This document shows, piece by piece, positions 1 through 64,000 of a DNA stretch of 64,000 nt; position 1 is the stretch's first letter; the number at the start of each line of letters is the position of its first letter. The translations under genes were made by a program, and so were the position numbers. A model generated the notes under the pieces. The model was not told the DNA's origin. It made no database searches and saw only the letters and a list, made by a program, of their open reading frames with translations. This DNA is from Rufibacter hautae (GTDB taxonomy: Bacteria > Bacteroidota > Bacteroidia > Cytophagales > Hymenobacteraceae), in contig NZ_VKKY01000003.1 of assembly GCF_008271695.1 (NCBI RefSeq), positions 496,001 to 560,000 of the forward strand, in the 5' to 3' direction.

Positions 1-36
1 AATGGAACTGCGGACCTTAACGCATAGCCGGTATAA

Positions 37-76
37 AGCAGAAAGGCGCCTCCTGATTAGGAAGCGCCTTTCTGCT
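37..76. terminator. Bidirectional rho-independent terminator
   Basis: Perfect 13-bp stem (37-49 with 64-76) with a 14-nt loop and T-rich DNA on the plus side. It follows the stop of the minus-strand desaturase. Confidence 0.8.
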
Positions 77-93
77 TTTATGTTGAGCTGCGG

Positions 94-843
94 TTAAGCA
101 GTAGCTTTTTTCAATTTGATGATGCCCACTTTATCCAGGGTCCAGATGATAGGGTAAGTTGGGTCCACTTCCCACCATTTCACCCCGAAGTTCACGCGGT
201 TAGGCAATTTGTGGTGGTTGTTCTGGAACAACTCGCCACCGGTTAAAAAGTCAAAGAAAAGCGAGTTTCTTGATTTGTCGTTGTTGTCAAAGTTCTGGTA
301 GCCGTATTTGTGACCGCTCCAGTTCACGATGGCGCCGTGCAGAGGCCCCATCAGGAAGTGCAAAGGCAACAGCAGGTACATCCACCAGTACTCGGCAAAG
401 TAAATATAGAAAACCACGTAGAAAGTACCCCACGCAAGTCGGGAACCCCAGTGATCGCCAATTCTTTCTACTAGGCGCCAAACCGGGTAATTGCCATCAA
501 AGCGCATCTCTGGTTCCACTCTGTTCTTCAAGACATCGTTGTAGATGTTCTTGGTTTTCCACATCATGGTGAAGGCATTGCTGGAAAAGTGCGGCGAATG
601 CGGGTCACGGGCCGTGTCTGAGAACGCGTGGTGCATCCGGTGCAGAATGGCATATGCTCTGGGCGACAGGAAAGACGAGCCCTGGCTGATGTAGGTGAAA
701 AGGAAAAAGAACTTCTCCCAAAACGCATTCATGGTGAACATTTTATGCGCGGCGTAGCGGTGGAGGTAAAAGGTCTGCACAAACAGCGACAGGTACCAGT
801 GTGCTACGAAAAAGAGGATGATAATCATGCTGGGTGATTGCAA
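94..843 (-). CDS. Acyl-CoA desaturase (membrane fatty acid desaturase)
   Basis: A 249-residue integral membrane di-iron desaturase, likely introducing a cis double bond into saturated acyl chains for membrane fluidity. The histidine clusters are visible in order: HRYAAH at residues 28-33, HRMHH at 68-72, a GHK at about 178 and NNHH at about 210. Hydrophobic stretches at about 5-25 and 150-170 fit membrane spans. It is shorter than eukaryotic delta-9 enzymes but normal for bacterial ones. It is monocistronic, with a recognisable promoter upstream and a strong terminator downstream. Substrate chain length and regioselectivity cannot be read from the sequence. Confidence 0.9.
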   Translation of the reverse strand: MQSPSMIIILFFVAHWYLSLFVQTFYLHRYAAHKMFTMNAFWEKFFFLFTYISQGSSFLSPRAYAILHRMHHAFSDTARDPHSPHFSSNAFTMMWKTKNIYNDVLKNRVEPEMRFDGNYPVWRLVERIGDHWGSRLAWGTFYVVFYIYFAEYWWMYLLLPLHFLMGPLHGAIVNWSGHKYGYQNFDNNDKSRNSLFFDFLTGGELFQNNHHKLPNRVNFGVKWWEVDPTYPIIWTLDKVGIIKLKKATA

Positions 844-1185
844 TTAATAGTTTACGCCTAACAGCGGCAGGCAGTATGAGAACAGCCCTGCCGTAAATAA
901 GTTCACAAAGCTACAACGCAAGTTATAAACGCTGCAATGACAAACCTGTATTTTGCGCAAAAGTGATAAGAATCATCTTTTGCTCTTCCTTCTTGGTTTG
1001 CCAAATCCCTTAAACAGGTAATTGGCTGAAGTTTTCCTTTGGCTATTTTATGTCTGCTTTTATAAAAATGACTGATAATTGCTTTGACTTCAAACTAGAA
1101 ACGGCACGGCCCTAAGAAACTTGCACTTGCTTGAGCAAACAGAAACCTGATCTGAAATTTAAAGAAGGCTGAACAGAGGGAAAGC
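844..1185. other. Intergenic region without a gene
   Basis: Between the start of the desaturase and the end of the pseudouridine synthase gene. Apart from the desaturase promoter and its leader hairpin I see no supported coding frame, RNA gene or repeat. Confidence 0.6.
906..936 (-). promoter_or_regulatory. Bacteroidota-type promoter of the desaturase
   Basis: On the minus strand TAGCTTTG (913-906) matches the -7 consensus TAnnTTTG, with TTG (936-934) 20 nt upstream as the -33 element. It implies a leader of about 55 nt that holds a small CGGCAGG/CCTGCCG hairpin. Confidence 0.6.
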
Positions 1186-1872
1186 TTAGGGCTGGAAAGG
1201 TTGCCAGGCCGGAATGCGGGGAAGAGGAGCCTGTACAGAGACCCAGGTTTTCAGGACGGGATGCTCAAAACCCAGTTCGCGCGCGTGCAGGGCGATGCTT
1301 TTGTTGGGCAGCGGCTCCGGGGCGCCGTACCGCAGATCGCCCAGGATGGGACATTTGAGCGAGGCTAATTGTACCCGTATCTGGTGCGGCCGACCGGTGA
1401 CGGGCCGAACCTCTACCAGGTATTTGCCATTGGCGCCTTTAAGTAAAGAATAGCTGAGTTCGGCGCGTTGGCTGCCCGGCTTTTCACTCGTGAGAGCTTT
1501 GGTGGTATTGCGCTCGGCGTCTTTGACAAGCCAATGCACTAGGGTTCCGGCCTCAGGTTGCGGAGCCCGTTGCGTGATGGCCCAGTAAATTTTTTCCGTT
1601 TTCCGGGTTTTGAACTGTTCGTTCAGGCGAGTGAGAGTTTTGGAGGTCTTGGCCAGGAGCACCACGCCGCTTACCGGCCGGTCCAAACGGTGTACCACGC
1701 CAATGAACACGTTGCCCGGTTTCTGATATTTCTCCTTGATGTACTCCTTCGCCAACTCTGAGAGCGGCACATCACCGGTTTCATCGCCCTGCACCAGCAC
1801 TCCGCTAGGTTTGTTCACCACCAGCAGGTGGTTGTCTTCAAAAAGTACGTCTAGCTTGAAGGGGGCAGGCAT
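1186..1872 (-). CDS. RluA-family pseudouridine synthase
   Basis: Isomerises uridine to pseudouridine in rRNA or tRNA. The signature HRLDRPVSG, containing the catalytic Asp, lies about 60 residues in, after a typical first strand (DVLFEDNHLLVVNKPSG). There is no S4 domain, which fits short RluA-type enzymes. The frame stays open to an ATG at 1932, but those extra 20 codons run out of an inverted repeat (1925-1980) and have no family counterpart. I therefore take the ATG at 1872, giving 228 residues. The target RNA position cannot be predicted. It follows panB on the same strand. Confidence 0.85.
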   Translation of the reverse strand: MPAPFKLDVLFEDNHLLVVNKPSGVLVQGDETGDVPLSELAKEYIKEKYQKPGNVFIGVVHRLDRPVSGVVLLAKTSKTLTRLNEQFKTRKTEKIYWAITQRAPQPEAGTLVHWLVKDAERNTTKALTSEKPGSQRAELSYSLLKGANGKYLVEVRPVTGRPHQIRVQLASLKCPILGDLRYGAPEPLPNKSIALHARELGFEHPVLKTWVSVQAPLPRIPAWQPFQP

Positions 1873-1924
1873 TCGGTTTTTAAGCTGTTTTTGAGAGAAG
1901 AGGCGAAAAGCGGAAAATTGTTGG

Positions 1925-1980
1925 TTGTTCATTGCTGATTGTTATACCACGAAGAACAATCAACAATCAGCAATGAACAA
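1925..1980. repeat. Inverted repeat between panB and the pseudouridine synthase gene
   Basis: Arms of about 19 bp (1925-1943 and 1962-1980, core GTTCATTGCTGATTGTT) with an 18-nt spacer. It starts at the panB stop and can fold as a hairpin in either transcript. It could be a terminator-like structure or a small repeat element. Confidence 0.7.
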
Positions 1981-2799
1981 TTAATAAGCTTCTTCTTCGG
2001 TAGGGAAGTTGAGGGATTTCACGTCCTGGATGTAGTTGCTCACGGCGCCGGTGATGATCTCATGGAGTTCGGCGTAGCGGCGCAGGAAGCGGGGTTTGAA
2101 TTCCTTGGTGATGCCCAACAGGTCATGAATCACCAACACCTGGCCGTCTACGTGCGGACCAGCTCCGATCCCGATGATGGGAATCTCCAGTTCCTCGGCT
2201 ACACGTTTAGCCAGGGCGGACGGGATTTTCTCCAGCACAATAGCAAAACAGCCCAGTTCCTGCAGAATGCGGGCATCGGAGAGGAGTTTTTCGGCTTCGG
2301 CTTCTTCCTTGGCACGCACCGAGTAGGTGCCGAATTTATAGATAGACTGCGGGGTAAGGCCCAAGTGTCCCATCACCGGCACGCCGGCGCTGAGGATACG
2401 CGTAATGGAGTCCTTAATTTCTTCGCCGCCTTCCAGCTTCACGCCGTGGGCACCAGATTCTTTCATGATCCTGATAGCGGAACGCAGGGCCTCCGAGGAG
2501 TTTCCCTGGTAAGAACCGAACGGGAGGTCCACCACCACAAACGCGCGCTTCACACCCCGCACCACCGAGGAGGCATGATAGATCATCTGGTCCAGGGTAA
2601 TGGGCAGTGTGGTCTCGTGGCCGGCCATCACGTTGGAGGCAGAATCGCCCACAAGTAAAACATCTGTTCCGGCGGCATCCAGTAAGGTGGCCATGGAGAA
2701 ATCATACGCAGTGAGCATGGAGATTTTCTCGCCACGTACTTTCATGCTTTGCAGCTGGTGGGTGGTAATGATTTTTACCTCGCGTTTCTGAACCGACAT
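1981..2799 (-). CDS. panB: 3-methyl-2-oxobutanoate hydroxymethyltransferase
   Basis: First committed step of pantothenate synthesis: transfers a hydroxymethyl group from methylene-tetrahydrofolate to alpha-ketoisovalerate to give ketopantoate. The 272 residues match the family length and keep its landmarks: [17 protein letters not shown], the metal-binding [12 protein letters not shown], and KLEGGEE in mid-protein. ATG start at 2799 with a TAnnTTTG box about 27 nt upstream. No other pantothenate gene is nearby. Confidence 0.95.
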
Positions 2800-2825
2800 A
2801 ACAATAGTTGGGGTATTAGCCTGGG

Positions 2826-2833
2826 CAAAGGTA
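2826..2833 (-). promoter_or_regulatory. -7 box upstream of panB
   Basis: TACCTTTG on the minus strand fits TAnnTTTG and would give a leader of about 20 nt. No clear -33 TTG at the usual distance. Confidence 0.45.
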
Positions 2834-2965
2834 AGGAGTGGGAATTTAGGAATCAGGAATAAAAAACCAGAAATTCTTTGCCGGTGAACTGGGGGAAAGA
2901 TACCCGTCTATTACGTTTGCCCCTCTGGCGTTGGTGTATTTCAGGGCTGATTTACAGAAAAGAGA

Positions 2966-3013
2966 CCAAAAACAGAGCGGCCATCTTGAAGAAGATGGCC
3001 GCTCTGTTTTTGG
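2966..3013. terminator. Strong terminator after lptD
   Basis: Perfect 22-bp stem (2966-2987 with 2992-3013) and GAAG loop, with T-runs inside the arms. It begins right after the lptD stop. The left side overlaps a copy of the dispersed palindrome. Confidence 0.9.
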
Positions 3014-3014
3014 C

Positions 3015-5714
3015 TTAGTAAGGTCTGCCGGTGGCGCTGCTGCTGCGCCGGATGCGCAAGTCCTGCAGCAGGGCAGATTTGGCGTTGATGTTGATGGAGT
3101 AGCGTTGCAACACCCCAAACGGCACCCAGTCAATGGACATCTGCCAGCAGTGCAGGTCACGTACAATCCCGATGTTGGTGTAGCTCAGGATCCGGTTTTT
3201 AAGATCATAGCTGGTGGTGTAGTTTATGGCCCATTTTTCGGTAAGGGTCACCGAACCGTTGATGCCCGCCGAGGTGGCGTTGTTCACCAGTTTGTCGGTG
3301 AGGTTGTCTCGGGTGAAGTTGGAGGTCAAATCCACCGAGAGCGTCCAGGGAATGTTGAACTCCACGTAATCGGCGGCAGTGAGGACGCGCTCCAGCGCCG
3401 GTAGGTTGGTGGGCGCCGGTGCCCCTGAGGCGGCCTGCTGCTTGCGGGCCTGCTGGTTGAACTCAAACCCGGTGTTGAAGTTCAGGTTCATGAGGCGGGC
3501 CAGCCTGAAACCTCCAGATTGCGCCAAGTAGATGTTTCTTCTTACCCCATTGATGTATTGGTACGGGTCAAAGCTCCCTGATACCGTCACGCCCACGTTG
3601 TTGAACAGCTTGGTAGACATGTTCACGTTGATGTTGGAGAGCTTGAAGGAATCGGCGGCCATGTTGTAGGAGCCCGATAGGTTGAAGGCATCAATCAGGC
3701 TCACTTTCTTGAACACGCCCGCACTATCAGTTTTTACTTTCATCTCCACGTTGTTGCTGATGGAGAAAGAAAGCGCACTGCTCAAACCTGGCCCCGGCAC
3801 GTTGCCTTCCAAGCCCTGGAACCTTGACAGTAGCTGCGTGTTGCCCAGACTGTCGCGCTGCACCCGCTGGTAAAAACCGTATTCCTCCCGACCAAAATCA
3901 GGGCGCCAGCTGTAGGAAACGTTCGGCGTGATGGTGTGCCGGATGGCCTCAATTTTCTTCCCTTTGATCTGGGCGATGCCGTACAAGTTGGTGGAGAACG
4001 ACAAGCTTCCTTGGTACTGGTAAGTGCGGTGCAGGCCTTTAGAAGTATCCGCTTGCAGTAGGTTAGACCCCGGAATATTGCGGTAGGTGTACTTTTTGGT
4101 AAACCAGCTCTCGCTGTAGCTCACGCCCGGCGTCACCTTGAAGTGCTTGAAAAGGCTCACCGTTCCCAGGGTGATGGGAATGTCATGGTTGATGCTGGTA
4201 CGGGCGTTCCGGAAAATCTGGCCCAGGTTGGAACCGTTGATGGCGATCACGGTGTCGCTGACTCTTTCTCTAGTAAAAGGAAAGCCCAGGCTGGAACCCG
4301 CCGAGATGTTGTTGGTCACGTACTGGCGCGCGTTCAAAGAATACCCAATCCTGATGCCTTCAATCCAGCGGCCGGTCATAGTACCCCCAAACCACTCAAT
4401 GGGGCTTTGGCTCGCCACCCCGAAACTGAAATCTGGCAGGGTGAAACTCATCTGCTGCACCGGCACCCGTTCATTATTTTCGTTTAACTGGGTTCTGGTG
4501 GTCTGGCTCTGGGAGATGGTCACGCCGTAGTTGATAGGCGAGTTCGGGCTGCTCTTGCGGTAAGAAACCGTGGAGTTGAACGCCGGTGACAGGGCATTCT
4601 GGGCCGTGGTGGAGTTCCGTTGGTTGTAGAACTGGCTACCGGCGTTCACGCTCGCTGAGAACTGGCCTTTGCCGGGCCGCGTGATGGGCTGGTGGCTCCA
4701 ACTGATCCAGATGTCGCGGGAGTCTGTGTTGTAGTTATAGATGGCATCGGTGCTCAAGCCCGCCCCAATGTTCTCACTTCCTCGGTTATAGGTGTGGCTC
4801 ACAGAGAAATTCCCGCTGAACTTGTAGCGCTTGGTATAGGTAGACTGCACCCGCGCCCCGTAACCCCCCAGAGAGAAGATATCGCCGGTGATGCGCATGT
4901 CCATGTACTCGTTCATGGCCCAATAGAAACCACCGTCACGGAGGTAGAAGCCCTGCTGGTTAGACTCCCCGAAGGTAGGGATGATGACCCCGGAGCCTCT
5001 TTTACGCGGCGAAGGGAAAAAACCGAATGGCAAGCCTATAGGCGTAGGCACATCGGCGAAGACTAAATGGAAAGGCCCGGCCACCACGCGGTCATTGGGA
5101 ATCACCTTCATCTTGGAGGCTTTGATGTAGAAGTGCGGGTGCTCCAGGTCACAGGTGGTATAGCGGGCGTGCCGGCCGTAGATGCTGCCCAGAGAGTCGC
5201 GCTTGATGGTCTCGGCGTGGATGTAGCCCTCGCCCTGCGTGGTCACGGCCCCAATCACGCGGCCCTTCTTGGTTTTGTAGTTGTAGGCCATCTTCTCGGC
5301 CTGGTAGTTTTCCGCCCCGTTTTTGAAAAGAGGCTTGTTTTGGAGAACCCCGGCAGAGTCCAAAATCCCCTCGGCGTCAATAATGTTGGTTTTCCAGTTG
5401 ATCTGGATATATCCGGCGTCCAGGGCTATTTCACCGTAGTCAATGTGGGCGTCGCCGTACAGGTGCATGATCTGACTGACGGCATCGTAGCGGATAGAGT
5501 CCTTCGCCTTATAATTGATGGTGGTCTCAATATCGCCTTTGGCTTTGGCGTTAGCAGTATCAGGAGAGGAGACCACAATGGAATCCGGCTTCGGAATTAA
5601 ATTGGCACGATTACGGTTAGGACGAATTTGCGCGCTTCCCTCCGTAGCGGAAAAAAAGGCAATCACGTTCATAGCGGCGATTGCCAAAAACAGGAGGGAT
5701 CTCTTCTGATTCAA
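3015..5714 (-). CDS. lptD: LptD-like outer-membrane LPS assembly protein
   Basis: Predicted outer-membrane beta-barrel that inserts lipopolysaccharide into the outer leaflet. The 899 residues begin with a signal peptide ending near SAQ (about residue 29). A periplasmic OstA/LptA-like beta-jellyroll follows at about 70-200 (AVSQIMHLYGDAHIDYG and ARYTTCDLEHPHFY are typical). A long barrel rich in alternating aromatic and polar strands runs to the C-terminus. The PIGLPFGFFPSPRKRGSG segment is characteristic of Bacteroidota LptD homologues. It is divergent from an amidase gene (67 bp apart). Confidence 0.88.
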   Translation of the reverse strand: MNQKRSLLFLAIAAMNVIAFFSATEGSAQIRPNRNRANLIPKPDSIVVSSPDTANAKAKGDIETTINYKAKDSIRYDAVSQIMHLYGDAHIDYGEIALDAGYIQINWKTNIIDAEGILDSAGVLQNKPLFKNGAENYQAEKMAYNYKTKKGRVIGAVTTQGEGYIHAETIKRDSLGSIYGRHARYTTCDLEHPHFYIKASKMKVIPNDRVVAGPFHLVFADVPTPIGLPFGFFPSPRKRGSGVIIPTFGESNQQGFYLRDGGFYWAMNEYMDMRITGDIFSLGGYGARVQSTYTKRYKFSGNFSVSHTYNRGSENIGAGLSTDAIYNYNTDSRDIWISWSHQPITRPGKGQFSASVNAGSQFYNQRNSTTAQNALSPAFNSTVSYRKSSPNSPINYGVTISQSQTTRTQLNENNERVPVQQMSFTLPDFSFGVASQSPIEWFGGTMTGRWIEGIRIGYSLNARQYVTNNISAGSSLGFPFTRERVSDTVIAINGSNLGQIFRNARTSINHDIPITLGTVSLFKHFKVTPGVSYSESWFTKKYTYRNIPGSNLLQADTSKGLHRTYQYQGSLSFSTNLYGIAQIKGKKIEAIRHTITPNVSYSWRPDFGREEYGFYQRVQRDSLGNTQLLSRFQGLEGNVPGPGLSSALSFSISNNVEMKVKTDSAGVFKKVSLIDAFNLSGSYNMAADSFKLSNINVNMSTKLFNNVGVTVSGSFDPYQYINGVRRNIYLAQSGGFRLARLMNLNFNTGFEFNQQARKQQAASGAPAPTNLPALERVLTAADYVEFNIPWTLSVDLTSNFTRDNLTDKLVNNATSAGINGSVTLTEKWAINYTTSYDLKNRILSYTNIGIVRDLHCWQMSIDWVPFGVLQRYSININAKSALLQDLRIRRSSSATGRPY

Positions 5715-5744
5715 GTAAATTTTTTGTTATTTTGTTAACTAGGA

Positions 5745-5752
5745 CAAAGTTA
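5745..5752 (-). promoter_or_regulatory. -7 box upstream of lptD
   Basis: TAACTTTG on the minus strand, about 31 nt before the ATG, fits TAnnTTTG. No convincing -33 element. Confidence 0.45.
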
Positions 5753-5781
5753 TTAACAATAGCTTTTAACTAACGCATCCT

Positions 5782-6558
5782 GTGAAAAATATTGTCTCTC
5801 TTACCGTTTTTGCTTTTTTACTCTTTTGTTCCTTCACCACTTTTGACAGGAAGGATGTAAAAATACGAACTGTGGTAATTGATGCCGGCCACGGCGGAAA
5901 GGACACGGGCTGTAACGGGGCCTCGGCCCGCGAGAAGGAAGTCGCCCTCAAGGTGGCGCTCAAGTTGGGCGAGCTCATTGAGGAGAACGTGCCCGATGTG
6001 AAGGTGATCTTCACCCGCAAAGACGACCGGTTTGTGGAGCTCATTGACCGCGCCGGCATCGCGAACAAAAACCACGCAGACCTGTTTATCTCCATCCACT
6101 GCAACTCTGGGCCCAGCAACGCCTTCGGCACCGAGACCTACACCATGGGGTTGCACAAGTCCAGCAGCAACCTGGCCGTCGCCACCCGCGAGAACTCCGT
6201 TATCCTGCAGGAAGACGACTATGAGAAGAACTACAACGGCTTCAACCCCAAGTCGCCGCAGAGCCACATCCTCTTCAGTTTGTACCAAAGTGCCTACATT
6301 GACAACAGCCTCCGGTTCGCGCAGAAAGTGGAACGGGAGTTCAAGACCAAGGTGGGCCGCTCCAGCCGCGGCGTGAAGCAGGCGGGCTTCCTGGTGCTGT
6401 GGAAATCGGCTATGCCCAGCACTTTGATTGAGATCGGGTTCCTGACCAATCCAACGGAAGAGAAGTACCTCAACGATAAATCCAACCAATCGTATATTGC
6501 ATCAGGCATATACCGGGCTTTCAAGGACTACAAGCAAGAACTTGAGGCCATGAACTAA
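5782..6558 (+). CDS. N-acetylmuramoyl-L-alanine amidase (AmiC type)
   Basis: Zinc amidase that cuts the MurNAc-L-Ala bond, releasing stem peptides during cell separation or wall turnover. The Amidase_3 fold is clear: VVIDAGHGGKDTG with zinc ligand H37, the REKE glutamate at about 52, FISIHCNSG with the next zinc His, and the catalytic Glu in LIEIGFLTN near residue 217. An N-terminal signal peptide (about 1-19) directs it to the periplasm. The start is GTG at 5782. There is no AMIN or LysM domain. A 14-bp gap to the MCE gene suggests one transcript. Confidence 0.92.
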   Translation: MKNIVSLTVFAFLLFCSFTTFDRKDVKIRTVVIDAGHGGKDTGCNGASAREKEVALKVALKLGELIEENVPDVKVIFTRKDDRFVELIDRAGIANKNHADLFISIHCNSGPSNAFGTETYTMGLHKSSSNLAVATRENSVILQEDDYEKNYNGFNPKSPQSHILFSLYQSAYIDNSLRFAQKVEREFKTKVGRSSRGVKQAGFLVLWKSAMPSTLIEIGFLTNPTEEKYLNDKSNQSYIASGIYRAFKDYKQELEAMN

Positions 6559-6572
6559 TTTAATCTACCTCT

Positions 6573-7583
6573 GTGGGAAAATTTTCCAAAGAACTCAAAG
6601 TAGCGTTGCTGGGCCTTGTGTCTTTGGCGGCACTCTACGTGGGCTTTATATTCTTAAAAGGAAGCGATATCCTTTCCTCCACGCGTACTTTCTACGTCAC
6701 CTATGACTCTGTGGAAGGCCTGGCGGTCTCTAACCCGGTGCTCATCAACGGTTTCAGGGTAGGCTTGGTGAAAAACATGGTGCTGGACCAGAAAAAAGGC
6801 AACAAGATTCTGGTAACCCTGGACATTGACAAAGACATTGACGTGGGCGATTCTACCGTGGCCATGCTGGTGAGCTCAGACTTACTGGGCAGCAAGGCGG
6901 TGGAACTGTACATGGGCCGGAATAAACTGCGCTACAAGGGCGGCGAGTACCTCATTCCCTTCGTGAAGCGCAGCATCACCGATATGCTCTCCCAGCGGGC
7001 CATGCCGGTGCTGGGAACCGTAGACACCACTTTGCAGCGCCTCAATGCCTTCCTGGACAAAGACGCGAAGCAAAGCATACAGTCTATTTTGCTCAACGCC
7101 CAGGCTACTTCTGAAACATTGAGAGCGGTGGCATTGGCCAACCAGGGCAACATCAACGAAATCACCAGCAACCTGGCCCGGCTTACGGCATCCTTGCGGG
7201 GCACTGAGGCCAAGTTCAGTCGCCTGGCCGGAAACCTCAACACCCTTACAGACACCATCGACGTCAACTCCATGAACAGCGCCATCCGGGGACTGGACAG
7301 CACCATCTACCAGGCGCAGCTGACCATGGCCAAGATCAACCAGGCCAACGGCAGTTTGGGCAAGCTCATGAACGATGACTCGCTCTACAGCAACCTCAAT
7401 GCCTCCAGCGCCAGCCTGAACGAGCTGCTCATGGACCTGAAAGCCAATCCCAAGCGGTACGTGCACTTCTCTTTGATTGGCGGCGGCACCAAAGTGAAAG
7501 AAGCCAAAACGGTGAAGGAAGCCGGAAAGGTGAAGAACGCCGAGACCGTGGAGAACACGGGCACGGTAGACACCAAGAAATAA
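6573..7583 (+). CDS. MCE/MlaD-family lipid transport protein
   Basis: Periplasmic substrate-binding component of an Mla-type phospholipid transport system. The 336 residues have one N-terminal membrane anchor (about 9-29), an MCE domain at about 36-115 (YDSVEGLAVSNPVLINGFRVG, SSDLLGSKAVEL), then a long helical region likely to oligomerise. The last 30 residues are a low-complexity KVKEA/TVEN repeat. GTG start at 6573. The ATPase and permease (MlaF/MlaE) are not in the window. The link to an amidase is a Bacteroidota-style arrangement. It is followed by a terminator. Confidence 0.88.
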   Translation: MGKFSKELKVALLGLVSLAALYVGFIFLKGSDILSSTRTFYVTYDSVEGLAVSNPVLINGFRVGLVKNMVLDQKKGNKILVTLDIDKDIDVGDSTVAMLVSSDLLGSKAVELYMGRNKLRYKGGEYLIPFVKRSITDMLSQRAMPVLGTVDTTLQRLNAFLDKDAKQSIQSILLNAQATSETLRAVALANQGNINEITSNLARLTASLRGTEAKFSRLAGNLNTLTDTIDVNSMNSAIRGLDSTIYQAQLTMAKINQANGSLGKLMNDDSLYSNLNASSASLNELLMDLKANPKRYVHFSLIGGGTKVKEAKTVKEAGKVKNAETVENTGTVDTKK

Positions 7584-7600
7584 CCTGCTCTGTCAGCAGC

Positions 7601-7648
7601 AAAAGCGTTTCGGGGCCGTTTTCTTAAAAGCGGCCCCGAAACGCTTTT
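7601..7648. terminator. Terminator after the MCE gene
   Basis: 18-bp stem (7601-7618 with 7631-7648) ending in T6. The core GTTTCGGGGCCG...CGGCCCCGAAAC is also a copy of the dispersed palindrome, here almost perfectly self-complementary. Confidence 0.85.
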
Positions 7649-7710
7649 TTATGCGGTTCCGTAAAGGGAATGCAATTTCCTAACAAGTGTTAGCCTTTTC
7701 TGAATTTTGC

Positions 7711-7718
7711 TATATTTG
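7711..7718 (+). promoter_or_regulatory. -7 box of the carboxyltransferase gene
   Basis: TATATTTG is a perfect TAnnTTTG match, 50 nt before the ATG at 7768. The upstream -33 position reads TGTT rather than TTTG. Confidence 0.6.
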
Positions 7719-7767
7719 TACACCCCGCATGGGACCTAACCCCTAACCACCCGCTTTCTGTAGATTT

Positions 7768-9396
7768 ATGGATATTGAATTCAATAAGAACGAAGACAGC
7801 CTCAAGCAGCTTTCTTTCCAACTTAAAGCCAGACATAACAAAGTAGCCTTGGGTGGCGGCGAGAAAGCCATTGCCAAGCAGCACGAGAAAGGCAAACTCA
7901 CCGCCCGCGAGCGCATCAACTACCTGCTGGATGAGGGTTCTGAGTTTCTGGAGATAGGCACCTTTGCCGGCGAGGGCATGTACAAAGAGTACGGCGGGTG
8001 CCCGGGCGGCGGCGTGGTGGCCGGCATTGGCTACGTGAAAGGGCGGCAGTGCATGGTGGTGGCCAATGACGCCACGGTGAAGGCCGGGGCCTGGTTCCCT
8101 ATCACCGCCAAAAAGAACCTGCGGGCGCAGGAGATCGCCATGGAAAACCGTTTGCCGGTCATTTACCTGGTAGACAGCGCGGGCGTGTTTCTGCCCATGC
8201 AAGACGAGATCTTCCCAGACAAAGAGCACTTCGGGCGGATGTTCCGCAACAACGCCATCATGAGTTCCGAGGGAATCGTGCAGATATCGGCTATCATGGG
8301 TTCCTGCGTGGCGGGCGGCGCGTACCTGCCCATCATGAGCGACGAGGCCATGATTGTGGAGGGTACCGGCTCCATCTTCCTGGCGGGTTCTTACCTGGTG
8401 AAAGCGGCCATCGGCGAAACCATCGACAACGAGACCCTGGGCGGCGCCTCTACCCACTCAGAGATCTCCGGCGTGACCGATTATAAATTCGAGACCGACG
8501 AGGAGTGCCTGGACCACATCCGGAACATTTTCGATAAAATGGGCGATAATCCCAAAGCTGGTTTCAGCCGCGTGACCTCGGCACAGCCAAAACTGGACCC
8601 GAAGGAGATTTACGGAATCCTGCCGCAGGACCGCGTGAAGCCCTATGATATGATGGACATCATCTTGCGGCTGGTGGACAACTCTGAGTTTGAGCCTTAC
8701 AAAGACTTATACGGTCAGAGCCTCATCTGCGGCCTTGCGCGCATCGATGGCTGGGCCGTGGGCATTGTGGCCAACCAGCGCAAGATTGTGAAAAGCAAGA
8801 AAGGCGAGATGCAGATGGGCGGCGTGATCTACTCAGATAGCGCTGACAAAGCGGCCCGTTTTATCATGAACTGCAACCAGAAGAAGATTCCGCTGGTGTT
8901 TCTGCAGGACGTGAGTGGGTTTATGGTGGGCAGCAAGGCTGAGCACGGCGGCATCATCAAAGACGGTGCTAAGTTGGTGAACGCCATGAGCAACAGTGTG
9001 GTGCCTAAGTTCACCATCATAGTGGGCAACAGCTACGGCGCGGGCAACTACGCCATGTGCGGCAAAGCCTATGACCCGCGCCTGATCTACGCCTGGCCTA
9101 CCGCCCAACTGGCGGTGATGAGTGGCGCCTCGGCGGCGAAAACGCTGCTGCAGATTCAGGTAGCGTCTTTGAAAGCAAAAGGCGAGGAAATTACCCCAGA
9201 GGCTGAGAAAGAACTTCTGGACAAAATCACGGACCGTTACAACGAGCAATTGAGCCCATACTACGCGGCGGCTCGTCTGTGGGTAGACGGCATTATTGAC
9301 CCCTTGGAGACCCGCCAGGTGATTTCCACGGGCATTGAGGCCGCCAACAACGCACCTATCACCAAGCCGTTCAACGTGGGCGTAATCCAAACCTGA
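7768..9396 (+). CDS. Acyl-CoA carboxylase, carboxyltransferase (beta) subunit
   Basis: Transfers carboxyl from biotin to an acyl-CoA. The 542-residue crotonase-like double domain is complete. The N-half has VANDATVKAGAWFPIT and the oxyanion motif GSCVAGGAY. The C-half has GNSYGAGNYAMCG followed by PRLIYAWPTAQLAVMSG. The wording NRLPVIYLVDSAGVFLPMQ and FPDKEHFGRMF is closest to methylcrotonyl-CoA carboxylase beta chains, so a branched acyl-CoA from leucine breakdown is the best guess; propionyl-CoA cannot be excluded. The biotin carboxylase/carrier subunit is not adjacent. Confidence 0.92.
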   Translation: MDIEFNKNEDSLKQLSFQLKARHNKVALGGGEKAIAKQHEKGKLTARERINYLLDEGSEFLEIGTFAGEGMYKEYGGCPGGGVVAGIGYVKGRQCMVVANDATVKAGAWFPITAKKNLRAQEIAMENRLPVIYLVDSAGVFLPMQDEIFPDKEHFGRMFRNNAIMSSEGIVQISAIMGSCVAGGAYLPIMSDEAMIVEGTGSIFLAGSYLVKAAIGETIDNETLGGASTHSEISGVTDYKFETDEECLDHIRNIFDKMGDNPKAGFSRVTSAQPKLDPKEIYGILPQDRVKPYDMMDIILRLVDNSEFEPYKDLYGQSLICGLARIDGWAVGIVANQRKIVKSKKGEMQMGGVIYSDSADKAARFIMNCNQKKIPLVFLQDVSGFMVGSKAEHGGIIKDGAKLVNAMSNSVVPKFTIIVGNSYGAGNYAMCGKAYDPRLIYAWPTAQLAVMSGASAAKTLLQIQVASLKAKGEEITPEAEKELLDKITDRYNEQLSPYYAAARLWVDGIIDPLETRQVISTGIEAANNAPITKPFNVGVIQT

Positions 9397-9432
9397 GGTT
9401 AATTAGGAATGAGGTTCTTCACGCCGCAGAAA

Positions 9433-9545
9433 CCCACCTCTACCCCTCCCAGGAGGTGATTTCCCACTTTTGTATTTGGACAGGCCTTGGTCTTAAATCT
9501 TAAGATATCTGATATTCCCCTCCTCGGAGGGGTAGGTAAAGGCGG
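9433..9545. repeat. Inverted repeat with ACCCCTCC/GGAGGGGT arms
   Basis: Arm 1 (9433-9456, core ACCCCTCCCAGGAGG) pairs with arm 2 (9517-9545, core CCTCGGAGGGGTAGG). The 60-nt spacer is AT-rich. GGAGGGGT-type intergenic inverted repeats are common in Bacteroidota. Confidence 0.6.
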
Positions 9546-9658
9546 GCATTCATTTCATCCCAATTCTGTAAACCGAACCTTGAGGTAAGAAACAAGAATC
9601 AGCATAACGAAAACGAAAGAATTTTTGACCTTCCGGCTCGAATCTGGGAGGTCAAATT

Positions 9659-9696
9659 CGTTTAAGGGCTGATTTTGGGAAAACAGCCGGGAAACG
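9659..9696. repeat. Dispersed palindrome copy
   Basis: CGTTTAAGGGCTG, TTTTGGGAAAA, CAGCCGGGAAACG. Lies upstream of the SirB1-like gene. Confidence 0.75.
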
Positions 9697-9815
9697 CTTT
9701 TGCTCTAAATCCCGTTCTCAGGAGAAGGAATTTCGGAAACCGCCGGGCTTGTTTTGAAACAGATTCGGCAGTTTTGGTTCTTAATTCCTAATTTTAAATT
9801 CTTAACTGATCTACC

Positions 9816-10745
9816 TTGACGAATAAAGAGATAAAGGCGCTCATCTCGCTGCTGGATGACGAGGACCCGGATGTGGTGGCGCACGTGCATCAGAGAATTG
9901 TGGAGTTAGGCGACACCATCACGCCGTTTCTGGAGGAAGCCTGGGAAGAGAGCCTGGACCCCGAGCACCAGAAAAAGCTGGAAGAACTCATCCATGACCT
10001 GCAGTACAGCTCCCTCACGCAACGCCTCAAAACCTGGAAAGAAGAAGGCGCCACCGATCTGGTGCGCGGTATGTGGCTGGTAAGCACCTACCAGTACCCC
10101 GACCTTACCTTGGAGCAGATCATGCAGCCCCTGGCCGAGCTCTACTACGAAGCCTGGGTGAACGTGCGCCCCGAGATGCACCCTTATGACCAGGTCAAAG
10201 CCCTGAACCACGTGCTCTTCAAACTGCACCGTTTCTCGGCGAATACCAAGAATTTCCACGCGCCCAACAACTCCATGATCAACCAGGTGCTGGAAAGCAA
10301 GCGCGGCAATCCGCTCACGCTTTGCGTCATCTACATGACCCTGGCCCAGAAATTGGGGCTGCCCGTGTACGGCGTGAACCTGCCTAATTTGTTCATCTTA
10401 ACCTTCAAGAGTGAGGTCATTCCGCAGTTCTACATCAACGTGTACAACCGCGGCCTCATTCTCTCCAAGAGCGACATAGACAACTATCTGTTGCAGCTGA
10501 ACCTGAGCCCTGTGGATATTTTCTATGAGCCCTGCTCGCCCATTGACATCGTGCGGCGCGCCCTCCGGAACCTGTCCCTGTCGTACGAGAAACTCAACGA
10601 TCCCGAGAAAGCCACCGAGATCGAGAAACTCATTGATGTGCTGGGCGATGAACAGGTGACCAACGCCAGCCAACCCGAGGAAGGGGAGCCGGACGACGAG
10701 GATGGCTACGATGACGAAGAGGAAGACGATGAAGAAGACCGCTAG
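9816..10745 (+). CDS. SirB1/transglutaminase-like protein with acidic tail
   Basis: A 309-residue cytoplasmic protein. Residues 1-70 look like helical repeats (LLDDEDPDVVAHVHQRI). Residues about 75-230 match the SirB1 transglutaminase-like region, including the NPLTLCVIYMTLAQKLGLPVYGVNLP block. In typical members the next segment is PGHF; here it is PNLF, so a key His may be missing. The last 20 or so residues are almost all Asp/Glu. The frame begins with TTG at 9816, in good register with the conserved N-terminus. Function is unknown even for the family. Confidence 0.75.
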   Translation: MTNKEIKALISLLDDEDPDVVAHVHQRIVELGDTITPFLEEAWEESLDPEHQKKLEELIHDLQYSSLTQRLKTWKEEGATDLVRGMWLVSTYQYPDLTLEQIMQPLAELYYEAWVNVRPEMHPYDQVKALNHVLFKLHRFSANTKNFHAPNNSMINQVLESKRGNPLTLCVIYMTLAQKLGLPVYGVNLPNLFILTFKSEVIPQFYINVYNRGLILSKSDIDNYLLQLNLSPVDIFYEPCSPIDIVRRALRNLSLSYEKLNDPEKATEIEKLIDVLGDEQVTNASQPEEGEPDDEDGYDDEEEDDEEDR

Positions 10746-10782
10746 CGTTTAGGGCCTGTTTTAGGGAAACAGAACCCAAAGC
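10745..10782. repeat. Dispersed palindrome copy
   Basis: GCGTTTAGGGCCTG, TTTTAGGGAAA, CAGAACCCAAAGC. Starts at the stop codon of the SirB1-like gene. Confidence 0.75.
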
Positions 10783-10800
10783 ACAGCGCATTTTTTATAG

Positions 10801-10830
10801 AAAGCCACTCCGCCGGGAGTGGCTTTTTTT
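10801..10830. terminator. Terminator after the SirB1-like gene
   Basis: 11-bp stem AAAGCCACTCC / GGAGTGGCTTT followed by T-rich DNA. Confidence 0.85.
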
Positions 10831-10857
10831 GTGCCTTTTTGCATCAGTCCTGAGGCG

Positions 10858-10893
10858 GTTTGTTGGGTGATTCAGGGAAAACAGGCCAAAAAC
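10858..10893. repeat. Dispersed palindrome copy
   Basis: Right arm GGGAAAACAGGCCAAAAAC is clear and the left arm is degraded. Upstream of the alaA-like gene. Confidence 0.6.
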
Positions 10894-10945
10894 AAATTTC
10901 CTGGGCTAAGGGATATCCTTATCTTTATTCTTTCATGCTTGCATT

Positions 10946-12166
10946 ATGATACAGAAGAGTACCCGCTTAGACAATGTTTTCTACGAGATAAGAGGTCCCA
11001 TTTTTGAAAAAGCAGTAGACCTGGAGAAGAAAGGCTATCACATTACCCGGCTCAACATTGGCAATCCGGCGCCCTTCGGGTTTGAGGCCCCAGATGAGAT
11101 TGTGCACGATGTGATGGTGAACCTGCGCAACGGCCAGGGCTACACAGACTCTAAAGGCGTATTCGCGGCCCGTAAGGCCATCATGCACTACAGCCAAAGC
11201 AAAGGCCTCTACAACGTGCACGAAGACGACATTATCATAGGCAACGGCGTAAGCGAACTTATCATGCTCAGCATGCAGGCCCTCCTGAACAATGACGACG
11301 AGATCCTGATCCCCGCGCCGGATTATCCGCTCTGGACGGCCGCCGTGACCTTATCCGGGGGCAAAGCCGTGCACTACCTCTGCGACGAGACCTCGGATTG
11401 GTACCCAGACCTGAAGGACATGGAAAGCAAGATCACGTCGCGCACCAAAGGCTTGGTCATCATCAATCCCAATAACCCCACCGGCGCCGTGTACCCCCCC
11501 GAGGTGCTGCAGCAGATTGTACAGCTTGCTGAACGCCACAAACTCATCATCTTCTCCGATGAGATCTATGATAAGATTCTCTACGATGAGGTAGTGCACC
11601 ATTCCACCGCCTCTTTCACCGAAGACGTGCTGTGCCTTACCTTCAGCGGGCTGTCTAAGAATTACCTAGCCGCCGGTTTCCGGGCCGGCTGGCTCGTAGC
11701 CTCCGGGAACAAAGCCATCGCCACTTCTTACCTGGAGGGCCTCAACGCCCTGGCCAGCATGCGCCTGTGCAGCAATGTGCCCTCGCAGTTCGCCATCCAG
11801 ACGGCGCTGGGCGGCTATCAGAACATCACTGATCTGGTGTTGCCCTCCGGCCGGTTGTACAAGCAGCGCGAGGTGTGCTACGAGAAACTGACCTCCATCC
11901 CGGGAATCACCTGCGTGAAGCCCAAAGGAGCGTTCTACATGTTCCCTAAGATTGACACCAAGAAGTTCAACATCCAGTCAGACGAGAAACTGGTGCTGGA
12001 TCTGTTGATTGACCAACATGTGCTGCTGGTGCAGGGCACCGGCTTCAACTGGCCCCAACCAGATCATTTTAGGGTAGTGTACCTGCCCATGGCCGAGGAA
12101 CTGGCCCTTACCCTGGACAAACTAGCCGAGTTCCTGAAGCAGTATGATGGGGCCATGGTGGTATAA
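10946..12166 (+). CDS. alaA: PLP-dependent aminotransferase, AlaA-like
   Basis: Class I/II aminotransferase, probably a glutamate-pyruvate (alanine) transaminase. The 406 residues match E. coli AlaA, as I recall it, almost block for block: LNIGNPAPFGFEAPDEI, IGNGVSELI, PAPDYPLWTAAV, IINPNNPTGAVY, FSDEIYDKILYD, the PLP-lysine region FSGLSKNYLAAGFRAGW, ASMRLCSNVPSQFAIQTALGGY and FNWPQPDHFR. The ATG at 10946 matches the AlaA N-terminus (TRLDNVFYEIRGPI). Monocistronic, between two palindrome-bearing gaps. Confidence 0.9.
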   Translation: MIQKSTRLDNVFYEIRGPIFEKAVDLEKKGYHITRLNIGNPAPFGFEAPDEIVHDVMVNLRNGQGYTDSKGVFAARKAIMHYSQSKGLYNVHEDDIIIGNGVSELIMLSMQALLNNDDEILIPAPDYPLWTAAVTLSGGKAVHYLCDETSDWYPDLKDMESKITSRTKGLVIINPNNPTGAVYPPEVLQQIVQLAERHKLIIFSDEIYDKILYDEVVHHSTASFTEDVLCLTFSGLSKNYLAAGFRAGWLVASGNKAIATSYLEGLNALASMRLCSNVPSQFAIQTALGGYQNITDLVLPSGRLYKQREVCYEKLTSIPGITCVKPKGAFYMFPKIDTKKFNIQSDEKLVLDLLIDQHVLLVQGTGFNWPQPDHFRVVYLPMAEELALTLDKLAEFLKQYDGAMVV

Positions 12167-12243
12167 GGCACCTTTGAGCCTAAGCCGACACCGGACTTAA
12201 GCGCAATGAAGGGGTGAAGGTCTTGATAGCGCTTGCTTTCCTT

Positions 12244-12280
12244 GTTTAAGGCTCCTTTTCAGAAAACATGCCCCAAACGG
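12244..12280. repeat. Dispersed palindrome copy
   Basis: GTTTAAGGCTCC, TTTTCAGAAAA, CATGCCCCAAACGG. In the 284-bp gap between alaA and the T9SS subtilase. Confidence 0.7.
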
Positions 12281-12386
12281 AATCTCGGCATTGGGCAAAA
12301 AAAGCTATTAAGTTCATCCCGAATTGTACCATTAGTAGCTGACCGCAAAGGATCTTTTCGTGGATGGTAAGTTAATTTTAGCGGTA

Positions 12387-12394
12387 TAGGTTTG
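12387..12394 (+). promoter_or_regulatory. -7 box of the T9SS subtilase
   Basis: TAGGTTTG matches TAnnTTTG, 57 nt before the ATG. No clear -33 TTG. Confidence 0.45.
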
Positions 12395-12450
12395 TTTTCC
12401 TGGAGAATACCCGGTAAATTATCTCTTTAAGCAGACGAGATGATTACCGG

Positions 12451-15093
12451 ATGGGGCAGTTTTTTACTAGCAATATTTTAGGACGATGGGTATTTGGGGT
12501 TGGTCTGGTATTTCTATCATTAGCTGCCCAAGGCCAGGAATCACCTGAATTTAAAAGGCAGGGCAAGTTAGCCCCGGTGCTGCAATCCGGCGGCCAGATG
12601 CGGAAAACAACCCAAGTGCGGGTTCAGGTGAAAGACCAGAAACAGTTCCTGGCTTGGATGAAGGCCACCTTGCCCCAGGTGCCTGTCCGCTCCACCGCAC
12701 TGTCCCAGGTGTACTTCCTGGAGAAAATCAATCCAGAGAACCTCCATACCTTGGCTCAAAGCCCTTGGGTGCAGTTTGTTGACGTGCCAAACCGGAAAGC
12801 CCGGGAAGAGGCCTATCTGCAAAACGCGGATCCTAGGGTGAACCGGGTAGAGGCCCTGCATCTCCAATACCCTCATCTGCACGGCAAAGACTTGGTGGTC
12901 TCCGTAAAAGAGCAGCCCTTTGACTCTACCGATATAGATTTCAAAACACGCGTGCTTTCTTCGCCGGGCTTTAACCAACAAGCTACCCCGCACGCAACCA
13001 GCATGGCTACGTTGATCTCTGGCGGAGGGAATACGGCACCTTCCAGCAAAGGCGTGGCTTGGCAAAGCCGGCTCACCGCCGCAGATTTCTCTAACCTGCT
13101 CCCTGACAACACTGACCTGCTGAAGACCCAAGGCGTATCGGTGCAGAACCATTCCTACGGGGTGGGGGTGGAGAATTACTATGGCCTGGAAAGCCAGGCC
13201 TATGACCAGCAATCGCTCCAGTTGCCAACCTTGCTCCATGTGTTCTCCTCCGGGAATTCGGGTGCTCTGGTTGCGGAGGAGGGGCCATATGCCAATATCT
13301 CTGGTTTTGCTAATCTCACCGGTCAGTTCAAGGTTTCCAAAAACACGCTGAGCGTGGGCGCCATTGACACCTCGGGGCAAGTGAGTATGCTCAGTTCCAC
13401 AGGACCCACGTATGACGGGCGCATCAAGCCAGAACTGGTGGCCTTTGGGGAGGCCGGGACCTCAGAGGCCGCCTCGGTGGTCTCAGGTATTGCCCTGGTG
13501 GTGCAGGACGCCTACCGGAAACAGAACGGTGGGGTTTTGCCTCCTTCTTCCTTGGTAAAGGCCGCCCTCATCAACTCCGCTGATGACAAAGGCCGACCCG
13601 AAGTGGACTATGCCGCCGGTTTCGGGAATGCCGATGCGCTGGGTGCGGTTCAGTCCATCCTGGATAAAAGATATGCCCTGGGCGAGGTAACGCAGGCAGC
13701 AACTCGTACTTTTCGGTTCACGGTCCCCGCGGGGACGGCCAAAGTGAAAGTGACCTTGGTGTGGCAAGACCGGGAAGGATCTCCGAACGCCGAGAAAGCC
13801 TTGATCCAGGATCTGGACCTGTCGCTGCGATCAATAGCAAATGGGGAGAACTGGCTGCCTTGGGGCCTGAGTACCTTCGCCCACAAAGATTCTCTACTGG
13901 CACTTGCCCGCCGCCAAACTGATCACCTGAACAACGTAGAGCAGGTAACGGTGTCTAACCCGCTGGCTGGTGAATATGAGGTGCAGGTGCGAGGCTTTCA
14001 AGTAGCAGGAACACAAGAATACAGTGTAGTCTATGAAGTGGAGAAAGCCTTCTCCTGGGGGTATCCCTCGGCTGGAGGCCAGCTAGACAGCGGCCGAAAA
14101 AACCGGTTGCGTTGGTTGTTGCCGGTGCAAAACGGTGCCAAAGGCAAACTGGAGTTTAAATGGGCGAGCGGCGGGGCTCAATGGCTAACCTTGGGAGAAA
14201 ACATTTCCTTATCCGCTGAGGCTTTTGATGCCGTTTTCCCAGATACCATGGCGCTAGCCCAGATGCGGATGGTGGTAGGAAGCGAAATCTACGAGACAGG
14301 GCTATTTATGGTAGGACCCACCTTGCCGCTGAAAGTGGGTTACCAATGCGGTGAGGAGTTTATGCTGTTCTGGCCCAAAGCTGCAGGAGCCGATAGATAC
14401 CAGGTGTACGCTATGGGAACCCAGTATTTGGAACCCACAGCCCAAACCACAGATACGGTGGTGATTCTACAAAAAAGCCAACAGCCTGGAGTCCATTACG
14501 CAGTTGCTCCGCTGGTAAACGGAAAGTTAGGGCAGCGCAGCCTTACCCTCAATTACACCCAACAGGGAGTAGGTTGCTACATTATCAGCTTTCTGCCCAG
14601 GCACTTCGTGTCAGATACCGCTTTGCTTGACCTGCAAATCAGTACGGGGTTTGGGATAGAGGCCATGTACCTGGAGAAGAAAATTGCCGGTGTCTTTCAG
14701 ACCATTCAGCCCATTGCTGTAGGGCAGCAGACCAAATTTGCACTTCAGGATGCTGCTCCGGTCTCCGGGAGGAATGAGTACCGAATCAAAATGGTCACCA
14801 AAGCCGGAACCATCTTCTACAGCCAGGAAGAAGCTCTTTTCTATACTCCCAAGAACTACATCCAGGTGTATCCTAACCCCAACCTGGCGGGAGGAGAGTT
14901 GAATATCATCACCCAGGATGACGGCCTCAACTCAATTTTCCTCTATGACCAAATGGGGCGCCTGATCAGGGAATACTCCCAGGACGGTTCCATCAAGGTC
15001 ATTGACACCAAAGGCATAAGCCCGGGAGCTTATTTCATCAAAGTCTTTTCAGAGGAAGGTGCGCTCACCCAAGCCAGAGTCATTCTGCTGTAA
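12451..15093 (+). CDS. S8 (subtilisin-like) peptidase with T9SS sorting domain
   Basis: An 880-residue protein predicted to be exported by type IX secretion. Signal peptide about 1-28 (LSLAAQGQ), then an I9-like propeptide (about 50-115) and an S8 domain (about 145-400). His181 is in HATSMATLISG, the oxyanion Asn269 in SSGNSG and the nucleophile Ser338 in GTSEAASVVSG. Where the catalytic Asp of the VxVxD motif should be, the sequence reads VSVKE, so Glu154 seems to replace it. Jelly-roll and Ig-like modules follow (about 400-790). The last 80 residues are a type A sorting domain (VYPNPN, LYDQMGRLI, GAYFIKVF). Substrate unknown. Confidence 0.85.
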   Translation: MGQFFTSNILGRWVFGVGLVFLSLAAQGQESPEFKRQGKLAPVLQSGGQMRKTTQVRVQVKDQKQFLAWMKATLPQVPVRSTALSQVYFLEKINPENLHTLAQSPWVQFVDVPNRKAREEAYLQNADPRVNRVEALHLQYPHLHGKDLVVSVKEQPFDSTDIDFKTRVLSSPGFNQQATPHATSMATLISGGGNTAPSSKGVAWQSRLTAADFSNLLPDNTDLLKTQGVSVQNHSYGVGVENYYGLESQAYDQQSLQLPTLLHVFSSGNSGALVAEEGPYANISGFANLTGQFKVSKNTLSVGAIDTSGQVSMLSSTGPTYDGRIKPELVAFGEAGTSEAASVVSGIALVVQDAYRKQNGGVLPPSSLVKAALINSADDKGRPEVDYAAGFGNADALGAVQSILDKRYALGEVTQAATRTFRFTVPAGTAKVKVTLVWQDREGSPNAEKALIQDLDLSLRSIANGENWLPWGLSTFAHKDSLLALARRQTDHLNNVEQVTVSNPLAGEYEVQVRGFQVAGTQEYSVVYEVEKAFSWGYPSAGGQLDSGRKNRLRWLLPVQNGAKGKLEFKWASGGAQWLTLGENISLSAEAFDAVFPDTMALAQMRMVVGSEIYETGLFMVGPTLPLKVGYQCGEEFMLFWPKAAGADRYQVYAMGTQYLEPTAQTTDTVVILQKSQQPGVHYAVAPLVNGKLGQRSLTLNYTQQGVGCYIISFLPRHFVSDTALLDLQISTGFGIEAMYLEKKIAGVFQTIQPIAVGQQTKFALQDAAPVSGRNEYRIKMVTKAGTIFYSQEEALFYTPKNYIQVYPNPNLAGGELNIITQDDGLNSIFLYDQMGRLIREYSQDGSIKVIDTKGISPGAYFIKVFSEEGALTQARVILL

Positions 15094-15117
15094 AGAAGCG
15101 CGAAAGGATTGCCGAGC

Positions 15118-15154
15118 CGTTTAGGGCTTGTTTCAGAAAATCGGCCTATAAACG
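15118..15154. repeat. Dispersed palindrome copy
   Basis: CGTTTAGGGCTTG, TTTCAGAAAA, TCGGCCTATAAACG: one of the most complete copies. Follows the T9SS subtilase stop. Confidence 0.8.
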
Positions 15155-15383
15155 AAAACTTACAACGGAAAAAGTAGGAATAACAGACTTGAATGGATTG
15201 GCACTTTCTACAAGGATGGTTTAAGGGCATTTTTCCAAAAGGAAGCAGAAAACCTATAACAGAGATAGCTTTCACCTGGAAGTAAACCGAAAGTAAAAGC
15301 CCAAGGCACCGGGCGGCCACTGTTTTCAATCAAGCTGTTCTCCAGTACTCCGGTATAGGCTAGGGCAGAACAGGCCGAAAACA

Positions 15384-15415
15384 AAAATGGCCTCCAGGTA
15401 ACTGGAGGCCATTTT
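15384..15415. terminator. Terminator after the first HEIGH metalloprotease
   Basis: Perfect 14-bp stem AAAATGGCCTCCAG / CTGGAGGCCATTTT with a GTAA loop. Bidirectional. Confidence 0.85.
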
Positions 15416-15436
15416 CCCTAGGATTCTAAAACCTGA

Positions 15437-16240
15437 CTAGTACAGGTATTTAAGGGCAGTTACGTCGTTGGTGTTGAATGGACGGTTCTGGCCAGAACCG
15501 ATACAAGCTAACATCCAGGAAGTGGCATCAGCGGTAGTTGGCGTGCCTGGGATGTGGACAGCGCCTACAGTAGAAGCACCTTCGTTGGTGTAAGAACCAC
15601 CGCAGCTATAGCTTCTGTCCATGTAGTCAGTGTGGCGGAACCCGATGCAGTGACCGATTTCGTGCGCCAGAATAGTGGTGAACCAAGCCTGGTTAGGGTT
15701 GGTGCCAATGTAGCGGGTAGCTATCTTAATGTTGTTATGTGGGTTGCCGTTCACTGGGAAACCAGCAGAAGCAAGGTATTGAGCTGACTTAGGAGCAGCC
15801 TGAAGGTAGATCTGACCACCAGAAGAAACACGGCTCATGGTAATGGTCAAACCTTGCGCGTTGTAACGGGCAATGGCGGCATCAAGAGCAGTTACATAGG
15901 TAGCGGGCAAGCTTGGGTCAATGGATAAAGTGATGTTACGGCCGGATCCGGCATTTACCAGGTTAGTGGTGCGGTACTGCTCGGTTTCACCTACGCGCAG
16001 GAATTTATGATCATGTTTGGCGTTTAATTCGGCATCTGTCAAAAGGATATCTCCTTCTACCAGATAGCCGCCTTCTACTACTTTTACATCTGTGGTGCCG
16101 AAGCCCATTTCATAGATTTTAGCCAGCGTGTCTTTTGAAACAGCCGCTTTTTCAACAATTTCTTCATCGGCAGAAGAACAAGAAGAAAAACCAAGTACTA
16201 AGGCTACTGCCGCTAATTTAAGAGTGTGCGTTAACTTCAT
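15437..16240 (-). CDS. HEIGH-type (M57-like) zinc metalloprotease lipoprotein, copy 1
   Basis: A 267-residue lipoprotein: the N-terminal hydrophobic segment ends in FSSC (cysteine at about 21), so it is probably lipid-anchored. The zinc motif HEIGHCIGFRHTDYMDRS fits HExxHxxGxxH and is preceded by TILA. This matches the dual-action HEIGH metallopeptidase group related to M57. An N-terminal stretch to about residue 95 (VSKDTLAKIYEMGFGTTDVKVVEGGYLVEGDI) may be a propeptide. Closely paralogous to the next gene upstream (16682-17485), same strand and length. Natural substrate unknown. Confidence 0.85.
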   Translation of the reverse strand: MKLTHTLKLAAVALVLGFSSCSSADEEIVEKAAVSKDTLAKIYEMGFGTTDVKVVEGGYLVEGDILLTDAELNAKHDHKFLRVGETEQYRTTNLVNAGSGRNITLSIDPSLPATYVTALDAAIARYNAQGLTITMSRVSSGGQIYLQAAPKSAQYLASAGFPVNGNPHNNIKIATRYIGTNPNQAWFTTILAHEIGHCIGFRHTDYMDRSYSCGGSYTNEGASTVGAVHIPGTPTTADATSWMLACIGSGQNRPFNTNDVTALKYLY

Positions 16241-16681
16241 AATTTGTTTGTTAAGGTTTGGTGTAAAGTGTGAGAAAAGTTTGTTAGGTAGTAAAGATTG
16301 AAATTGAATTTAGTTCTTTTTTATGGAAGAAAAAAACGGCTTCGGTATAAAAGGAAAAAGAAAGTATTTTTAAAAACAACCAGCCAGAAAAAGGAGTGTT
16401 AAACTGTGGTTTGTTTTGTCAATGGCTAAAGGAGGGGAGTTCTTTGTTTGAAGGAACAACTGTAAAAGCAGGATAAAGCCTGTAACGTTGAAGATAGATT
16501 AAGGTTGACGAAAAAAGGATATAAAAATCAATTATTCCAAATGCTTAAAATCCGGATAATTTAGGCAATAAAATACCCTTTAGGTTTTTGTATAAAACCC
16601 GTTTAGGATATTTTATTGCCTATAAAGGAGAGCGTCTTTTAGATTATAAAAAGACTGAATTTCTTAAGAATCTATAAGAAA
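16241..16681. other. AT-rich intergenic region between the protease paralogues
   Basis: Markedly AT-rich and free of supported coding frames. The only structure I see is the long hairpin at 16562-16622. A promoter for copy 1 is expected here, but I find no TAnnTTTG box on the minus strand. Confidence 0.5.
16562..16622. terminator. Long AT-rich hairpin after the second HEIGH metalloprotease
   Basis: TAGGCAATAAAATA (16562-16575) pairs with TATTTTATTGCCTA (16609-16622), with a further inner pairing AGGTTTT/AAAACC. Probably ends transcription of copy 2; it could also act as an upstream element of copy 1. Confidence 0.6.
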
Positions 16682-17485
16682 TTAATAGAGGTAATTGAGG
16701 GCCGTGCGGTCGTTGGTATTGAACGGACGATTCTGGCCAGTGGCCACGCAAGCCAACATCCACGAGGTGGCATCGGCGGTGGTGGGCGTGCCCGGGATGT
16801 GAATAGCGCCTACAGTGGAAGCACCTTCGTTGGTATAGGCGCCACCGCAACTGTAGCTCCGGTCCATGTAGTCGGTGTGGCGGAACCCGATGGTGTGGCC
16901 TAATTCGTGCGCCAGAATGGTGGCCAGGTAATTGGTTCCTGGGTTAGAGCCCATATAATCTGAGTTCACCAGAACTCTGTTGTAAGGATTTCCGCCGGAA
17001 GGGAAGCCCGCTGAGGCCAGGTAAGAAGAACCGGTTGGGGCCTTAGACAACAAGATGTTGTACCCTGAGGATACTCTTCTGAACCTAATCAGCAGGTTTT
17101 CTGCGTTGTAGCGGCGAATAGCTTCATCTAGCGCAGTTACATAAGAGCTAGGCAAAGAAGTAGTGATGGCCACGTTGATGGTGCGTCCGCTTCCCACGCT
17201 TACCAGGCTGCTGGTGCGGTATTGTTCGGTTTCGCCAACGCGTAAGAACTTGGGATCCTGCTTGGCGTTCAGTTGCTCATCCGTTAAAAAGATGTCTCCC
17301 TCTACCAGGTAGCCGCCGTCAACGGCTTTGACATCGGTGGTCCCGAAGCCCATGTTGTAGATCTGTTGCAGCTTCTCTTTAGAGACTTGCGCTTTCTCTA
17401 CCACTTCTTCTTCACTTACAGAACACGAGGTGCCGCCTAATAATAAAGCGAACGCGAGGAGTTTGATTGAGTAGTTTTTCTTCAT
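16682..17485 (-). CDS. HEIGH-type (M57-like) zinc metalloprotease lipoprotein, copy 2
   Basis: 267 residues, colinear with its neighbour at 15437 and most similar over the last 110 residues. It has a lipobox-like LLLGGTSC (cysteine at about 21), a propeptide-like N-terminal third (VSKEKLQQIYNMGFGTTDVKAVDGGYLVEGDI), and HELGHTIGFRHTDYMDRS, again HExxHxxGxxH, followed by YSCGGAYTNEGASTVGAIHIPGTPTTADATSWMLAC. The central segment (about 100-165) differs most, which suggests divergence of substrate binding. Clearly a tandem duplication. Confidence 0.85.
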   Translation of the reverse strand: MKKNYSIKLLAFALLLGGTSCSVSEEEVVEKAQVSKEKLQQIYNMGFGTTDVKAVDGGYLVEGDIFLTDEQLNAKQDPKFLRVGETEQYRTSSLVSVGSGRTINVAITTSLPSSYVTALDEAIRRYNAENLLIRFRRVSSGYNILLSKAPTGSSYLASAGFPSGGNPYNRVLVNSDYMGSNPGTNYLATILAHELGHTIGFRHTDYMDRSYSCGGAYTNEGASTVGAIHIPGTPTTADATSWMLACVATGQNRPFNTNDRTALNYLY

Positions 17486-18011
17486 ACTGCTTATTGGGGT
17501 TTATGTTAAGTGATAGGCTATTTTATGGATAAAAAATTGGGAGTGCAAGATTTTTTAAGTGAAATAGTTAATTAAATTTTTTTAATAATTCAAAATGAGT
17601 AGTTATAGAAAAGGTTTTGTGTTTTAATTATAAAATGTATAGTTGAATAAATTAAATTATATGTAGTGACATAGACTATGCCTCACTTATATTAAGTTTT
17701 GCTAATGGAAAAGAAGGGTAAATGCAACTTATTTTTTTAGATATAAAAGCTTAAAAGTAGCCAAATATGTATTGATAAGAGTATTAATACGGAGAGTAAA
17801 CTAGGTTTAATTCCTATTTATATATTTCCTTATTTGAGATGAGATAAAATTGTGAAACAGTAAATAAGACTCTTGTTTATTGTTAAAGTTTACATTTTAT
17901 TGATTCGTTTTAAATGAATAATGAGTGTTTTTGATAAAATACCCTGAAAATGAAAAAGGCTGCCATTAGGCAGCCTTTTCTGTAAATAGATAATGAGTAA
18001 AAGATTAATTC
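17486..18011. other. AT-rich intergenic region upstream of the protease pair
   Basis: Strikingly AT-rich compared with the surrounding DNA, with no supported coding frame. It ends in the M16 gene's terminator (17952-17980). It may contain the promoter of copy 2, but I cannot place it. Confidence 0.5.
17952..17980. terminator. Terminator after the M16 peptidase gene
   Basis: Stem GAAAAAGGCTGCC / GGCAGCCTTTTC with an ATTA loop. Bidirectional. Confidence 0.85.
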
Positions 18012-19253
18012 TTAATTAGGCACGTACTGCAGGAAACTCAGGTTTTCTTCGCGCAGAGTTTCCTGAGCCATTTCCAGGAGGTCATTAGCCTGTACTTTCT
18101 TGATCTGTCCGAAGATGTCATTCAGGCTTTCAATGGTGTTCAGGTCCAGGATGCTCTTGCCCATCATCATCATAAAGCCCATGTTGCTCTCCTCGGCCAT
18201 GGCCAGTTGGCCCATCAGTTGCTCCTTGGCAGTGTGCAACTGCACACTGCCCATAGGCTTTTCGCGCAGCAGCTTCAATTCTTTCAAGACCAGCCCGGTG
18301 GTGCGTTTCAATTGCTTCTTCTCCGTCCCGAAGTATATCCCAAAAAGGCCGGTATCTACGTAGGTGGCGTAGTTGGCGTCAATGGTGTACACCAGGCCGT
18401 GTTTCTCGCGCACCGCTAGGTTCAGGCGGGAGTTCATGCCAGGGCCGCCCAGAATGTTCACCAGCATGAAGAACGTGAGCCGGCGCGGATCAGACAAAGG
18501 ATATGCGGGGCACCCGATGACGCAGTGCGCCTGCTGGATGGCTTTTTCCATAACCAGAGTCTGCGGCTCGTAGCTGTTGAACAGGAGCCGCTCGCGGGGC
18601 TGGATCTTGCTTTGGAGGTGCCCCAGGTATTTCTCGGCTAGCTTCACCACTTTGGCAATAGGCCAGTTGCTCACAGAGCAGAACACCAGCTTGTCGGTGC
18701 TGAGGTTGCGGTCAATAAAGGCCTGGAAGTCTTCACGGGTAAAGCCGCTCACGCTCTCGCGGGTACCCAGAATGTTGTAACCCAGCGGGTGGTTCTGGAA
18801 CACCACGGCGTCAAACTCATCAATGATGGCGTCCTCGGGGGTGTCCAGGTACATGGCCATTTCCTCCAGAATCACGCCGCGCTCCTTCTCAATCTCCTTA
18901 CCGGGAAAGGTGGAGTTGAAGGTGATATCGGTGAGCAGCTCAAAGGCCTTTTCGAAGTGGTTTTCCAAAACCGAGGCATAAAAGCTGATCTTCTCTTTGG
19001 TGGTGTAGGCGTTCAGTTCGCCGCCCACACTTTCCAGCCGATTCAGGATGTGGAACGATTTCCGCTTCTGGGTTCCTTTGAACGCCATGTGCTCCCAGAA
19101 GTGGGCCAGGCCTTGCTCATGGGGCAGTTCATCGCGGGAACCAATGTCCATCATAAAACCGCAGTGCGCGATTTTAGTATGCGGTACCTGCTTGTGCAGC
19201 ACTCTAATGCCGTTGGATAGGGTATGGATATGGTAATCAGGTAATTTCGTCAA
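18012..19253 (-). CDS. M16-family (insulinase-like) metallopeptidase
   Basis: Zinc peptidase with the inverted motif HFWEH (H51, E54, H55 from the proposed start) and a downstream conserved Glu in GVILEEMAMYLDTPED. The single 412-residue chain with two M16 halves fits processing-peptidase-like bacterial members. The frame is open upstream to an ATG at 19325, but a -7 promoter box sits exactly there (19330-19323) and the extra residues look unlike the family. I therefore choose TTG at 19253 (MTKLPDYHIHTLSNGIRV). It has no signal peptide, so it is likely cytoplasmic. Confidence 0.85.
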   Translation of the reverse strand: MTKLPDYHIHTLSNGIRVLHKQVPHTKIAHCGFMMDIGSRDELPHEQGLAHFWEHMAFKGTQKRKSFHILNRLESVGGELNAYTTKEKISFYASVLENHFEKAFELLTDITFNSTFPGKEIEKERGVILEEMAMYLDTPEDAIIDEFDAVVFQNHPLGYNILGTRESVSGFTREDFQAFIDRNLSTDKLVFCSVSNWPIAKVVKLAEKYLGHLQSKIQPRERLLFNSYEPQTLVMEKAIQQAHCVIGCPAYPLSDPRRLTFFMLVNILGGPGMNSRLNLAVREKHGLVYTIDANYATYVDTGLFGIYFGTEKKQLKRTTGLVLKELKLLREKPMGSVQLHTAKEQLMGQLAMAEESNMGFMMMMGKSILDLNTIESLNDIFGQIKKVQANDLLEMAQETLREENLSFLQYVPN

Positions 19254-19322
19254 GTTAAATGGTGCGTTTACAAGTAAAACACTTTTGCGCTGCCCTTGTT
19301 GTACAAAAGAGAAAGCAGCCTG

Positions 19323-19330
19323 CAAAGGTA
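19323..19330 (-). promoter_or_regulatory. -7 box of the M16 peptidase gene
   Basis: TACCTTTG on the minus strand matches TAnnTTTG. It overlaps the longest possible open frame and so argues for the internal TTG start at 19253. Confidence 0.5.
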
Positions 19331-19497
19331 CGGAGGATTGCCGTGAAAAGGTGAAGATTTAGAAGAAGCCTCCCGCAATTTTGCAGCACCGGGGAAGGCC
19401 TTACCAAAATAGAACCGCTCGCTTAATACGTTTTTATTCAAGGTAACATAAGGGTACACCGGGGCTTTGGGTGTCTAGTCATAAAAGGGCAAAGGAA

Positions 19498-19962
19498 ATG
19501 ATTCACTTAGACACCCCTGATATCAGGCTGAGCGGCGCCACGCCCGCAGAGTACCCCGAGCTGGTGGCGGTTTGGGAGGCATCGGTGCGGGCTACCCATC
19601 CATTTGTCACTGAAGACGAAATTGCCTTTTTCCGGCCCATTATCTTGCATGACTATCTCAAAATGATGAAACTCACCTGCGCCCGCAACAGCCACGGAGC
19701 CATTTTGGGTTTCGCGGGGGTTATGGCGGGTAAGCTGGAAATGCTGTTTCTGCATCCCATGGCCCGGGGAAGAGGCATCGGCACGGCCTTGCTGCAGCAC
19801 GTGATCCGGCACCAGGGCGTGACCAAAGTGGACGTGAACGAGGAAAATGAGCAAGCCCTAGGTTTCTACCAGCACCACGGCTTTAAAGTAACCAAGCGTT
19901 CTGAGCTGGACGCCATGGGCAAGCCGCACCCCATCCTGTACCTGGAGCTGGACAATTCCTGA
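19498..19962 (+). CDS. GNAT-family N-acetyltransferase (YjaB-like)
   Basis: A 154-residue acetyl-CoA-dependent N-acetyltransferase. The acetyl-CoA loop reads PMARGRGIGTALLQHV, followed by VDVNEENEQALGFYQHHGFKVTKRSELDAMGKPHPILYLEL, which resembles E. coli YjaB. The acceptor is unknown. An in-frame GTG at 19471 is possible, but the ATG at 19498 follows an AAAGGAA and matches the family N-terminus better. Divergent from the M16 gene. Confidence 0.85.
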   Translation: MIHLDTPDIRLSGATPAEYPELVAVWEASVRATHPFVTEDEIAFFRPIILHDYLKMMKLTCARNSHGAILGFAGVMAGKLEMLFLHPMARGRGIGTALLQHVIRHQGVTKVDVNEENEQALGFYQHHGFKVTKRSELDAMGKPHPILYLELDNS

Positions 19963-20032
19963 TTTCTCTTAGGCTAAAATTGATCAGGCAAACGCTGCCT
20001 TTCTCCTCTTAAGTAGGAATAGCAACGCTTTC

Positions 20033-20070
20033 CGTTTTAAATCGATTTATTCAATATCGGCCTAAAAACG
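20033..20070. repeat. Dispersed palindrome copy
   Basis: CGTTTTAAATCGATTTATT then ATCGGCCTAAAAACG. The right arm is well kept. Between convergent GNAT and glycosyltransferase genes. Confidence 0.6.
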
Positions 20071-20132
20071 GCATTCATTTACTTCTTCATCAGAAAACCG
20101 GCGCAACGGCTTTCCTCTTCAGCGATCCAATT

Positions 20133-21260
20133 TTATTGCGTTAAGACATGCTCGTAGACTTGGTAGAGCTGCGGGATAGTGACTTGCGGCCGGAAGGTTT
20201 GGGCGTGCTCCAGACCTTGTTTCACCATCTGTTTCTGGAGATCGGGGCTGGACAGGACTTCCTGGATGGCGTGGGCCATGCCTTCCACATCGGTAGGGGA
20301 GACGTAGCGTGTAGCCGGACCACCGGCCTCGGAGAAACAGGAACCGGTAGACGTGATCACGGGCACGCCGCTGTTCAAAGCCTCCACAATGGGTATCCCG
20401 AAGCCTTCAAAGATAGAGGGATAGACAAACAGCGTAGCCAGTTGGTAGATAATCGGGAGCTCCTGGAAAGGGATGTAGGGCAGAAATAACACCTTATCCG
20501 CCAGCGAATGCTGCGCAATAAAGTCCTGTATCTCCTGGTAGTACTCGGTTTTGCGCCCGATGAAAACCACCGGAATCGGGGCACCCGCCGCGTGCCAGCC
20601 TTTTAACAGATGCAGTTGGTTTTTGCGGCGCTCCAGTGTGCCCACGCAAAGAATGAACTGACTTGGCAACCCGTACTTCTGCCGCACCTCGGTTTGGGCC
20701 TCTTTTTCGGGAATCAGCTGAAAAACAGGGTCACAGTCCTGGTACACCACCTGCACCTTCTCACGACCCACCCCGAAGAACTCCTCCAGGTCCTGGGCCG
20801 TCTGCTCACTGATGGCAATGATCTGGTGGGCGCTGTCGCAGGCGTCTTTGAACTTCTTGCGGTAGATGTAGCGGTCAATGGTAGGGTAAAGCTCCGGGAA
20901 GCGCAGAAAGATAAGGTCATGGATGGTCACTACCAGTTTGGTGCGCTGCCGGTCCAGGCCGTAGGGCAGTTCGTTGCTGAGGCCGTGGTACACCTGCACC
21001 CCATGCTGGGGCAAAGCCGCCCGCAACCCGAAGGTGCGCCATAGGGAAGAGAACCGCTTGCCCAACCCGTTGGGCTGCACAACCTGGGTCTTGGCTACCG
21101 AAGGAAAAAAGTCTTTGAAAAGGTCGTTTCGGCGGGGGGTGAACAGCGCGTATTCGTCCTGGGAGTAATGCGTCATCATGCCCGAGATAACAAAGCGGCT
21201 GTAATTCCCCAGGCCCGAGGTATTGGTGAAAGCGCGTTTCGCGTCGTATCCTATCTTCAT
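20133..21260 (-). CDS. Glycosyltransferase family 4
   Basis: A 375-residue GT-B fold retaining glycosyltransferase that moves a sugar from a nucleotide donor, probably onto a surface glycan or lipid. The N-domain has the GxGNY-type loop (NTSGLGNYSRFVISGM). The C-domain starts with FILCVGTLERRKNQLHLLKGW and holds the E-x7-E type signature in PSIFEGFGIPIVEALNSGVPVITS. No signal peptide; cytoplasmic face. It stands alone rather than in a polysaccharide cluster, so the acceptor cannot be inferred. Confidence 0.88.
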   Translation of the reverse strand: MKIGYDAKRAFTNTSGLGNYSRFVISGMMTHYSQDEYALFTPRRNDLFKDFFPSVAKTQVVQPNGLGKRFSSLWRTFGLRAALPQHGVQVYHGLSNELPYGLDRQRTKLVVTIHDLIFLRFPELYPTIDRYIYRKKFKDACDSAHQIIAISEQTAQDLEEFFGVGREKVQVVYQDCDPVFQLIPEKEAQTEVRQKYGLPSQFILCVGTLERRKNQLHLLKGWHAAGAPIPVVFIGRKTEYYQEIQDFIAQHSLADKVLFLPYIPFQELPIIYQLATLFVYPSIFEGFGIPIVEALNSGVPVITSTGSCFSEAGGPATRYVSPTDVEGMAHAIQEVLSSPDLQKQMVKQGLEHAQTFRPQVTIPQLYQVYEHVLTQ

Positions 21261-21539
21261 ATCAACACCGCAATATTAGCATTCTTCCGGAACAAGTAGA
21301 GCGCCTGGAACCCTGAAGAACGGAAAAGAACGAGAATATTGAGAAAGTAACTTACCTCGTCTTAGGTAGGCTCACAGGATTTGGGACAGGTGCAAACAAA
21401 TAATTTGTAAAGCTTGGATGGTTCAAGGTTTTTAAATATGCATCAAATTATATAAAAGATTTGTCCTATATTGATGCAAAAATAAAAATTCTATACACAT
21501 AGCTATCCCAGTACGAATTACTCCACAAAGCCCTGCAAA

Positions 21540-23525
21540 ATGATACAAAGAGTACTTGGTCCGTTTCGGCCTTTTTCCACTTCCAGAGGATTCACATTTG
21601 CGATTCTGCTTTGTTGTTGGGTATGGCTCTGGACTAGTTTGCCTGTGGTGGCACAGGAGAAGCCCGTTGAAGAGAAAGTATATGTTACTGCTGAGCAGAT
21701 GCCGGAGTTCCCAGGTGGGCAAGGTGCCATGTTGAAATACCTGGCGAATAATTTTGTCATTAACATGGGCATAGACCAGGACTCCCTAAACGGGACCATG
21801 GTCGCTTCGTTCGTTATTTCCAAAGAAGGAAAAGTAACCCAAGTAGAAATAGTAAAGAAGTTATTGCCCAGTCTGGATCAGGAATTGGTACGCGTGGTTT
21901 CTTCCATGCCAAATTGGAAACCAGGGATGGTGAAGGGTGAGCCTGTAGCCGTAAGATCCTCGGTTCCTTTCAAAGTGGTTTGGAAAGGACTGACGCCTAA
22001 GGGAGCCATAGCGTCTGTCACTGCTAAAAATGAGTCTCCTTTACCCAAGAAAGAGAAAAACCTGTGGATGGATCAACCATTAGAGTTTCCTGGAGGGGAA
22101 AAGGCGTTTTGGCAGTATATGCGGGAAAACAAGGCGTTTTTAGATGATGCCCGGAAAACGAAGGCTGAAGGCGTCATAGCGGTACAGTTCACGATTTCTG
22201 AGACTGGCAAGGTGAACAATGTGGGAATCATCAAATCTCTGCACCCAGTCTTTGACCAGGCAGTAGTGAGGGCCTTGAAAAACATGCCCCTTTGGAAGGT
22301 GAAAAATACAAGCCAAAAACCAGAGCCTCTATCGTTGGGGTTTTCCCTGGGGGTGAAACAAGGGCTCTCCGGATTACCAGATGAGGAGCAGGAGAGGCTG
22401 CATCTGACCTTGGAAGTATTTCATATTGCGCAGGATGATCCTACCTTCCTAGGCGGAAGAGAAGCTTTACTGGAATTTTTGGCAGCTAACCTCGCTTTCC
22501 CTGAAAGCGCCAAGCAGGATAAGGTAGAAGGCCTGTTTTCAGTGGAGGGAGTGATCAATCGTAAAGGAGAAATAGGGTATTTAGACGTGACCCATGCCTT
22601 ACACCCCAGCGTTGATACCGCTATCATGCAGGTTATCAAAAAAATGCCCACCTGGAAACCAGGTAGGATTAATGGCAGATTTGTAAATGTGCGCACCGAG
22701 TTTTCCTTCAGGGTGGCTAACAACACCATCACGCTGCTGGAAAATCCTCCGGTATGGAAACCAAGATATTACCAGGGGTATTGGCAAGGGATTCCGGACC
22801 CGGTGGAAATGCAGGCCCGCTTGAAGGCCAAAGCAGAACAGAAGCAGCTCATAGTGGATGCCCTGCCGGAGTTTCCCGGCGGAGAACAGGGAATGTGGCA
22901 ATTCATGAAAGAACACAAGGCCTCTCTGGAAGATGCGAAGCAAAGAAAAGTAGCCGGTACCCTGGAAGCAGAGTTCCAGATTTCCGAGACTGGTAAAGTA
23001 TCTGACATACGCATCACCAAATCCTTGGACGCTTATTTCGACCACATCGTTATGAACGCCTTGGAGAAGATGCCCGAGTGGAAACCTGCTATACAGGGTG
23101 GAAAAGCAGTGCCAGTGATTCATTCCTTCTCTTATGAAGTCACCGAGGGAGAAAAAAGGGTCGTGGAAAAAGAATTTAAGGAGGAAAAAGTATACTTACA
23201 TGCCGAGAGAATGCCCGTCTTTCCCGGAGGACAAGGAAGTCTTCAGAAATATATCGCCAAAAACCTCCTTTACCCACCCGATGCCAGGCAGGAGAACGCC
23301 GCAGGTACCCTCGTCCTGAGTTTTATAGTGGACTCAAAAGGGCAGATCCATTCTCTGGAGGTAGTACAAAGGGTACACCCGGGTGTAGACGATGCCGTCC
23401 TGAACCTCTTCAAACAAATGCCCGCTTGGAGGCCTGCGTCCTTAGATGATAGAAAAGTGGCTATTCGGGTAAGAGTTCCCTTGATGATAGCCAACAATTC
23501 AGTTGTTCCGGTTGGGAATTGGTAA
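21540..23525 (+). CDS. Secreted array of five TonB C-terminal domains
   Basis: 661 residues: a hydrophobic signal or anchor (about 18-38, ending VVAQ), then five TonB_C-like modules at about 45-150, 178-285, 298-395, 438-540 and 555-655. Each has the pattern (M)PEFPGG ... GxVxxxFxIxxxGKV ... K(S/K)LHPxxDxxxxxxxxxMPxWKP. Modules differ in quality; the second and fourth share WMDQPLEFPGG/ALPEFPGG and FxISETGKV. There is no proline-rich linker or other TonB hallmark, so it may not transduce energy from ExbBD. A role in periplasmic binding is possible. Transcribed ahead of the DUF937-like gene. Confidence 0.8.
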   Translation: MIQRVLGPFRPFSTSRGFTFAILLCCWVWLWTSLPVVAQEKPVEEKVYVTAEQMPEFPGGQGAMLKYLANNFVINMGIDQDSLNGTMVASFVISKEGKVTQVEIVKKLLPSLDQELVRVVSSMPNWKPGMVKGEPVAVRSSVPFKVVWKGLTPKGAIASVTAKNESPLPKKEKNLWMDQPLEFPGGEKAFWQYMRENKAFLDDARKTKAEGVIAVQFTISETGKVNNVGIIKSLHPVFDQAVVRALKNMPLWKVKNTSQKPEPLSLGFSLGVKQGLSGLPDEEQERLHLTLEVFHIAQDDPTFLGGREALLEFLAANLAFPESAKQDKVEGLFSVEGVINRKGEIGYLDVTHALHPSVDTAIMQVIKKMPTWKPGRINGRFVNVRTEFSFRVANNTITLLENPPVWKPRYYQGYWQGIPDPVEMQARLKAKAEQKQLIVDALPEFPGGEQGMWQFMKEHKASLEDAKQRKVAGTLEAEFQISETGKVSDIRITKSLDAYFDHIVMNALEKMPEWKPAIQGGKAVPVIHSFSYEVTEGEKRVVEKEFKEEKVYLHAERMPVFPGGQGSLQKYIAKNLLYPPDARQENAAGTLVLSFIVDSKGQIHSLEVVQRVHPGVDDAVLNLFKQMPAWRPASLDDRKVAIRVRVPLMIANNSVVPVGNW

Positions 23526-23752
23526 GATGCAGGTAGAAGTAAAAGCCTTTGCGTCAGTCTGAGCGTTCCAAGTCTTTCCTAAAATCACGAAATTAAGGTA
23601 AAGCTTATATAAACGTGAATTCCTGCTTTGCTGTGCTATCTATGTCTTTTCAGTTTCTCCATGTGAGGGCAGGATGAGGAAGGCAGAATCAACAATTTCG
23701 ATTTAACTCCGTTTACAAAAAATCTACAACTATTCAGGTAAAGGAGTTACGT

Positions 23753-24211
23753 ATGTTTGATCAAATAGTAGGCTTAGTAAAGCAGCAGTTAGGCAACAAC
23801 CCCCAAGTAGCAGCAGCCATACCCCCAGGGAAGGAAGATGCGGTACATAATGAGGTTGCCCACCAGGTTACAACCGGATTGGCCAGCCAGTTGGTGACGC
23901 AAGGGGGCATAGGCGGATTGTTGTCTATGCTGCAGGGCGGCGGGACGACTGCCGGAAATCCGGTGATTGCCTCCATCACCCATAATGTGGTAAGTAGCTT
24001 GGGAAGTAAGTTTGGGTTACCTCCGGCAGCCACCACCGCCATTGCGGCGGCCTTGCCGGGCTTGCTGCAGAAATTCACCCATAAGGCCAATGATCCCAAT
24101 GATCACAGCATCACCCCCTCCAGCATCACAGAATCCCTCACAGGTATGTTGGGCAAAGGCGGATTAGGCGGATTAGGCAATCTGGGCGGTTTAGGTGGGT
24201 TATTCAAATAA
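23753..24211 (+). CDS. DUF937-like small protein
   Basis: A 152-residue protein without signal peptide. The N-terminal two thirds are helical (MFDQIVGLVKQQLGNNPQVAAAIP, IASITHNVVSSLGSKFGLPPAATTAIAAALPGLLQKF), as in DUF937/YidB-type proteins. The last 30 residues are a GGLGGLGNLGGLGGLF repeat. A good Shine-Dalgarno (AAAGGAG, 7 nt before the ATG) supports the start, which is unusual in this window. Function unknown. Confidence 0.7.
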   Translation: MFDQIVGLVKQQLGNNPQVAAAIPPGKEDAVHNEVAHQVTTGLASQLVTQGGIGGLLSMLQGGGTTAGNPVIASITHNVVSSLGSKFGLPPAATTAIAAALPGLLQKFTHKANDPNDHSITPSSITESLTGMLGKGGLGGLGNLGGLGGLFK

Positions 24212-24276
24212 TTGGCCAAAAACCATTTGCTAGGAATCCTAAACTAGTAAGGATTTAGCGGCAGAACAGCCGCACT

Positions 24277-24323
24277 AAGAGAACCCCATGGAACGGAGTT
24301 GTATCGTTTCATGGGGCTCTTTT
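24277..24323. terminator. Terminator after the DUF937-like gene
   Basis: Stem AAGAG-AA-CCCCATGGAACG / CGTTTCATGGGGCTCTT with a 2-nt bulge and one mismatch, followed by T7. Confidence 0.75.
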
Positions 24324-24333
24324 TTTATTAATT

Positions 24334-24369
24334 AACTAATTCTTTAGTTTGAAAACTAAAATATTAGTT
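24334..24369. promoter_or_regulatory. Operator-like dyad upstream of blaI
   Basis: A 36-bp interrupted palindrome: outer arms AACTAAT/ATTAGTT, inner TTTAGTTT-GA-AAACTAAA. 30 of 36 positions are symmetric. It ends 33 nt before the proposed blaI ATG, where a dimeric BlaI/MecI-type repressor would autoregulate. Confidence 0.7.
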
Positions 24370-24402
24370 GTAGGTTTAGTTCATCACCATTACCACCTAC
24401 CT

Positions 24403-24780
24403 ATGAAAGAGTTAACCAAAGCCGAGGAGCAAGTCATGCAGATTCTCTGGAATTTGCGGCAGGGCTTCGTGAAAGACATCTTGGACCAGTTGCCCGAGCC
24501 CAAGCCCGCTTACAACACCGTTTCCACCATCGTGCGAATTCTGGAGAAGAAAGGCTTTGTGGGCTACAAGGCCTACGGTAAGACCCACGAGTATTATCCG
24601 CTCATCGCCCGTGACGATTACCGCCACTTCTACCTGAAGAACTTTGTGAGCGGCTATTTTGGGGGCTCTTTCAAGCGCCTGGTGTCCTTCTTCGCAAAAG
24701 AGGAGAACATGGACCTGCAGGAACTGGAGGAGATGCTGAAACACGTGAAAGAGGACCTAGACAAAAAAGAAGATGAATGA
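24403..24780 (+). CDS. BlaI/MecI/CopY-family transcriptional repressor
   Basis: 126-residue winged-helix repressor: KELTKAEEQVMQILWNLRQGFVKDILDQL, then the recognition part PKPAYNTVSTIVRILEKKGFVGYKAYGKTHEYYPLI, and an acidic helical dimerisation tail. The frame also opens upstream, but the ATG at 24403 gives the family N-terminus. It overlaps the M56 sensor gene by 8 bp, so the two are translationally coupled. By family analogy it represses its own operon until the sensor triggers its cleavage. The signal need not be a beta-lactam. Confidence 0.92.
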   Translation: MKELTKAEEQVMQILWNLRQGFVKDILDQLPEPKPAYNTVSTIVRILEKKGFVGYKAYGKTHEYYPLIARDDYRHFYLKNFVSGYFGGSFKRLVSFFAKEENMDLQELEEMLKHVKEDLDKKEDE

Positions 24781-27244
24781 GGCGCTGCTGCAGTACCTGC
24801 TGGAATCGGGCGCGGGGCTGGTGTTACTCTACCTCTTCTTTGTGCTGGTTCTGAAACGGGAGACCTGTTTCCAGTTCAATCGGTTCTACCTGCTGGCGGC
24901 TATTTTGCTGTCTTGCCTGTTGCCGCTCTCCAATTTGCCGGGTATCAGTATTTGGCCGCAGGAGCAAGAGCCGGAAACTGCCTTGGTTTTTGAAACGGCA
25001 ATGGAAATGCCCTTAGTTACCTCTGAGGCAATCATCACACCTGAGGAATCCTTTGACTACTGGAACCTGCTGTACTTGGCCTATGGTCTTGGGGTGGTGT
25101 TCTTCGCGGGAAGGTTTCTGGTGCAGGTCCTCCGTCTTCGGCGGTTTGCCCGGCAAGAAGGCGTTTCCTTTTACCTGCCCAACCAGGCGCCTGTGATTCT
25201 CACCAACGGGCAATTCCCCACTTTCTCTTTCTGGCGCTGGGTTTTCTTTGACAACAGCCAAACGCTCACTCCTGAGGAAACCGAGCGCATTCTTCAGCAC
25301 GAGCAGGTGCATATTGACCAGCGGCACACCCTGGATGTACTGTTGGTGTCCCTGGCCGGGGTAGTGTTCTGGTTTAATCCGCTGCTGGTGCTGTATAAAA
25401 AGGCCTTGGAGCAAACCCATGAGTTCATTGCCGATGCCCACGTAGCTAAAGCCTCAGGTGCAGGCTTGTATTCTTCGCTCTTGGTAAAGCAGGTGCTCAA
25501 ATCCGCAGATTTTCCATTGGGCAGTTACTTCTTTCTCAATAAATCCCTCACCTTAACCAGAATCAAAATGATGAAAAGATTGCATGAATCCCCCAAACTC
25601 AGCCGGATGCTGATGGTAGTTCCTGTCCTTATCCTGGTTTTGGTGGCGGTTGCCGCCATGCGTCCGGCCCCGGTTCCCGAAAGTAGCGCAGAGGCAACGG
25701 CCAAGGTGCAGAACGGACCTGCTCAATTCCCCGGCGGCCGAGAAGCGCTCAATGCCTACGTGAAGAATCATTTGGTGCTGCCCCAAATTGCTTTTGAGAA
25801 AAGGAAAAACCAGAACGAATTTGTGCAGGTGAAAGGCAGCATGGAGGTGGAGATAGACCCAGACGGCACCCCCCGTTACGGGAAAAGCCGGGGCCTGGAA
25901 GTACGTCCCAATGACCCCGAGGTGGTGAAAGCCATCCATGCGCAGTTTGCCAAGATGGTAAGCCAGATGCCCAAATGGATCCCAGCCCAGAAAGACGGCA
26001 AACCTGTGGCATCCAAAGAAACCATCTCGGTGGCCAGCGTAAGCGGTAATTTCCTATCCTATTCAGATTATCTGACCAGCAGGCAGCAGAAGACCTTCGT
26101 CACGTCAAAGGCAGAAGTTGCCAGTAATGCTGTTACCAAGCGGGCCGAGTACCCCGGCGGAAAACTAGCTATGGTTCATAGTATAGATAGGCAATTTATT
26201 ATGCCTGAGGAAGTGTTCAAATTGAGACCTGCCGGTGACAGTATCCTAGATTTCTATAGGGAGATCAAAGCAGAACTACTCATTGATGAAAATGGGAATG
26301 TAACTCAGGTAAAAGTTCTTAATGTCATGACCGAACCCGGCAACAAGGCCGAGGTGAATCAAGCCATTGGGAAAGAGTTTCTCAGGGCAGCCCCAAAGAT
26401 GGCTCAATGGGCACCTGCCCTGAAAGGCGGTAAACCAGTTGCTTCTAAAGAGATAATTGAATTTAGCGTGGCTACTGGTTACGGTAACAAGACAACGTAT
26501 GAACAGGCTAAGCAGATACAGGAAAAAGCCGCTAATAAAGCCTTCTCAGCTGAAACAAAGGCCAATGCGCCAGCACAAAACAACATATTCATCGCCGTGG
26601 AACAGATGCCCGAGTTCCCCGGCGGATCAGCGGCCATGTTCAAGTACCTGAAGGAAAACACTACTTACCCTCAGGATGCCAAAGATGCCAACATCATCGG
26701 GTCCATGGTAGCAACGTTTGTCATCAATCCGGAAGGAAAAGTAACCGATGTACAGGTCTTAAAAAAGCTGCACCCCAGCCTGGATCAAGCCTTCGTACAG
26801 TCACTGCAGAATATGCCTGCCTGGAAACCCGGATATCAGAACGGGAAAGCAGTATCGGTGAAATACACGGTTCCTTACCGGGTAGTGGCCGATGCGGCTG
26901 CCAAGGGTACGAATGAGCCGGCGTTTGTTCAGGAGGAAAACGTTTTCATCGCCGTGGAGCAAATGCCAGAGTTTCCGGGCGGACCAGCAGCCCTGACCAA
27001 GTACCTGGGAGAGAATTTTATATACCCCAAAGGAGCCGCAGAAGAAGGCGGTTTAATGATTATTTCATGCGTCATCACCAAAGAAGGCAAGGTGTCAAAA
27101 GTGGAAGTCCTGAAAGGCATGTCTCCTGATCTTAACCAGGAAGCGGTGCGCGTAGTCTCTGGCATGCCCACCTGGAAACCAGGCTACCAAAACGGCAAAC
27201 CAGTGGCAGTGAAGTACGTCATCCCCTACCGCATTAAGCCATAA
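24773..27244 (+). CDS. BlaR1-type M56 metallopeptidase sensor with four TonB_C modules
   Basis: 823 residues. Membrane segments at about 10-28, 38-55 and 98-120 frame a cytosolic zinc protease domain: HEQVH at 176-180 and a downstream Glu ligand in THEFIADA (217). A further membrane segment lies at about 276-295. The outside part is not a penicillin-binding domain but four TonB_C-like modules (about 315-420, 455-560, 600-705, 715-823). The last two are canonical (EQMPEFPGG ... MPAWKPGYQNGK). The architecture implies sensing of an envelope state or ligand through the modules, protease activation and cleavage of the adjacent repressor. Confidence 0.88.
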   Translation: MNEALLQYLLESGAGLVLLYLFFVLVLKRETCFQFNRFYLLAAILLSCLLPLSNLPGISIWPQEQEPETALVFETAMEMPLVTSEAIITPEESFDYWNLLYLAYGLGVVFFAGRFLVQVLRLRRFARQEGVSFYLPNQAPVILTNGQFPTFSFWRWVFFDNSQTLTPEETERILQHEQVHIDQRHTLDVLLVSLAGVVFWFNPLLVLYKKALEQTHEFIADAHVAKASGAGLYSSLLVKQVLKSADFPLGSYFFLNKSLTLTRIKMMKRLHESPKLSRMLMVVPVLILVLVAVAAMRPAPVPESSAEATAKVQNGPAQFPGGREALNAYVKNHLVLPQIAFEKRKNQNEFVQVKGSMEVEIDPDGTPRYGKSRGLEVRPNDPEVVKAIHAQFAKMVSQMPKWIPAQKDGKPVASKETISVASVSGNFLSYSDYLTSRQQKTFVTSKAEVASNAVTKRAEYPGGKLAMVHSIDRQFIMPEEVFKLRPAGDSILDFYREIKAELLIDENGNVTQVKVLNVMTEPGNKAEVNQAIGKEFLRAAPKMAQWAPALKGGKPVASKEIIEFSVATGYGNKTTYEQAKQIQEKAANKAFSAETKANAPAQNNIFIAVEQMPEFPGGSAAMFKYLKENTTYPQDAKDANIIGSMVATFVINPEGKVTDVQVLKKLHPSLDQAFVQSLQNMPAWKPGYQNGKAVSVKYTVPYRVVADAAAKGTNEPAFVQEENVFIAVEQMPEFPGGPAALTKYLGENFIYPKGAAEEGGLMIISCVITKEGKVSKVEVLKGMSPDLNQEAVRVVSGMPTWKPGYQNGKPVAVKYVIPYRIKP

Positions 27245-27272
27245 AGCAGAACAAACCAGTTCATCTTAAATG

Positions 27273-27309
27273 AAAAAAGAGCCCGGAACCTATTTCCGGG
27301 CTCTTTTTT
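27273..27309. terminator. Terminator between the M56 sensor and subtilase genes
   Basis: Stem AAAAAAGAGCCCGGA / TCCGGGCTCTTTTTT between convergent genes. Bidirectional. Confidence 0.9.
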
Positions 27310-27348
27310 TGAAATTGGCTTCTAAACTGAAAGGCTAAGGAAAGGCGG

Positions 27349-28917
27349 CTACTGCCACACCAACTCCATCACTTTGGGGCCTACCTGCATCGTGGTGTGG
27401 GTTTCGCCGGGCAGGCGCTTCACTACAATCTTTTTGAGACGGCTGGATAGTTTCTGCTGATGGATGACCCTGGTGGGGGAGGCTTTCCGGTACAGCACAA
27501 TGCCGCCGTTCTCCTGTATACCGCTCACTGCACTCGTCATAAAACTGAACGTCTTGCCCGTCACCCGGATCATGGCATTTACCACATTAGGAGTAGCTAG
27601 GCCCAACGCCAACTCCAGCGCTTTGCCCGCATCAGGTACGCCGTAGCCCACATAGTTATTCCCGAAGGGGTACAGGTGGCTGCTTTTCTGAATGATACTG
27701 GTGAGTTGTTGGGGCGAGAGGGCGGGGTTTGCTTCCAGGAGGCACGCGGCCAACCCAGTAATGACTGGTGCCGAAAAAGAAGTCCCCGAGGCCGCGAAAC
27801 ACACCACGTCTGGTTTGAGGTACGGCAGGAAAGTAGGCCCGATGCTGCTGTAGCCCTGTTTGCTCCAGGTGGAATAATCAGTGGCACCCACGGTGAGCAC
27901 GCCAGCAGCATCGGCAGGGGTGTTCACTACCTGCCACTTCTTGTTGCTACCGTCATTGCCGGCCGCAATCACCAGCATCATACCCTTCTGTTCCACGGCC
28001 ATCTGCACGGCGCGGGCAATGTAGCTGCTGCCATCCATCTGCTCGGGCCGGTAGTTTTCCTCGGGTTTGTCAAAACCGGTGCCATAACCCAAAGACGAGT
28101 TCACCAACTGTACGCCCAGGCTGTCCATCCACTCCAGGGCCCGCACAAAGTATTCTTCTTCTACCCGGCTCTCTCGGTTGCTCTGGTCGGTGCGGGCCAG
28201 GTAAAAATCGGCTTCTGAGGCAAAACCGCTCAGAACACGGGCCTTAGGGTCAGAGCCAGCCAGGCAGAGCAGCACATCGGTGCCGTGGGAGTCCATGTAG
28301 GTTTCGCGCTTATGATAAGTCTGGCTCAGGGCGGGGGTCACAAAATCGCGGAAGGCTTTGAGGCGGCCGTTTTCAAAAATGGGCTGCAACCCCGCCTTCT
28401 TGGGGGCCTCAAAGAAACCCGCATCAATCACGCCTACTTTCACGCCTCGGCCCGTGAGGCCGGCCGCCAGAATGGCCTCGGGTTTGAGCTGGGTCAGGGC
28501 TTTGCTCACGTACTGCGGCTTGTAGGGCGTTGAGGTCTGGGTAGGCGTGAAATACCCGGTGATGGGCTTGAGCTCCCGCACAAAAGAACTTTGCTCCAGG
28601 CTTTTCACCTGCGCGGGGTTGGCAGCGACCACGGCGGCGTTGAGCCACTTGGAAACCGAGGTGACGGTAAAGCCTTTTTGGGCCAGACTGTCCAGGTAGG
28701 CGGGGTGTACCGGTTGGTCAGAAGGCTGGGCGGGGGGCAGGTTTTGCAGGCGGCGTTTTTCCAGGGCGGCGGCGCTCACCAGCGGGCCGGGGCCAGCGGC
28801 GGGCTTGTCTTTGAAGATGACCCAATACCGTTGCTGCGCCATGGCCTGGGGCGGAAGGAAACTCCTTATAACCAAGGCACAGAAAAAAAATACTATTGTA
28901 CAAACCCTCACGTTCAC
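27349..28917 (-). CDS. S8 (subtilisin-like) serine peptidase
   Basis: 522-residue secreted protease. A signal peptide (about 1-28, ending MAQ) and an I9-like propeptide region precede the S8 domain with an intact triad: Asp in VGVIDAGF, His in DSHGTDVLL, oxyanion Asn in VIAAGNDGS and Ser in ASGTSFSAPVITG. The C-terminal 80 residues lack a T9SS sorting motif, so it may stay periplasmic or leave by another route. Contrast with the altered triad of the larger subtilase at 12451. Confidence 0.88.
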   Translation of the reverse strand: MNVRVCTIVFFFCALVIRSFLPPQAMAQQRYWVIFKDKPAAGPGPLVSAAALEKRRLQNLPPAQPSDQPVHPAYLDSLAQKGFTVTSVSKWLNAAVVAANPAQVKSLEQSSFVRELKPITGYFTPTQTSTPYKPQYVSKALTQLKPEAILAAGLTGRGVKVGVIDAGFFEAPKKAGLQPIFENGRLKAFRDFVTPALSQTYHKRETYMDSHGTDVLLCLAGSDPKARVLSGFASEADFYLARTDQSNRESRVEEEYFVRALEWMDSLGVQLVNSSLGYGTGFDKPEENYRPEQMDGSSYIARAVQMAVEQKGMMLVIAAGNDGSNKKWQVVNTPADAAGVLTVGATDYSTWSKQGYSSIGPTFLPYLKPDVVCFAASGTSFSAPVITGLAACLLEANPALSPQQLTSIIQKSSHLYPFGNNYVGYGVPDAGKALELALGLATPNVVNAMIRVTGKTFSFMTSAVSGIQENGGIVLYRKASPTRVIHQQKLSSRLKKIVVKRLPGETHTTMQVGPKVMELVWQ

Positions 28918-28983
28918 AAGATTAAATGAAGGCTATTTGCCTGCAAATTACCGTTTAATGTCATACATTTAAGCCTCAAAACC

Positions 28984-29021
28984 TTGTTTTAAGGTCTATT
29001 TCAGAAAAGCAGGCCAGAAGC
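28984..29021. repeat. Dispersed palindrome copy
   Basis: TTGTTTTAAGGTCTA, TTTCAGAAAA, GCAGGCCAGAAGCG. It sits between divergent genes, so it is not a terminator here. Confidence 0.7.
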
Positions 29022-29064
29022 GCCCAAGCCAGGAGCACACCAAACTACGCCAACACGTACCGCC

Positions 29065-30354
29065 ATGAAATACGAGTCTATCGGGAAAGACCTTTACATC
29101 CACAATCGTCGCAAGTTCACCCCATACCTCAAGCCGCAGTCACTGGCCATCTTCCATTCCAATGATGTGATGCCCACCAACGCAGACGGTACCATGCCTT
29201 TCCGGCAGAACAACGACCTGCTTTGGCTGAGTGGTATAGACCAGGAGGAAAGTGTGCTGATTCTTTTCCCCGATGCCCGTGAGGAGCGCCTCAAAGAGAT
29301 CCTGTTCGTGCGCGAGACCAATGACCACATCCTTACCTGGGAAGGCTACAAACTCACGAAGGAGCAGGCCCGCGAGGTATCCGGCATTGTGACCATCTTC
29401 TGGACCCATGAGTTTGACTCCATCCTCAACTCGCTTATGCCGTACGTCGAGAATGTGTACCTCAACTCCAACGAGCACCTGCGCTCCGTGGTGGAGGTAG
29501 AGACCCGCGATGCCCGGTTTATCAAGAAGATAAAAGAGAAATATCCCTTACACCATTATACCCGCAGCACGCAGCACCTTCATTACCTACGCTCGCTTAA
29601 GCACCCGCGCGAGATAGAGCTCATGCGCAACGCCTGCAACATCACTGAGAAAGCCTTCCGGAGGCTGCTCACGTTTGTGAAGCCCGGCGTGATGGAGTAC
29701 GAGATTGAGGCCGAGATAGCCCATGAGTTCCTGCGCAACCGCTCCCGCGGACCCGCTTACAACTCTATCATCGCCTCGGGCGCCAATGCCTGCATTCTGC
29801 ACTACGTAGACAACTTTAGAGAGTGTAAGGACGGCGACGTGCTGCTCATGGACTTCGGGGCCGAGTACGCGAACTACGCCGCGGACCTTTCCCGCTCCAT
29901 TCCCGTGAACGGTAAATTCACCCCGCGCCAGGCCGATGTCTACAACGCTGTGCTGCACGTGATGAAAACCGCCAAGCAGATGCTGGTGCCCGGCAACACC
30001 CTGGACCAGTACCACAAATTCGTGGGCAAGGTGATGGAGAACGAGCTCATCAAGCTGGACCTGCTCTCTGAGGAGGAGGTGAACAACCAGAATCCGGCGC
30101 AGCCGCTCTACAAGAGATACTTCCCGCACGGTACCTCCCATTTTCTGGGCCTGGACGTGCACGACGTAGGCGACAAATACCGTCCGTTTGAAGAGGGCAT
30201 GGTCTTTACCTGCGAGCCGGGCATCTACATCAAGGAAGAGGGGCTGGGCATTAGGCTGGAGAACGACATCCTCATCACCCACAACGGTCCGGTAGATTTG
30301 ATGGAGAACATCCCGCTGGAGTTGGAAGACATAGAGCGCGAAATGCGCGGTTAA
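29065..30354 (+). CDS. Aminopeptidase P family (Xaa-Pro aminopeptidase)
   Basis: A 429-residue M24 metallopeptidase that removes N-terminal residues before proline. The N-terminal creatinase-like domain (about 1-175) is followed by the pita-bread catalytic domain. The metal ligands are seen as LLMDFGAEYANYAADLSRSIP (two Asp), HGTSHFLGLDVHDVG (His), TCEPGIY (Glu) and GIRLENDIL (Glu). No signal peptide; cytoplasmic. A separate outer-membrane efflux gene follows after 108 bp holding a palindrome copy. Confidence 0.92.
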   Translation: MKYESIGKDLYIHNRRKFTPYLKPQSLAIFHSNDVMPTNADGTMPFRQNNDLLWLSGIDQEESVLILFPDAREERLKEILFVRETNDHILTWEGYKLTKEQAREVSGIVTIFWTHEFDSILNSLMPYVENVYLNSNEHLRSVVEVETRDARFIKKIKEKYPLHHYTRSTQHLHYLRSLKHPREIELMRNACNITEKAFRRLLTFVKPGVMEYEIEAEIAHEFLRNRSRGPAYNSIIASGANACILHYVDNFRECKDGDVLLMDFGAEYANYAADLSRSIPVNGKFTPRQADVYNAVLHVMKTAKQMLVPGNTLDQYHKFVGKVMENELIKLDLLSEEEVNNQNPAQPLYKRYFPHGTSHFLGLDVHDVGDKYRPFEEGMVFTCEPGIYIKEEGLGIRLENDILITHNGPVDLMENIPLELEDIEREMRG

Positions 30355-30372
30355 GCAAAAGATTTCAGGTGA

Positions 30373-30414
30373 CTTGTTTCAGGGCTATTTTCTAAAAAAC
30401 CGGCCTTAAACAGG
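30373..30414. repeat. Dispersed palindrome copy
   Basis: CTTGTTTCAGGGCTA, TTTTCTAAAAAA, CCGGCCTTAAACAGG. In the short gap between two co-directional genes. Confidence 0.75.
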
Positions 30415-30462
30415 AATGCTTAAACCAAGGCCAGGCGGCCGAAATAGATTTTCAGAAAGAAC

Positions 30463-32007
30463 GTGAGTACCGTAAAAGAGATTGTAAACGCAGGGCGTGC
30501 CCTTACCTGGGCGGGAATGGTGGCTGCCCTGTTGTGGGGGTCAACCGCTGTGGCCCAACAGAAAGAAGCGCCCCTGCCCATTGATACCGAAGAGCCCGGT
30601 ACCCGCCGGCTTACCTTGGAGGAGGTGATCAAAATGGCCCGGGAGCAATCGCCCAGCTACCAGCAGGCCATTACCCAGCTGGAGAACCGCACCTGGCAGT
30701 ACCAGACCTACAAAAGCAATTACCTGCCCCAATTGGCTTTGTATGGCACCCTGCCGTCCTACACCAAAGACTATGAACGGGTCACAGACCCGGAGGGGCG
30801 CGTCAACTTCGTGCCTGTCCAATCCGCTATTTCCTCGGCGCATTTAGAGCTGAAGCAGAACATAGGCCTTACAGGAGGTACCATTGCCATTGACTCCAAA
30901 CTGAACCGGATCGATAACTTCCACGAAATCCAGGGGCACAGTCTGATCTATGCCTCCAACCCAGTGGTAGTAACGCTGCGGCAACCTATCTTTAACCACA
31001 ACGGCCTGAAGTGGGACCGCAAAACCGAGCCCCTGCGCTACGAAGAAGCCAAGCGTAACTTCTGGGAGGAAATGGAGCGCATCGCCGTGAGGGCCACGGA
31101 TCTGTACTTCTCGCAATTGCAAAGCCAGATAGGCTTTGACATTGCCCAGAAGAACGTGGCCAACAATGACACCCTCTTCAAGATAGCGCAGAACCGCTTC
31201 TACGAGGCCAAGATCAGCGTAAACGAGCTTCTGCAGTTAGAGCTGAGTCTGCTCACTTCCCGCCAAAGCCTGGAGCAGGCCAAGCTGGATATTGAGACCA
31301 GCACCCTGCGCCTGAAAACATATTTGGGCTTCACCGAAACGTACCCCATCCGGTTGCTGCCGCCAGACCTTATCCCGCAGTTTGACGTAAGTGAGGAAAT
31401 GGCGCTCAGGCAAGCCCGCGAGAACCGTTCCCGTATGATTGGGATCAAACGGGAGGAGTTGGACGCCGAGCGTAACCTGGACTGGGCCGAGGCCAGTGCC
31501 GGCGTCAATGCCGACCTATTCCTGCAGTACGGCTTAACCCAGCGGGCGGGCTCCCTGGGGCCGGTGTACCAAGACCCTACGGATCAGCAGCGGGTTAATC
31601 TGGGGTTCAGCGTTCCGTTGATGGACTGGGGCCGCAACAAGTCTAAGATCGGAACCGCCAAAGCTAACCTGAAACTGGTGAAAGCCAACCTGGAACAGCA
31701 GCGCGTAAGCTTTGAGCAGGATGTGTTCTTGCAGGTAAAACGATTTAAGATGCTGCGCGAGCAGATGAAGATTGCCCAGCAGGCCAACGGCTTGGCCGAG
31801 CGTAGGTTCTTGGGCGCCAAAGACCGGTACCTGAGCGGGAAGATTGGTTTACTGGAACTGAACCAAGCCGCCACCGAGCGGGATTCGGCGCGCCGCAGCT
31901 ACGTGAGTTCCCTGCGTAATTTCTGGGATGCCTACTATAACCTTCGCCTCCAGACCCTCTACGACTTTGAGACAAACCAGCCTTTGACCATGCCGCTGCC
32001 GTTCTAA
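30463..32007 (+). CDS. TolC-family outer-membrane protein
   Basis: 514 residues forming a predicted outer-membrane channel with a periplasmic helical barrel, usually paired with an RND or ABC exporter. A signal peptide ends near AVAQ (about 32). Two OEP repeats follow: LTLEEVIKMAREQSPSYQQA starts the first and SEEMALRQARENRSRMIGIKREEL the second, with long coiled-coil helices after each. GTG start at 30463. No membrane-fusion or inner-membrane pump gene is adjacent, so the exported substrate is unknown. Confidence 0.88.
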   Translation: MSTVKEIVNAGRALTWAGMVAALLWGSTAVAQQKEAPLPIDTEEPGTRRLTLEEVIKMAREQSPSYQQAITQLENRTWQYQTYKSNYLPQLALYGTLPSYTKDYERVTDPEGRVNFVPVQSAISSAHLELKQNIGLTGGTIAIDSKLNRIDNFHEIQGHSLIYASNPVVVTLRQPIFNHNGLKWDRKTEPLRYEEAKRNFWEEMERIAVRATDLYFSQLQSQIGFDIAQKNVANNDTLFKIAQNRFYEAKISVNELLQLELSLLTSRQSLEQAKLDIETSTLRLKTYLGFTETYPIRLLPPDLIPQFDVSEEMALRQARENRSRMIGIKREELDAERNLDWAEASAGVNADLFLQYGLTQRAGSLGPVYQDPTDQQRVNLGFSVPLMDWGRNKSKIGTAKANLKLVKANLEQQRVSFEQDVFLQVKRFKMLREQMKIAQQANGLAERRFLGAKDRYLSGKIGLLELNQAATERDSARRSYVSSLRNFWDAYYNLRLQTLYDFETNQPLTMPLPF

Positions 32008-32031
32008 GCCAACCATGCGGTAGATGCCTTG

Positions 32032-32070
32032 GCGTTTTGGCATCATTTCTAATAAAAAGGCCCATAAACA
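32032..32070. repeat. Dispersed palindrome copy
   Basis: CGTTTTGGCATCA, TTTCTAATAAAAA, GGCCCATAAACAG. Its right end merges into the terminator at 32065. Confidence 0.6.
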
Positions 32071-32109
32071 GAGGAGCCCGCTACTTATGGCAGCGGGCTC
32101 CTCTGTTTA
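32065..32109. terminator. Terminator between the TolC and STAS-like genes
   Basis: Perfect 18-bp stem TAAACAGAGGAGCCCGCT / AGCGGGCTCCTCTGTTTA with a 9-nt loop, between convergent genes. Confidence 0.9.
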
Positions 32110-32127
32110 TTAGGTATCTGTGGGTGA

Positions 32128-32538
32128 TTATCGGGTGTAAACCTCTGTGAGCCACTTGCGGGCAGTTTCCAGATTGTCAAAGGACCGGGCTTCAAAGGCT
32201 TTGACTTCACTCAGGAACGTTGACGCCGAGGTCTCCCCGAAACTCTCTGGGTTGGCCAGCATCGCGAAGCGTTTGAGGCCGGCTTTGGCCGCGCTGGGCG
32301 CCCAATCATTCACTACCCAGTCAATGGAATGGTCCCAGGAGCCAATAATGAGCCGCGTGTCGTTCAGAACGCAGTTGTAGCCCGCCTCGGCTAGCGCCTG
32401 GGTGTAGGCTCTGGCCCCGGCTTTCACATTCTCCTCGGTTAAATACCCCATCCAGTTTACATAGATCAACCTGTTTTGGGAATCCTCTTTAATGGTGAGA
32501 TAAACTCTTCCAAAGGGATTAACAAGTTCTTTCGTCAT
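32128..32538 (-). CDS. SpoIIAA/STAS-like small protein
   Basis: A 136-residue cytoplasmic protein of unknown role. The alternating strand-helix pattern (IYVNWMGYLTEENVKAGARAYTQALAEAGYNCVLNDTRLI ... RFAMLANPESFGETSASTFL ... ARSFDNLETARKWL) fits a SpoIIAA/STAS-type fold, as in many Bacteroidota proteins; this is a fold-level guess. A clean TATATTTG promoter box lies 35 nt before the ATG and a strong terminator follows, so it is expressed alone. Confidence 0.7.
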   Translation of the reverse strand: MTKELVNPFGRVYLTIKEDSQNRLIYVNWMGYLTEENVKAGARAYTQALAEAGYNCVLNDTRLIIGSWDHSIDWVVNDWAPSAAKAGLKRFAMLANPESFGETSASTFLSEVKAFEARSFDNLETARKWLTEVYTR

Positions 32539-32572
32539 TGTATGATTGCGGTTGCTTCTAATTTATGTACCC

Positions 32573-32580
32573 CAAATATA
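32573..32580 (-). promoter_or_regulatory. -7 box of the STAS-like gene
   Basis: TATATTTG on the minus strand is a perfect TAnnTTTG match and predicts a leader of about 28 nt. Confidence 0.6.
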
Positions 32581-32693
32581 CATATTTTGATTCACGAATT
32601 GCTATAAGAACACCCGTGGGGTAACGCGTTCAGAAGAAGCATTTGGTAAAAGTTTGTTATTGATTGAATTACGCTAGAATCCCAACGAAGCAA

Positions 32694-32734
32694 AAAGCAA
32701 GTGCCCGGAAGGTTGGCTTCCGGGCACTTGCTTT
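32694..32734. terminator. Terminator after pyrB
   Basis: Perfect 18-bp stem AAAGCAAGTGCCCGGAAG / CTTCCGGGCACTTGCTTT with a GTTGG loop, then T-rich DNA. Confidence 0.9.
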
Positions 32735-32804
32735 GTTTTTAGCACAATTTAAGGAAAGTAGGGCTAAAACGCCGGTCTTTCTTTCATCTTCATTGGGTTG
32801 CTGG

Positions 32805-33728
32805 TTATCCCTTGCTGGCCAGCAGGTACAGAACCGCCATCCGGATGGCCACGCCATTCTCCACCTGGTCCAGAATGATGGAATGGTGCGAGTCGGCGGC
32901 GTCTGAGGTGAGTTCCACGCCACGGTTGATAGGGCCCGGGTGCATCAACACGATTTCTTTGTCCAACTCATCCAGCATCTTCTTATTGATCCCGAAGTAA
33001 AGAGCGTATTCGCGTAAGGACGGGAACAGTTTGCCCTGTTGGCGCTCCAGCTGGATGCGCAGCACGTTGGCCACATCGCACCATTGCAAGGCCTCGCGCA
33101 CGTTCCAGAAAACCTTCACGCCCAAATCGGCGATGTGTTTGGGCAACAGGGTGGGAGGCCCGCAAACGGCTACCTCGGCCCCCTGCATCTGCAAGGCGAA
33201 AATGTTGGAAAGCGCCACGCGCGAGTGGGTGATATCGCCAATGATGGCTACTTTCTTTCCGCCAACCTCGCCCAATCTCTGCCGGATGGAGAAGGAGTCA
33301 AGCAAGGCTTGCGTGGGGTGCTCGTGCGTGCCGTCGCCGGCGTTCACAATATTGGCCTGGATCTTTCTTGACAAGAAGTGCGGCGCGCCGGGGCTGCTGT
33401 GGCGCATCACAATCATGTCTACCTTCATAGACAGGATGTTGTTCACGGTGTCCAGCAGGGTTTCGCCTTTCTTCACCGAGCTGCCCGAAGCCGAGAAGTT
33501 AATGACATCCGCCGAGAGGCGTTTCTCTGCCAATTCAAACGAAAGCTTGGTGCGGGTGGAGTTCTCAAAAAAGACGTTGGCAATGGTGACATCGCGGAGC
33601 GAAGGCACTTTCTTGATAGGCCGGTTCAGAACCTCCTTAAACTGGTCAGCGGTTTCAAAGATCAACTGAATATCCTGCGGGGTAATCTCTTTGATGCCCA
33701 ACAGGTGCCGGACGCTAAGCTGTTGCAT
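32805..33728 (-). CDS. pyrB: Aspartate carbamoyltransferase, catalytic subunit
   Basis: Condenses carbamoyl phosphate with aspartate in pyrimidine synthesis. 307 residues with the carbamoyl-phosphate loop FFENSTRT, the mobile region around VKKGETLLDTV, HPTQALLD, and a C-terminal HPGPINRGVE. The frame is open to 33773, but MQQLSVRHLLGI at 33728 is the family start and lies within the end of pyrR (14-bp overlap). No regulatory pyrI gene is nearby. It is co-transcribed with pyrR and ends at a strong terminator. Confidence 0.95.
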   Translation of the reverse strand: MQQLSVRHLLGIKEITPQDIQLIFETADQFKEVLNRPIKKVPSLRDVTIANVFFENSTRTKLSFELAEKRLSADVINFSASGSSVKKGETLLDTVNNILSMKVDMIVMRHSSPGAPHFLSRKIQANIVNAGDGTHEHPTQALLDSFSIRQRLGEVGGKKVAIIGDITHSRVALSNIFALQMQGAEVAVCGPPTLLPKHIADLGVKVFWNVREALQWCDVANVLRIQLERQQGKLFPSLREYALYFGINKKMLDELDKEIVLMHPGPINRGVELTSDAADSHHSIILDQVENGVAIRMAVLYLLASKG

Positions 33729-34287
33729 GGGGTTCTTCTTGGTCTGGGGTAAGGGTGAGGAGCCAGATAACATCCTCTGCTGAATCTGGGCCTTGCCAGG
33801 TCACTTCTACCCGCTGCGAGTGCAGAGAGTCTACGCGCTGGCCGGTATAGGTGGCTTCAATGGGTAAATCGCGGGTGTACTGGCGGTCAATGAGTACCAG
33901 CAGTTCTACCTGGGCGGGGCGGCCGTAGGAGATCATGGCGTCCAGGGCGGCCCTTACGGAGCGGCCGGTGTACAGCACATCGTCTACCAGAATCACGCGT
34001 TTGCCTTCCAGCGAGAATTCAACCTTGGTGGCATTGGGCGCCAGCGGGGTGGCGCGGCGGCGGAAGTCATCGCGGTGGAAGGTGATGTCCAGGTAGCCGG
34101 TTTGCACCGTGATGCCCAGGATTTCCTGCAGGGTCTGCTGGAGCCGGTCTGCCACAAAAATGCCGCGCGGCTGCAGGCCCAGGATAACGGAATTGGAAAA
34201 ATCGCGGTGCGTCTCTATGAGCTGGTGCGCCAGGCGCCGGATCATGATCTGAAACAGTGCGTGCGGAACAATGAGGCGTTTGTGCAT
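33715..34287 (-). CDS. pyrR: PyrR: pyrimidine operon regulator / uracil phosphoribosyltransferase
   Basis: 190-residue type I phosphoribosyltransferase fold with the PRPP motif VILVDDVLYTGRSVRAALDA and the PyrR-typical LGLQPRGIFVADRL. In Firmicutes PyrR binds leader mRNA and attenuates pyr transcription. Here the promoter box lies so close to the start that a leader of only about 10 nt is predicted, and pyrB overlaps the 3' end. I see no space for an attenuator in this pair. Enzyme activity or action elsewhere is more likely. Confidence 0.92.
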   Translation of the reverse strand: MHKRLIVPHALFQIMIRRLAHQLIETHRDFSNSVILGLQPRGIFVADRLQQTLQEILGITVQTGYLDITFHRDDFRRRATPLAPNATKVEFSLEGKRVILVDDVLYTGRSVRAALDAMISYGRPAQVELLVLIDRQYTRDLPIEATYTGQRVDSLHSQRVEVTWQGPDSAEDVIWLLTLTPDQEEPHATA

Positions 34288-34301
34288 AGCCGGGTTTTGG
34301 G

Positions 34302-34334
34302 CAAATATAAAGACTTACCGGCAGCCTTGGGCAA
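34302..34334 (-). promoter_or_regulatory. Promoter of pyrR-pyrB
   Basis: TATATTTG (34309-34302) is a perfect -7 box, with TTG at 34334-34332 as -33 (22-nt spacer, slightly long). It predicts a very short leader before the ATG at 34287. Confidence 0.6.
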
Positions 34335-34366
34335 AAGAATGTATATTTCTCTTACTTCTGCCAGAA

Positions 34367-35929
34367 CTAAAAACTAAACTTCTGGAGCGTAAAGATGGTG
34401 TGGCTTTTGCCATTCTCGTTCTTGGCCCGCTCAAAATTATACGCCACAAAGTGACTGCCGTACCATTTCACCAGTCCCTCTGGCGTGTCTGAAGGCTGTT
34501 TCTTTAACTTATTAGTGTCTTGCAGAGCAATTGGTTCTTTGGAGGAGATGGTGCCATTGGCAGTGAAGGACCTGTAATGGAGAGTGCCTGTGTTGAAAGC
34601 GGCCAGTAACACCTCTCCAGACGAGGTCACAGTGGCTTTCACGTTTGGCTGAAGTAAAGCAGTATGCTTGTTGATGGCGTAACTGTTGTCCCAGAGCAGG
34701 TTGCCCTCCCGGTCAAATAGAAGCACCACCGCCGACCTGAAGTGGTAGCTGACATACAGCCCGGAATTGTTTTTGGCGAGGGGTAATCCAGGAGAGCTGG
34801 TCTTGAAGACTCCGTCAATAACGCCTCCTTGGTAATAACTGGTACTTTCAGGCAGGTAGGGTAGTTGGGTGTATTTGGAACTGTATACTTCTCCCACTAC
34901 CACAAAGCCCTGGGGATGGGCAAGAATGGGGTGGAGCAACACCTGGCTGGTGGCTGGTACTGGCTTTTCTTTCTCTATTCTATGGCGGTACTTCCTCTCC
35001 ATCTTCCTGGTTTTTGCGGTATGGTCGTAAGCGAAGAAGTGTTGGAGTTGGCCCAAACTGAAGAACTGGAACTCTCCTGCAAGGTTCGCGCTGAAAAAAC
35101 CTTGGCTATGAAGGTTGTTCTGGAAGCCATAGGTGCCAAAAACGAGCTTGTTTTCTGGTGCGCCTGGGGCAATGAGCACTTGTTGGAGGCTGTTGTTTTT
35201 GCCTGAAGGGAGAAAGCGATTGTCCAGGATTTGTCCTTCAAACGTAAACCGCTTCAACTGAAGTCTGGGGTTGTAAAGAACAGACTCTGTAACGGCTGCC
35301 TCGGTCGCTTTGGTGAAAGGATCAACCTTGAAATCAATCAATTGCTCCTGGAAACCATACACGGCCGGCAGTAACTGGATTTCCTTTTCGGCTGGGTTCA
35401 ACCGCAGTACCATACTGGTTCCGTTTTCTAAGGTGGAGAGCAGTATCATGCCTTGGTTGACAGTCATCTTGGTGACATTCCTTCCTGTCAAGGGCAAGTC
35501 TTCATTAGGAAGGTCATGCAGCGTAAGCCACGTTTTACCAGTGGTGGCGTCTAGCGTGTAGAGAAACAAGGAAGGCGAATCTCTTACCCCAAAAAGAAGA
35601 TAGATGAAATTGCTTTCAGACCCCACCTGCACCAGGCTGGAAAAAATAGGCTGCTCAAATTTCATCTGCCAAACCGTCTGCAGGTCATGGTTGAGTTTGG
35701 TGACCAGAAAATGCTCCACCTGATTTCTCATTCTGGCATTAGTGGTAACTAACAAAAGGGTGCTGTCCTGGAGCGGCTGTAACCACTGGAAGTCTTCACT
35801 AGGAGAACTAGGCATTCTTATTTCAGCACTGGGCTTTGGCGCTTGAAACCAAACTGCCGGAGATGTAAAGCCTATCATGAACAAGCACCAGCAAATGACA
35901 GAGGTGAAAAGGAGGGGGAAAGAAGCCAA
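34367..35929 (-). CDS. Secreted protein of unknown family, paralogue 1 (most diverged)
   Basis: 520 residues with an N-terminal hydrophobic export signal (about 5-30). I do not recognise a named domain. It shares ordered motifs with the three proteins at 37685, 39462 and 41227: ATxxTG near residue 125, PAVYGFQEQLIDFKVD, FGTYGFQNN, VLLHPILAHPQGFVVVGEVY, FDREGNLLWDNSY and a C-terminal VKWYGSHFVAYNFERAK. Recurring short strands hint at a beta-rich, perhaps propeller-like fold (inference). It lacks the KEK-rich linker found after the signal in the others. It ends 79 bp before pyrR. Confidence 0.7.
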   Translation of the reverse strand: MASFPLLFTSVICWCLFMIGFTSPAVWFQAPKPSAEIRMPSSPSEDFQWLQPLQDSTLLLVTTNARMRNQVEHFLVTKLNHDLQTVWQMKFEQPIFSSLVQVGSESNFIYLLFGVRDSPSLFLYTLDATTGKTWLTLHDLPNEDLPLTGRNVTKMTVNQGMILLSTLENGTSMVLRLNPAEKEIQLLPAVYGFQEQLIDFKVDPFTKATEAAVTESVLYNPRLQLKRFTFEGQILDNRFLPSGKNNSLQQVLIAPGAPENKLVFGTYGFQNNLHSQGFFSANLAGEFQFFSLGQLQHFFAYDHTAKTRKMERKYRHRIEKEKPVPATSQVLLHPILAHPQGFVVVGEVYSSKYTQLPYLPESTSYYQGGVIDGVFKTSSPGLPLAKNNSGLYVSYHFRSAVVLLFDREGNLLWDNSYAINKHTALLQPNVKATVTSSGEVLLAAFNTGTLHYRSFTANGTISSKEPIALQDTNKLKKQPSDTPEGLVKWYGSHFVAYNFERAKNENGKSHTIFTLQKFSF

Positions 35930-36495
35930 CTATGATTCAGTTAAAGTTTTGTAATTACTCTTTTAGGTGACTAGTTGCGAAAAGAGGCGCCATAACTCCA
36001 GTACCATGCTACGCTGCCATCTTTCCTTGAAGCCTGCTTCTAATGTACTCAGCTTACCTGTAGAGTTCAAATAATTTTGGCTTCTATATAGTGTTTTGAT
36101 TACATGGATATGCATAAAAACTAACAATACCTTACTCAAACGGCTTGCTCTAAGAGCCAAAGGAGGTGCGGTTAAATTTGCCAAGCAGTTGTAAGCCCAA
36201 GATAGCGGCGCTGGAAGGTCCCAAGCCTCTGTCAATACTTGTGTGAGGGAGTGCGCGCGGAAAAACGGCACGTTTTAACAGGCTGAGTTTAGGAACCATA
36301 TGACCAAGGCTTATTCGCAGCCAGGGACCAAAAGGGGGCATTTTCCCTCTCGCTTGGCCTGCGGTTTCAAAAGCCCTATTTTCAGTGCCTTTGGTCTGGT
36401 TTTGATCAGAATCGACTCAGCAGCAGCAGAGTTCCTGCTTGTTTAATTTAGAAAAGCCCTCTAACCTCAAAGGCTTTTTGCCGTAGTTTTGAGTT
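35930..36495. other. Intergenic region between a paralogue-family gene and nhaA
   Basis: 566 bp without a supported gene. A weak hairpin AAAAGCC/GGCTTTT lies at about 36452-36478 and a TAGTTTTG box at 36484-36491, only 5 nt before the nhaA ATG. Short minus-strand frames here lack start signals and recognisable content. Confidence 0.5.
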
Positions 36496-37683
36496 ATGGC
36501 TAAATTTATTAACCTAAAAGTATTCCCAGATTTCTTCAGATCAGCCTCGGCGGGCGGCATCATTCTCATCATTTCGCTGGTTATTTCCTTGGTCATCGCC
36601 AACTCTGCTTGGGGTGACGCCTTTGCCAGGTTTCTGCAAACAGAACTAGGCTTTGAGACAGCGCAGATTCACCTGAGGTACCCTATCCTTCTCTGGGTGA
36701 ATGACGGACTAATGGCCATTTTCTTTTTGCTGGTGGGGCTGGAGATCAAGCGCGAGTTGTTGGAAGGGGAGCTTTCTTCCCCTAGAAAAGCTGCTTTGCC
36801 GGTCTTTGCCGCAGTGGGCGGCATGGTGGTTCCGGCTGCCATTTATGCACTCGTTAATTCCGGAACGGAAACATTCAGCGGCTGGGGAATTCCTATGGCT
36901 ACTGATATTGCTTTTGCCATTGGCTTGCTTTCCTTGCTGGGCAACCGGGTGCCTACGGGGCTGAAGATCTTTTTAACGGCCTTGGCCATTGTAGATGATT
37001 TAGGTGCCATCGTGGTGATTGCTGTTTTCTATTCCGCGGGCTTGCACGTTACGTACCTTCTCTACGCCGGAGGAATATTTCTGCTCTTGCTGGCTTTCAA
37101 CAGGTTTGGACTAAAGTCACTGGTCTTTTATTTGGTGCCGGGGCTATTCATGTGGTACTTCATTCACCATTCTGGGGTACATGCCACCGTGGCCGGGGTA
37201 TTGACGGCCCTCACCATCCCTACTACCGAAGATGCCCGAGAGTCACCGTTGGAGCACCTGGAGCACGCGCTTACCAAGCCCGTGAATTTTCTCATCATGC
37301 CCATCTTTGCCTTGGTCAATACCAACATCAGCTTTGAGGCAGGGATGCTGGAGGGGTTGCTGAGCCCGTTGGGACTAGGGATCGTTTTGGGGCTGTTTTT
37401 AGGAAAACCCCTGGGAATCTTCCTGTCTAGTTGGGTTGCCGTTAAACTAGGGATGAGCGTGCTGCCCACCGGCGTGAACTGGAAAATGGTGGCTGGCCTG
37501 GGCTTATTGGCCGGGATAGGCTTTACCATGTCCATCTTCATTGCCCTGCTTTCCTTCTCAGAACCGGCTTATCAGACCGGAGCCAAGTTTTCCATTTTAG
37601 TGGCTTCGGTGCTGTCTGGGGTGGTAGGGTATTTCCTGCTGCGGGCAGTTTCTGCCACAGGTCCAGCGATGGAAACGAGGTAG
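36496..37683 (+). CDS. nhaA: Na+/H+ antiporter NhaA
   Basis: A 395-residue inner-membrane antiporter that exports Na+ in exchange for protons, for pH and salt tolerance. About 11-12 hydrophobic helices. Conserved features are GLEIKRELLEGEL, GWGIPMATDIAFAIG, the paired transport aspartates in LTALAIVDDLGAIVVIAVFYS, and KPLGIFLSSWVAVKLG near the end. It lies inside a cluster of four minus-strand paralogues and faces them; its stop is 1 nt from the stop of the next gene, so the convergent transcripts must overlap. Confidence 0.95.
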   Translation: MAKFINLKVFPDFFRSASAGGIILIISLVISLVIANSAWGDAFARFLQTELGFETAQIHLRYPILLWVNDGLMAIFFLLVGLEIKRELLEGELSSPRKAALPVFAAVGGMVVPAAIYALVNSGTETFSGWGIPMATDIAFAIGLLSLLGNRVPTGLKIFLTALAIVDDLGAIVVIAVFYSAGLHVTYLLYAGGIFLLLLAFNRFGLKSLVFYLVPGLFMWYFIHHSGVHATVAGVLTALTIPTTEDARESPLEHLEHALTKPVNFLIMPIFALVNTNISFEAGMLEGLLSPLGLGIVLGLFLGKPLGIFLSSWVAVKLGMSVLPTGVNWKMVAGLGLLAGIGFTMSIFIALLSFSEPAYQTGAKFSILVASVLSGVVGYFLLRAVSATGPAMETR

Positions 37684-37684
37684 G

Positions 37685-39235
37685 CTACTCAAACGTCATG
37701 TTCTGCAGGTAAAAAACCGTGCGGTCCTCACCTTGGGCGGGTTTGATGCGCTGGAAACCATAAGCGACGAAATGGTTTCCGTACCAATGGACGATTCCCT
37801 CTTCATTGCTGGCGTACAGTTTCTCAGAATCAGACTGCAATCTAACCTCTACTTTCTCCTCATCAGAGATAGAAATGTTGGGCCGTAAGGTCTTGTACCT
37901 GACGTATTCTCCCTCGGGGTAGACCAGGGTGAGATTGCCGCCCGGCGAGACGCCCGCCTCCAGAATAGGAACCGGTATTGGGTAGATTTCATTTTTAAGC
38001 CGGAAAGAATTGTCCCACAAAAGGTTGCCTTCATAATCAAAAACACAGACTACGGCGTGGGTGAACCGATATCCTTCAATTACCTCCTGGTCAGTGGATT
38101 GCTCGTCTGGGGCACTGGTGTTGCGGTACAGATGAAAGGCGCCTCTTTTGTACTTGGGGTAATAAATCTCGCCAATTACGGCGTACCCCTGCGGGTGAGG
38201 CAGCACGGTGTGCAAGAGTAAGCGGGGACGCAGCAAAAGCGGTTTTCCCTTGGCCTCTTGGCGGGCGAATTTTGCTTTCATCCGCCGTTCTTTCCTGGGC
38301 GGAAGGTACTCAAAGAAATGCTTCAGCTGGCTGAAATCAAAGTACCTGATGTGGCCAGCCAAGTTGCTGGTAAAAATCCCCTTAGAGAAGGAATAGGAAC
38401 GATGGCCAAAAGAGCCTACCAGAACTTTGCTTAAGGTATCTCCGGGAGTGAGACGGGCACCTTGCAACGTGTTCTCTGAACGGAACTCCATCTGGGGCTG
38501 GACAAAGTACGTGCCTTTCACCTCGCCCATGGCATTGAGACGTTTGATCTGCAACCGGGACCGCGTTCCGTTAGACTCAGCTATGACAAGTTCTACCGCG
38601 TGCGTCAAGGTGTCTACCCTAAACTCGCCTACATTCTCTTCCAGCCCAAGGGTGACAGGCAAGGTCTTTATTTCTTTCTGGCTGGGGTTTAGGTGCAAAA
38701 GGCTCAGGTTTTCTTTCTCCAAGCCCGTCAGGAAAACCTGGCCTGCCAGTGCCTGCATTTTTTTGAGGGTGATACTGGAGGAAGGCAGCGTGTGCTCAGT
38801 AAAGTGAACGGTACCATTGGCATTATTCACCTGATAAAGCAGTGCTTTCCGGTCTTGGAGTGTGTAGAACAGCAGGTAAAGGGTTTTCCGCTCGGCGGCC
38901 AAAAACATGAGCGCCTGGTTTGAGGTATGCCCATGGCTTGTTTGCCAGACTGGCGTAAGCGCTTTGTTGTATTTGGTGAGCACAAACGCATGTTTCCCTA
39001 CCACCGCATGGCGCTTGGTGGAGACCACCAGCAAACCGCTGTCTGGCAAGGCATGTACCAGATGCTTGTCGTCAAAGGAACTGCTTTCCACCTCCACTCT
39101 TTGCGTCTGGGCCGGAGCCGCTGACTTCTCCTTGCCCCTGTTTTTCTGACGCACCTGCGCAGTACAGGTCTGGCCCCAACAGAACAGAAGGAGCGCAAGC
39201 GTTAGTGGATATGTACCGCGAAAAAGGAGTCGCAT
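37685..39235 (-). CDS. Secreted protein of unknown family, paralogue 2
   Basis: 516 residues. Signal peptide with cleavage near CTAQ (about 27), then a basic linker (RQKNRGKEKSAAPAQTQRVEVESSSFDDKH). The body carries the family motifs: LPDSGLLVVSTKRHAVVGKHAFVLTKYN, FRVDTLTHAVELVIAESNGTRSRLQIKR, RLTPGDTLSKVLVGSFGHRS, HTVLPHPQGYAVIGEIYYPKY, FDYEGNLLWDNSF and GIVHWYGNHFVAYGFQRIKPAQG. No lipobox, transmembrane helix or sorting domain is visible. The basic FEYLPPRKERRMKAKFARQEAKG segment at about 275-300 is shared by copies 2-4. Function unknown. Confidence 0.72.
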   Translation of the reverse strand: MRLLFRGTYPLTLALLLFCWGQTCTAQVRQKNRGKEKSAAPAQTQRVEVESSSFDDKHLVHALPDSGLLVVSTKRHAVVGKHAFVLTKYNKALTPVWQTSHGHTSNQALMFLAAERKTLYLLFYTLQDRKALLYQVNNANGTVHFTEHTLPSSSITLKKMQALAGQVFLTGLEKENLSLLHLNPSQKEIKTLPVTLGLEENVGEFRVDTLTHAVELVIAESNGTRSRLQIKRLNAMGEVKGTYFVQPQMEFRSENTLQGARLTPGDTLSKVLVGSFGHRSYSFSKGIFTSNLAGHIRYFDFSQLKHFFEYLPPRKERRMKAKFARQEAKGKPLLLRPRLLLHTVLPHPQGYAVIGEIYYPKYKRGAFHLYRNTSAPDEQSTDQEVIEGYRFTHAVVCVFDYEGNLLWDNSFRLKNEIYPIPVPILEAGVSPGGNLTLVYPEGEYVRYKTLRPNISISDEEKVEVRLQSDSEKLYASNEEGIVHWYGNHFVAYGFQRIKPAQGEDRTVFYLQNMTFE

Positions 39236-39376
39236 GCAAGAAAAGCTAATCTGAAATTAATATAGTTATAAAAACATATATTATCATGATTCAGACCAGA
39301 AATTCAGAGCTCTTTCCAAATTCCCGATTAGGTTTTCCTTTGAGATGACTCTTGCAAGAGCATAAAGGCTCGATAA

Positions 39377-39406
39377 GGCCAAAACAGTACGGGTACTGTT
39401 TTGGCC
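39377..39406. terminator. Hairpin after paralogue 3
   Basis: Stem GGCCAAAACAGTA / TACTGTTTTGGCC with a CGGG loop, running directly into a palindrome copy at 39400-39433. Confidence 0.7.
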
Positions 39407-39433
39407 TCGTTTTTGGGAAAACAGCTTGAAAGC
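39400..39433. repeat. Dispersed palindrome copy
   Basis: TTTTGGCCTCG, TTTTTGGGAAAA, CAGCTTGAAAGCG. Part of a block nearly identical to the one at 41168. Confidence 0.7.
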
Positions 39434-39461
39434 GCAAGCAAGTGCGTCTTAAGAAAGGCCG

Positions 39462-41012
39462 TTAAAAAACCATGTTCTGCAAGTAAAAGACGGTGCGGGC
39501 TGAGCCGTGCTGGGGCTTGATGCGCTGGAACCCGAAAGCCACGAAATTGCCGCCGTACCAATGCACAATGCCTTCATTGCTGCTCGTGACCATTTTCTCT
39601 GTCTTCTCCTGAAGCCGGACCAGCGTTTTCTCTTTGTTGGTGATTGAGAGATTGGGTTTGAGGGTTTTATGCCAGACAAAATCCTTTTCCTGATACACCA
39701 GCGTGATATTGCCCGCCGGTGAAACACCTGCCTTCAGGGTAGGGTCTAAGGTGGAATAAGTCAGGTTTTGGAGTTTGTACGTGTTATCCCACAGCAGTTT
39801 GCCTTCATGGTCAAAGACACAGGCAATGGCGTGGGTGAATTGGTATCCGTCCAATCTGACCTTTCTGTCATTGAAATCAGGGGTTCTTCCGCTTTCCTTT
39901 ACGTACTCGCCTTTAATCATGGAATAATGGGGATAATATACTTCCCCAACCAGGGCAAATCCCTGCGGATGCGGCATAATGGGGTGCAGCAGTACCTGGT
40001 GCTCCATCACCATGGCGCGTTCCTTTTCTGCCTTACGGGCTAATTTGGCTTTCATACGGCGCTCACCGCGGGGAGACAGGTATTCAAAGAAGCGGCTTAG
40101 TTTGTACAGGTCATAGTAAGCGATCTGCCCCGCCAGGGTACTGATGAACAAACCGTTGGCGTATTTGTCGGTGCGGTACCCGTAGGTACCCACCAAAAGC
40201 TTGTTCAGCGTGTCGCCCGGTGTGAGGCGGGCCGGTTGCAAGGTGTTGTTGGCGCGACTATTTAAATCAGGCTGAATGAAATAAGTGCCGGTGACATCAC
40301 CATCTGAATTCATGCGTTTTACCTGTACCTGCGTGCGCTGTCCGTTTGCCGCCGCCGTCACAAATTCCACTGCCTTGGAGAGCGTGTCTACCCTAAACTC
40401 CCCCAGATCTTTCTCTGTCCCGAAAACCGCCGGCAGCAGCTTTATTTCTTCATGCTGCGGGTTTAGGTGCAGCATGTTCAACGTGAATTTGTTTACCCCG
40501 CTCAGGAACACCTGCCCATTCAGCGCAGCCATTTCTTTGAAGAGGATGTCCGGGGAAGGCAGGGTGTGTTCACTGGCCTTTCCCAGGCCCGTGTTCGCAT
40601 TTACCTGGTAGAGGAGGAGCCGCTGGCTTGTAAGGGTAGAGAAAAGAAGGTAAATGGTGCCGCGCTCTGCGGCGATGAACAATAAGCCGGTATTGGGCAA
40701 ATGCTCATACTTGGTTTCCCAAACGGGCTTTAACTGGCGGTCATATTTGGTAAGCACAAAATCGTTCTTGCCAAACCAGGCATTTCGTTTCATAGATACC
40801 AGCAGAAGCGCACTGTCTGGCAGCGCCTGCACGTGGTGCTCATTATCAAAGGAATTGCTGGCCAGTTCTGACCGGTAAGTCTGGGCTGGCGCCGCCGATT
40901 TCTCTTTTTCTTTCTTTCTCTGGCGGGCCTGCGTGGTAAATGAAAGGCTCCAGCAGAGCAGCAAAATAGCCAAAGTCTTCAGAAAAAGGCACAGGGAGAA
41001 GATACGCATCAA
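39462..41012 (-). CDS. Secreted protein of unknown family, paralogue 3
   Basis: 516 residues with the layout of its neighbours: signal peptide ending near FTTQA (about 28), basic linker RQRKKEKEKSAAPAQTYRSE, then the family body (VNANTGLG, LLPAVFGTEKDLGEFRVDTLSKAVEFV, RLTPGDTLNKLLVGTYGYR, LLHPIMPHPQGFALVGEVYYPHY, FDHEGKLLWDNTY). The last 42 residues are identical to paralogue 4 except one position (VTSSNEG against ITSSNEG), although the rest is much more diverged. This points to gene conversion or recent duplication of the 3' end. Function unknown. Confidence 0.72.
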   Translation of the reverse strand: MMRIFSLCLFLKTLAILLLCWSLSFTTQARQRKKEKEKSAAPAQTYRSELASNSFDNEHHVQALPDSALLLVSMKRNAWFGKNDFVLTKYDRQLKPVWETKYEHLPNTGLLFIAAERGTIYLLFSTLTSQRLLLYQVNANTGLGKASEHTLPSPDILFKEMAALNGQVFLSGVNKFTLNMLHLNPQHEEIKLLPAVFGTEKDLGEFRVDTLSKAVEFVTAAANGQRTQVQVKRMNSDGDVTGTYFIQPDLNSRANNTLQPARLTPGDTLNKLLVGTYGYRTDKYANGLFISTLAGQIAYYDLYKLSRFFEYLSPRGERRMKAKLARKAEKERAMVMEHQVLLHPIMPHPQGFALVGEVYYPHYSMIKGEYVKESGRTPDFNDRKVRLDGYQFTHAIACVFDHEGKLLWDNTYKLQNLTYSTLDPTLKAGVSPAGNITLVYQEKDFVWHKTLKPNLSITNKEKTLVRLQEKTEKMVTSSNEGIVHWYGGNFVAFGFQRIKPQHGSARTVFYLQNMVF

Positions 41013-41167
41013 AAGGGGAGGTTAATCAAGTCTTAATATAGAAATAAAGTTATATAAAGACTTGATCCGATCTGAAATCTTCCTTGTGATTGGAAAATCA
41101 ACTCCCTGGGAGTTCTGGTTTGAGGTTTTTTTGGAGAACTAGGTCTTCCCTAAAGTAATCCTTGTTT

Positions 41168-41200
41168 TGCCCTCGTTTTTGGGAAAACAGCTTGAAAGCG
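41168..41200. repeat. Dispersed palindrome copy
   Basis: TGCCCTCG, TTTTTGGGAAAA, CAGCTTGAAAGCG, as at 39400. After paralogue 4. Confidence 0.7.
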
Positions 41201-41226
41201 CAAGAAGTAGGTCTTAAGAAAGGCCC

Positions 41227-42777
41227 TTAAAAAACCATGTTCTGCAGGTAAAAGACGGTGCGGGCCGAGCCGTGCTGGGGCTTGATGCGCTGGAAACCGA
41301 AGGCCACAAAATTGCCGCCGTACCAATGCACAATGCCTTCGTTGCTGCTGGTGATCCTTTTCTCGGTTTCCTCCTGCAGCCGCACCTCTACTTTCTCTTC
41401 GTCAGAAACGGAGACGTTGGGTTTTACGGTCTTGTACCAGATGTACTCTTCGTCTGGGTAAGTCAGGGCAATGTTTCCCTCGGGGGTGACACCGGCTTCT
41501 ACGGTAGGGGCCAGTTGCGGATAGGTCTCGTTCTTGAGTTTGTAGGAGTTGTCCCAAAGCAGCTTGCCCTCACGGTCAAAAACGCAGACAATGGCGTGGG
41601 TAAACCGGTAGCCGTCAAAATTGCTCCTGGACTGCCGGATGTCTGGGTACCGGCCCGTGATGTTGGTGTACTGGTTCAGGCTGTTGTTGCGGTACTGTGG
41701 ATAATAGATCTCGCCCACCACAGCATACCCCTGCGGATGGGGCATGATGGGGTGCAGAAACATGCGATACCGGAGAACCGGCGGTTTCCCTTTGGCCTCC
41801 TGCCGGGCGAATTTGGCTTTCATGCGGCGCTGGGCCCTGGGCCCCATGTACTCAAAGAAATGATCCAGCTTGCTGAAATCATAGTACGTGACGTTGCCTA
41901 TTAGGTCGCTGCTGTACAAACCCTTGGCAAATACCGATGTGCGGAAACCATAGGTGCCCAGCAGCACCTTGGTGAGGGTGTCGCCGGGGGTAAGGCGGCC
42001 GGCCTGCAGGGTGTTGTCATTGCGCTCGTCCAGTTCGGGCTGAAGAAAGTACGTACCAATGACGTCGCCCTTGGTATTTATGCGTTTGGCCTGCACCCGC
42101 GAGCGCCTGCCGTTTGACTCGGCCACCACAAACTCCACCGCGTGGGTAAGCGTGTCTACCCTGAACTCACCCAAATCATCTTCCATCCCAAAGACGGCGG
42201 GCAGCAGCTTTATCTCCTCCACGCTGGGGTCCAGGTGCAACATGTTCAGGTTGTCGCGGTCCAGGCCGTTGAGGAAAACCTGTCCGTCCAGGGTAGCCAT
42301 TTCTCTGATGGTGATGTAAGAGGCGGGCAGCGTATGTTCGCTAAAGGTGGAGACGCCCGTGGCGGTGTTCACCTTGTGCAGCATCAGCTTTTTGTTGTTG
42401 GGCGTGGAGAACAGCAGGAACACCAATTTGCGGTCGGCGGCTACCTCCAGCAGCTCATGGTTGGTCTTGTGCTCATACTTGGTCTGCCAGATCTGTTTCA
42501 GCTCGCGGTTGTATTTGGTGAGCACAAAGTCATCCTTGCTGAACCAGCTGTTCCGTTTGAAGGAGACCACCAGCAGGCTGGTGTCTGGGAGCGTGTGCAC
42601 AGAATGCTCCTCGTCATAAGAATCGCTTTCTATCTCTGTCCGGTAGGTTTGGGCCGGTGGTTCTGGTTTCTGCTTGTCTTTGTCTTTCTTCTGGCGGGCC
42701 TGCGCACAGAAAACCCAGCCCCAGCAGAGCAGGAGAAAAAGGTATCGCCAGGAAGTGCTTCTGATGAGTGGGAACAT
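41227..42777 (-). CDS. Secreted protein of unknown family, paralogue 4
   Basis: 516 residues. Signal peptide ending near FCAQA (about 27), then the basic linker RQKKDKDKQKPEPPAQTYRTE and the family body: LPDTSLLVVSFKRNSWFSKDDFVLTKYNRELKQIWQTKYEH, VNTATGVS, LLPAVFGMEDDLGEFRVDTLTHAVEFVVAESNGRRSR, RLTPGDTLTKVLLGTYGFR, FLHPIMPHPQGYAVVGEIYYPQY, FDREGKLLWDNSY. Probably the 5'-most gene of the minus-strand run of copies 4, 3 and 2; gaps of about 215-225 bp suggest separate promoters. Function unknown. Confidence 0.72.
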   Translation of the reverse strand: MFPLIRSTSWRYLFLLLCWGWVFCAQARQKKDKDKQKPEPPAQTYRTEIESDSYDEEHSVHTLPDTSLLVVSFKRNSWFSKDDFVLTKYNRELKQIWQTKYEHKTNHELLEVAADRKLVFLLFSTPNNKKLMLHKVNTATGVSTFSEHTLPASYITIREMATLDGQVFLNGLDRDNLNMLHLDPSVEEIKLLPAVFGMEDDLGEFRVDTLTHAVEFVVAESNGRRSRVQAKRINTKGDVIGTYFLQPELDERNDNTLQAGRLTPGDTLTKVLLGTYGFRTSVFAKGLYSSDLIGNVTYYDFSKLDHFFEYMGPRAQRRMKAKFARQEAKGKPPVLRYRMFLHPIMPHPQGYAVVGEIYYPQYRNNSLNQYTNITGRYPDIRQSRSNFDGYRFTHAIVCVFDREGKLLWDNSYKLKNETYPQLAPTVEAGVTPEGNIALTYPDEEYIWYKTVKPNVSVSDEEKVEVRLQEETEKRITSSNEGIVHWYGGNFVAFGFQRIKPQHGSARTVFYLQNMVF

Positions 42778-42846
42778 ACGGTGTTTTTAAGAAATCACGC
42801 TGAACTCAATAAAAACGCCAACCTGTAGCCAGATGTTATATGCCGG

Positions 42847-43251
42847 TTACTGGCCCATGGCCAACAAAAGGTCAAACTCTTCCGGCGTTAAGGGCATCAC
42901 AGACAACCGGGACTGCCGCAGCAGCGCGATGTTCTGGAGACGCTCTTCTTTTTTGATCTGGTCCAGGGTTACTGGTTTAGCAAACGCGGTCTCCGGCACC
43001 AGGGTTACCGCAACCCATTGGGTCTCTGGGGTGGTAGGATCCTGGAAGGCTTCCTGGCTTACTTTGGCCACGCCCACAATAGATTTCTCAGAGACGCTGT
43101 GGTAGTACAGGACCAGATCGTTCTGCCGCATTTGCTGGAGGTTGTTGCGGGCCTGGAAGTTTCTAACCCCGTCCCAGGTGGTTTGTTTGTCGCGTTGCAG
43201 GTCAGACCAGGCGTATTTTTCAGGTTCAGATTTAACGAGCCAGTAATTCAT
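42847..43251 (-). CDS. EVE domain protein
   Basis: 134-residue single EVE domain, a PUA-like fold that binds modified bases in DNA or RNA. Diagnostic N-terminus MNYWLVKSEPEKYAWSDL, then TTWDGVRNFQARNNLQQMRQNDLVLYYHS and IVGVAKVSQEAFQDPT. The frame is open to 43413, but the EVE family starts at MNYWLVKSEPE (43251). Closely follows a small exported protein gene on the same strand. No restriction or defence gene is nearby. Confidence 0.92.
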   Translation of the reverse strand: MNYWLVKSEPEKYAWSDLQRDKQTTWDGVRNFQARNNLQQMRQNDLVLYYHSVSEKSIVGVAKVSQEAFQDPTTPETQWVAVTLVPETAFAKPVTLDQIKKEERLQNIALLRQSRLSVMPLTPEEFDLLLAMGQ

Positions 43252-43321
43252 AGGTAAGCTAAAAACAAGTGGGTTTTCCCCAGAGAGGAGGCCACTTGCC
43301 ATGGTTAAAGGTAAAAGAATT

Positions 43322-43717
43322 CTATTCTTGGTCTTGCTTGCGCCGAAGTTTGATCTGGTCTGCGGTGACAGAGATGATTTCCAGTTCTTCCGGGGCGTGT
43401 TTGGGATTGTCAAAGGTCACCAGCAGGCGGTCTTTGGCTTTGGCTTCCCACTTGCCGGGCTGCTCTTCCAGACCATCGGTAGGGGCGATGCCGTAGCGGA
43501 TGAACGTGCCGTCTGCCTGGATCATAAACCCGGTGCGCCCGCGCGAGGGCGGAAAGTCAAAGGTGTTGGGCCGGTAGGTGCGCACATCGGCAGAGTCTTC
43601 TTCATAGGAGTTGAGCCAGGTAAGCCCGTACACCGAGGCCGGTAAATCGGCTTTGGCGCCGCATCGGGCGCCCATGAGCACCAGGGCCAGCAGGCTCAGC
43701 AAAAAGAAGTGTTTCAT
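43322..43717 (-). CDS. Small exported protein of unknown function
   Basis: 131 residues from ATG 43717 (the open frame continues to 43765, but MKHFFLLSLLALVLMG is a typical signal start). The signal is followed by ARCGAK; the Cys could be lipidated, but the preceding Arg makes a poor lipobox. The body is a small beta-rich domain (SVYGLTWLNSYEED, GFMIQADGTFIRYG, PGKWEAKAKDRLLVTFDN, LEIISVTADQIKLRRK) like lipocalin-type META-like or copper-resistance-like domains. This is a weak resemblance. Probably co-transcribed with the EVE gene. Confidence 0.65.
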   Translation of the reverse strand: MKHFFLLSLLALVLMGARCGAKADLPASVYGLTWLNSYEEDSADVRTYRPNTFDFPPSRGRTGFMIQADGTFIRYGIAPTDGLEEQPGKWEAKAKDRLLVTFDNPKHAPEELEIISVTADQIKLRRKQDQE

Positions 43718-43877
43718 ACGTCTGCGGGTTGCCTCAACTTTGCGTCCATGACAATTCAGGCACAATATAAAAAATAGTCCTGAAAGTAGTCCTGAGTTCT
43801 GAGTCTTGAGTCCTGAGTTGGGGAAAAATGTTCATCGGAAAAAGAGCCAATGTCAGCCTGCAGAGTCTTTGTTTCTT

Positions 43878-43911
43878 TTAAAGCCGTTTTCCTGAAAACA
43901 GACCTAAATCG
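43878..43911. repeat. Dispersed palindrome copy
   Basis: TTAAAGCCG, TTTTCCTGAAAA, CAGACCTAAATCG. Inside the composite element. Confidence 0.65.
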
Positions 43912-44033
43912 ACAAAGCCGATGGCAATGCTTTCAACTATCTAATGCCTTTGTTGGTGTTATCGCCAACAACCATAATCTCGTCTCCAACTGCCTTTTAA
44001 GGCTAAGATTTGGCGGCTTGGAATGTCTTTTAA

Positions 44034-44070
44034 GTTTATAGCCCGTTTTCTGTAAAAAGAACCTGAAACG
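44034..44070. repeat. Dispersed palindrome copy
   Basis: GTTTATAGCCCG, TTTTCTGTAAAA, AGAACCTGAAACG. Inside the composite element. Confidence 0.65.
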
Positions 44071-44175
44071 CAGTGATAGTTGTTGGTGATAACACCAACA
44101 ACGGCAGCGACGTCAGCGAACACCAGCATTGAAGCGGCTCCAAAAGGTCGCAGTGAATCATTGGTGCCTTTTTCA

Positions 44176-44213
44176 GTTTTGAGGTTGTTTCCAGAAAAAC
44201 AAGCCCAAAATGG
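44176..44213. repeat. Dispersed palindrome copy
   Basis: GTTTTGAGGTTG, TTTCCAGAAAAA, CAAGCCCAAAATGG. Inside the composite element. Confidence 0.65.
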
Positions 44214-44282
44214 CTTGGACGAAAACAACAAAATCTCATTCCCAACTCAGGACTCAGAACTCAAGACTCAGGACTCTTTTCC

Positions 44283-44290
44283 TATCTTTG
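44283..44290 (+). promoter_or_regulatory. -7 box of the PolX-like gene
   Basis: TATCTTTG matches TAnnTTTG, 34 nt before the GTG start. The -33 region falls in the heptamer repeat arm. Confidence 0.5.
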
Positions 44291-44316
44291 TCTGAACCCC
44301 ATTCACAACAACATTC

Positions 44317-46029
44317 GTGGAGAACAAAGAACTTATCCGTATGTTCCGGCTCACGGCTTCCCTGATGGAGCTGCATGACGAGAACCCGTTTAAAATAAGA
44401 TCCTATACCAGCGCCGTGATGGTGATGGAACGCATAGAATCACCCATTCACCAGATGAGCCAGGCCCAGCTGGAGAAACTGGACGGCATTGGCAAAGGCA
44501 TGGCCGGCAAGATCATGGAAGCCATCCAGACCGGCTCCCACGCCGACCTGAAACGGCTGCTGGAAAACACTCCCGAGGGCGTGGTGCAGATGCTCAACAT
44601 CAAAGGCATCGGGCCCAAGAAAATCAAAACCATCTGGAAAGACCTGGGCGTAGACACTATTGAAGGCCTGCGCGAAGCCTGCGAGAAAAACGAGGTGTCT
44701 AAGCTGAAAGGTTTCGGGGCGAAAACCCAGGAGACCATCCTGCAGGGGCTGCAGTACACCGAGTCCAACAAAGGCAAACTGCTGTGGGCCGAGGCCGAGA
44801 CCCTGGCGCTGGAATTACTCTCTTTCTTCAAAAACAGGCCCGAAACGGTAGCCGCCGAAGTGGTAGGGGAGATCCGCCGCAACCTGGAGACCGTGGAGAC
44901 CCTGCAGTTTCTGCTAAGCCTAAAAAGTGAGGAGAACTGGCCCAACTTCCTGGCCGAGCTGCCGGGAATATCACCGCAAGAATCTGTTTCCGGGCCGTTT
45001 GTGTGGCGCGGACTGGTAGACACATCCGGCGTGAAGCTGGAGGTGCGCCTGGTGCCCGAGCGTCGTTTCGCGAACCAGACGTTGTTGTACTCGGCTAGCC
45101 CGGCCTGGTTATCGCAGCCGGTGAACGAAGCTGGCGATACGCTCATCTCGGAGGCGTACGGCGAGCCGGCCGCTTCTGAGGAAGAGATTTTCCGGCGCGT
45201 GAACCTGCCCTACATCGCTCCGGAACTGCGCGAAAGCCTGCGGATGCTGGAACTGGCCCGCGAAAACCAACTGCCCACGCTCCTTCAAGACAGCGACCTG
45301 AAAGGCATCCTGCACAACCACAGCACCTACTCAGACGGAGCGCACACGCTGGAGCAGATGGCTGTGCACTGCAAGCAACTGGGGTATGAGTACCTAGGCA
45401 TCTGCGACCACTCCAAATCTGCTTACTATGCCAACGGGCTGCAGGAGTTCAGGGTAAAGGAGCAGCAAAAAGAGATTGACCGCCTGAACCAGGAACTGGG
45501 TCCGTTCCGCATTTTCAAAGGCATTGAGTCTGATATCCTGACGGATGGCTCGCTGGACTATGACAACGATGTGCTCGCTTCTTTTGACTTCATTGTCGCC
45601 TCCATCCACAGCAACCTGAAAATGGACATGGTGAAGGCTACCGACCGATTGGTGAACGCCATCCAGAACCCGTACACCACCATGTTGGGGCACCCCACCG
45701 GCCGCTTACTCCTGCGCCGCGAAGGCTACCCCATAGACCACAAAACGGTAATCGATGCTTGCGCTGCGAACCAAGTCATAATAGAAATCAACGCCAACCC
45801 CTGGCGCCTGGACCTGGATTGGCGCTGGGTAGAATATGCCCTTAGCCAGAACGTACTGCTCAGCATCAACCCAGACGCCCACAGCATGCGCGGCTACGAT
45901 GACATGCGCTACGGCGTACTGGTTGGCCGCAAAGGCGGGCTTACGGCAGAAATGACGTTCAACGCCAAGACCCGGGATGAGGTAGCGACCTATTTTGCGG
46001 AGCGCAAACGGGCGAAGGGAATACTGTAG
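44317..46029 (+). CDS. PolX-like protein: PHP nuclease with degenerate polymerase core
   Basis: 570 residues in the layout of bacterial PolX (family X DNA polymerase/3'-5' exonuclease). The helix-hairpin-helix region (about 48-145; LDGIGKGMAGKI, IKGIGPKKIKTI) and PHP domain (about 328-570) are intact, with HNHSTYSDG, CDHS, GIESDIL, ASIHSN, GHPTGR and NPDAH supplying metal ligands. The polymerase palm is not: where PolX has GSxRR...DxD, this reads GEIRRNLETVETLQFL (184-199), and the third Asp site reads VKLEVRLV. It is therefore probably a DNA-binding PHP nuclease without polymerase activity. GTG start at 44317. Confidence 0.85.
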   Translation: MENKELIRMFRLTASLMELHDENPFKIRSYTSAVMVMERIESPIHQMSQAQLEKLDGIGKGMAGKIMEAIQTGSHADLKRLLENTPEGVVQMLNIKGIGPKKIKTIWKDLGVDTIEGLREACEKNEVSKLKGFGAKTQETILQGLQYTESNKGKLLWAEAETLALELLSFFKNRPETVAAEVVGEIRRNLETVETLQFLLSLKSEENWPNFLAELPGISPQESVSGPFVWRGLVDTSGVKLEVRLVPERRFANQTLLYSASPAWLSQPVNEAGDTLISEAYGEPAASEEEIFRRVNLPYIAPELRESLRMLELARENQLPTLLQDSDLKGILHNHSTYSDGAHTLEQMAVHCKQLGYEYLGICDHSKSAYYANGLQEFRVKEQQKEIDRLNQELGPFRIFKGIESDILTDGSLDYDNDVLASFDFIVASIHSNLKMDMVKATDRLVNAIQNPYTTMLGHPTGRLLLRREGYPIDHKTVIDACAANQVIIEINANPWRLDLDWRWVEYALSQNVLLSINPDAHSMRGYDDMRYGVLVGRKGGLTAEMTFNAKTRDEVATYFAERKRAKGIL

Positions 46030-46062
46030 AAAGCCAAGCTTGGATTTCTTAATCATGTAAAT

Positions 46063-46099
46063 GTCCGGTGAGCCAAATTATTTTCTTGGCCTACCGGAC
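46063..46099. terminator. Hairpin between the PolX-like and TonB_C genes
   Basis: GTCCGGTGAGCCAA / TTGGCCTACCGGAC, 12 of 14 paired, followed by TTTACTTTT. Between convergent genes. Confidence 0.65.
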
Positions 46100-46154
46100 T
46101 TTACTTTTCAAGCGGTTGTATACTTTCAATAAAAATGACTGACAAGGACCTTTG

Positions 46155-46991
46155 TTAATTTGGCCTTCCTTGAACTGGAGGTAAGACTGAGGTTACCTTG
46201 CCGTATTCATCTAGACGGATAACTAAGGTTATTTTGTGTAGGACAGGTACATTGTTTTGGTAAGAAGGAGTAAAAGCCGGTAAGTTGTTAACCACTTCCA
46301 GCATACTTTCATCTGTACCATAGCCCAATCCTTTAAGAAGTTGGGTGTCTTTTTTCCGAATGGTGCCGTCTATTCCCAAAATAGTAGCTATCACAATAGC
46401 ACCCTCTATCCCTTTGGTCTTGTATTCAGAAGATGCCTTGAAATTCTTTCTGATGAATTTTAACAAGGCCTCGTTTCCACCTGGGAAAACTGGAGGCCGC
46501 TCGGTTGCTATGTAGACTTTTTCCTCATATACCTCTTCCGCCTTAAGGGCAGGTTGTGGTGGACCAATCTTTACCGGAACCGTGAATTTCACAGGAACCA
46601 AGTGGCCATCCTTTTCCCCCGGCTGCCATCTGGGCATGTTGTTCAATAACTGGATAATCTGTCCGTCAATAAGTGGATGAAGCCCCTTTAGCTTATCGAT
46701 CACTAACGTCTTACCTGTAGGGCTAACCACAAAAGTGAAGATAGTTGTACCGCTTACGCTGTCTTTTCTGAGTTCCTCGGGGTAATGGAAACCGATTTGA
46801 ATGTATTGGTACATGGCCTTTAACCCTCCGGGATATTCCGGCATTTTATCTACAGCTATGTATACTTTGGAAGAGTCTATTGGTAGGGTAGACCCAGAAG
46901 TTTGTGCCTGAACCGTGAAAACTAGGCTTTGAAGCAGGCAAAAAAAGAGAACTGTGTAGAGTAATCTAGCAGGGGAAAAACGGAATTGCAT
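46155..46991 (-). CDS. Secreted protein with two TonB C-terminal domains
   Basis: 278 residues. Signal peptide ending near VQAQ (about 30), then two TonB_C-like modules: about 43-145 (VDKMPEYPGG ... FVVSPTGK ... LKGLHPLID ... MPRWQPGEKDG) and about 160-265 (TERPPVFPGG ... IATILGIDGTI ... LPAFTPSYQNN). There is no proline-rich linker or long N-terminal anchor, so it is not a classical TonB. It is the third protein of this kind in the window (others at 21540 and 24773). Function unknown. Confidence 0.8.
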   Translation of the reverse strand: MQFRFSPARLLYTVLFFCLLQSLVFTVQAQTSGSTLPIDSSKVYIAVDKMPEYPGGLKAMYQYIQIGFHYPEELRKDSVSGTTIFTFVVSPTGKTLVIDKLKGLHPLIDGQIIQLLNNMPRWQPGEKDGHLVPVKFTVPVKIGPPQPALKAEEVYEEKVYIATERPPVFPGGNEALLKFIRKNFKASSEYKTKGIEGAIVIATILGIDGTIRKKDTQLLKGLGYGTDESMLEVVNNLPAFTPSYQNNVPVLHKITLVIRLDEYGKVTSVLPPVQGRPN

Positions 46992-47137
46992 TAGTCTGTT
47001 CGTGAAAGCATGATAAATGACTAAAGTTAGTATTTAGCTTTTGTAGTAGAGGGCTGTCTTTGCTGTTTTATTTAGGCCCATAGGAACATGCTGCTATCCT
47101 GATATTTCGTATAACCTTTTAGAAACCTTTCCTTGTC

Positions 47138-47458
47138 ATGGCAACTCCAACCCGCATTTCTTCCTTCAGGGAGTTCTATCCGTTCTACCTCTTGGAGCAC
47201 CAGAACACCACCAGCCGGGTGCTGCATTTCACAGGCACCGGGTTGCTGCTGTTACTCATGCTCGTGGCGTTTTTGCTGGGGCAGTACGGTTGGCTTTGGT
47301 GGTTGCCGGTGATTGGCTACGGTTTTGCGTGGGTGGGGCATTTCTTCTTTGAGAAAAACAAACCCGCCACATTCAGATACCCGATCTACAGTTTGGCCTC
47401 AGACTTTGTGCTGTTCTTCCAATTACTCACCGGAAAGCAGAAATTCAAGGTGAAGTAA
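47138..47458 (+). CDS. Mpo1-like (DUF962) membrane protein
   Basis: A 106-residue protein with two or three membrane segments. It carries the family's conserved blocks: FREFYPFYLLEHQNTTSRVLHFTG, then WVGHFFFEKNKPATFRYPIYSLASDF. Yeast Mpo1 is an Fe2+-dependent dioxygenase of 2-hydroxy fatty acids, and the His residues here are the matching positions. A role in fatty acid alpha-oxidation is plausible but unproven in bacteria. Stands alone. Confidence 0.88.
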   Translation: MATPTRISSFREFYPFYLLEHQNTTSRVLHFTGTGLLLLLMLVAFLLGQYGWLWWLPVIGYGFAWVGHFFFEKNKPATFRYPIYSLASDFVLFFQLLTGKQKFKVK

Positions 47459-47605
47459 GCACCTCTATTCAATGTCCTTTTGAAAACATCTGTGAGCAAG
47501 CTAGAGGAGCTTCGCGCAAGCGCTATTGCAGTTGGCCCGCAAAATCCTTTCAGAATGACAAAAGAAGAGGTGGCCTGTTCTGTGAAGACCTGTTGGGCAT
47601 TGAAC

Positions 47606-47645
47606 CTGTTTTAGGCTGATTTTCGAGAAAACAAGCGTCAAACGG
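47606..47645. repeat. Dispersed palindrome copy
   Basis: CTGTTTTAGGCTGA, TTTTCGAGAAAA, CAAGCGTCAAACGG. Between convergent genes. Confidence 0.75.
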
Positions 47646-47672
47646 AGGCTGAATTACCCCTTCGTATCTTCT

Positions 47673-49268
47673 TTACTCTCGCCGTCTTTTCTCCCCAACG
47701 TGAGCTGCCGCTTTTGCCTCAATGTTGGTGTTGCCCTCAGTTTTCTTACCTGAGTTGCTCTTCATGGCAGTGCCGCCTTTCACGTAAGTAAACTCCAGGA
47801 TGGAACCGCGGTACTGGCTGCCTTTGGGGTCTTCGCCGGAGGGGCCGGAGGTCACCGAGGAACTGTCTACGGCCAGGTACAGCTTTTTGCCGTCGGGGGA
47901 GATGGCCAGATCGCGGTAGCGGATTTTAGACCGGAAGTAGGTGAGGGTATCGCCGGTGACCCCGGTGCCGGCGGCGTTGAGCGATAACCTGATCAGCTTG
48001 CCGGTTTTAAGCGTGGGCACCAGCAGGGAGTTCTGCCAGCCGGGTATGCCCGCGGAGGTGTACACGGCAATGCTGCTGGGCGCCTCCGAAGGCCACTCCG
48101 GCGATTCGTTTTCGCCCCCGCTTCGCATCTGCGTCATGATCCTGGTGAGAAACGCGTTGGAGTTGGGGTTGAAACTGTACATAGGATCGCGGTAGGTCTG
48201 GGCCCCGATGGCGGCGGCATTCTCTTTTTCGCTTTTGATGGTGGGGTACGTGGTGTGCCAGGTGCCCGGAATCTCGGCATGGTTGCTCACGCCGGCGGCC
48301 AGCCCGTTGTAGTTGTTGTCCTGGTACCCGATGATGAGCGGGTGTCCGTAGTTTTTGCCGCGTTCCACCACGTTGATCTCATCGTCTGAGAAAGGACCGT
48401 GCTCGCTGGCGTACATACGGCCAGTGCCATTCACCACGGCGTACGCCAAGCCTTGCGCGTTGCGGTGCCCCAGGCTCCAGACGGCGTTCTGCCTTTGCGC
48501 ACTGGTAAACGGGTTGTCATTGGGAATCCAGCGGTCATATTGGTTTTTATCGGCATCGGGTTCCAGGCTGAAGCGCAGGACTTTCCCCTCGTAACTGCCC
48601 GTGGCTTGCGCGTGGTTGGGCCGCCCGATGTTCTTGAACTGCCCGGCACCCATATCGCCCACGGTGTAGAAGAGATAGTATTTGCCCTGCACCGGCGCAA
48701 TGAGCAGTCTACCCGAGTTATGGTCGTTGCTGCCGGGGATGGTATCGCAGAGGATCTGCGGGTTGCTCAGTTTTTGTCCCTTAGTGTCATAGTCATACCG
48801 CACCAAGCGCATGGTGTAATGGCAGCCCCCGAACTTGGGGTCACAGCCATCGCCCTGCTTGCCGGCGCCGGCATATTGGTAAGCATAGGCCAGGTACACG
48901 TACGCTTTGCCCGAAAGCAACTGAGGGTGCAAAGCCATGCCCATCAGGCCGCCCTGGGGCCAGGGTTTGCCACCGTCTATGGAGTCAGAAACCTTGTCAT
49001 AGCGCGGGAATTTCCGTTCGGGGGTAAGGTCCAGCAAAACGGTCTGCGCGCCAGTGGTTGGGTTCAGTCGGCTTACTTTGTAGCCTTTGGCCTCGGTGAT
49101 CCAAAGGTAATTATCGGGGCCGTAGGTGACTTCCCAGGGATCGCTGAGTTTGTCTTTGACCACCCGCACCGTAAAGGTCTCGCCTTTGGGGCCGGTAAGG
49201 TCCTGGGCCGAGATGAACGGACTGGAAAGAAGCAGAAGGAAGGACAGAACAAAGAGGCAACGCGGCAT
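47673..49268 (-). CDS. PQQ-dependent sugar dehydrogenase (GSDH-like)
   Basis: 531-residue secreted beta-propeller of the soluble glucose/sorbosone dehydrogenase family, which oxidises sugars using PQQ. Signal peptide 1-21 (FLLLLSSPFISAQ). Family features: VTYGPDNYLWITEAKGYKV, GGLMGMALHPQL with the catalytic-type His, NDHNSGRLLI, SLGHRNAQGLAY and YASEHGPFSDDEINVVERGKNYGHPL. The C-terminal 30 residues are a basic, low-complexity tail. No PQQ biosynthesis genes are in the window, so the cofactor must come from elsewhere or be scavenged. Confidence 0.88.
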   Translation of the reverse strand: MPRCLFVLSFLLLLSSPFISAQDLTGPKGETFTVRVVKDKLSDPWEVTYGPDNYLWITEAKGYKVSRLNPTTGAQTVLLDLTPERKFPRYDKVSDSIDGGKPWPQGGLMGMALHPQLLSGKAYVYLAYAYQYAGAGKQGDGCDPKFGGCHYTMRLVRYDYDTKGQKLSNPQILCDTIPGSNDHNSGRLLIAPVQGKYYLFYTVGDMGAGQFKNIGRPNHAQATGSYEGKVLRFSLEPDADKNQYDRWIPNDNPFTSAQRQNAVWSLGHRNAQGLAYAVVNGTGRMYASEHGPFSDDEINVVERGKNYGHPLIIGYQDNNYNGLAAGVSNHAEIPGTWHTTYPTIKSEKENAAAIGAQTYRDPMYSFNPNSNAFLTRIMTQMRSGGENESPEWPSEAPSSIAVYTSAGIPGWQNSLLVPTLKTGKLIRLSLNAAGTGVTGDTLTYFRSKIRYRDLAISPDGKKLYLAVDSSSVTSGPSGEDPKGSQYRGSILEFTYVKGGTAMKSNSGKKTEGNTNIEAKAAAHVGEKRRRE

Positions 49269-49368
49269 AAGCTAAAAAAGGAAAGACCCACATGATTTTC
49301 CTCCCCTTTAACCCGGTCCGCCCGTAATAGGTTGTTCTAAATGACTGACCAGGAGCCAGATTCAGTAT

Positions 49369-50241
49369 TTATCCTTTCTGCCGAAATTGTTCCGGGGTGT
49401 TTCCCGTGTGTTTTTTGAAAAACCGGCTGAAATAGGAATTGTCCTCAAAGCCCAGGACCTGGGCTACCTGCGCGATGTTGAGGTGCGGCGAGTGGGTGAG
49501 CAGCCGTTTGGCCTCCAGTAGGAGCCTTTCTTTGAGTAGATCAGTGGTGGTTTTGCCCAGGTTCTCTTTGCAGAGCTCGTTCAGGTATTTGGGCGAAAGG
49601 TGCAGAGCATCGGCGTAAAACTTCACAGACTGATGCTCCAGGTAATGCTGTTCTACCAGGTTCTCCAGCTGGTACAACTGAAAAGGCCAGCTGTTTTCCT
49701 CCAGTTGCACGGGGGCGGCCGGGTACAACCGGGCCAACTGGATTAGAAGCAGTTCCAGGTACGCGCGCAGGGCTTCCGTTTGGAAAGAAGCCGATTGGGC
49801 ATACTCGTGCTGCATCTGCTGCAACAACTGTTCTACGGGAGCCAACTCTTGGGCCGAGGCATACAAGACGGGCGGGTGTTGCCAGGTCCGGAAGAAGGGG
49901 AACTGCCGCAGGGTGTCTTTCTCCTGGCCGCCGCGGTAAAACTCAGGGGAGAAAAAGAGGAGGGTGCCTTCGGTTTCGGGGATGAGGTCCCAGGCATGCA
50001 CCTGGCCGGGCGTCAGGAAAAACACGCTGCCCGGGGTAACGGCGTAATGGGTGAAGTCAATGGTGTGCGTGCCTTGGCCGCTTCGCACCCAGAGCAGCAG
50101 ATAGAAGTCATGCTTGTGCGGGGCTTGCACGAAGGCGTGGGTTTGCCGGTGCGCCTGCAGATCAGCTACGTGAATGCCCCGGCTCAGGGGTTTGGGTGCG
50201 GTAAAATCCGGGATCCGGTAAACGGGGAGCTTTTCGGGCAT
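49369..50241 (-). CDS. AraC-family transcriptional regulator
   Basis: 290 residues: an N-terminal cupin ligand-binding domain (about 40-120; HKHDFYLLLWVRSGQGTHTIDF, GSVFFLTPGQVHAW) and a C-terminal double helix-turn-helix (about 190-290; FYADALHLSPKYLNELCKENLGKTTTDLL and LNIAQVAQVLGFEDNSYFSRFFKKHTGNTPEQFR). This is the usual activator layout. Its targets may include the neighbouring sugar dehydrogenase, upstream of which it lies, but there is no direct evidence. Confidence 0.9.
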   Translation of the reverse strand: MPEKLPVYRIPDFTAPKPLSRGIHVADLQAHRQTHAFVQAPHKHDFYLLLWVRSGQGTHTIDFTHYAVTPGSVFFLTPGQVHAWDLIPETEGTLLFFSPEFYRGGQEKDTLRQFPFFRTWQHPPVLYASAQELAPVEQLLQQMQHEYAQSASFQTEALRAYLELLLIQLARLYPAAPVQLEENSWPFQLYQLENLVEQHYLEHQSVKFYADALHLSPKYLNELCKENLGKTTTDLLKERLLLEAKRLLTHSPHLNIAQVAQVLGFEDNSYFSRFFKKHTGNTPEQFRQKG

Positions 50242-50265
50242 AGGGCAAAGTACCAGCGCCTTGCT

Positions 50266-50306
50266 GGTTTTGGCCCAATTTCCGAAAAATAGCGCTAAAA
50301 CAAAGG
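50266..50306. repeat. Dispersed palindrome copy
   Basis: GGTTTTGGCCCAA, TTTCCGAAAAA, TAGCGCTAAAACAAAGG. Between the AraC and DUF983 genes. Confidence 0.65.
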
Positions 50307-50310
50307 CCTG

Positions 50311-50715
50311 CTAGTGGCCTCGGGCAAACGGGTGCGCAGCGGCCTCGGGGTTGTAGCTGATGAAGATGTTGATCCAGATGGCGCGGGAAAGTTTAAAAAG
50401 CGCGGGCATGAACAGCAGCAGCGACAGCAGCAACGCGCCCATGAACATCCAGAGGGTGATTTCCTCTGAGAACAGCATCATGAGGCCCACAATGGCCAGG
50501 GTGGGTCCGGCGGTGAGGCCATAACTCACAAACATGGCGCCATAGTAATAGCCGGGCTCCGGTTCATAGATCTGGTTGCACACCGGGCAATGGTCCAGCA
50601 TCTTGCTCATTTTGCGGTAACCCATAAGGCTGTTGTTCTCAAACAGATCGCCCTCGTGGCACCGCGGGCACTTCAGTTTGGCAATGCTGTACAGTTTAGA
50701 GCCTTTTCCTAACAT
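50311..50715 (-). CDS. DUF983 membrane protein
   Basis: 134 residues. An N-terminal zinc-ribbon-like pair of CxxC motifs (CPRCHEG at about 16 and CPVC at about 43) is followed by two membrane helices (about 60-80 and 88-108). This is the standard DUF983 plan, seen in Bacteroidota and Alphaproteobacteria, with unknown role. A TACCTTTG promoter box lies 24 nt before the ATG. Confidence 0.88.
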   Translation of the reverse strand: MLGKGSKLYSIAKLKCPRCHEGDLFENNSLMGYRKMSKMLDHCPVCNQIYEPEPGYYYGAMFVSYGLTAGPTLAIVGLMMLFSEEITLWMFMGALLLSLLLFMPALFKLSRAIWINIFISYNPEAAAHPFARGH

Positions 50716-50738
50716 AGCTTTCTATCGTTTTCTCTATA

Positions 50739-50746
50739 CAAAGGTA
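50739..50746 (-). promoter_or_regulatory. -7 box of the DUF983 gene
   Basis: TACCTTTG on the minus strand fits TAnnTTTG and predicts a leader of about 17 nt. Confidence 0.5.
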
Positions 50747-50825
50747 CGTGCATTGGAATGGCAAGGATAGGACAAAAGGCGGTTGTTCCGGTGATTTTTA
50801 CCTGAGGGGCGGGGGTAGAGGTGAT

Positions 50826-50859
50826 TTCAGGGTGTTTTTTAGAAAATAGGAGAGAAACG
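50826..50859. repeat. Dispersed palindrome copy
   Basis: TTCAGGGTG, TTTTTTAGAAAA, TAGGAGAGAAACG. A weaker copy, upstream of the DUF983 gene. Confidence 0.55.
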
Positions 50860-50963
50860 CTTTGTCCAATTTCTGGTTCATAAAGGATTTGCAAGCCGAT
50901 GATGGTTTTTCATCAATCTGCTGATTCTTCCACTTTCTCTGGTTCAAGTCTTTTCTTCTGGTT

Positions 50964-51127
50964 CAAGTTTTCAACTTGGACCTACCATAGTCTGCAGTTT
51001 GCAACTGCAGTGAGGCGTTAGCCTCAAGTTTACATTTGGGTCTTTGCTGCAAACTCTCTTCTTTTAACTTCTTGGCTGCAGTCGCGGTCTGCCCGCGTTT
51101 GTCACTTTTCTCCTTGATGAGAAAAGT
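50964..51127. repeat. Cluster of short perfect hairpins
   Basis: CAAGTT-TTC-AACTTG (50964-50978), CTGCAGTT-TGC-AACTGCAG (50992-51010), TGAGGC-GTTA-GCCTCA (51011-51026), ACTTTTCTC-CTTGAT-GAGAAAAGT (51104-51127). Confidence 0.65.
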
Positions 51128-51376
51128 AACCAAAAGAATCAAGAAGCCTCAAACTCGCTGACGCTCAGACAGTCTTTTCTTCAGTTGTTGTGACACCCCG
51201 CCAGCGTCCTCTGTTGCATTGTAGACGCAGGCCATTACTGCTTGACACGTTCCTGCTTGCGGCAGGCCGGTCCTCGGCCTCACTGTAGGCCTTTGCCCCG
51301 GCCCGCCGCAGGAAACAGCTTTGCTTTGGAACTGCTGCAAGACATTTTTGGTCCTTAGGACGGGGTTGGAGGAAAA

Positions 51377-53806
51377 TTACTTGCTCACTCGGTTCTCTTC
51401 GTCTGAGGTGCCGGTTTTGCGGCTGCGGGCTGCTTTGATTTTGCTGTTCCCGAATTTGTAGTCAAAGGTGAGGTTGAGGCGGCGACTTTCCCATTCGTTC
51501 TCCCAGTACATGTTTACGTTTGCGTAGTTCAGGTTGGCTCTGAAACGGGCGGTGTCAAAGATGTCGTTCAGTTTCACGCTGAAGGTGGCGCGGCCGTCCA
51601 GGAAGGTTTTCTTGCCGCCCAGGCTCATGAGATAGGAGGCTTTGTTCCGGAACAGGCCAGACACCGAGGGCGAACTGTAGTACGCCGAATACTGCACGCT
51701 GAAGTTCTTAGGCAGGGTGAAATTATTGTCCGTGCTGAAGTCCCAGGAAAACCGCTCCTGGTTGTATTGCTCGCCCTGGACCGGGGTGCTCACTTTGTTT
51801 AGGTTGCCTTGCAGTTGCACGTTGGCGCTCCACCACTTGCGCAGGGGCAAATTGCCGCCGCTGCTGATGCTCAGCATACGGGCGCGGCTAAGATTTTGGG
51901 GCGTGCTGATGCTTTCTTTGGTGGCATCGTTCTGGCTTACTACTTCCATCACAAAGTCATTCTCCTGCAGGTAGCTGAGGCTTACCAATTGAAAGTTCTT
52001 GTAGGTGTAACTGGCCATCAGCGAGTTGGAAAAAGACGGCTGCAGAAACGGGTTCCCCCTGATGCCGGTGTATGGGTCTGAATAGAAGGTGAACGGGTTC
52101 AGGCTGCGGTAATTGGGTCTGCTGATGCGGCGGCTGTACGAGGTGGAGAATTGGTGGTCGTCACTGGGGTTGTAACTGGCGAAGACACTGGGGAACAGCT
52201 CCCAGTAGTTTCGGTCCACTACGTTCTGGGTCGTGCGCGAATCACCCTTGGAGATGGTTTGCTCGGCCCGCAGGCCGGCTTTCAGGCTCAGGGCCTTGTT
52301 TATTTTCTTGCTCAGGCTTAGGTAGGCGGCATTGATGTTCTCGTCATACAGGAAGTGGTTGGTGCGGCGGTCATCGGTTTGCCAGGTGTTTTCTGTCTGT
52401 GTTTCAAACCTGATGTCGGCGTCATTGCGCACCCAGCTGCTTTTCCAGCCGGTTTCGGCTTTCCAGTTATTAGGTAAGGGGTGCACATAGTCGGCTTTGA
52501 GGGCGTAGATCTGGGTGGTGGCGTCTGAGAAGCTACGCAGGTTCTCAAACGCTCGGCCATTTTGGATGGCTGCCGCAAAGTATTGGTTTGTGAAGGCTTC
52601 ATCGGCGGCGTTGCGGTAGCGCACGAAATCGGCATCGAAGGTGAGGGAGCGGCCAGTAGTATCTATGTCGAATTTGTAGTTCAGGTTGAGGCTGTAGTTG
52701 TTGGACACCACATCGCGCGGGTTGTGCATCTGCACGCTGCCAATGGGATAGCCCGGTACGTCATAGTTCACCGAGTTGCTGGTGGTGAGCACATCCTGCG
52801 GCGAGGTATAGCCTTTGACCATGATGCCCACCGTGTGCTGCGGACTGATGAAATAATCGGCGCCCGCCACTACGTTCACGGTTTTGGTAATGGGGTGCCA
52901 GTAATTAACGGAGCGGTACAGGCTGTCACGGATGGTGCGCTCCATGGTGAGTTTGTTGTAGGAATTGGAGTGGCTGGTGTGGAGGCGCGTGTACAAGCTT
53001 ACCTTGCCCAGGTTGAAGTTCAGGTTGGTGCTTACCCCGACTTTTTCATACGTGCCGTACCCGGTACCCAGGGTGAGGGTGCCGTTCATGCCCTTGGTGA
53101 GTTCGCGTTTGAGCACGATGTTGATGATCCCCGCCGTGCCTGCTGCATCATAAGACGCGGGAGGGTTGGCAATCAGCTCTACTTTGCTCACCGCCGAGGC
53201 CGGCAACGATTTCAGGTACATGCTCAGTTCACCGCCGCTCATGTACGTCATCTTGCCGTTAAGCATCACGTTCACGCCGCCGCTGCCCCTGAAAAGGATG
53301 TTATCGTCTTTGTCAAGCCGTACGCCGGGCGCATTCTTAAGTACTTCCAAGGCATTCTCGCCGGCGGTGTTCAGTTTCTCCACGTTCAGGATGAGCCTGT
53401 CTGCCTGCTGCTCCAGCAATGGTCGTTGTCCTTGCACCACCACTTCTTTCAGGGCGGTGGCTTTCTCGGTGGCCTGCACCACGGGCACCTGCACCGGTTG
53501 GCCCGCTACCGTGAAAGCGGGACTTAGAGCGGGATTGAAATCTATGCGGGTGGCTTTGATGAGGTATCGGCCAGGGGCCACTTTCTCAAACAAATAGGTG
53601 CCTGCCTCACCGGCGGTCTGCGAATGGGCAATGGAGGAGTCTGGCAACTGCACCAAGAGGATGGTGGCAAACTCCAGCGGCTTCTGGGTTTTGGCGTCTA
53701 AGACCGTGCCTTTGACCGATGCACCTGTTTGGGCCGAAGCCGAAGTAGCCAGCAGGGAAGCAAACAAGAGGAACCAGAGGCAAGAGAAGTAGCGGTGAGG
53801 CTGCAT
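51377..53806 (-). CDS. TonB-dependent receptor, outer-membrane beta-barrel family
   Basis: 809 residues from ATG 53806 (the open frame runs to 53878, but MQPHRYFSCLWFLLFASLLATSASAQ is a clean signal peptide). Then a CarboxypepD_reg-like domain (VKGTVLDAKTQKPLEFATILL ... AGTYLFEKVAPGRYLI), a plug (LEVLKNAPGVRLDKDDNILFRGSGGVNVMLNGK ... VELIANPPASYDAAGTAGIINIVLK) and a long barrel. It is of the OMP_b-brl type, not SusC. The substrate is unknown; no SusD partner is adjacent. It is divergent from a LytS-type kinase gene, with repeated GGTTGGGAT sites between, which suggests control by that system. Confidence 0.88.
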   Translation of the reverse strand: MQPHRYFSCLWFLLFASLLATSASAQTGASVKGTVLDAKTQKPLEFATILLVQLPDSSIAHSQTAGEAGTYLFEKVAPGRYLIKATRIDFNPALSPAFTVAGQPVQVPVVQATEKATALKEVVVQGQRPLLEQQADRLILNVEKLNTAGENALEVLKNAPGVRLDKDDNILFRGSGGVNVMLNGKMTYMSGGELSMYLKSLPASAVSKVELIANPPASYDAAGTAGIINIVLKRELTKGMNGTLTLGTGYGTYEKVGVSTNLNFNLGKVSLYTRLHTSHSNSYNKLTMERTIRDSLYRSVNYWHPITKTVNVVAGADYFISPQHTVGIMVKGYTSPQDVLTTSNSVNYDVPGYPIGSVQMHNPRDVVSNNYSLNLNYKFDIDTTGRSLTFDADFVRYRNAADEAFTNQYFAAAIQNGRAFENLRSFSDATTQIYALKADYVHPLPNNWKAETGWKSSWVRNDADIRFETQTENTWQTDDRRTNHFLYDENINAAYLSLSKKINKALSLKAGLRAEQTISKGDSRTTQNVVDRNYWELFPSVFASYNPSDDHQFSTSYSRRISRPNYRSLNPFTFYSDPYTGIRGNPFLQPSFSNSLMASYTYKNFQLVSLSYLQENDFVMEVVSQNDATKESISTPQNLSRARMLSISSGGNLPLRKWWSANVQLQGNLNKVSTPVQGEQYNQERFSWDFSTDNNFTLPKNFSVQYSAYYSSPSVSGLFRNKASYLMSLGGKKTFLDGRATFSVKLNDIFDTARFRANLNYANVNMYWENEWESRRLNLTFDYKFGNSKIKAARSRKTGTSDEENRVSK

Positions 53807-53863
53807 AATTGAAGGTTTTGGTGAATAGATGCCTAAAGGTGCAAGAGGTTGCCTGCGCGGGAA

Positions 53864-53901
53864 AAAATATAATCCCAACCCCTTTAAGAATTATCCCAAC
53901 C
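53864..53901 (-). promoter_or_regulatory. Candidate LytTR regulator sites and promoter of the receptor gene
   Basis: Direct repeat GGTTGGGATWAT on the minus strand at 53880-53869 and 53901-53890, exactly 21 bp apart (two helical turns). It runs directly into TATATTTT (53871-53864), one mismatch from TAnnTTTG. The placement fits an activator overlapping the -33 region. Confidence 0.55.
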
Positions 53902-53906
53902 GGGTT

Positions 53907-53942
53907 TTCTGCCTGTTTTAGCAGAAAGAGCCTTGAAACAGG
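53907..53942. repeat. Dispersed palindrome copy (degraded)
   Basis: CTGTTTTAGCAGAAAGAGCCTTGAAACAGG. The loop region is shortened. Between the candidate regulator sites. Confidence 0.5.
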
Positions 53943-53963
53943 AGTTGACATCGGGAAACCGGC

Positions 53964-54010
53964 GGTTGGGATAAAAAAAGAGCAAGGGAGGCGATGCAAG
54001 TGTAGATTTG
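53964..54010 (+). promoter_or_regulatory. Candidate promoter of the LytS-type kinase gene
   Basis: TAGATTTG (54003-54010) is a perfect -7 box only 5 nt before the ATG, so the mRNA may be leaderless. A third GGTTGGGAT (53964-53972) lies about 48 nt before the predicted start, where an activator would sit; no TTG -33 element is present. Confidence 0.5.
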
Positions 54011-54014
54011 AGGC

Positions 54015-55034
54015 ATGAAGAAAAGCAGAACCCTTCTTTACCATCTGGCGGCGTGGGGCCTCTACATTGGGTATAGCTACCTGGAGGCCTACATCAGCAA
54101 ACCCACGCCCTTCACCTGGATGTACTTGCTGTTCCTGACGTATTTTACCAGCCTGGCGCTTACCTTTTACTTCTGCTATTCCTTTGTGTATCCGCGGTTC
54201 CTGAAGCGCGAGAAGGTGATTCCGTTGGTGCTTTGCCTGGTCTTTGCGCCATTCCTGTTCGCGTTCACCCGCTATTTTCTGGAAGAGATGATGTATCCGG
54301 TCCTGTTCGGGTTCAGGAACTATGGCGCGGATACCACCTTCTCCTATTATCTCACCGATAATCTTTTCAGGGCTTTTCCCATGATGGCCATCAGCGCGGT
54401 GGTTTGGAACGTGCAGGATGCCTTCCGGAAGGAGAAAGAATACAAAATCCTGCGCGCCGAGAAAACCCAGGCCGAATTGGCTTTCCTGAAATCGCAGGTG
54501 AACCCGCATTTCCTCTACAACACGCTCAACTACATGTACGCGCAGGCCTATCCGGTCTCTGAGAAACTGGCTGATGCCATTCTCAAACTCTCTGACATGA
54601 TGCGCTACATGCTCCATGACAACCCCGACGGCAAGGTGGAACTACAGAAGGAGGTGGAGTACCTGCGCAGTTTCATCCACATCTTCAGGCTGCGGTTCGA
54701 GGATAATTTCTTCGTGGATTTTCAGGTGGATGGCCATGTGGACGGGCAGCGGGTGGCGTCGCTGGTGCTTATTCCGTTCGTGGAGAATGCCTTCAAGCAC
54801 GGCGTGGTCAATGACCCGGCCAATCCGGTGCAGATTCGCCTCCAAATGGTAGGGAAAGACCTCCGGTTTGAGGTCCGGAACCGCATCAATCGGCAAGAGA
54901 AAGACCACAGCACCGGCATCGGGTTGGTGAACATCAAGCGGCGATTAGAACTGCTGTACCCCAACCAGCACCAACTCACCATCTCCAACGGTGGCGCTAC
55001 CCACGAGGCCCGGCTGGAACTCCGAAACCTATAA
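54015..55034 (+). CDS. LytS-type sensor histidine kinase
   Basis: 339 residues. Four membrane helices (about 8-25, 35-58, 68-90, 118-132) with short loops, so the signal is probably sensed in the membrane. A short coiled linker leads to the His_kinase domain: phosphoacceptor H165 in FLKSQVNPHFLYNTLN, then the ATPase part with VPFVENAFKHG-like LIPFVENAFKHGVVN and GIGLVNIKRRLELLYP. It transmits to the LytTR regulator 194 bp downstream. Confidence 0.93.
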   Translation: MKKSRTLLYHLAAWGLYIGYSYLEAYISKPTPFTWMYLLFLTYFTSLALTFYFCYSFVYPRFLKREKVIPLVLCLVFAPFLFAFTRYFLEEMMYPVLFGFRNYGADTTFSYYLTDNLFRAFPMMAISAVVWNVQDAFRKEKEYKILRAEKTQAELAFLKSQVNPHFLYNTLNYMYAQAYPVSEKLADAILKLSDMMRYMLHDNPDGKVELQKEVEYLRSFIHIFRLRFEDNFFVDFQVDGHVDGQRVASLVLIPFVENAFKHGVVNDPANPVQIRLQMVGKDLRFEVRNRINRQEKDHSTGIGLVNIKRRLELLYPNQHQLTISNGGATHEARLELRNL

Positions 55035-55036
55035 CG

Positions 55037-55076
55037 CTATTTTGAGGCTGTTTTAAGGAAAAGAGCCCTGAAACAG
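55037..55076. repeat. Dispersed palindrome copy
   Basis: CTATTTTGAGGCTG, TTTTAAGGAAAA, GAGCCCTGAAACAG. First of two between the kinase and regulator genes. Confidence 0.75.
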
Positions 55077-55104
55077 AATAGCAACCTTCCTGTTAGCCAG
55101 CCGA

Positions 55105-55139
55105 ATTTTGGCCATTTTCCTGGAAACAGGCAAGAAACG
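55105..55139. repeat. Dispersed palindrome copy
   Basis: ATTTTGGCCA, TTTTCCTGGAAA, CAGGCAAGAAACG. Second of the pair, 28 bp after the first. Confidence 0.7.
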
Positions 55140-55228
55140 TTTCTACTTGGCTTAGGCTTGGAAATGGTATCTGTTTCACATTACCGTTCCATCGCTTACC
55201 TTTCCTAAACCAACTAAAGCCCTTCCAA

Positions 55229-55978
55229 ATGATCAGGTGTATTTGTGTGGATGATGAGGCGTACGCGTCTGCCCTGTTAAAGGCCTATATCCAGAAAATT
55301 CCGTTTCTGGAGTTTGTGGGCAGCACCACCAGCCCTATTGAAGCGCTGGGGTGGGTAAGCGAAAGCCGCGCCGATCTGGTCTTCCTGGACATTCAGATGC
55401 CGGAACTCACGGGCCTGCAGTTCCTGAAACTGTGCGGAAACAAATGCAAAGTTATCCTCACCACCGCGTACCCAGAATACGCCTTGGAAGGCTACGAGCA
55501 CGATGTGGTGGATTACCTGCTCAAGCCCATCGCCTTTGACCGTTTCCTGAAGGCCGTGCAAAAAGCGCAAGCTCTCTTGCAGCCCGTAGCCCTTGCCGCG
55601 CCAAGTCCAACTCCTGTTCAGCCTCCTTCCGCCCCGGCGGCGCCTACCCACCCGGAGTACATGTTTGTGAAAGGCGAGAGCAAGAACAAGTTCCTGCGCA
55701 TCAATTACGCCGATATCCTGTTCATAGAAGGCCTCAAGAACTACGTGTCTCTGTACCTGCCGCAACAGCGCGTGGTCACCTACCAGACCCTCCGTGATTT
55801 AGAGGAACAGTTGCCGCAACCGCCTTTTTACCGCGTGCACAAATCCTACATCATCTCCATTGACAAAGTGGGCATGGTAGACGGCAACACCCTTTACATT
55901 CAGGACAAATCCATTCCCATAGGGGAGACCTACCGCGAAGGCTTCTTCCGGCTGATCAGAGAGAACCAGCAAGGCTGA
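55229..55978 (+). CDS. LytTR-family response regulator
   Basis: 249 residues. Receiver domain 1-115 with the acidic pair DDE (8-10), phosphoacceptor D54 in LVFLDIQMPELTG and the switch Lys in DYLLKPI. A proline/alanine linker (about 122-145) leads to a LytTR DNA-binding domain (about 150-245; KFLRINYADILFIEGLKNYVSLYL, FYRVHKSYIISIDKV). Cognate of the kinase upstream. The GGTTGGGAT repeats before the receptor gene are the best candidate sites. Confidence 0.94.
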   Translation: MIRCICVDDEAYASALLKAYIQKIPFLEFVGSTTSPIEALGWVSESRADLVFLDIQMPELTGLQFLKLCGNKCKVILTTAYPEYALEGYEHDVVDYLLKPIAFDRFLKAVQKAQALLQPVALAAPSPTPVQPPSAPAAPTHPEYMFVKGESKNKFLRINYADILFIEGLKNYVSLYLPQQRVVTYQTLRDLEEQLPQPPFYRVHKSYIISIDKVGMVDGNTLYIQDKSIPIGETYREGFFRLIRENQQG

Positions 55979-56017
55979 GGCAAGCCCCACCTTTTCAGGA
56001 ATAGCAAATTCTGTTCA

Positions 56018-56058
56018 CCCGTTTTAGGGCCAGATAGAAGAAATCAGCCCCTAAACAG
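56018..56058. repeat. Dispersed palindrome copy
   Basis: CCCGTTTTAGGGCCA ... AAATCAGCCCCTAAACAG. Good outer arms, poor centre. Between convergent genes. Confidence 0.65.
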
Positions 56059-56068
56059 AGCCATTTCT

Positions 56069-57193
56069 CTAACGTTTCACGATGAACTTCTGCACCATGG
56101 TCCCTTGGGCGGTTCTGAGGTGAAGGAGGTAAAAGCCTTCGGTGATACCCTGTATATCAAAGGTCCAGCCCTCTTTTGTCTTTACCGGAGCCGGAAGCGT
56201 AACAGGCGTTCCCACTGCATTGTACAGGCTGGTGCCCCGCACCTGGATAAAAGCTGGCACTTTCATGGTCAACGTGGATGAGGCAGGGTTAGGGAAAGCG
56301 GAAACCTGGGTTTGCCATTCTTCAGAGACACCCGTCACCACCGGTGGGTTTTCCAACACAAAGAAAAGCATGTCTCGTACCATGGTGCCTATGAGTCGCC
56401 GGTTGCGCCATTCTTCCACCAGGATGGAAACATTGTAAGTTCCCTGCATGCTGGGGGTATTCCAGGTCAGTAAACCAGTGCTTCTGTTCAGGGTCACGCC
56501 GGCAGGGGCGGTAGAAACGGGAGCTCCCAGGAAATTCTCCAGACCACTGTAGCCCGGGGTGTTCACGCCAATAGGGTTTCCGCAGGCACTTACCCCATTT
56601 GAGGCTTTAGGCGTTACCAACTTGAACGAGATACTGTCTCCCTCGGCATCAATGGCGCCGGAATTATGCACGAAAACATGGTTCCGGACAGGAACATCCA
56701 GAGGGTGGTGCTGAAATTTGGGAGAGTGGTTTACCGTTAGTGTAGGATCTACGATGATGGTGCTCTCCAGATAAAAGTCTCGTTTTAAGGAAGAAGCGAT
56801 GTTGACAATGCCTCCCTGGCTCCCTACGGTGTAAGTAGCGGTATAGGTGCCTGGTCCCGTGTAGGTATGCTCAAACCTATAGACATTCATGAAATAATTA
56901 CCAGAACTAGCGGTAACCAGAGTCCTCGATGTCCTTGTAACCTTTTGGCTGTTGCAATCACCAAAGTGCAGCGTGGCTTCCAGGTCTTCAAAGGCGGGCG
57001 GGGCATCACTGTAGGTGACCAGGGTAAAAAAATACCGCAATGGATTTCGGGCCGCGGTAGTGTCACTTTGGTAGTAGATGCTTCCGGCCCTTATGTGGGA
57101 AGCTTGGGCAGATATCCCATAGAAGAGACTCAGGAAAAATAGGGGTAGTAGAAACAGTTCTTTTTGTTTTTTAATAAGTAGGGAGGCTTTCAT
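56069..57193 (-). CDS. Secreted surface protein with T9SS type A sorting domain
   Basis: 374 residues. Signal peptide ending near ISAQA (about 31), then ASHIRAGSIYY, the typical opening of Bacteroidota PKD-like/gliding-type surface proteins. Two Ig-like or cadherin-like beta domains follow (about 35-160 and 170-285; AIDAEGDSISFKL is characteristic). The C-terminal sorting domain begins at VSAFPNPASSTLTMKV and ends GFYLLHLRTAQGTMVQKFIVKR. It probably goes to the cell surface by type IX secretion. Ligand unknown. Confidence 0.85.
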   Translation of the reverse strand: MKASLLIKKQKELFLLPLFFLSLFYGISAQASHIRAGSIYYQSDTTAARNPLRYFFTLVTYSDAPPAFEDLEATLHFGDCNSQKVTRTSRTLVTASSGNYFMNVYRFEHTYTGPGTYTATYTVGSQGGIVNIASSLKRDFYLESTIIVDPTLTVNHSPKFQHHPLDVPVRNHVFVHNSGAIDAEGDSISFKLVTPKASNGVSACGNPIGVNTPGYSGLENFLGAPVSTAPAGVTLNRSTGLLTWNTPSMQGTYNVSILVEEWRNRRLIGTMVRDMLFFVLENPPVVTGVSEEWQTQVSAFPNPASSTLTMKVPAFIQVRGTSLYNAVGTPVTLPAPVKTKEGWTFDIQGITEGFYLLHLRTAQGTMVQKFIVKR

Positions 57194-57262
57194 AAGTTAG
57201 GGGGAGTATATGGTTAATAAAATATTTAATATGGGATAGATATTTGTAAATCAGGGGTCTAC

Positions 57263-57292
57263 TAAATATAGGTGAATTATAGTAATTGTCAA
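57263..57292 (-). promoter_or_regulatory. Promoter of the T9SS surface protein
   Basis: On the minus strand TTG (57292-57290), 19-nt spacer, TATATTTA (57270-57263): one mismatch from the TAnnTTTG box with ideal spacing. Leader about 65 nt. Confidence 0.55.
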
Positions 57293-57386
57293 AACCAAGC
57301 CCGAATTCCAGCCTGAAGCACCGCTTTTCCTTAGAAATGGATTTCCTTTGTTTTAAGTTGAATAAGGCAAAACGGCTATCTTGCCG

Positions 57387-57428
57387 CCTGTTTTTAGCCC
57401 AATTTCCAGAAAACAACCGCTAAACAGC
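57387..57428. repeat. Dispersed palindrome copy
   Basis: CCTGTTTTTAGCCCAA, TTTCCAGAAAA, CAACCGCTAAACAGC. Just before the symporter start, between divergent genes. Confidence 0.7.
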
Positions 57429-57441
57429 AAACTGCCTTTCT

Positions 57442-58839
57442 ATGCTAATTTTCTTCGTGCTCCTGTACTTGGTGCTCAATGTGTTGCTTGGGCTCTGGGC
57501 GGCCCGCCGGGTACACAATACCTCTGACTTCATGCTGGCGGGACGGGCTTTGCCGCTGCCCATGGCCACGGCGGTGGTATTTGCCACTTGGTTCGGGTCC
57601 GAGACAATTCTGGGAGCCTCCGCCGAGGTGGCGGAGGAGGGACTGATTGGCATGGTGGAAGACCCTTTGGGCGCGGCGCTGTGTCTGGTGCTGGTGGGAC
57701 TGTTCTTCGCCAGGAAGCTGTACCGCATGAACCTGCTCACCTTCGGAGATTTTTACCGGGTCAAGTTTGGGCGTTCCGCCGAGATCATCGCCTCGTTCTG
57801 CCTGGTGATCTCTTACTTCGGGTGGGTGGCGGCGCAGATGGTGGCCTTGGGCATTTCGTTCAACCTGTTGCTGGGCACCACGCTGGTACAGGGTATTTTG
57901 ATCGGGAGCTTTCTGGTGGTGCTGTACACCTATTTCGGGGGGATGTGGAGCGTATCTGTCACTGATTACCTGCAGACCATCATGATCATTCTGGGTTTGA
58001 TCATTGTCACTTGGTGGGTCATGCGCGAAAAGCCTTTCTCGGAGATTACCGCCACGCTTCCCGCCGATTTTTACAGAATCACGCCTAAAACCGGTACTTC
58101 TTTTTCCGGTTGGCTCAATTACTTGGCCCTGTGGATGACCATCGGCTTGGGCTCTATTCCGCAGCAGGATGTGTTCCAGCGGGTGATGTCGTCTAAGTCC
58201 GAGAAGGTAGCGGTTTGGGCTTCCTTGCTGGCGGCGTTCCTGTACCTGACCGTGGCCTTGCTGCCGTTGGTGCTGGCGCTGTACGCCAAAGTATTGCACC
58301 CTCAGCTAGCCGGTACCGATGCCCAGATGCTGGTGCCTCATTTAATTCTGGGCTCTAGTCCCATGTTCATCCAGGTGTTGTTTTTCGGGGCCTTGATCTC
58401 GGCCATCATCAGTACTGCCAGCGGCGCTATCCTGGCTCCGGCCTCCATTCTGAGCGAGAACCTGCTGCGCCCGTTCTTTAAAGACATCACCGATCAAAAG
58501 TTGCTGGCTCTTTCCCGCGGAAGCGTGCTCATCGTTTCGGTGATTTCCTTAGGGTTTGCCTTGTCCCGGAACAACATCCACGAGCTGGTGAGCGAGTCCT
58601 CGGCCCTGAGCCTGGTAAGTTTGCTGGTGCCGCTGGTGGCGGGTATTTTCTTGAAAAAAGCCTCGGCGACGGCCGCTATCCTTTCCATGGTGCTGGGCAT
58701 GGGCACGTGGCTCTTCTGCCGCCTGTCGGGCACCGAGGTGGAGCCTATGTGGTATGGTTTGCTGGGCAGCACGGCGGGTTATGTGTTAGGAGGGCTTCTG
58801 AGCAAAGGTCCGGTAACTGAGCCCGAGGTGCATTTTTGA
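57442..58839 (+). CDS. Sodium:solute symporter family transporter
   Basis: 465 residues, about 12-13 membrane helices. LeuT-fold SSS carrier driven by Na+. The first helix and loop (WAARRVHNTSDFMLAGRALPLPMATAVVFATWFGSETILGAS) and the SVTDYLQTIMIILGLIIVTWW and GLGSIPQQDVFQRVMSSKSEKVA segments are diagnostic. Substrate is not readable; sugars, amino acids and solutes are all known in the family. The glycosidase follows 138 bp downstream on the same strand, so uptake of a sugar it releases is possible but unproven. Confidence 0.88.
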   Translation: MLIFFVLLYLVLNVLLGLWAARRVHNTSDFMLAGRALPLPMATAVVFATWFGSETILGASAEVAEEGLIGMVEDPLGAALCLVLVGLFFARKLYRMNLLTFGDFYRVKFGRSAEIIASFCLVISYFGWVAAQMVALGISFNLLLGTTLVQGILIGSFLVVLYTYFGGMWSVSVTDYLQTIMIILGLIIVTWWVMREKPFSEITATLPADFYRITPKTGTSFSGWLNYLALWMTIGLGSIPQQDVFQRVMSSKSEKVAVWASLLAAFLYLTVALLPLVLALYAKVLHPQLAGTDAQMLVPHLILGSSPMFIQVLFFGALISAIISTASGAILAPASILSENLLRPFFKDITDQKLLALSRGSVLIVSVISLGFALSRNNIHELVSESSALSLVSLLVPLVAGIFLKKASATAAILSMVLGMGTWLFCRLSGTEVEPMWYGLLGSTAGYVLGGLLSKGPVTEPEVHF

Positions 58840-58977
58840 CCTTTTTTGAAAAATTGAAGCTCAAAACACGTCCCCAATTTTCTACCTTCCGCTACAAGGG
58901 GTTGAGCCGCCCAGAGAATGAGGGAAAATCGATATATTGGAATCAAAACACGTTCTCCCACTTCAACCATCGGCTTG

Positions 58978-60753
58978 ATGAACCTAAAATCTTCGCTGTG
59001 TAAGCTGCTTTTCGTTTTTATTCTTGTCTTTGTCTGTAACCTTGGTGGAGCCCGCGCCCAAGGCTTTCTGCGGGCCGAGGGGAAACAGATTGTAAACGGA
59101 CAGAACCAATCAGTCATCCTGCGCGGCATGGGCCTGGGCGGCTGGATGCTACAGGAGGGCTACATGCTCAGAACCGCCGAGTTTGCCGGTCAGCAGCATC
59201 GCATCAAAGCGAAGATGGAGGAACTGATCGGACCGGAGCGCACGCAGGAGTTCTACAACGCCTGGCTGCAGAATCACACCCGCAAGATCGATATTGATTC
59301 CATGGCCGCCTGGGGCTTCAATTCGGTGAGGCTGCCCATGCACTATAACCTGTACACGTTGCCCGTGGAGCAGGAGCCGGTAGCGGGCCAGAACACGTGG
59401 CTGGAGAAGGGTTTTCAGATGACCGATAGCCTCCTGCAGTGGTGCAAAGCCAACCGCATGTACCTCATCCTGGACCTGCACGCCTCCCCCGGCGGACAAG
59501 GCAACGATACCAACATCTCGGATCGCGATCCTGCCAAACCCTCTTTTTGGGACAGCGAGGCGAACCAGCAGAAAACCATCGCGCTGTGGCGCAAACTGGC
59601 CGAGCGCTACAAAGACGAGCCCTGGATAGGCGCCTACGACATCATCAACGAGCCCAACTGGGGTTTCCAGAGCAAAGAAGACAAGAACGGCTGCGCCGAA
59701 AAAGACAACGCCCTGCTCCGCCAGCTGATGGTGGACATCACCAAGGCCATCCGGGAGGTAGACCAACGGCACCTGATTTTCATTGAAGGCAACTGCTGGG
59801 GCAATAACTACAACGGCGTGCTGCCGGTCTGGGACAAAAACATGGGCCTCAGCTTTCACAAATACTGGAACTACAACGACCTGAGCGCCATCAAAGGATG
59901 GCTGGACTTGCGCGACCAGCACAAGGTGCCCATCTGGCTGGGCGAGACCGGCGAGAACTCCAACGTGTGGTTCCGGCAAGCGATTGAGCTGGTGGAAGGG
60001 CAGGGCATCGGCTGGGCCTGGTGGCCGCTCAAGAAATTGGGCTTCAACAATCCGCTGGAGGTGCCCATGACGCCCGGCTACCAGAAACTGCTGAATTACT
60101 GGAATAACAAAGGTCCCAAACCATCCGCCGACGAAGCCTACGCCTCCTTGATGGAACTAGCCGAGAACCTGAAACTAGAGAACAACCTCTTCCACCCCGA
60201 TGTAGTGGACGCCATGTTCCGCCAGGTGAAATCAACCGAAACGATTCCGTTCGGGAACTATAGTTTTGTTAAGAAACTGACCATCCCCGCCGTAAATTAT
60301 GACCTCGGCCGAAACGGTTTCGCCTACCTGGACAAAGACACCGCCAACTACTACATCTCCACCGGCGGACCCCGCACCCCTTGGAACCGCGGTACCACCT
60401 ACCGCAACGACGGCGTCGACATCACCCAGGACAGCGTTTCTAAGAAGTTTTTTGTGAATCACATAGAAACCGGCGAGTGGCTGCAGTACACCACCGCCTT
60501 CGAGGAAAACAAAGCGACTACGGGCACGCTTAAGCTCTTAGTCGCTTCGGATACCAACACAAGTAAACTCACCCTCAGCGTGAACGGAGACGTGGTGAAA
60601 GCCGGCATGGGCGTCCCCAACACCGGAGGTCCTAAAAAGTGGAAAACCGTCACCCTAAAAAATATCCCGCTTAAACCCGGTAAGAACGTCTTCAGAGTAA
60701 TAGCCGAGCAAGGCGGTTTTCAGCTTCAGTCTTTGGAGATCAATGTGAAGTAA
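58978..60753 (+). CDS. Glycoside hydrolase family 5 with C-terminal CBM6-like domain
   Basis: 591 residues from ATG 58978; the open frame starts at 58918, but MNLKSSLCKLLFVFILVFVCNLGGARAQ is the signal peptide. The GH5 (beta/alpha)8 domain carries acid/base Glu225 in DIINEPNW and nucleophile Glu323 in WLGETGEN, with GFNSVRLPMHY and LDLHASPGGQG typical. A linker leads to a C-terminal carbohydrate-binding module (about 450-591) with YDLGRNGFAYLDKD and NDGVDI, as in CBM6. It probably cuts a beta-glucan or related polymer in the periplasm or outside. Confidence 0.88.
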   Translation: MNLKSSLCKLLFVFILVFVCNLGGARAQGFLRAEGKQIVNGQNQSVILRGMGLGGWMLQEGYMLRTAEFAGQQHRIKAKMEELIGPERTQEFYNAWLQNHTRKIDIDSMAAWGFNSVRLPMHYNLYTLPVEQEPVAGQNTWLEKGFQMTDSLLQWCKANRMYLILDLHASPGGQGNDTNISDRDPAKPSFWDSEANQQKTIALWRKLAERYKDEPWIGAYDIINEPNWGFQSKEDKNGCAEKDNALLRQLMVDITKAIREVDQRHLIFIEGNCWGNNYNGVLPVWDKNMGLSFHKYWNYNDLSAIKGWLDLRDQHKVPIWLGETGENSNVWFRQAIELVEGQGIGWAWWPLKKLGFNNPLEVPMTPGYQKLLNYWNNKGPKPSADEAYASLMELAENLKLENNLFHPDVVDAMFRQVKSTETIPFGNYSFVKKLTIPAVNYDLGRNGFAYLDKDTANYYISTGGPRTPWNRGTTYRNDGVDITQDSVSKKFFVNHIETGEWLQYTTAFEENKATTGTLKLLVASDTNTSKLTLSVNGDVVKAGMGVPNTGGPKKWKTVTLKNIPLKPGKNVFRVIAEQGGFQLQSLEINVK

Positions 60754-60760
60754 GGCCGAT

Positions 60761-60799
60761 TGTTTTAGGCCTGTTTTCTTGAAATCAGGCCCAAAACAG
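60761..60799. repeat. Dispersed palindrome copy
   Basis: TGTTTTAGGCCTG, TTTTCTTGAAA, TCAGGCCCAAAACAG: one of the most symmetric copies. After the glycosidase. Confidence 0.8.
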
Positions 60800-60802
60800 A
60801 AA

Positions 60803-60967
60803 TGTAGCGGCGTAACCCTGTTACGCCGTGGCTCCTCACCGCGATAGCGTACTTGTCTTGATGAACCTGCCTTTGCCTTTATGTTCCAGCTTTGGAAGCA
60901 GATGAGTTCTAGGTGTGAGGTGTTTCTGTTTCATAGAACCACGGCGTAACAGTGTTACGCCGCTACA
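60803..60967. repeat. MITE-like element with self-palindromic inverted arms
   Basis: Arms of 29 bp (60803-60831 and 60939-60967), inverted with one mismatch. Each arm is itself a hairpin CGGCGTAAC-nnn-GTTACGCCG. The 107-nt interior is non-coding. Confidence 0.8.
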
Positions 60968-60981
60968 GTTGGCGAAAGAAA

Positions 60982-61014
60982 AGCCCTCACAGGTTTTCAA
61001 AACCTGTGAGGGCT
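60982..61014. terminator. Terminator after argH
   Basis: Near-perfect palindrome AGCCCTCACAGGTTTT-C-AAAACCTGTGAGGGCT. Lies 34 bp past the argH stop. Confidence 0.8.
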
Positions 61015-61047
61015 ACTGCGTTTTCAGCAAAAAGTGCCGAAAACAAA

Positions 61048-62379
61048 TTATGCCAACAGCTCAGCAATTGCCTTATCTACTTTCTCAAACTGGAAGCCGC
61101 TGAGTACCTCCTCCATCAAGCCTTCAATCTGCTCTGTGCACAGGTTACCAATACTGCCTTCGTGCGTATGATTCAGCGTTTCAGGCCGAATAAATTCACC
61201 TTTCTCAATAGCTAGCCCCACGTTCTTGTACGCATCTCTGAACGGCACACCGCTTAGTACCTGGTTATTCACCACTTCCACACTAAAGAGGTACTGGTAT
61301 TTCTCATCTTTCAGGATGTTCTCGTTCAGCTTAAGGTGTGGCAGCATGAACGTCATCATCTCCAGGCAATTCCGAATCTCGCCAAAGGCCGGGAAGAAGC
61401 TTTCTTTGAGCAACTGCAACTCCCGGTGATAACCGGATGGCAGGTTGCCCAGCAGCATCTGAATCTCAGTGGGTAGGGCTTGCAAGCGGTTGCATTTGCC
61501 GCGCATGATCTCAAACACGTCGGGATTTTTTTTGTGCGGCATGATGCTGGAACCAGTGGTCAGTTCATCAGGTAGCGTCACGAAGGCGAAGTTCTGGCTC
61601 ATGTACAGGCACACATCCATGGCCATGCGGCCAAGGGTGCTGGCAATAGAGGCCAAACCCATGCTCACACTGCGTTCCGTCTTGCCGCGGCCCATCTGGG
61701 CATACACCACGTTGTAGTTCAGCGCCTCGAAGCCCAGCAAATCCGTTGTCATTTGACGGTTAAGTGGGAAGGAACTGCCGTAGCCGGCTGCCGAACCCAG
61801 TGGGTTTTTATTACTGATTTTGTAGGCGGCCTGCAGCAGTTGCAGGTCATCTACCAGGCTTTCGGCGTACGCGCCAAACCACAGCCCGAACGAGGACGGC
61901 ATAGCCACCTGCAAGTGCGTGTAGCCAGGCAGCAAAATACCTTTGTTCTTTTCGCTTAGTTCCTGCAAGGTGTTGAACAGCGTATGCACGGCTTCCACCG
62001 TCTCCCGAATTTCATGACGGATGAACAATTTTAAATCCAGCAGCACCTGGTCGTTGCGGGAACGGCCGCTGTGGATTTTCTTGCCCGCCTCGCCCAGACG
62101 GCGGGTTAACAGAAGCTCAACCTGCGAGTGCACATCTTCCACGCCCGGTTCTATATGAAATTCACTGCGTTCAATGCTTTTGTAAATCTCCTTCAATTCA
62201 CGCTGCACGGCGGCCAGGTCTTCCGGTTCCATCAGCCCGATGCTCTCCAGCATGCGCGTGTGTGCCAGCGAACCCAGGACATCAAAAGGAGCCAATTGTA
62301 AGTCCATTTCGGCGTCTTTGCCCACGGTGAATTTTTCAACGTTCTGCGCGACGGAGGTTTCTTTCTGCCAGAGTTTCAT
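61048..62379 (-). CDS. argH: Argininosuccinate lyase
   Basis: Last step of arginine synthesis: splits argininosuccinate into arginine and fumarate. 443 residues of the fumarase/aspartase superfamily with EDVHSQVE, SRNDQV, the LLPGYTHLQ block and the signature GSSIMPHKKNPD. The start ATG lies 1 nt after the stop of the deacylase gene, so the two are translationally coupled. The terminator at 60982 ends the operon. Confidence 0.95.
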   Translation of the reverse strand: MKLWQKETSVAQNVEKFTVGKDAEMDLQLAPFDVLGSLAHTRMLESIGLMEPEDLAAVQRELKEIYKSIERSEFHIEPGVEDVHSQVELLLTRRLGEAGKKIHSGRSRNDQVLLDLKLFIRHEIRETVEAVHTLFNTLQELSEKNKGILLPGYTHLQVAMPSSFGLWFGAYAESLVDDLQLLQAAYKISNKNPLGSAAGYGSSFPLNRQMTTDLLGFEALNYNVVYAQMGRGKTERSVSMGLASIASTLGRMAMDVCLYMSQNFAFVTLPDELTTGSSIMPHKKNPDVFEIMRGKCNRLQALPTEIQMLLGNLPSGYHRELQLLKESFFPAFGEIRNCLEMMTFMLPHLKLNENILKDEKYQYLFSVEVVNNQVLSGVPFRDAYKNVGLAIEKGEFIRPETLNHTHEGSIGNLCTEQIEGLMEEVLSGFQFEKVDKAIAELLA

Positions 62380-62380
62380 G

Positions 62381-63445
62381 CTAAGCGGTAATAACGGGTG
62401 TCAATAATTGTATGTAAAGGGCGATGCCTTCTTCCAGTTCTGAAAGGTAAATAAATTCATCGGCTGTATGCGACCGCGCCGAATCACCTGGACCAATCTT
62501 GAGCGAGGGAATGTTCAACAGCGCTTGGTCTGAGGTAGTAGGGGAGCCGTACAAGTTCCTTCCCAGCTTAATCCCCGACTGCACAATAGGGTGCTCCCTG
62601 TCAATGGAAGAGGGCCGCAAACGCGTAGACCGCGGTGTCACCTCACTTTTCACGTGCTCCCGAATGATGCTCAACACTTCCTCTGGTTGGTAGGCATCGG
62701 TCATGCGCACATCCACGGTGAATTTGCATTGGTCCGGCACCACGTTGTGCTGCGAACCTGCCTGAATGATGGTTACGCTCATTTTTATTGGCCCTAAAAA
62801 GCTGGACTCCTTCGGGAAACGGAACGTACAGAACCACTCTAAATCTGGTAATGCTTCATAGATGGCATTTACGCCTTCCTCGCGAGCAGCATGACCACCT
62901 TGGCCATGGGCCACACAATCCAGTACCATTAGGCCTTTTTCGGCCACGGCCAGGTGCATCTGGGTAGGTTCGCCCACTATGGCAAACTCCACCGCACCTA
63001 GTTCTGGGTACACCATCTCAATGCCGTTTCTGCCTGAGATTTCTTCCTCGGCAGTAGCTGCCAGCACCAGATTATAGGCTAAATCCTTCCGCTCATAAAA
63101 GTGCAGAAAAGTAGCTATCAAGGACACCAGGCAACCACCAGCGTCATTACTGCCCAAACCAATCAGTTTGCCGTCTTGCACCGTAGGCGTAAACGGGTCA
63201 AAGGTCCAGCTAGGGTGGGGCTTCACGGTGTCATGGTGGGAGTTCAGCAGCACCGTAGGCAAGGCAGGATTGTAGTGTTTGTTAAATGCCCAGAGGTTGT
63301 GCTCCTTACGATGAATCTCCACGCCTCTAGCCTGTAAAAACTGCGCAATCGCCTTCGCCGTTCCTGCCTCTTCACGGCTGAAGGATTGGATGGAGATAAG
63401 TTGCTGGAGTAAGCTTAAAGCGTCTTGGTATAAGGTGTTGTTCAT
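62381..63445 (-). CDS. M20 deacylase, ArgE-like (arginine pathway)
   Basis: 354-residue zinc deacylase of the M20 family: the HxD ligands in NSHHDTVKPHPSW, GLGSNDAGG, the catalytic/ligand Glu pair in TAEEEISG, and a dimerisation lid in the middle. It would free the N-acyl group in arginine synthesis. Many Bacteroidota use N-acetyl- or N-succinyl-citrulline instead of ornithine, so the true substrate is likely an acyl-citrulline; the sequence alone does not decide it. Coupled to argH and following a proC fragment on the same strand. Confidence 0.88.
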   Translation of the reverse strand: MNNTLYQDALSLLQQLISIQSFSREEAGTAKAIAQFLQARGVEIHRKEHNLWAFNKHYNPALPTVLLNSHHDTVKPHPSWTFDPFTPTVQDGKLIGLGSNDAGGCLVSLIATFLHFYERKDLAYNLVLAATAEEEISGRNGIEMVYPELGAVEFAIVGEPTQMHLAVAEKGLMVLDCVAHGQGGHAAREEGVNAIYEALPDLEWFCTFRFPKESSFLGPIKMSVTIIQAGSQHNVVPDQCKFTVDVRMTDAYQPEEVLSIIREHVKSEVTPRSTRLRPSSIDREHPIVQSGIKLGRNLYGSPTTSDQALLNIPSLKIGPGDSARSHTADEFIYLSELEEGIALYIQLLTPVITA

Positions 63446-63467
63446 TTAAGAGGTACGCTACTAGATA

Positions 63468-63523
63468 GTCCCCCTTTGAAGGGGGTAGGGGGATGATTAA
63501 ATCTTAGGGGGATGATTAAATCT
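63468..63523. repeat. Hairpin and 19-bp tandem repeat
   Basis: CCCCCTT-TG-AAGGGGG (63470-63485) followed by two perfect 19-bp copies of TAGGGGGATGATTAAATCT (63486-63504, 63505-63523). Between the deacylase and proC genes. Confidence 0.75.
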
Positions 63524-63538
63524 GCTGATTCTTTTTCG

Positions 63539-63567
63539 ACTTGTTTTTAAAAATTAGGCCGAAACTA
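63539..63567. repeat. Dispersed palindrome copy (weak)
   Basis: TTGTTTTTAAAAATTAGGCCGAAACTAG. Only the right arm is clear. Confidence 0.45.
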
Positions 63568-63599
63568 GCAATGCGTGTAGACAAGGCAGTGCCTGGTCT

Positions 63600-64000
63600 C
63601 TACTTTTCATCGGTATACAATTTCTCGGCTTTGCTTGCAGAGGTCTTGATGCCTTTAATCATGGCTGAGCTGAAGCCGTTGTGCTCCATCTCGTTCAGAC
63701 CGGCAATGGTACAGCCTTTGGGTGAGGTCACTTTATCAATCTCGTTTTCTGGGTGACTCCCGAAATGCAGTAGGAGCGAGGCCGCGCCTTTGGCGGTTTG
63801 AGCGGCCATGCGCAACGCATCACCCGCGTGGAATCCAATCTCGGTGCCACCCTGAGCTGCGGCGCGAATGGAACGCAAAAAGAAGGCGATGCCGCATGCC
63901 ACCAGTGCTGTAGCCGAGGACATGAGTTCTTCTTCAATTTCCACGGTTTCGCCCACGGCAGAGAAGATTTCTTTCACCAGCTTGATGTTTTCAGGCGAGG
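63600..64000 (-). CDS. proC: Pyrroline-5-carboxylate reductase, C-terminal part (cut by window end)
   Basis: The frame runs on past 64000, so only the last 133 or so residues are visible. They form the helical dimerisation domain of ProC: IFSAVGETVEIEEELMSSATALVACG, AAQTAKGAASLLL, HPENEIDKVTSPKGCTIAGLNEMEHNGF. The TSP-GxTIAGL motif is diagnostic. ProC makes proline from pyrroline-5-carboxylate with NADPH. Its place with argE-like and argH genes fits the mixed arginine/proline clusters of Bacteroidota. Confidence 0.85.
   Translation of the reverse strand, partial: SPENIKLVKEIFSAVGETVEIEEELMSSATALVACGIAFFLRSIRAAAQGGTEIGFHAGDALRMAAQTAKGAASLLLHFGSHPENEIDKVTSPKGCTIAGLNEMEHNGFSSAMIKGIKTSASKAEKLYTDEK

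What the first reader, a model, noticed from the sequence alone, without database searches (positions are those of the whole stretch)
34367..42777. Four-member paralogous family of secreted ~520-residue proteins of unknown function
Genes at 34367, 37685, 39462 and 41227 share signal peptides, length and ordered motifs (LTPGDTL, HPQGYAVVGEIYYP, EGNLLWDNS, HWYGxxFVAxxFQRIK) but no domain I can name. A tandem, same-strand, diverging expansion suggests a role under changing selection, for example surface or periplasmic recognition. Copies 2-4 share a KEK-rich linker and a basic RRMKAKFAR segment; copy 1 lacks the linker.
Basis: partly seen in the sequence, partly recalled or inferred. Interest (0 to 1): 0.65.

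Follow-up and report, generated by a model that had tools for sequence, protein, structure and literature searches.

The report
Tandem copies of secreted beta-propeller protein
Four related genes in a Rufibacter-type bacterium make copies of an unnamed exported protein, predicted to be an eight-bladed propeller, that most of the sampled relatives carry once; it looks like an ordinary conserved binding or scaffolding protein that was duplicated locally, not a rapidly diversifying recognition system.

Summary
The four minus-strand genes are real and are the genome's only members. Copies 2-4 are 55-61% identical; copy 1 is 31-34% identical to them and lies beyond an opposite-strand nhaA. Pfam, NCBIfam, PADLOC and PDB sequence searches name none of them. 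The family matches in 53 of 59 sampled genomes, once in 42 of those 53; two of 16 Rufibacter genomes have four copies. Models of copy 4 (pLDDT 86.5) and copy 1 (84.6) are beta-propellers, eight-bladed by my count. Matches are generic propellers (IFT-A, SCAP, BamB, EMC1) at about 10% identity. Conservation peaks on blades 5-6, beside a basic helix and a long hairpin, and on blade 8. In two families the gene follows an EVE-domain gene and often precedes pyrR-pyrB. Selection is purifying: dN/dS 0.06-0.19 between ortholog pairs, no window with dN>=dS. Copies 3 and 4 share a near-identical 3' tract, probably gene conversion. Best reading: an exported propeller scaffold, duplicated locally; family unnamed, partner unknown.

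The parts
34367..35929 (-). copy 1 (520 aa, TTG start): the most divergent paralog, next to pyrR; predicted beta-propeller
   Evidence: groups with the second copy of genome G001, locus L080, support 100/100; pLDDT 84.6, pTM 0.84
36496..37683 (+). nhaA (Na+/H+ antiporter) lying between copy 1 and copy 2; not a family member
   Evidence: PF06965, E=4e-149
37685..39235 (-). copy 2 (516 aa)
   Evidence: ortholog of L070 copy 4
39462..41012 (-). copy 3 (515-516 aa)
   Evidence: ortholog of L070 copy 3
41227..42777 (-). copy 4 (516 aa), lowest dN/dS of the copies compared, next to the EVE gene; predicted beta-propeller, eight blades by my strand count
   Evidence: (pLDDT 86.5, pTM 0.82)
39397..39585 (-). 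3' end of copy 3 plus about 65 bases downstream, nearly identical to the 3' end of copy 4 (about 41163-41350); probable gene-conversion tract, edges approximate
41794..41859 (-). copy 4 residues 307-328: basic helical insertion between blades 5 and 6
41578..41730 (-). copy 4 residues 350-400: long blade-6 hairpin (GExYYP...GYRFTHA) with a low-confidence tip at 366-383
42847..43257 (-). EVE-domain gene immediately upstream (69 bp gap): conserved neighbour
   Evidence: (PF01878, E=2e-44)
33715..34287 (-). pyrR-like phosphoribosyltransferase, downstream neighbour
   Evidence: PF00156; the name pyrR is from neighbourhood and recall
32805..33773 (-). pyrB-like aspartate/ornithine carbamoyltransferase, downstream neighbour
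   Evidence: PF02729, PF00185; the name pyrB is from neighbourhood and recall

Best explanation
Each gene encodes a Sec-exported protein, most likely periplasmic or released. Its mature part is predicted to be one eight-bladed beta-propeller, closed by pairing the first strand with the last three. It probably works as a non-enzymatic binding or scaffolding module. The partner site would lie on the face of blades 5-6 that carries a conserved basic helix (residues 307-328 of copy 4) and a long conserved blade-6 hairpin (350-400). The ancestral state is one gene per genome. Rufibacter duplicated it repeatedly in place, most likely by unequal crossing-over between neighbouring copies, with occasional gene conversion. 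Shown here: homology, export-type N-termini (by a simple hydrophobicity script), confident propeller models, mostly single-copy background, expansion within the genus, purifying selection and a near-identical 3' tract. Inferred: periplasmic location, absence of catalysis, blade count, the interaction face, conversion and crossing-over. Unknown: the partner.
For: Two models, with the divergent copy 1 giving the same fold. Best structural matches: IFT-A Z 19.6 (rmsd 5.3, 329 aligned), SCAP 18.7 (4.0, 336) and BamB 17.9 (4.5, 317) for copy 4; IFT-A 19.5 (4.9, 328) and BamB 17.8 (3.9, 311) for copy 1. The best weak Pfam match of copy 1 is also a propeller model (E=0.0057, far under its cut-off). 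Conservation concentrates in blades 5, 6 and 8 and the helix; E356, G274, G286, G404 and W485 are invariant in 44 rows. A hydrophobic N-terminal core is found in 116 of 131 members of at least 440 aa. One copy in 21 of 21 genomes of the family's other genera and in 8 of 16 Rufibacter genomes. All 28 Rufibacter rows lie on one side of a branch, 100/100. dN/dS 0.06-0.19 between ortholog-type pairs. 3' tract of copies 3 and 4: 0.942 identical against 0.671 overall, reached in 0 of 300 shuffles.
Against: Catalysis is not excluded: lyases and peptidases head or enter the Foldseek list, and quinoprotein and heme-d1 enzymes are in the VIA-align list (Z 16.2 and 14.8). Generic propeller similarity at about 10% identity does not identify function. 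Blade number and faces come from my reading of DSSP strands; no coordinates were available. Fifteen of 131 members do not pass the hydrophobic-core cut-off (some open frames may have misplaced starts). No expression, localisation or phenotype data were found. Conserved linkage to EVE, pyrR and pyrB genes is not explained by a periplasmic scaffold.
Confidence: 0.5

Rival explanations
1. It is a BamB-like accessory of outer-membrane protein assembly: an eight-bladed periplasmic propeller that docks on BamA or a chaperone in Cytophagales and some other Bacteroidia.
For: BamB chains of several entries are among the best structural matches of both models, Z 15.8-17.9. [quoted passage not shown]
Against: Unrelated propellers (IFT-A, SCAP, EMC1, designed Scone) match as well or better. 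No PQQ-type family among Pfam matches at E<=0.1 in 44 members. Lipobox-like sequence in only 5 of 131 members, while BamB is a lipoprotein. The family matches in 106 of 396 class genomes, so it is not general in the class.
Confidence: 0.1
2. It is an exported enzyme, for example a polysaccharide lyase, peptidase-type or redox propeller, whose active site lies under the blade 5-6 cap.
For: Foldseek's top two rows are the lyases LOR107 and Uly1. Quinoprotein and heme-d1 enzymes appear in the VIA-align list. Invariant E356 and W485 and near-invariant R506, D409 and N410 could be catalytic.
Against: Foldseek TM-scores to the lyases are 0.34-0.39 with rmsd above 10. No profile hit to an enzyme family near its cut-off. 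Catalytic residues were not compared, and neighbours were not systematically annotated.
Confidence: 0.15
3. One reading: a diversifying surface-recognition family under changing selection.
For: Copy number varies from 1 to 4 among 16 Rufibacter genomes. Downstream copies evolve faster. The blade-6 hairpin tip is the least conserved long stretch within Rufibacter, and the highest dN windows in copies 2 and 3 lie at the N-terminus or near that hairpin.
Against: dN/dS well below 1 in the genes and windows tested; one copy in 42 of 53 genomes with the family; conserved position in the window's family.
Confidence: 0.08
4. It functions with its operon neighbours: EVE protein and pyrR-pyrB form one pathway with it, for instance nucleotide or modified-base sensing coupled to the envelope.
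For: EVE gene within 700 bp upstream in 36 of 37 loci of the window's family and 8 of 8 of family f19; pyrR within 1.5 kb downstream in 24 of 37 and 7 of 8; EVE and the propeller gene overlap by four bases in 7 loci.
Against: EVE is the neighbour at 2 of 20 loci in the other sampled families of the order and 0 of 20 loci outside the order. Nine genomes of those order families hold both genes, but apart (searches compared). EVE carries no export signal that I saw, and this protein does. PADLOC gives no hit.
Confidence: 0.07

Closest known systems
BamB (beta-propeller lipoprotein of the E. coli BAM complex)
   Same: structural match Z 15.8-17.9 over 303-327 residues; BamB has eight blades (recalled), as I count here; export
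   Different: 10-12% identity; no lipobox in most members; no PQQ-repeat profile hit; extra basic helix and long blade-6 hairpin; BamA binding untested
BamI (six-bladed propeller subunit of the Bacteroidota BAM complex, PMC12578637, passages read)
   Same: Bacteroidota envelope propeller of unclear role
   Different: BamI is reported as six-bladed with an Ig-like N-terminal domain and a surface-lipoprotein signal; this family is eight-bladed by my count, has no separate N-terminal domain in the models and mostly no lipobox
WD40-type propellers (IFT-A subunits, SCAP; Cdc4 and Fbw7 for copy 4 only)
   Same: among the best Z values, velcro-type closure
   Different: eukaryotic; no WD40-repeat family reached in 44 members beyond one WDR35/TULP-type match at E=0.059
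Designed propellers Scone-E and Cake8
   Same: fold match (Scone-E Z 17.2 with copy 4 and 17.9 with copy 1; Cake8 16.3 with copy 1); eight-bladed by recall
   Different: artificial; no functional meaning

Membership tests
beta-propeller fold (eight blades) | radial four-stranded blades with ring closure | tested here: met
   predicted models only: structural matches; the count of eight is my reading of the strand list
BamB | eight-bladed periplasmic propeller | tested here: inconclusive
   propeller fold by prediction; blade count is mine; periplasmic location inferred from the N-terminus only
BamB | lipoprotein signal with lipobox cysteine | tested here: not met
   lipobox-like sequence in 5 of 131 members, none of them a window copy; regular expression, not a trained predictor
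BamB | PQQ-type repeat profiles | tested here: not met
   no PQQ family among the 9 Pfam families matched at E<=0.1 in 44 members
BamB | binds a BamA POTRA domain | not testable with these tools
   needs pull-down or structure
WD40 repeat family | WD40 profile hit | tested here: not met
   only one WDR35/TULP-type match (E=0.059) in one member of 44
Type IX secretion substrates | C-terminal sorting domain profile | tested here: not met
   no such model among the 9 Pfam and 6 NCBIfam families matched at E<=0.1 in 44 members
polysaccharide lyase propellers (PL24, Uly1) | close structural match including catalytic site | tested here: inconclusive
   Foldseek ranks 1-2 but TM 0.35-0.39; catalytic residues not compared
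known anti-phage defence families | PADLOC profile hit | tested here: not met
   none at E<=0.01 for the four copies and the EVE gene
diversifying (positively selected) family | dN/dS above 1 in genes or windows | tested here: not met
   (whole genes and 50-codon windows); site models not run

The most novel reading that the evidence does not exclude
The family is a so far unnamed envelope scaffold of Cytophagales, possibly filling the place of BamB or of another outer-membrane assembly or secretion accessory. The basic helix and blade-6 hairpin would dock onto a partner, and the extra Rufibacter copies would serve different client sets.
Probability: 0.1. Interest if true: 0.6.

Novelty: new member of a known kind. 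Interest (0 to 1): 0.3.

Why it matters
An exported-looking protein family present in 53 of 59 sampled genomes of the order has no name in the Pfam and NCBIfam copies searched. Giving it a predicted fold, a conserved face and a gene neighbourhood makes it testable. If it proved to be an envelope-assembly factor, it would bear on whether any Bacteroidota has a BamB equivalent, which one recent paper calls unclear. As a case of gene-family evolution it is ordinary: local duplication, probable gene conversion and purifying selection.

Tried and rejected
Profile searches: Pfam and NCBIfam on the four copies at E<=1 gave two Pfam hits for copy 1 (best E 0.0057, a propeller model far under its cut-off) and one NCBIfam hit for copy 4 (E 0.17). 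PHROGs, run on copies 1 and 4 only, gave one hit at E 0.13. For 44 members the best E-values were 0.0057 (Pfam) and 0.013 (NCBIfam), each family in one or two members. PDB sequence search with copy 4 and with the profile found nothing at E<=1. Ten more divergent relatives from other Bacteroidia also had no Pfam hit at E<=0.01, so the family could not be named through the wider superfamily.

Structure-library names: Foldseek's top rows (lyases, sortilin) were rejected as identification because TM was 0.3-0.4 with rmsd mostly above 10. The lyases are not among the 50 rows shown by VIA-align, which excludes nothing. VIA-align rows are close in Z among many unrelated propellers.

Type IX secretion co-occurrence: SprA_N is in 380 of 392 class genomes, so it cannot discriminate.

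Diversifying selection: rejected for whole genes and 50-codon windows. dS between paralogs is high or undefined, so paralog dN/dS is not used. YN00 failed for three family comparisons (copy 4 against L071 and L073, copy 1 against L080) and seven flanking-gene comparisons, so NG86 is quoted. YN00 where it ran for copy 2 was higher (0.196 and 0.24).

An exact 336-base match printed was an artefact of overlapping flanks and is not used; the direct alignment replaces it. Caveats on gene conversion: the coding differences inside the tract are synonymous (the last 40 residues are identical), so constraint could contribute, and codon shuffles ignore that. Eighteen pairs were examined, so values of 1-3 of 300 are weak. 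For conversion speak the shared non-coding bases downstream and the high dS of the last window of copy 3 against its ortholog (2.66; 0.37-1.47 in its other windows), though one unrelated window of another comparison also reaches 2.65.

Distribution: the phylum sample (8 of 148) adds little beyond the class, since all 28 rows listed are of the same class. It gave a lower rate than the class sample (106 of 396) from a different draw. One search scored at most three candidates per genome in the rows shown, so its copy numbers are lower bounds; many of its positives are weak and partial, including a short second match in G025.

Literature: EVE domain + Bacteroidetes + pyrB (0 papers); Cytophagales + eight-bladed + propeller (0); Hymenobacter + beta-propeller + secreted (1, listing only, looks unrelated); Rufibacter + genome (30 papers, 15 listed, listing only); BamA + Bacteroidota + beta-propeller + periplasm (3 listed, passages of one read); EVE domain + operon + bacteria (8 listed, passages of one read). 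None named this family in what I saw. Plasmid collection: no tblastn match at E<=1e-5.

Rows dropped: loci L034-L039 and L043 are the same contigs as G-handle loci and were left out of the neighbour counts, the signal-peptide count and the tree. Remote loci L159-L168 were left out. The tree used 59 rows: the window and all fetched Rufibacter and same-family G-handle loci, plus seven loci of my choice from elsewhere in the order.
Full report
What is there. The four ORFs exist as described, on the minus strand. Pairwise protein identity is 60.7% (copies 3 and 4), 58.5% (2 and 4), 55.2% (2 and 3) and 31-34% for copy 1 with the rest. A whole-genome search with copy 4 finds these four and no others. 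Copy 1 is separated from the rest by nhaA on the other strand. I call the genus Rufibacter because contigs of genomes marked 'same genus' have the same lengths as records titled Rufibacter; the window's own record is not named.

Who has it. A profile of the four copies matches in 53 of 59 genomes sampled, the window's own included: 37 of 37 of its family and 16 of 22 others of the order. Of these 53, 42 have one match. Of 16 genomes of the genus, 8 have one copy, 6 have two and 2 have four; 21 of 21 genomes of the other genera in the family have one. With the 44-row profile, 106 of 396 class genomes match at E <= 0.001, many weakly, and 8 of 148 in a phylum draw, all of the same class. One genome-contig scan gave 36 loci, mainly Cytophagales and other Bacteroidota, many of them MAGs; one, L059, is titled alphaproteobacterial but has the same neighbourhood as L055 and may be mis-binned.

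No name. Among 44 members the best Pfam and NCBIfam E-values are 0.0057 and 0.013, scattered over unrelated families. The profile finds no PDB chain. Ten more divergent relatives are equally nameless.

Fold. AlphaFold2 with 44 rows gave copy 4 at pLDDT 86.5 and pTM 0.82 and copy 1 at 84.6 and 0.84. The strand order reads as eight four-stranded blades, the first strand (42-50) completing the last blade formed by 473-515. This count is mine, from the DSSP list. It agrees with several of the best structural neighbours, which I recall as eight-bladed: SCAP, Cdc4, Fbw7, BamB, EMC1, Scone-E and Cake8. Quinoproteins that I recall as seven-bladed also appear, lower in Z. Mean conservation across the family is 0.56-0.76 for the blade 6 strands, 0.48-0.69 for blade 5, about 0.65 for blade 8 strands b and c, 0.50 for the basic helix 307-328, and 0.31-0.57 for blades 1-4. 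By propeller topology (recalled) a d-a connection and a b-c connection lie on the same face. The helix (between 5d and 6a) and the blade-6 hairpin (6b-6c) would then be neighbours there and form the likeliest binding site. This is inference.

Export. 116 of 131 members of at least 440 aa have a strongly hydrophobic N-terminal core; 5 of 131 have a lipobox-like motif, three of them among the 116. This was a simple script, not a trained predictor. No type IX sorting-domain model matched.

Neighbourhood. An EVE-domain gene (PF01878, E=2e-44) lies directly upstream of copy 4. EVE lies within 700 bp upstream in 36 of 37 loci of the window's family (in the other, L087, it is a little further) and 8 of 8 loci of family f19. 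pyrR lies within 1.5 kb downstream in 24 of 37 and 7 of 8. EVE and this gene overlap by four bases in seven loci. The link is lineage-bound: EVE is adjacent at 2 of 20 loci in the other sampled families of the order, 6 of 28 named loci and 0 of 20 loci outside the order. EVE itself is in 50 of 59 genomes. In a paper on EVE domains (PMC7641849, passages only) the words propeller and aspartate carbamoyltransferase do not occur. In another group of MAG loci the gene sits among a DnaK-like gene (by eye) and large secreted proteins. I take the EVE-pyr context as old synteny or an operon, not as proof of a shared pathway.

History. In a maximum-likelihood tree of 59 rows all 28 Rufibacter rows lie on one side of a branch, support 100/100, so the expansion appears to be within the genus. 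Copy 1 pairs with the second copy of G001 (100/100; that partner row is flagged as long and odd in composition). Copies 4, 3 and 2 have separate orthologs in the other four-copy genome, G014. Tandem pairs in L044, L045 and L111 form their own first-copy and second-copy groups (100/99 and 99/90, the latter with the single copy of L042), an older, separate duplication.

Selection. Against G014, NG86 dN/dS is 0.057 (copy 4), 0.104 (copy 3) and 0.146 (copy 2); seven flanking genes give 0.015-0.123. Against L071 and L073 the copies give 0.10-0.19; copy 1 against L080's second copy gives 0.196 at a saturated dS of 3.4. No window of 50 codons reaches dN >= dS in five comparisons of 19 overlapping windows each (copy 1 was not in these). 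So the copies are under purifying selection, the extra ones less strictly.

Gene conversion. Copies 3 and 4 are about 67% identical at the DNA level, but their best 120-base window, at the 3' end, reaches 94%, and near-identity runs on for roughly 65 bases past the stop (0 of 300 codon shuffles reach it). Of 18 within-genome pairs examined, four others also exceed most shuffles: copies 1-2 of L070 (0 of 300, not at the 3' end), 1-4 of L070 (3), 1-2 of L071 (1) and 1-2 of L082 (1). The other 13 do not (41 of 300 or more).

Reading. The best account is an exported, non-enzymatic propeller scaffold of the Bacteroidota envelope, kept as one gene in most sampled relatives and multiplied locally in Rufibacter. 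A BamB-like role is attractive because one paper says the presence of BamB in Bacteroidota is unclear (PMC12578637, passages only), but two defining features were tested and not met, so I do not file it as BamB.

Noticed in passing
window 39376-39407: Perfect hairpin (14 pairs counted) between copies 3 and 2, terminator-like on the plus strand; the scan as a whole is near its shuffle expectation (17 found, mean 13.5).
   Followed up: no
window 43322-43765: Small 147-aa protein upstream of the EVE gene, exported-looking by eye, no Pfam hit, its cluster in 33 loci of those compared, dN/dS up to 0.285.
   Followed up: partly
L120 (G049:C5): A family member in another genome of the order is split by an in-frame TGA into two ORFs of 249 and 252 aa, so the gene can be lost.
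   Followed up: no
L055, L057, L058, L059, L060, L061, L065: In these MAG loci the gene lies near a secreted protein of about 840 aa and, in six of the seven, one of about 540 aa; the tails of two examples (L058) resemble type IX sorting domains by eye.
   Followed up: partly
L159-L168: A wider nameless superfamily: proteins of 525-652 aa in other Bacteroidia score 45-63 bits against the family profile; eight of them had no Pfam hit.
   Followed up: partly
window 36496-37683: nhaA lies between propeller genes and pyrR in 6 of 16 Rufibacter loci, the window included (cluster k27); in the window it splits the family cluster.
   Followed up: no
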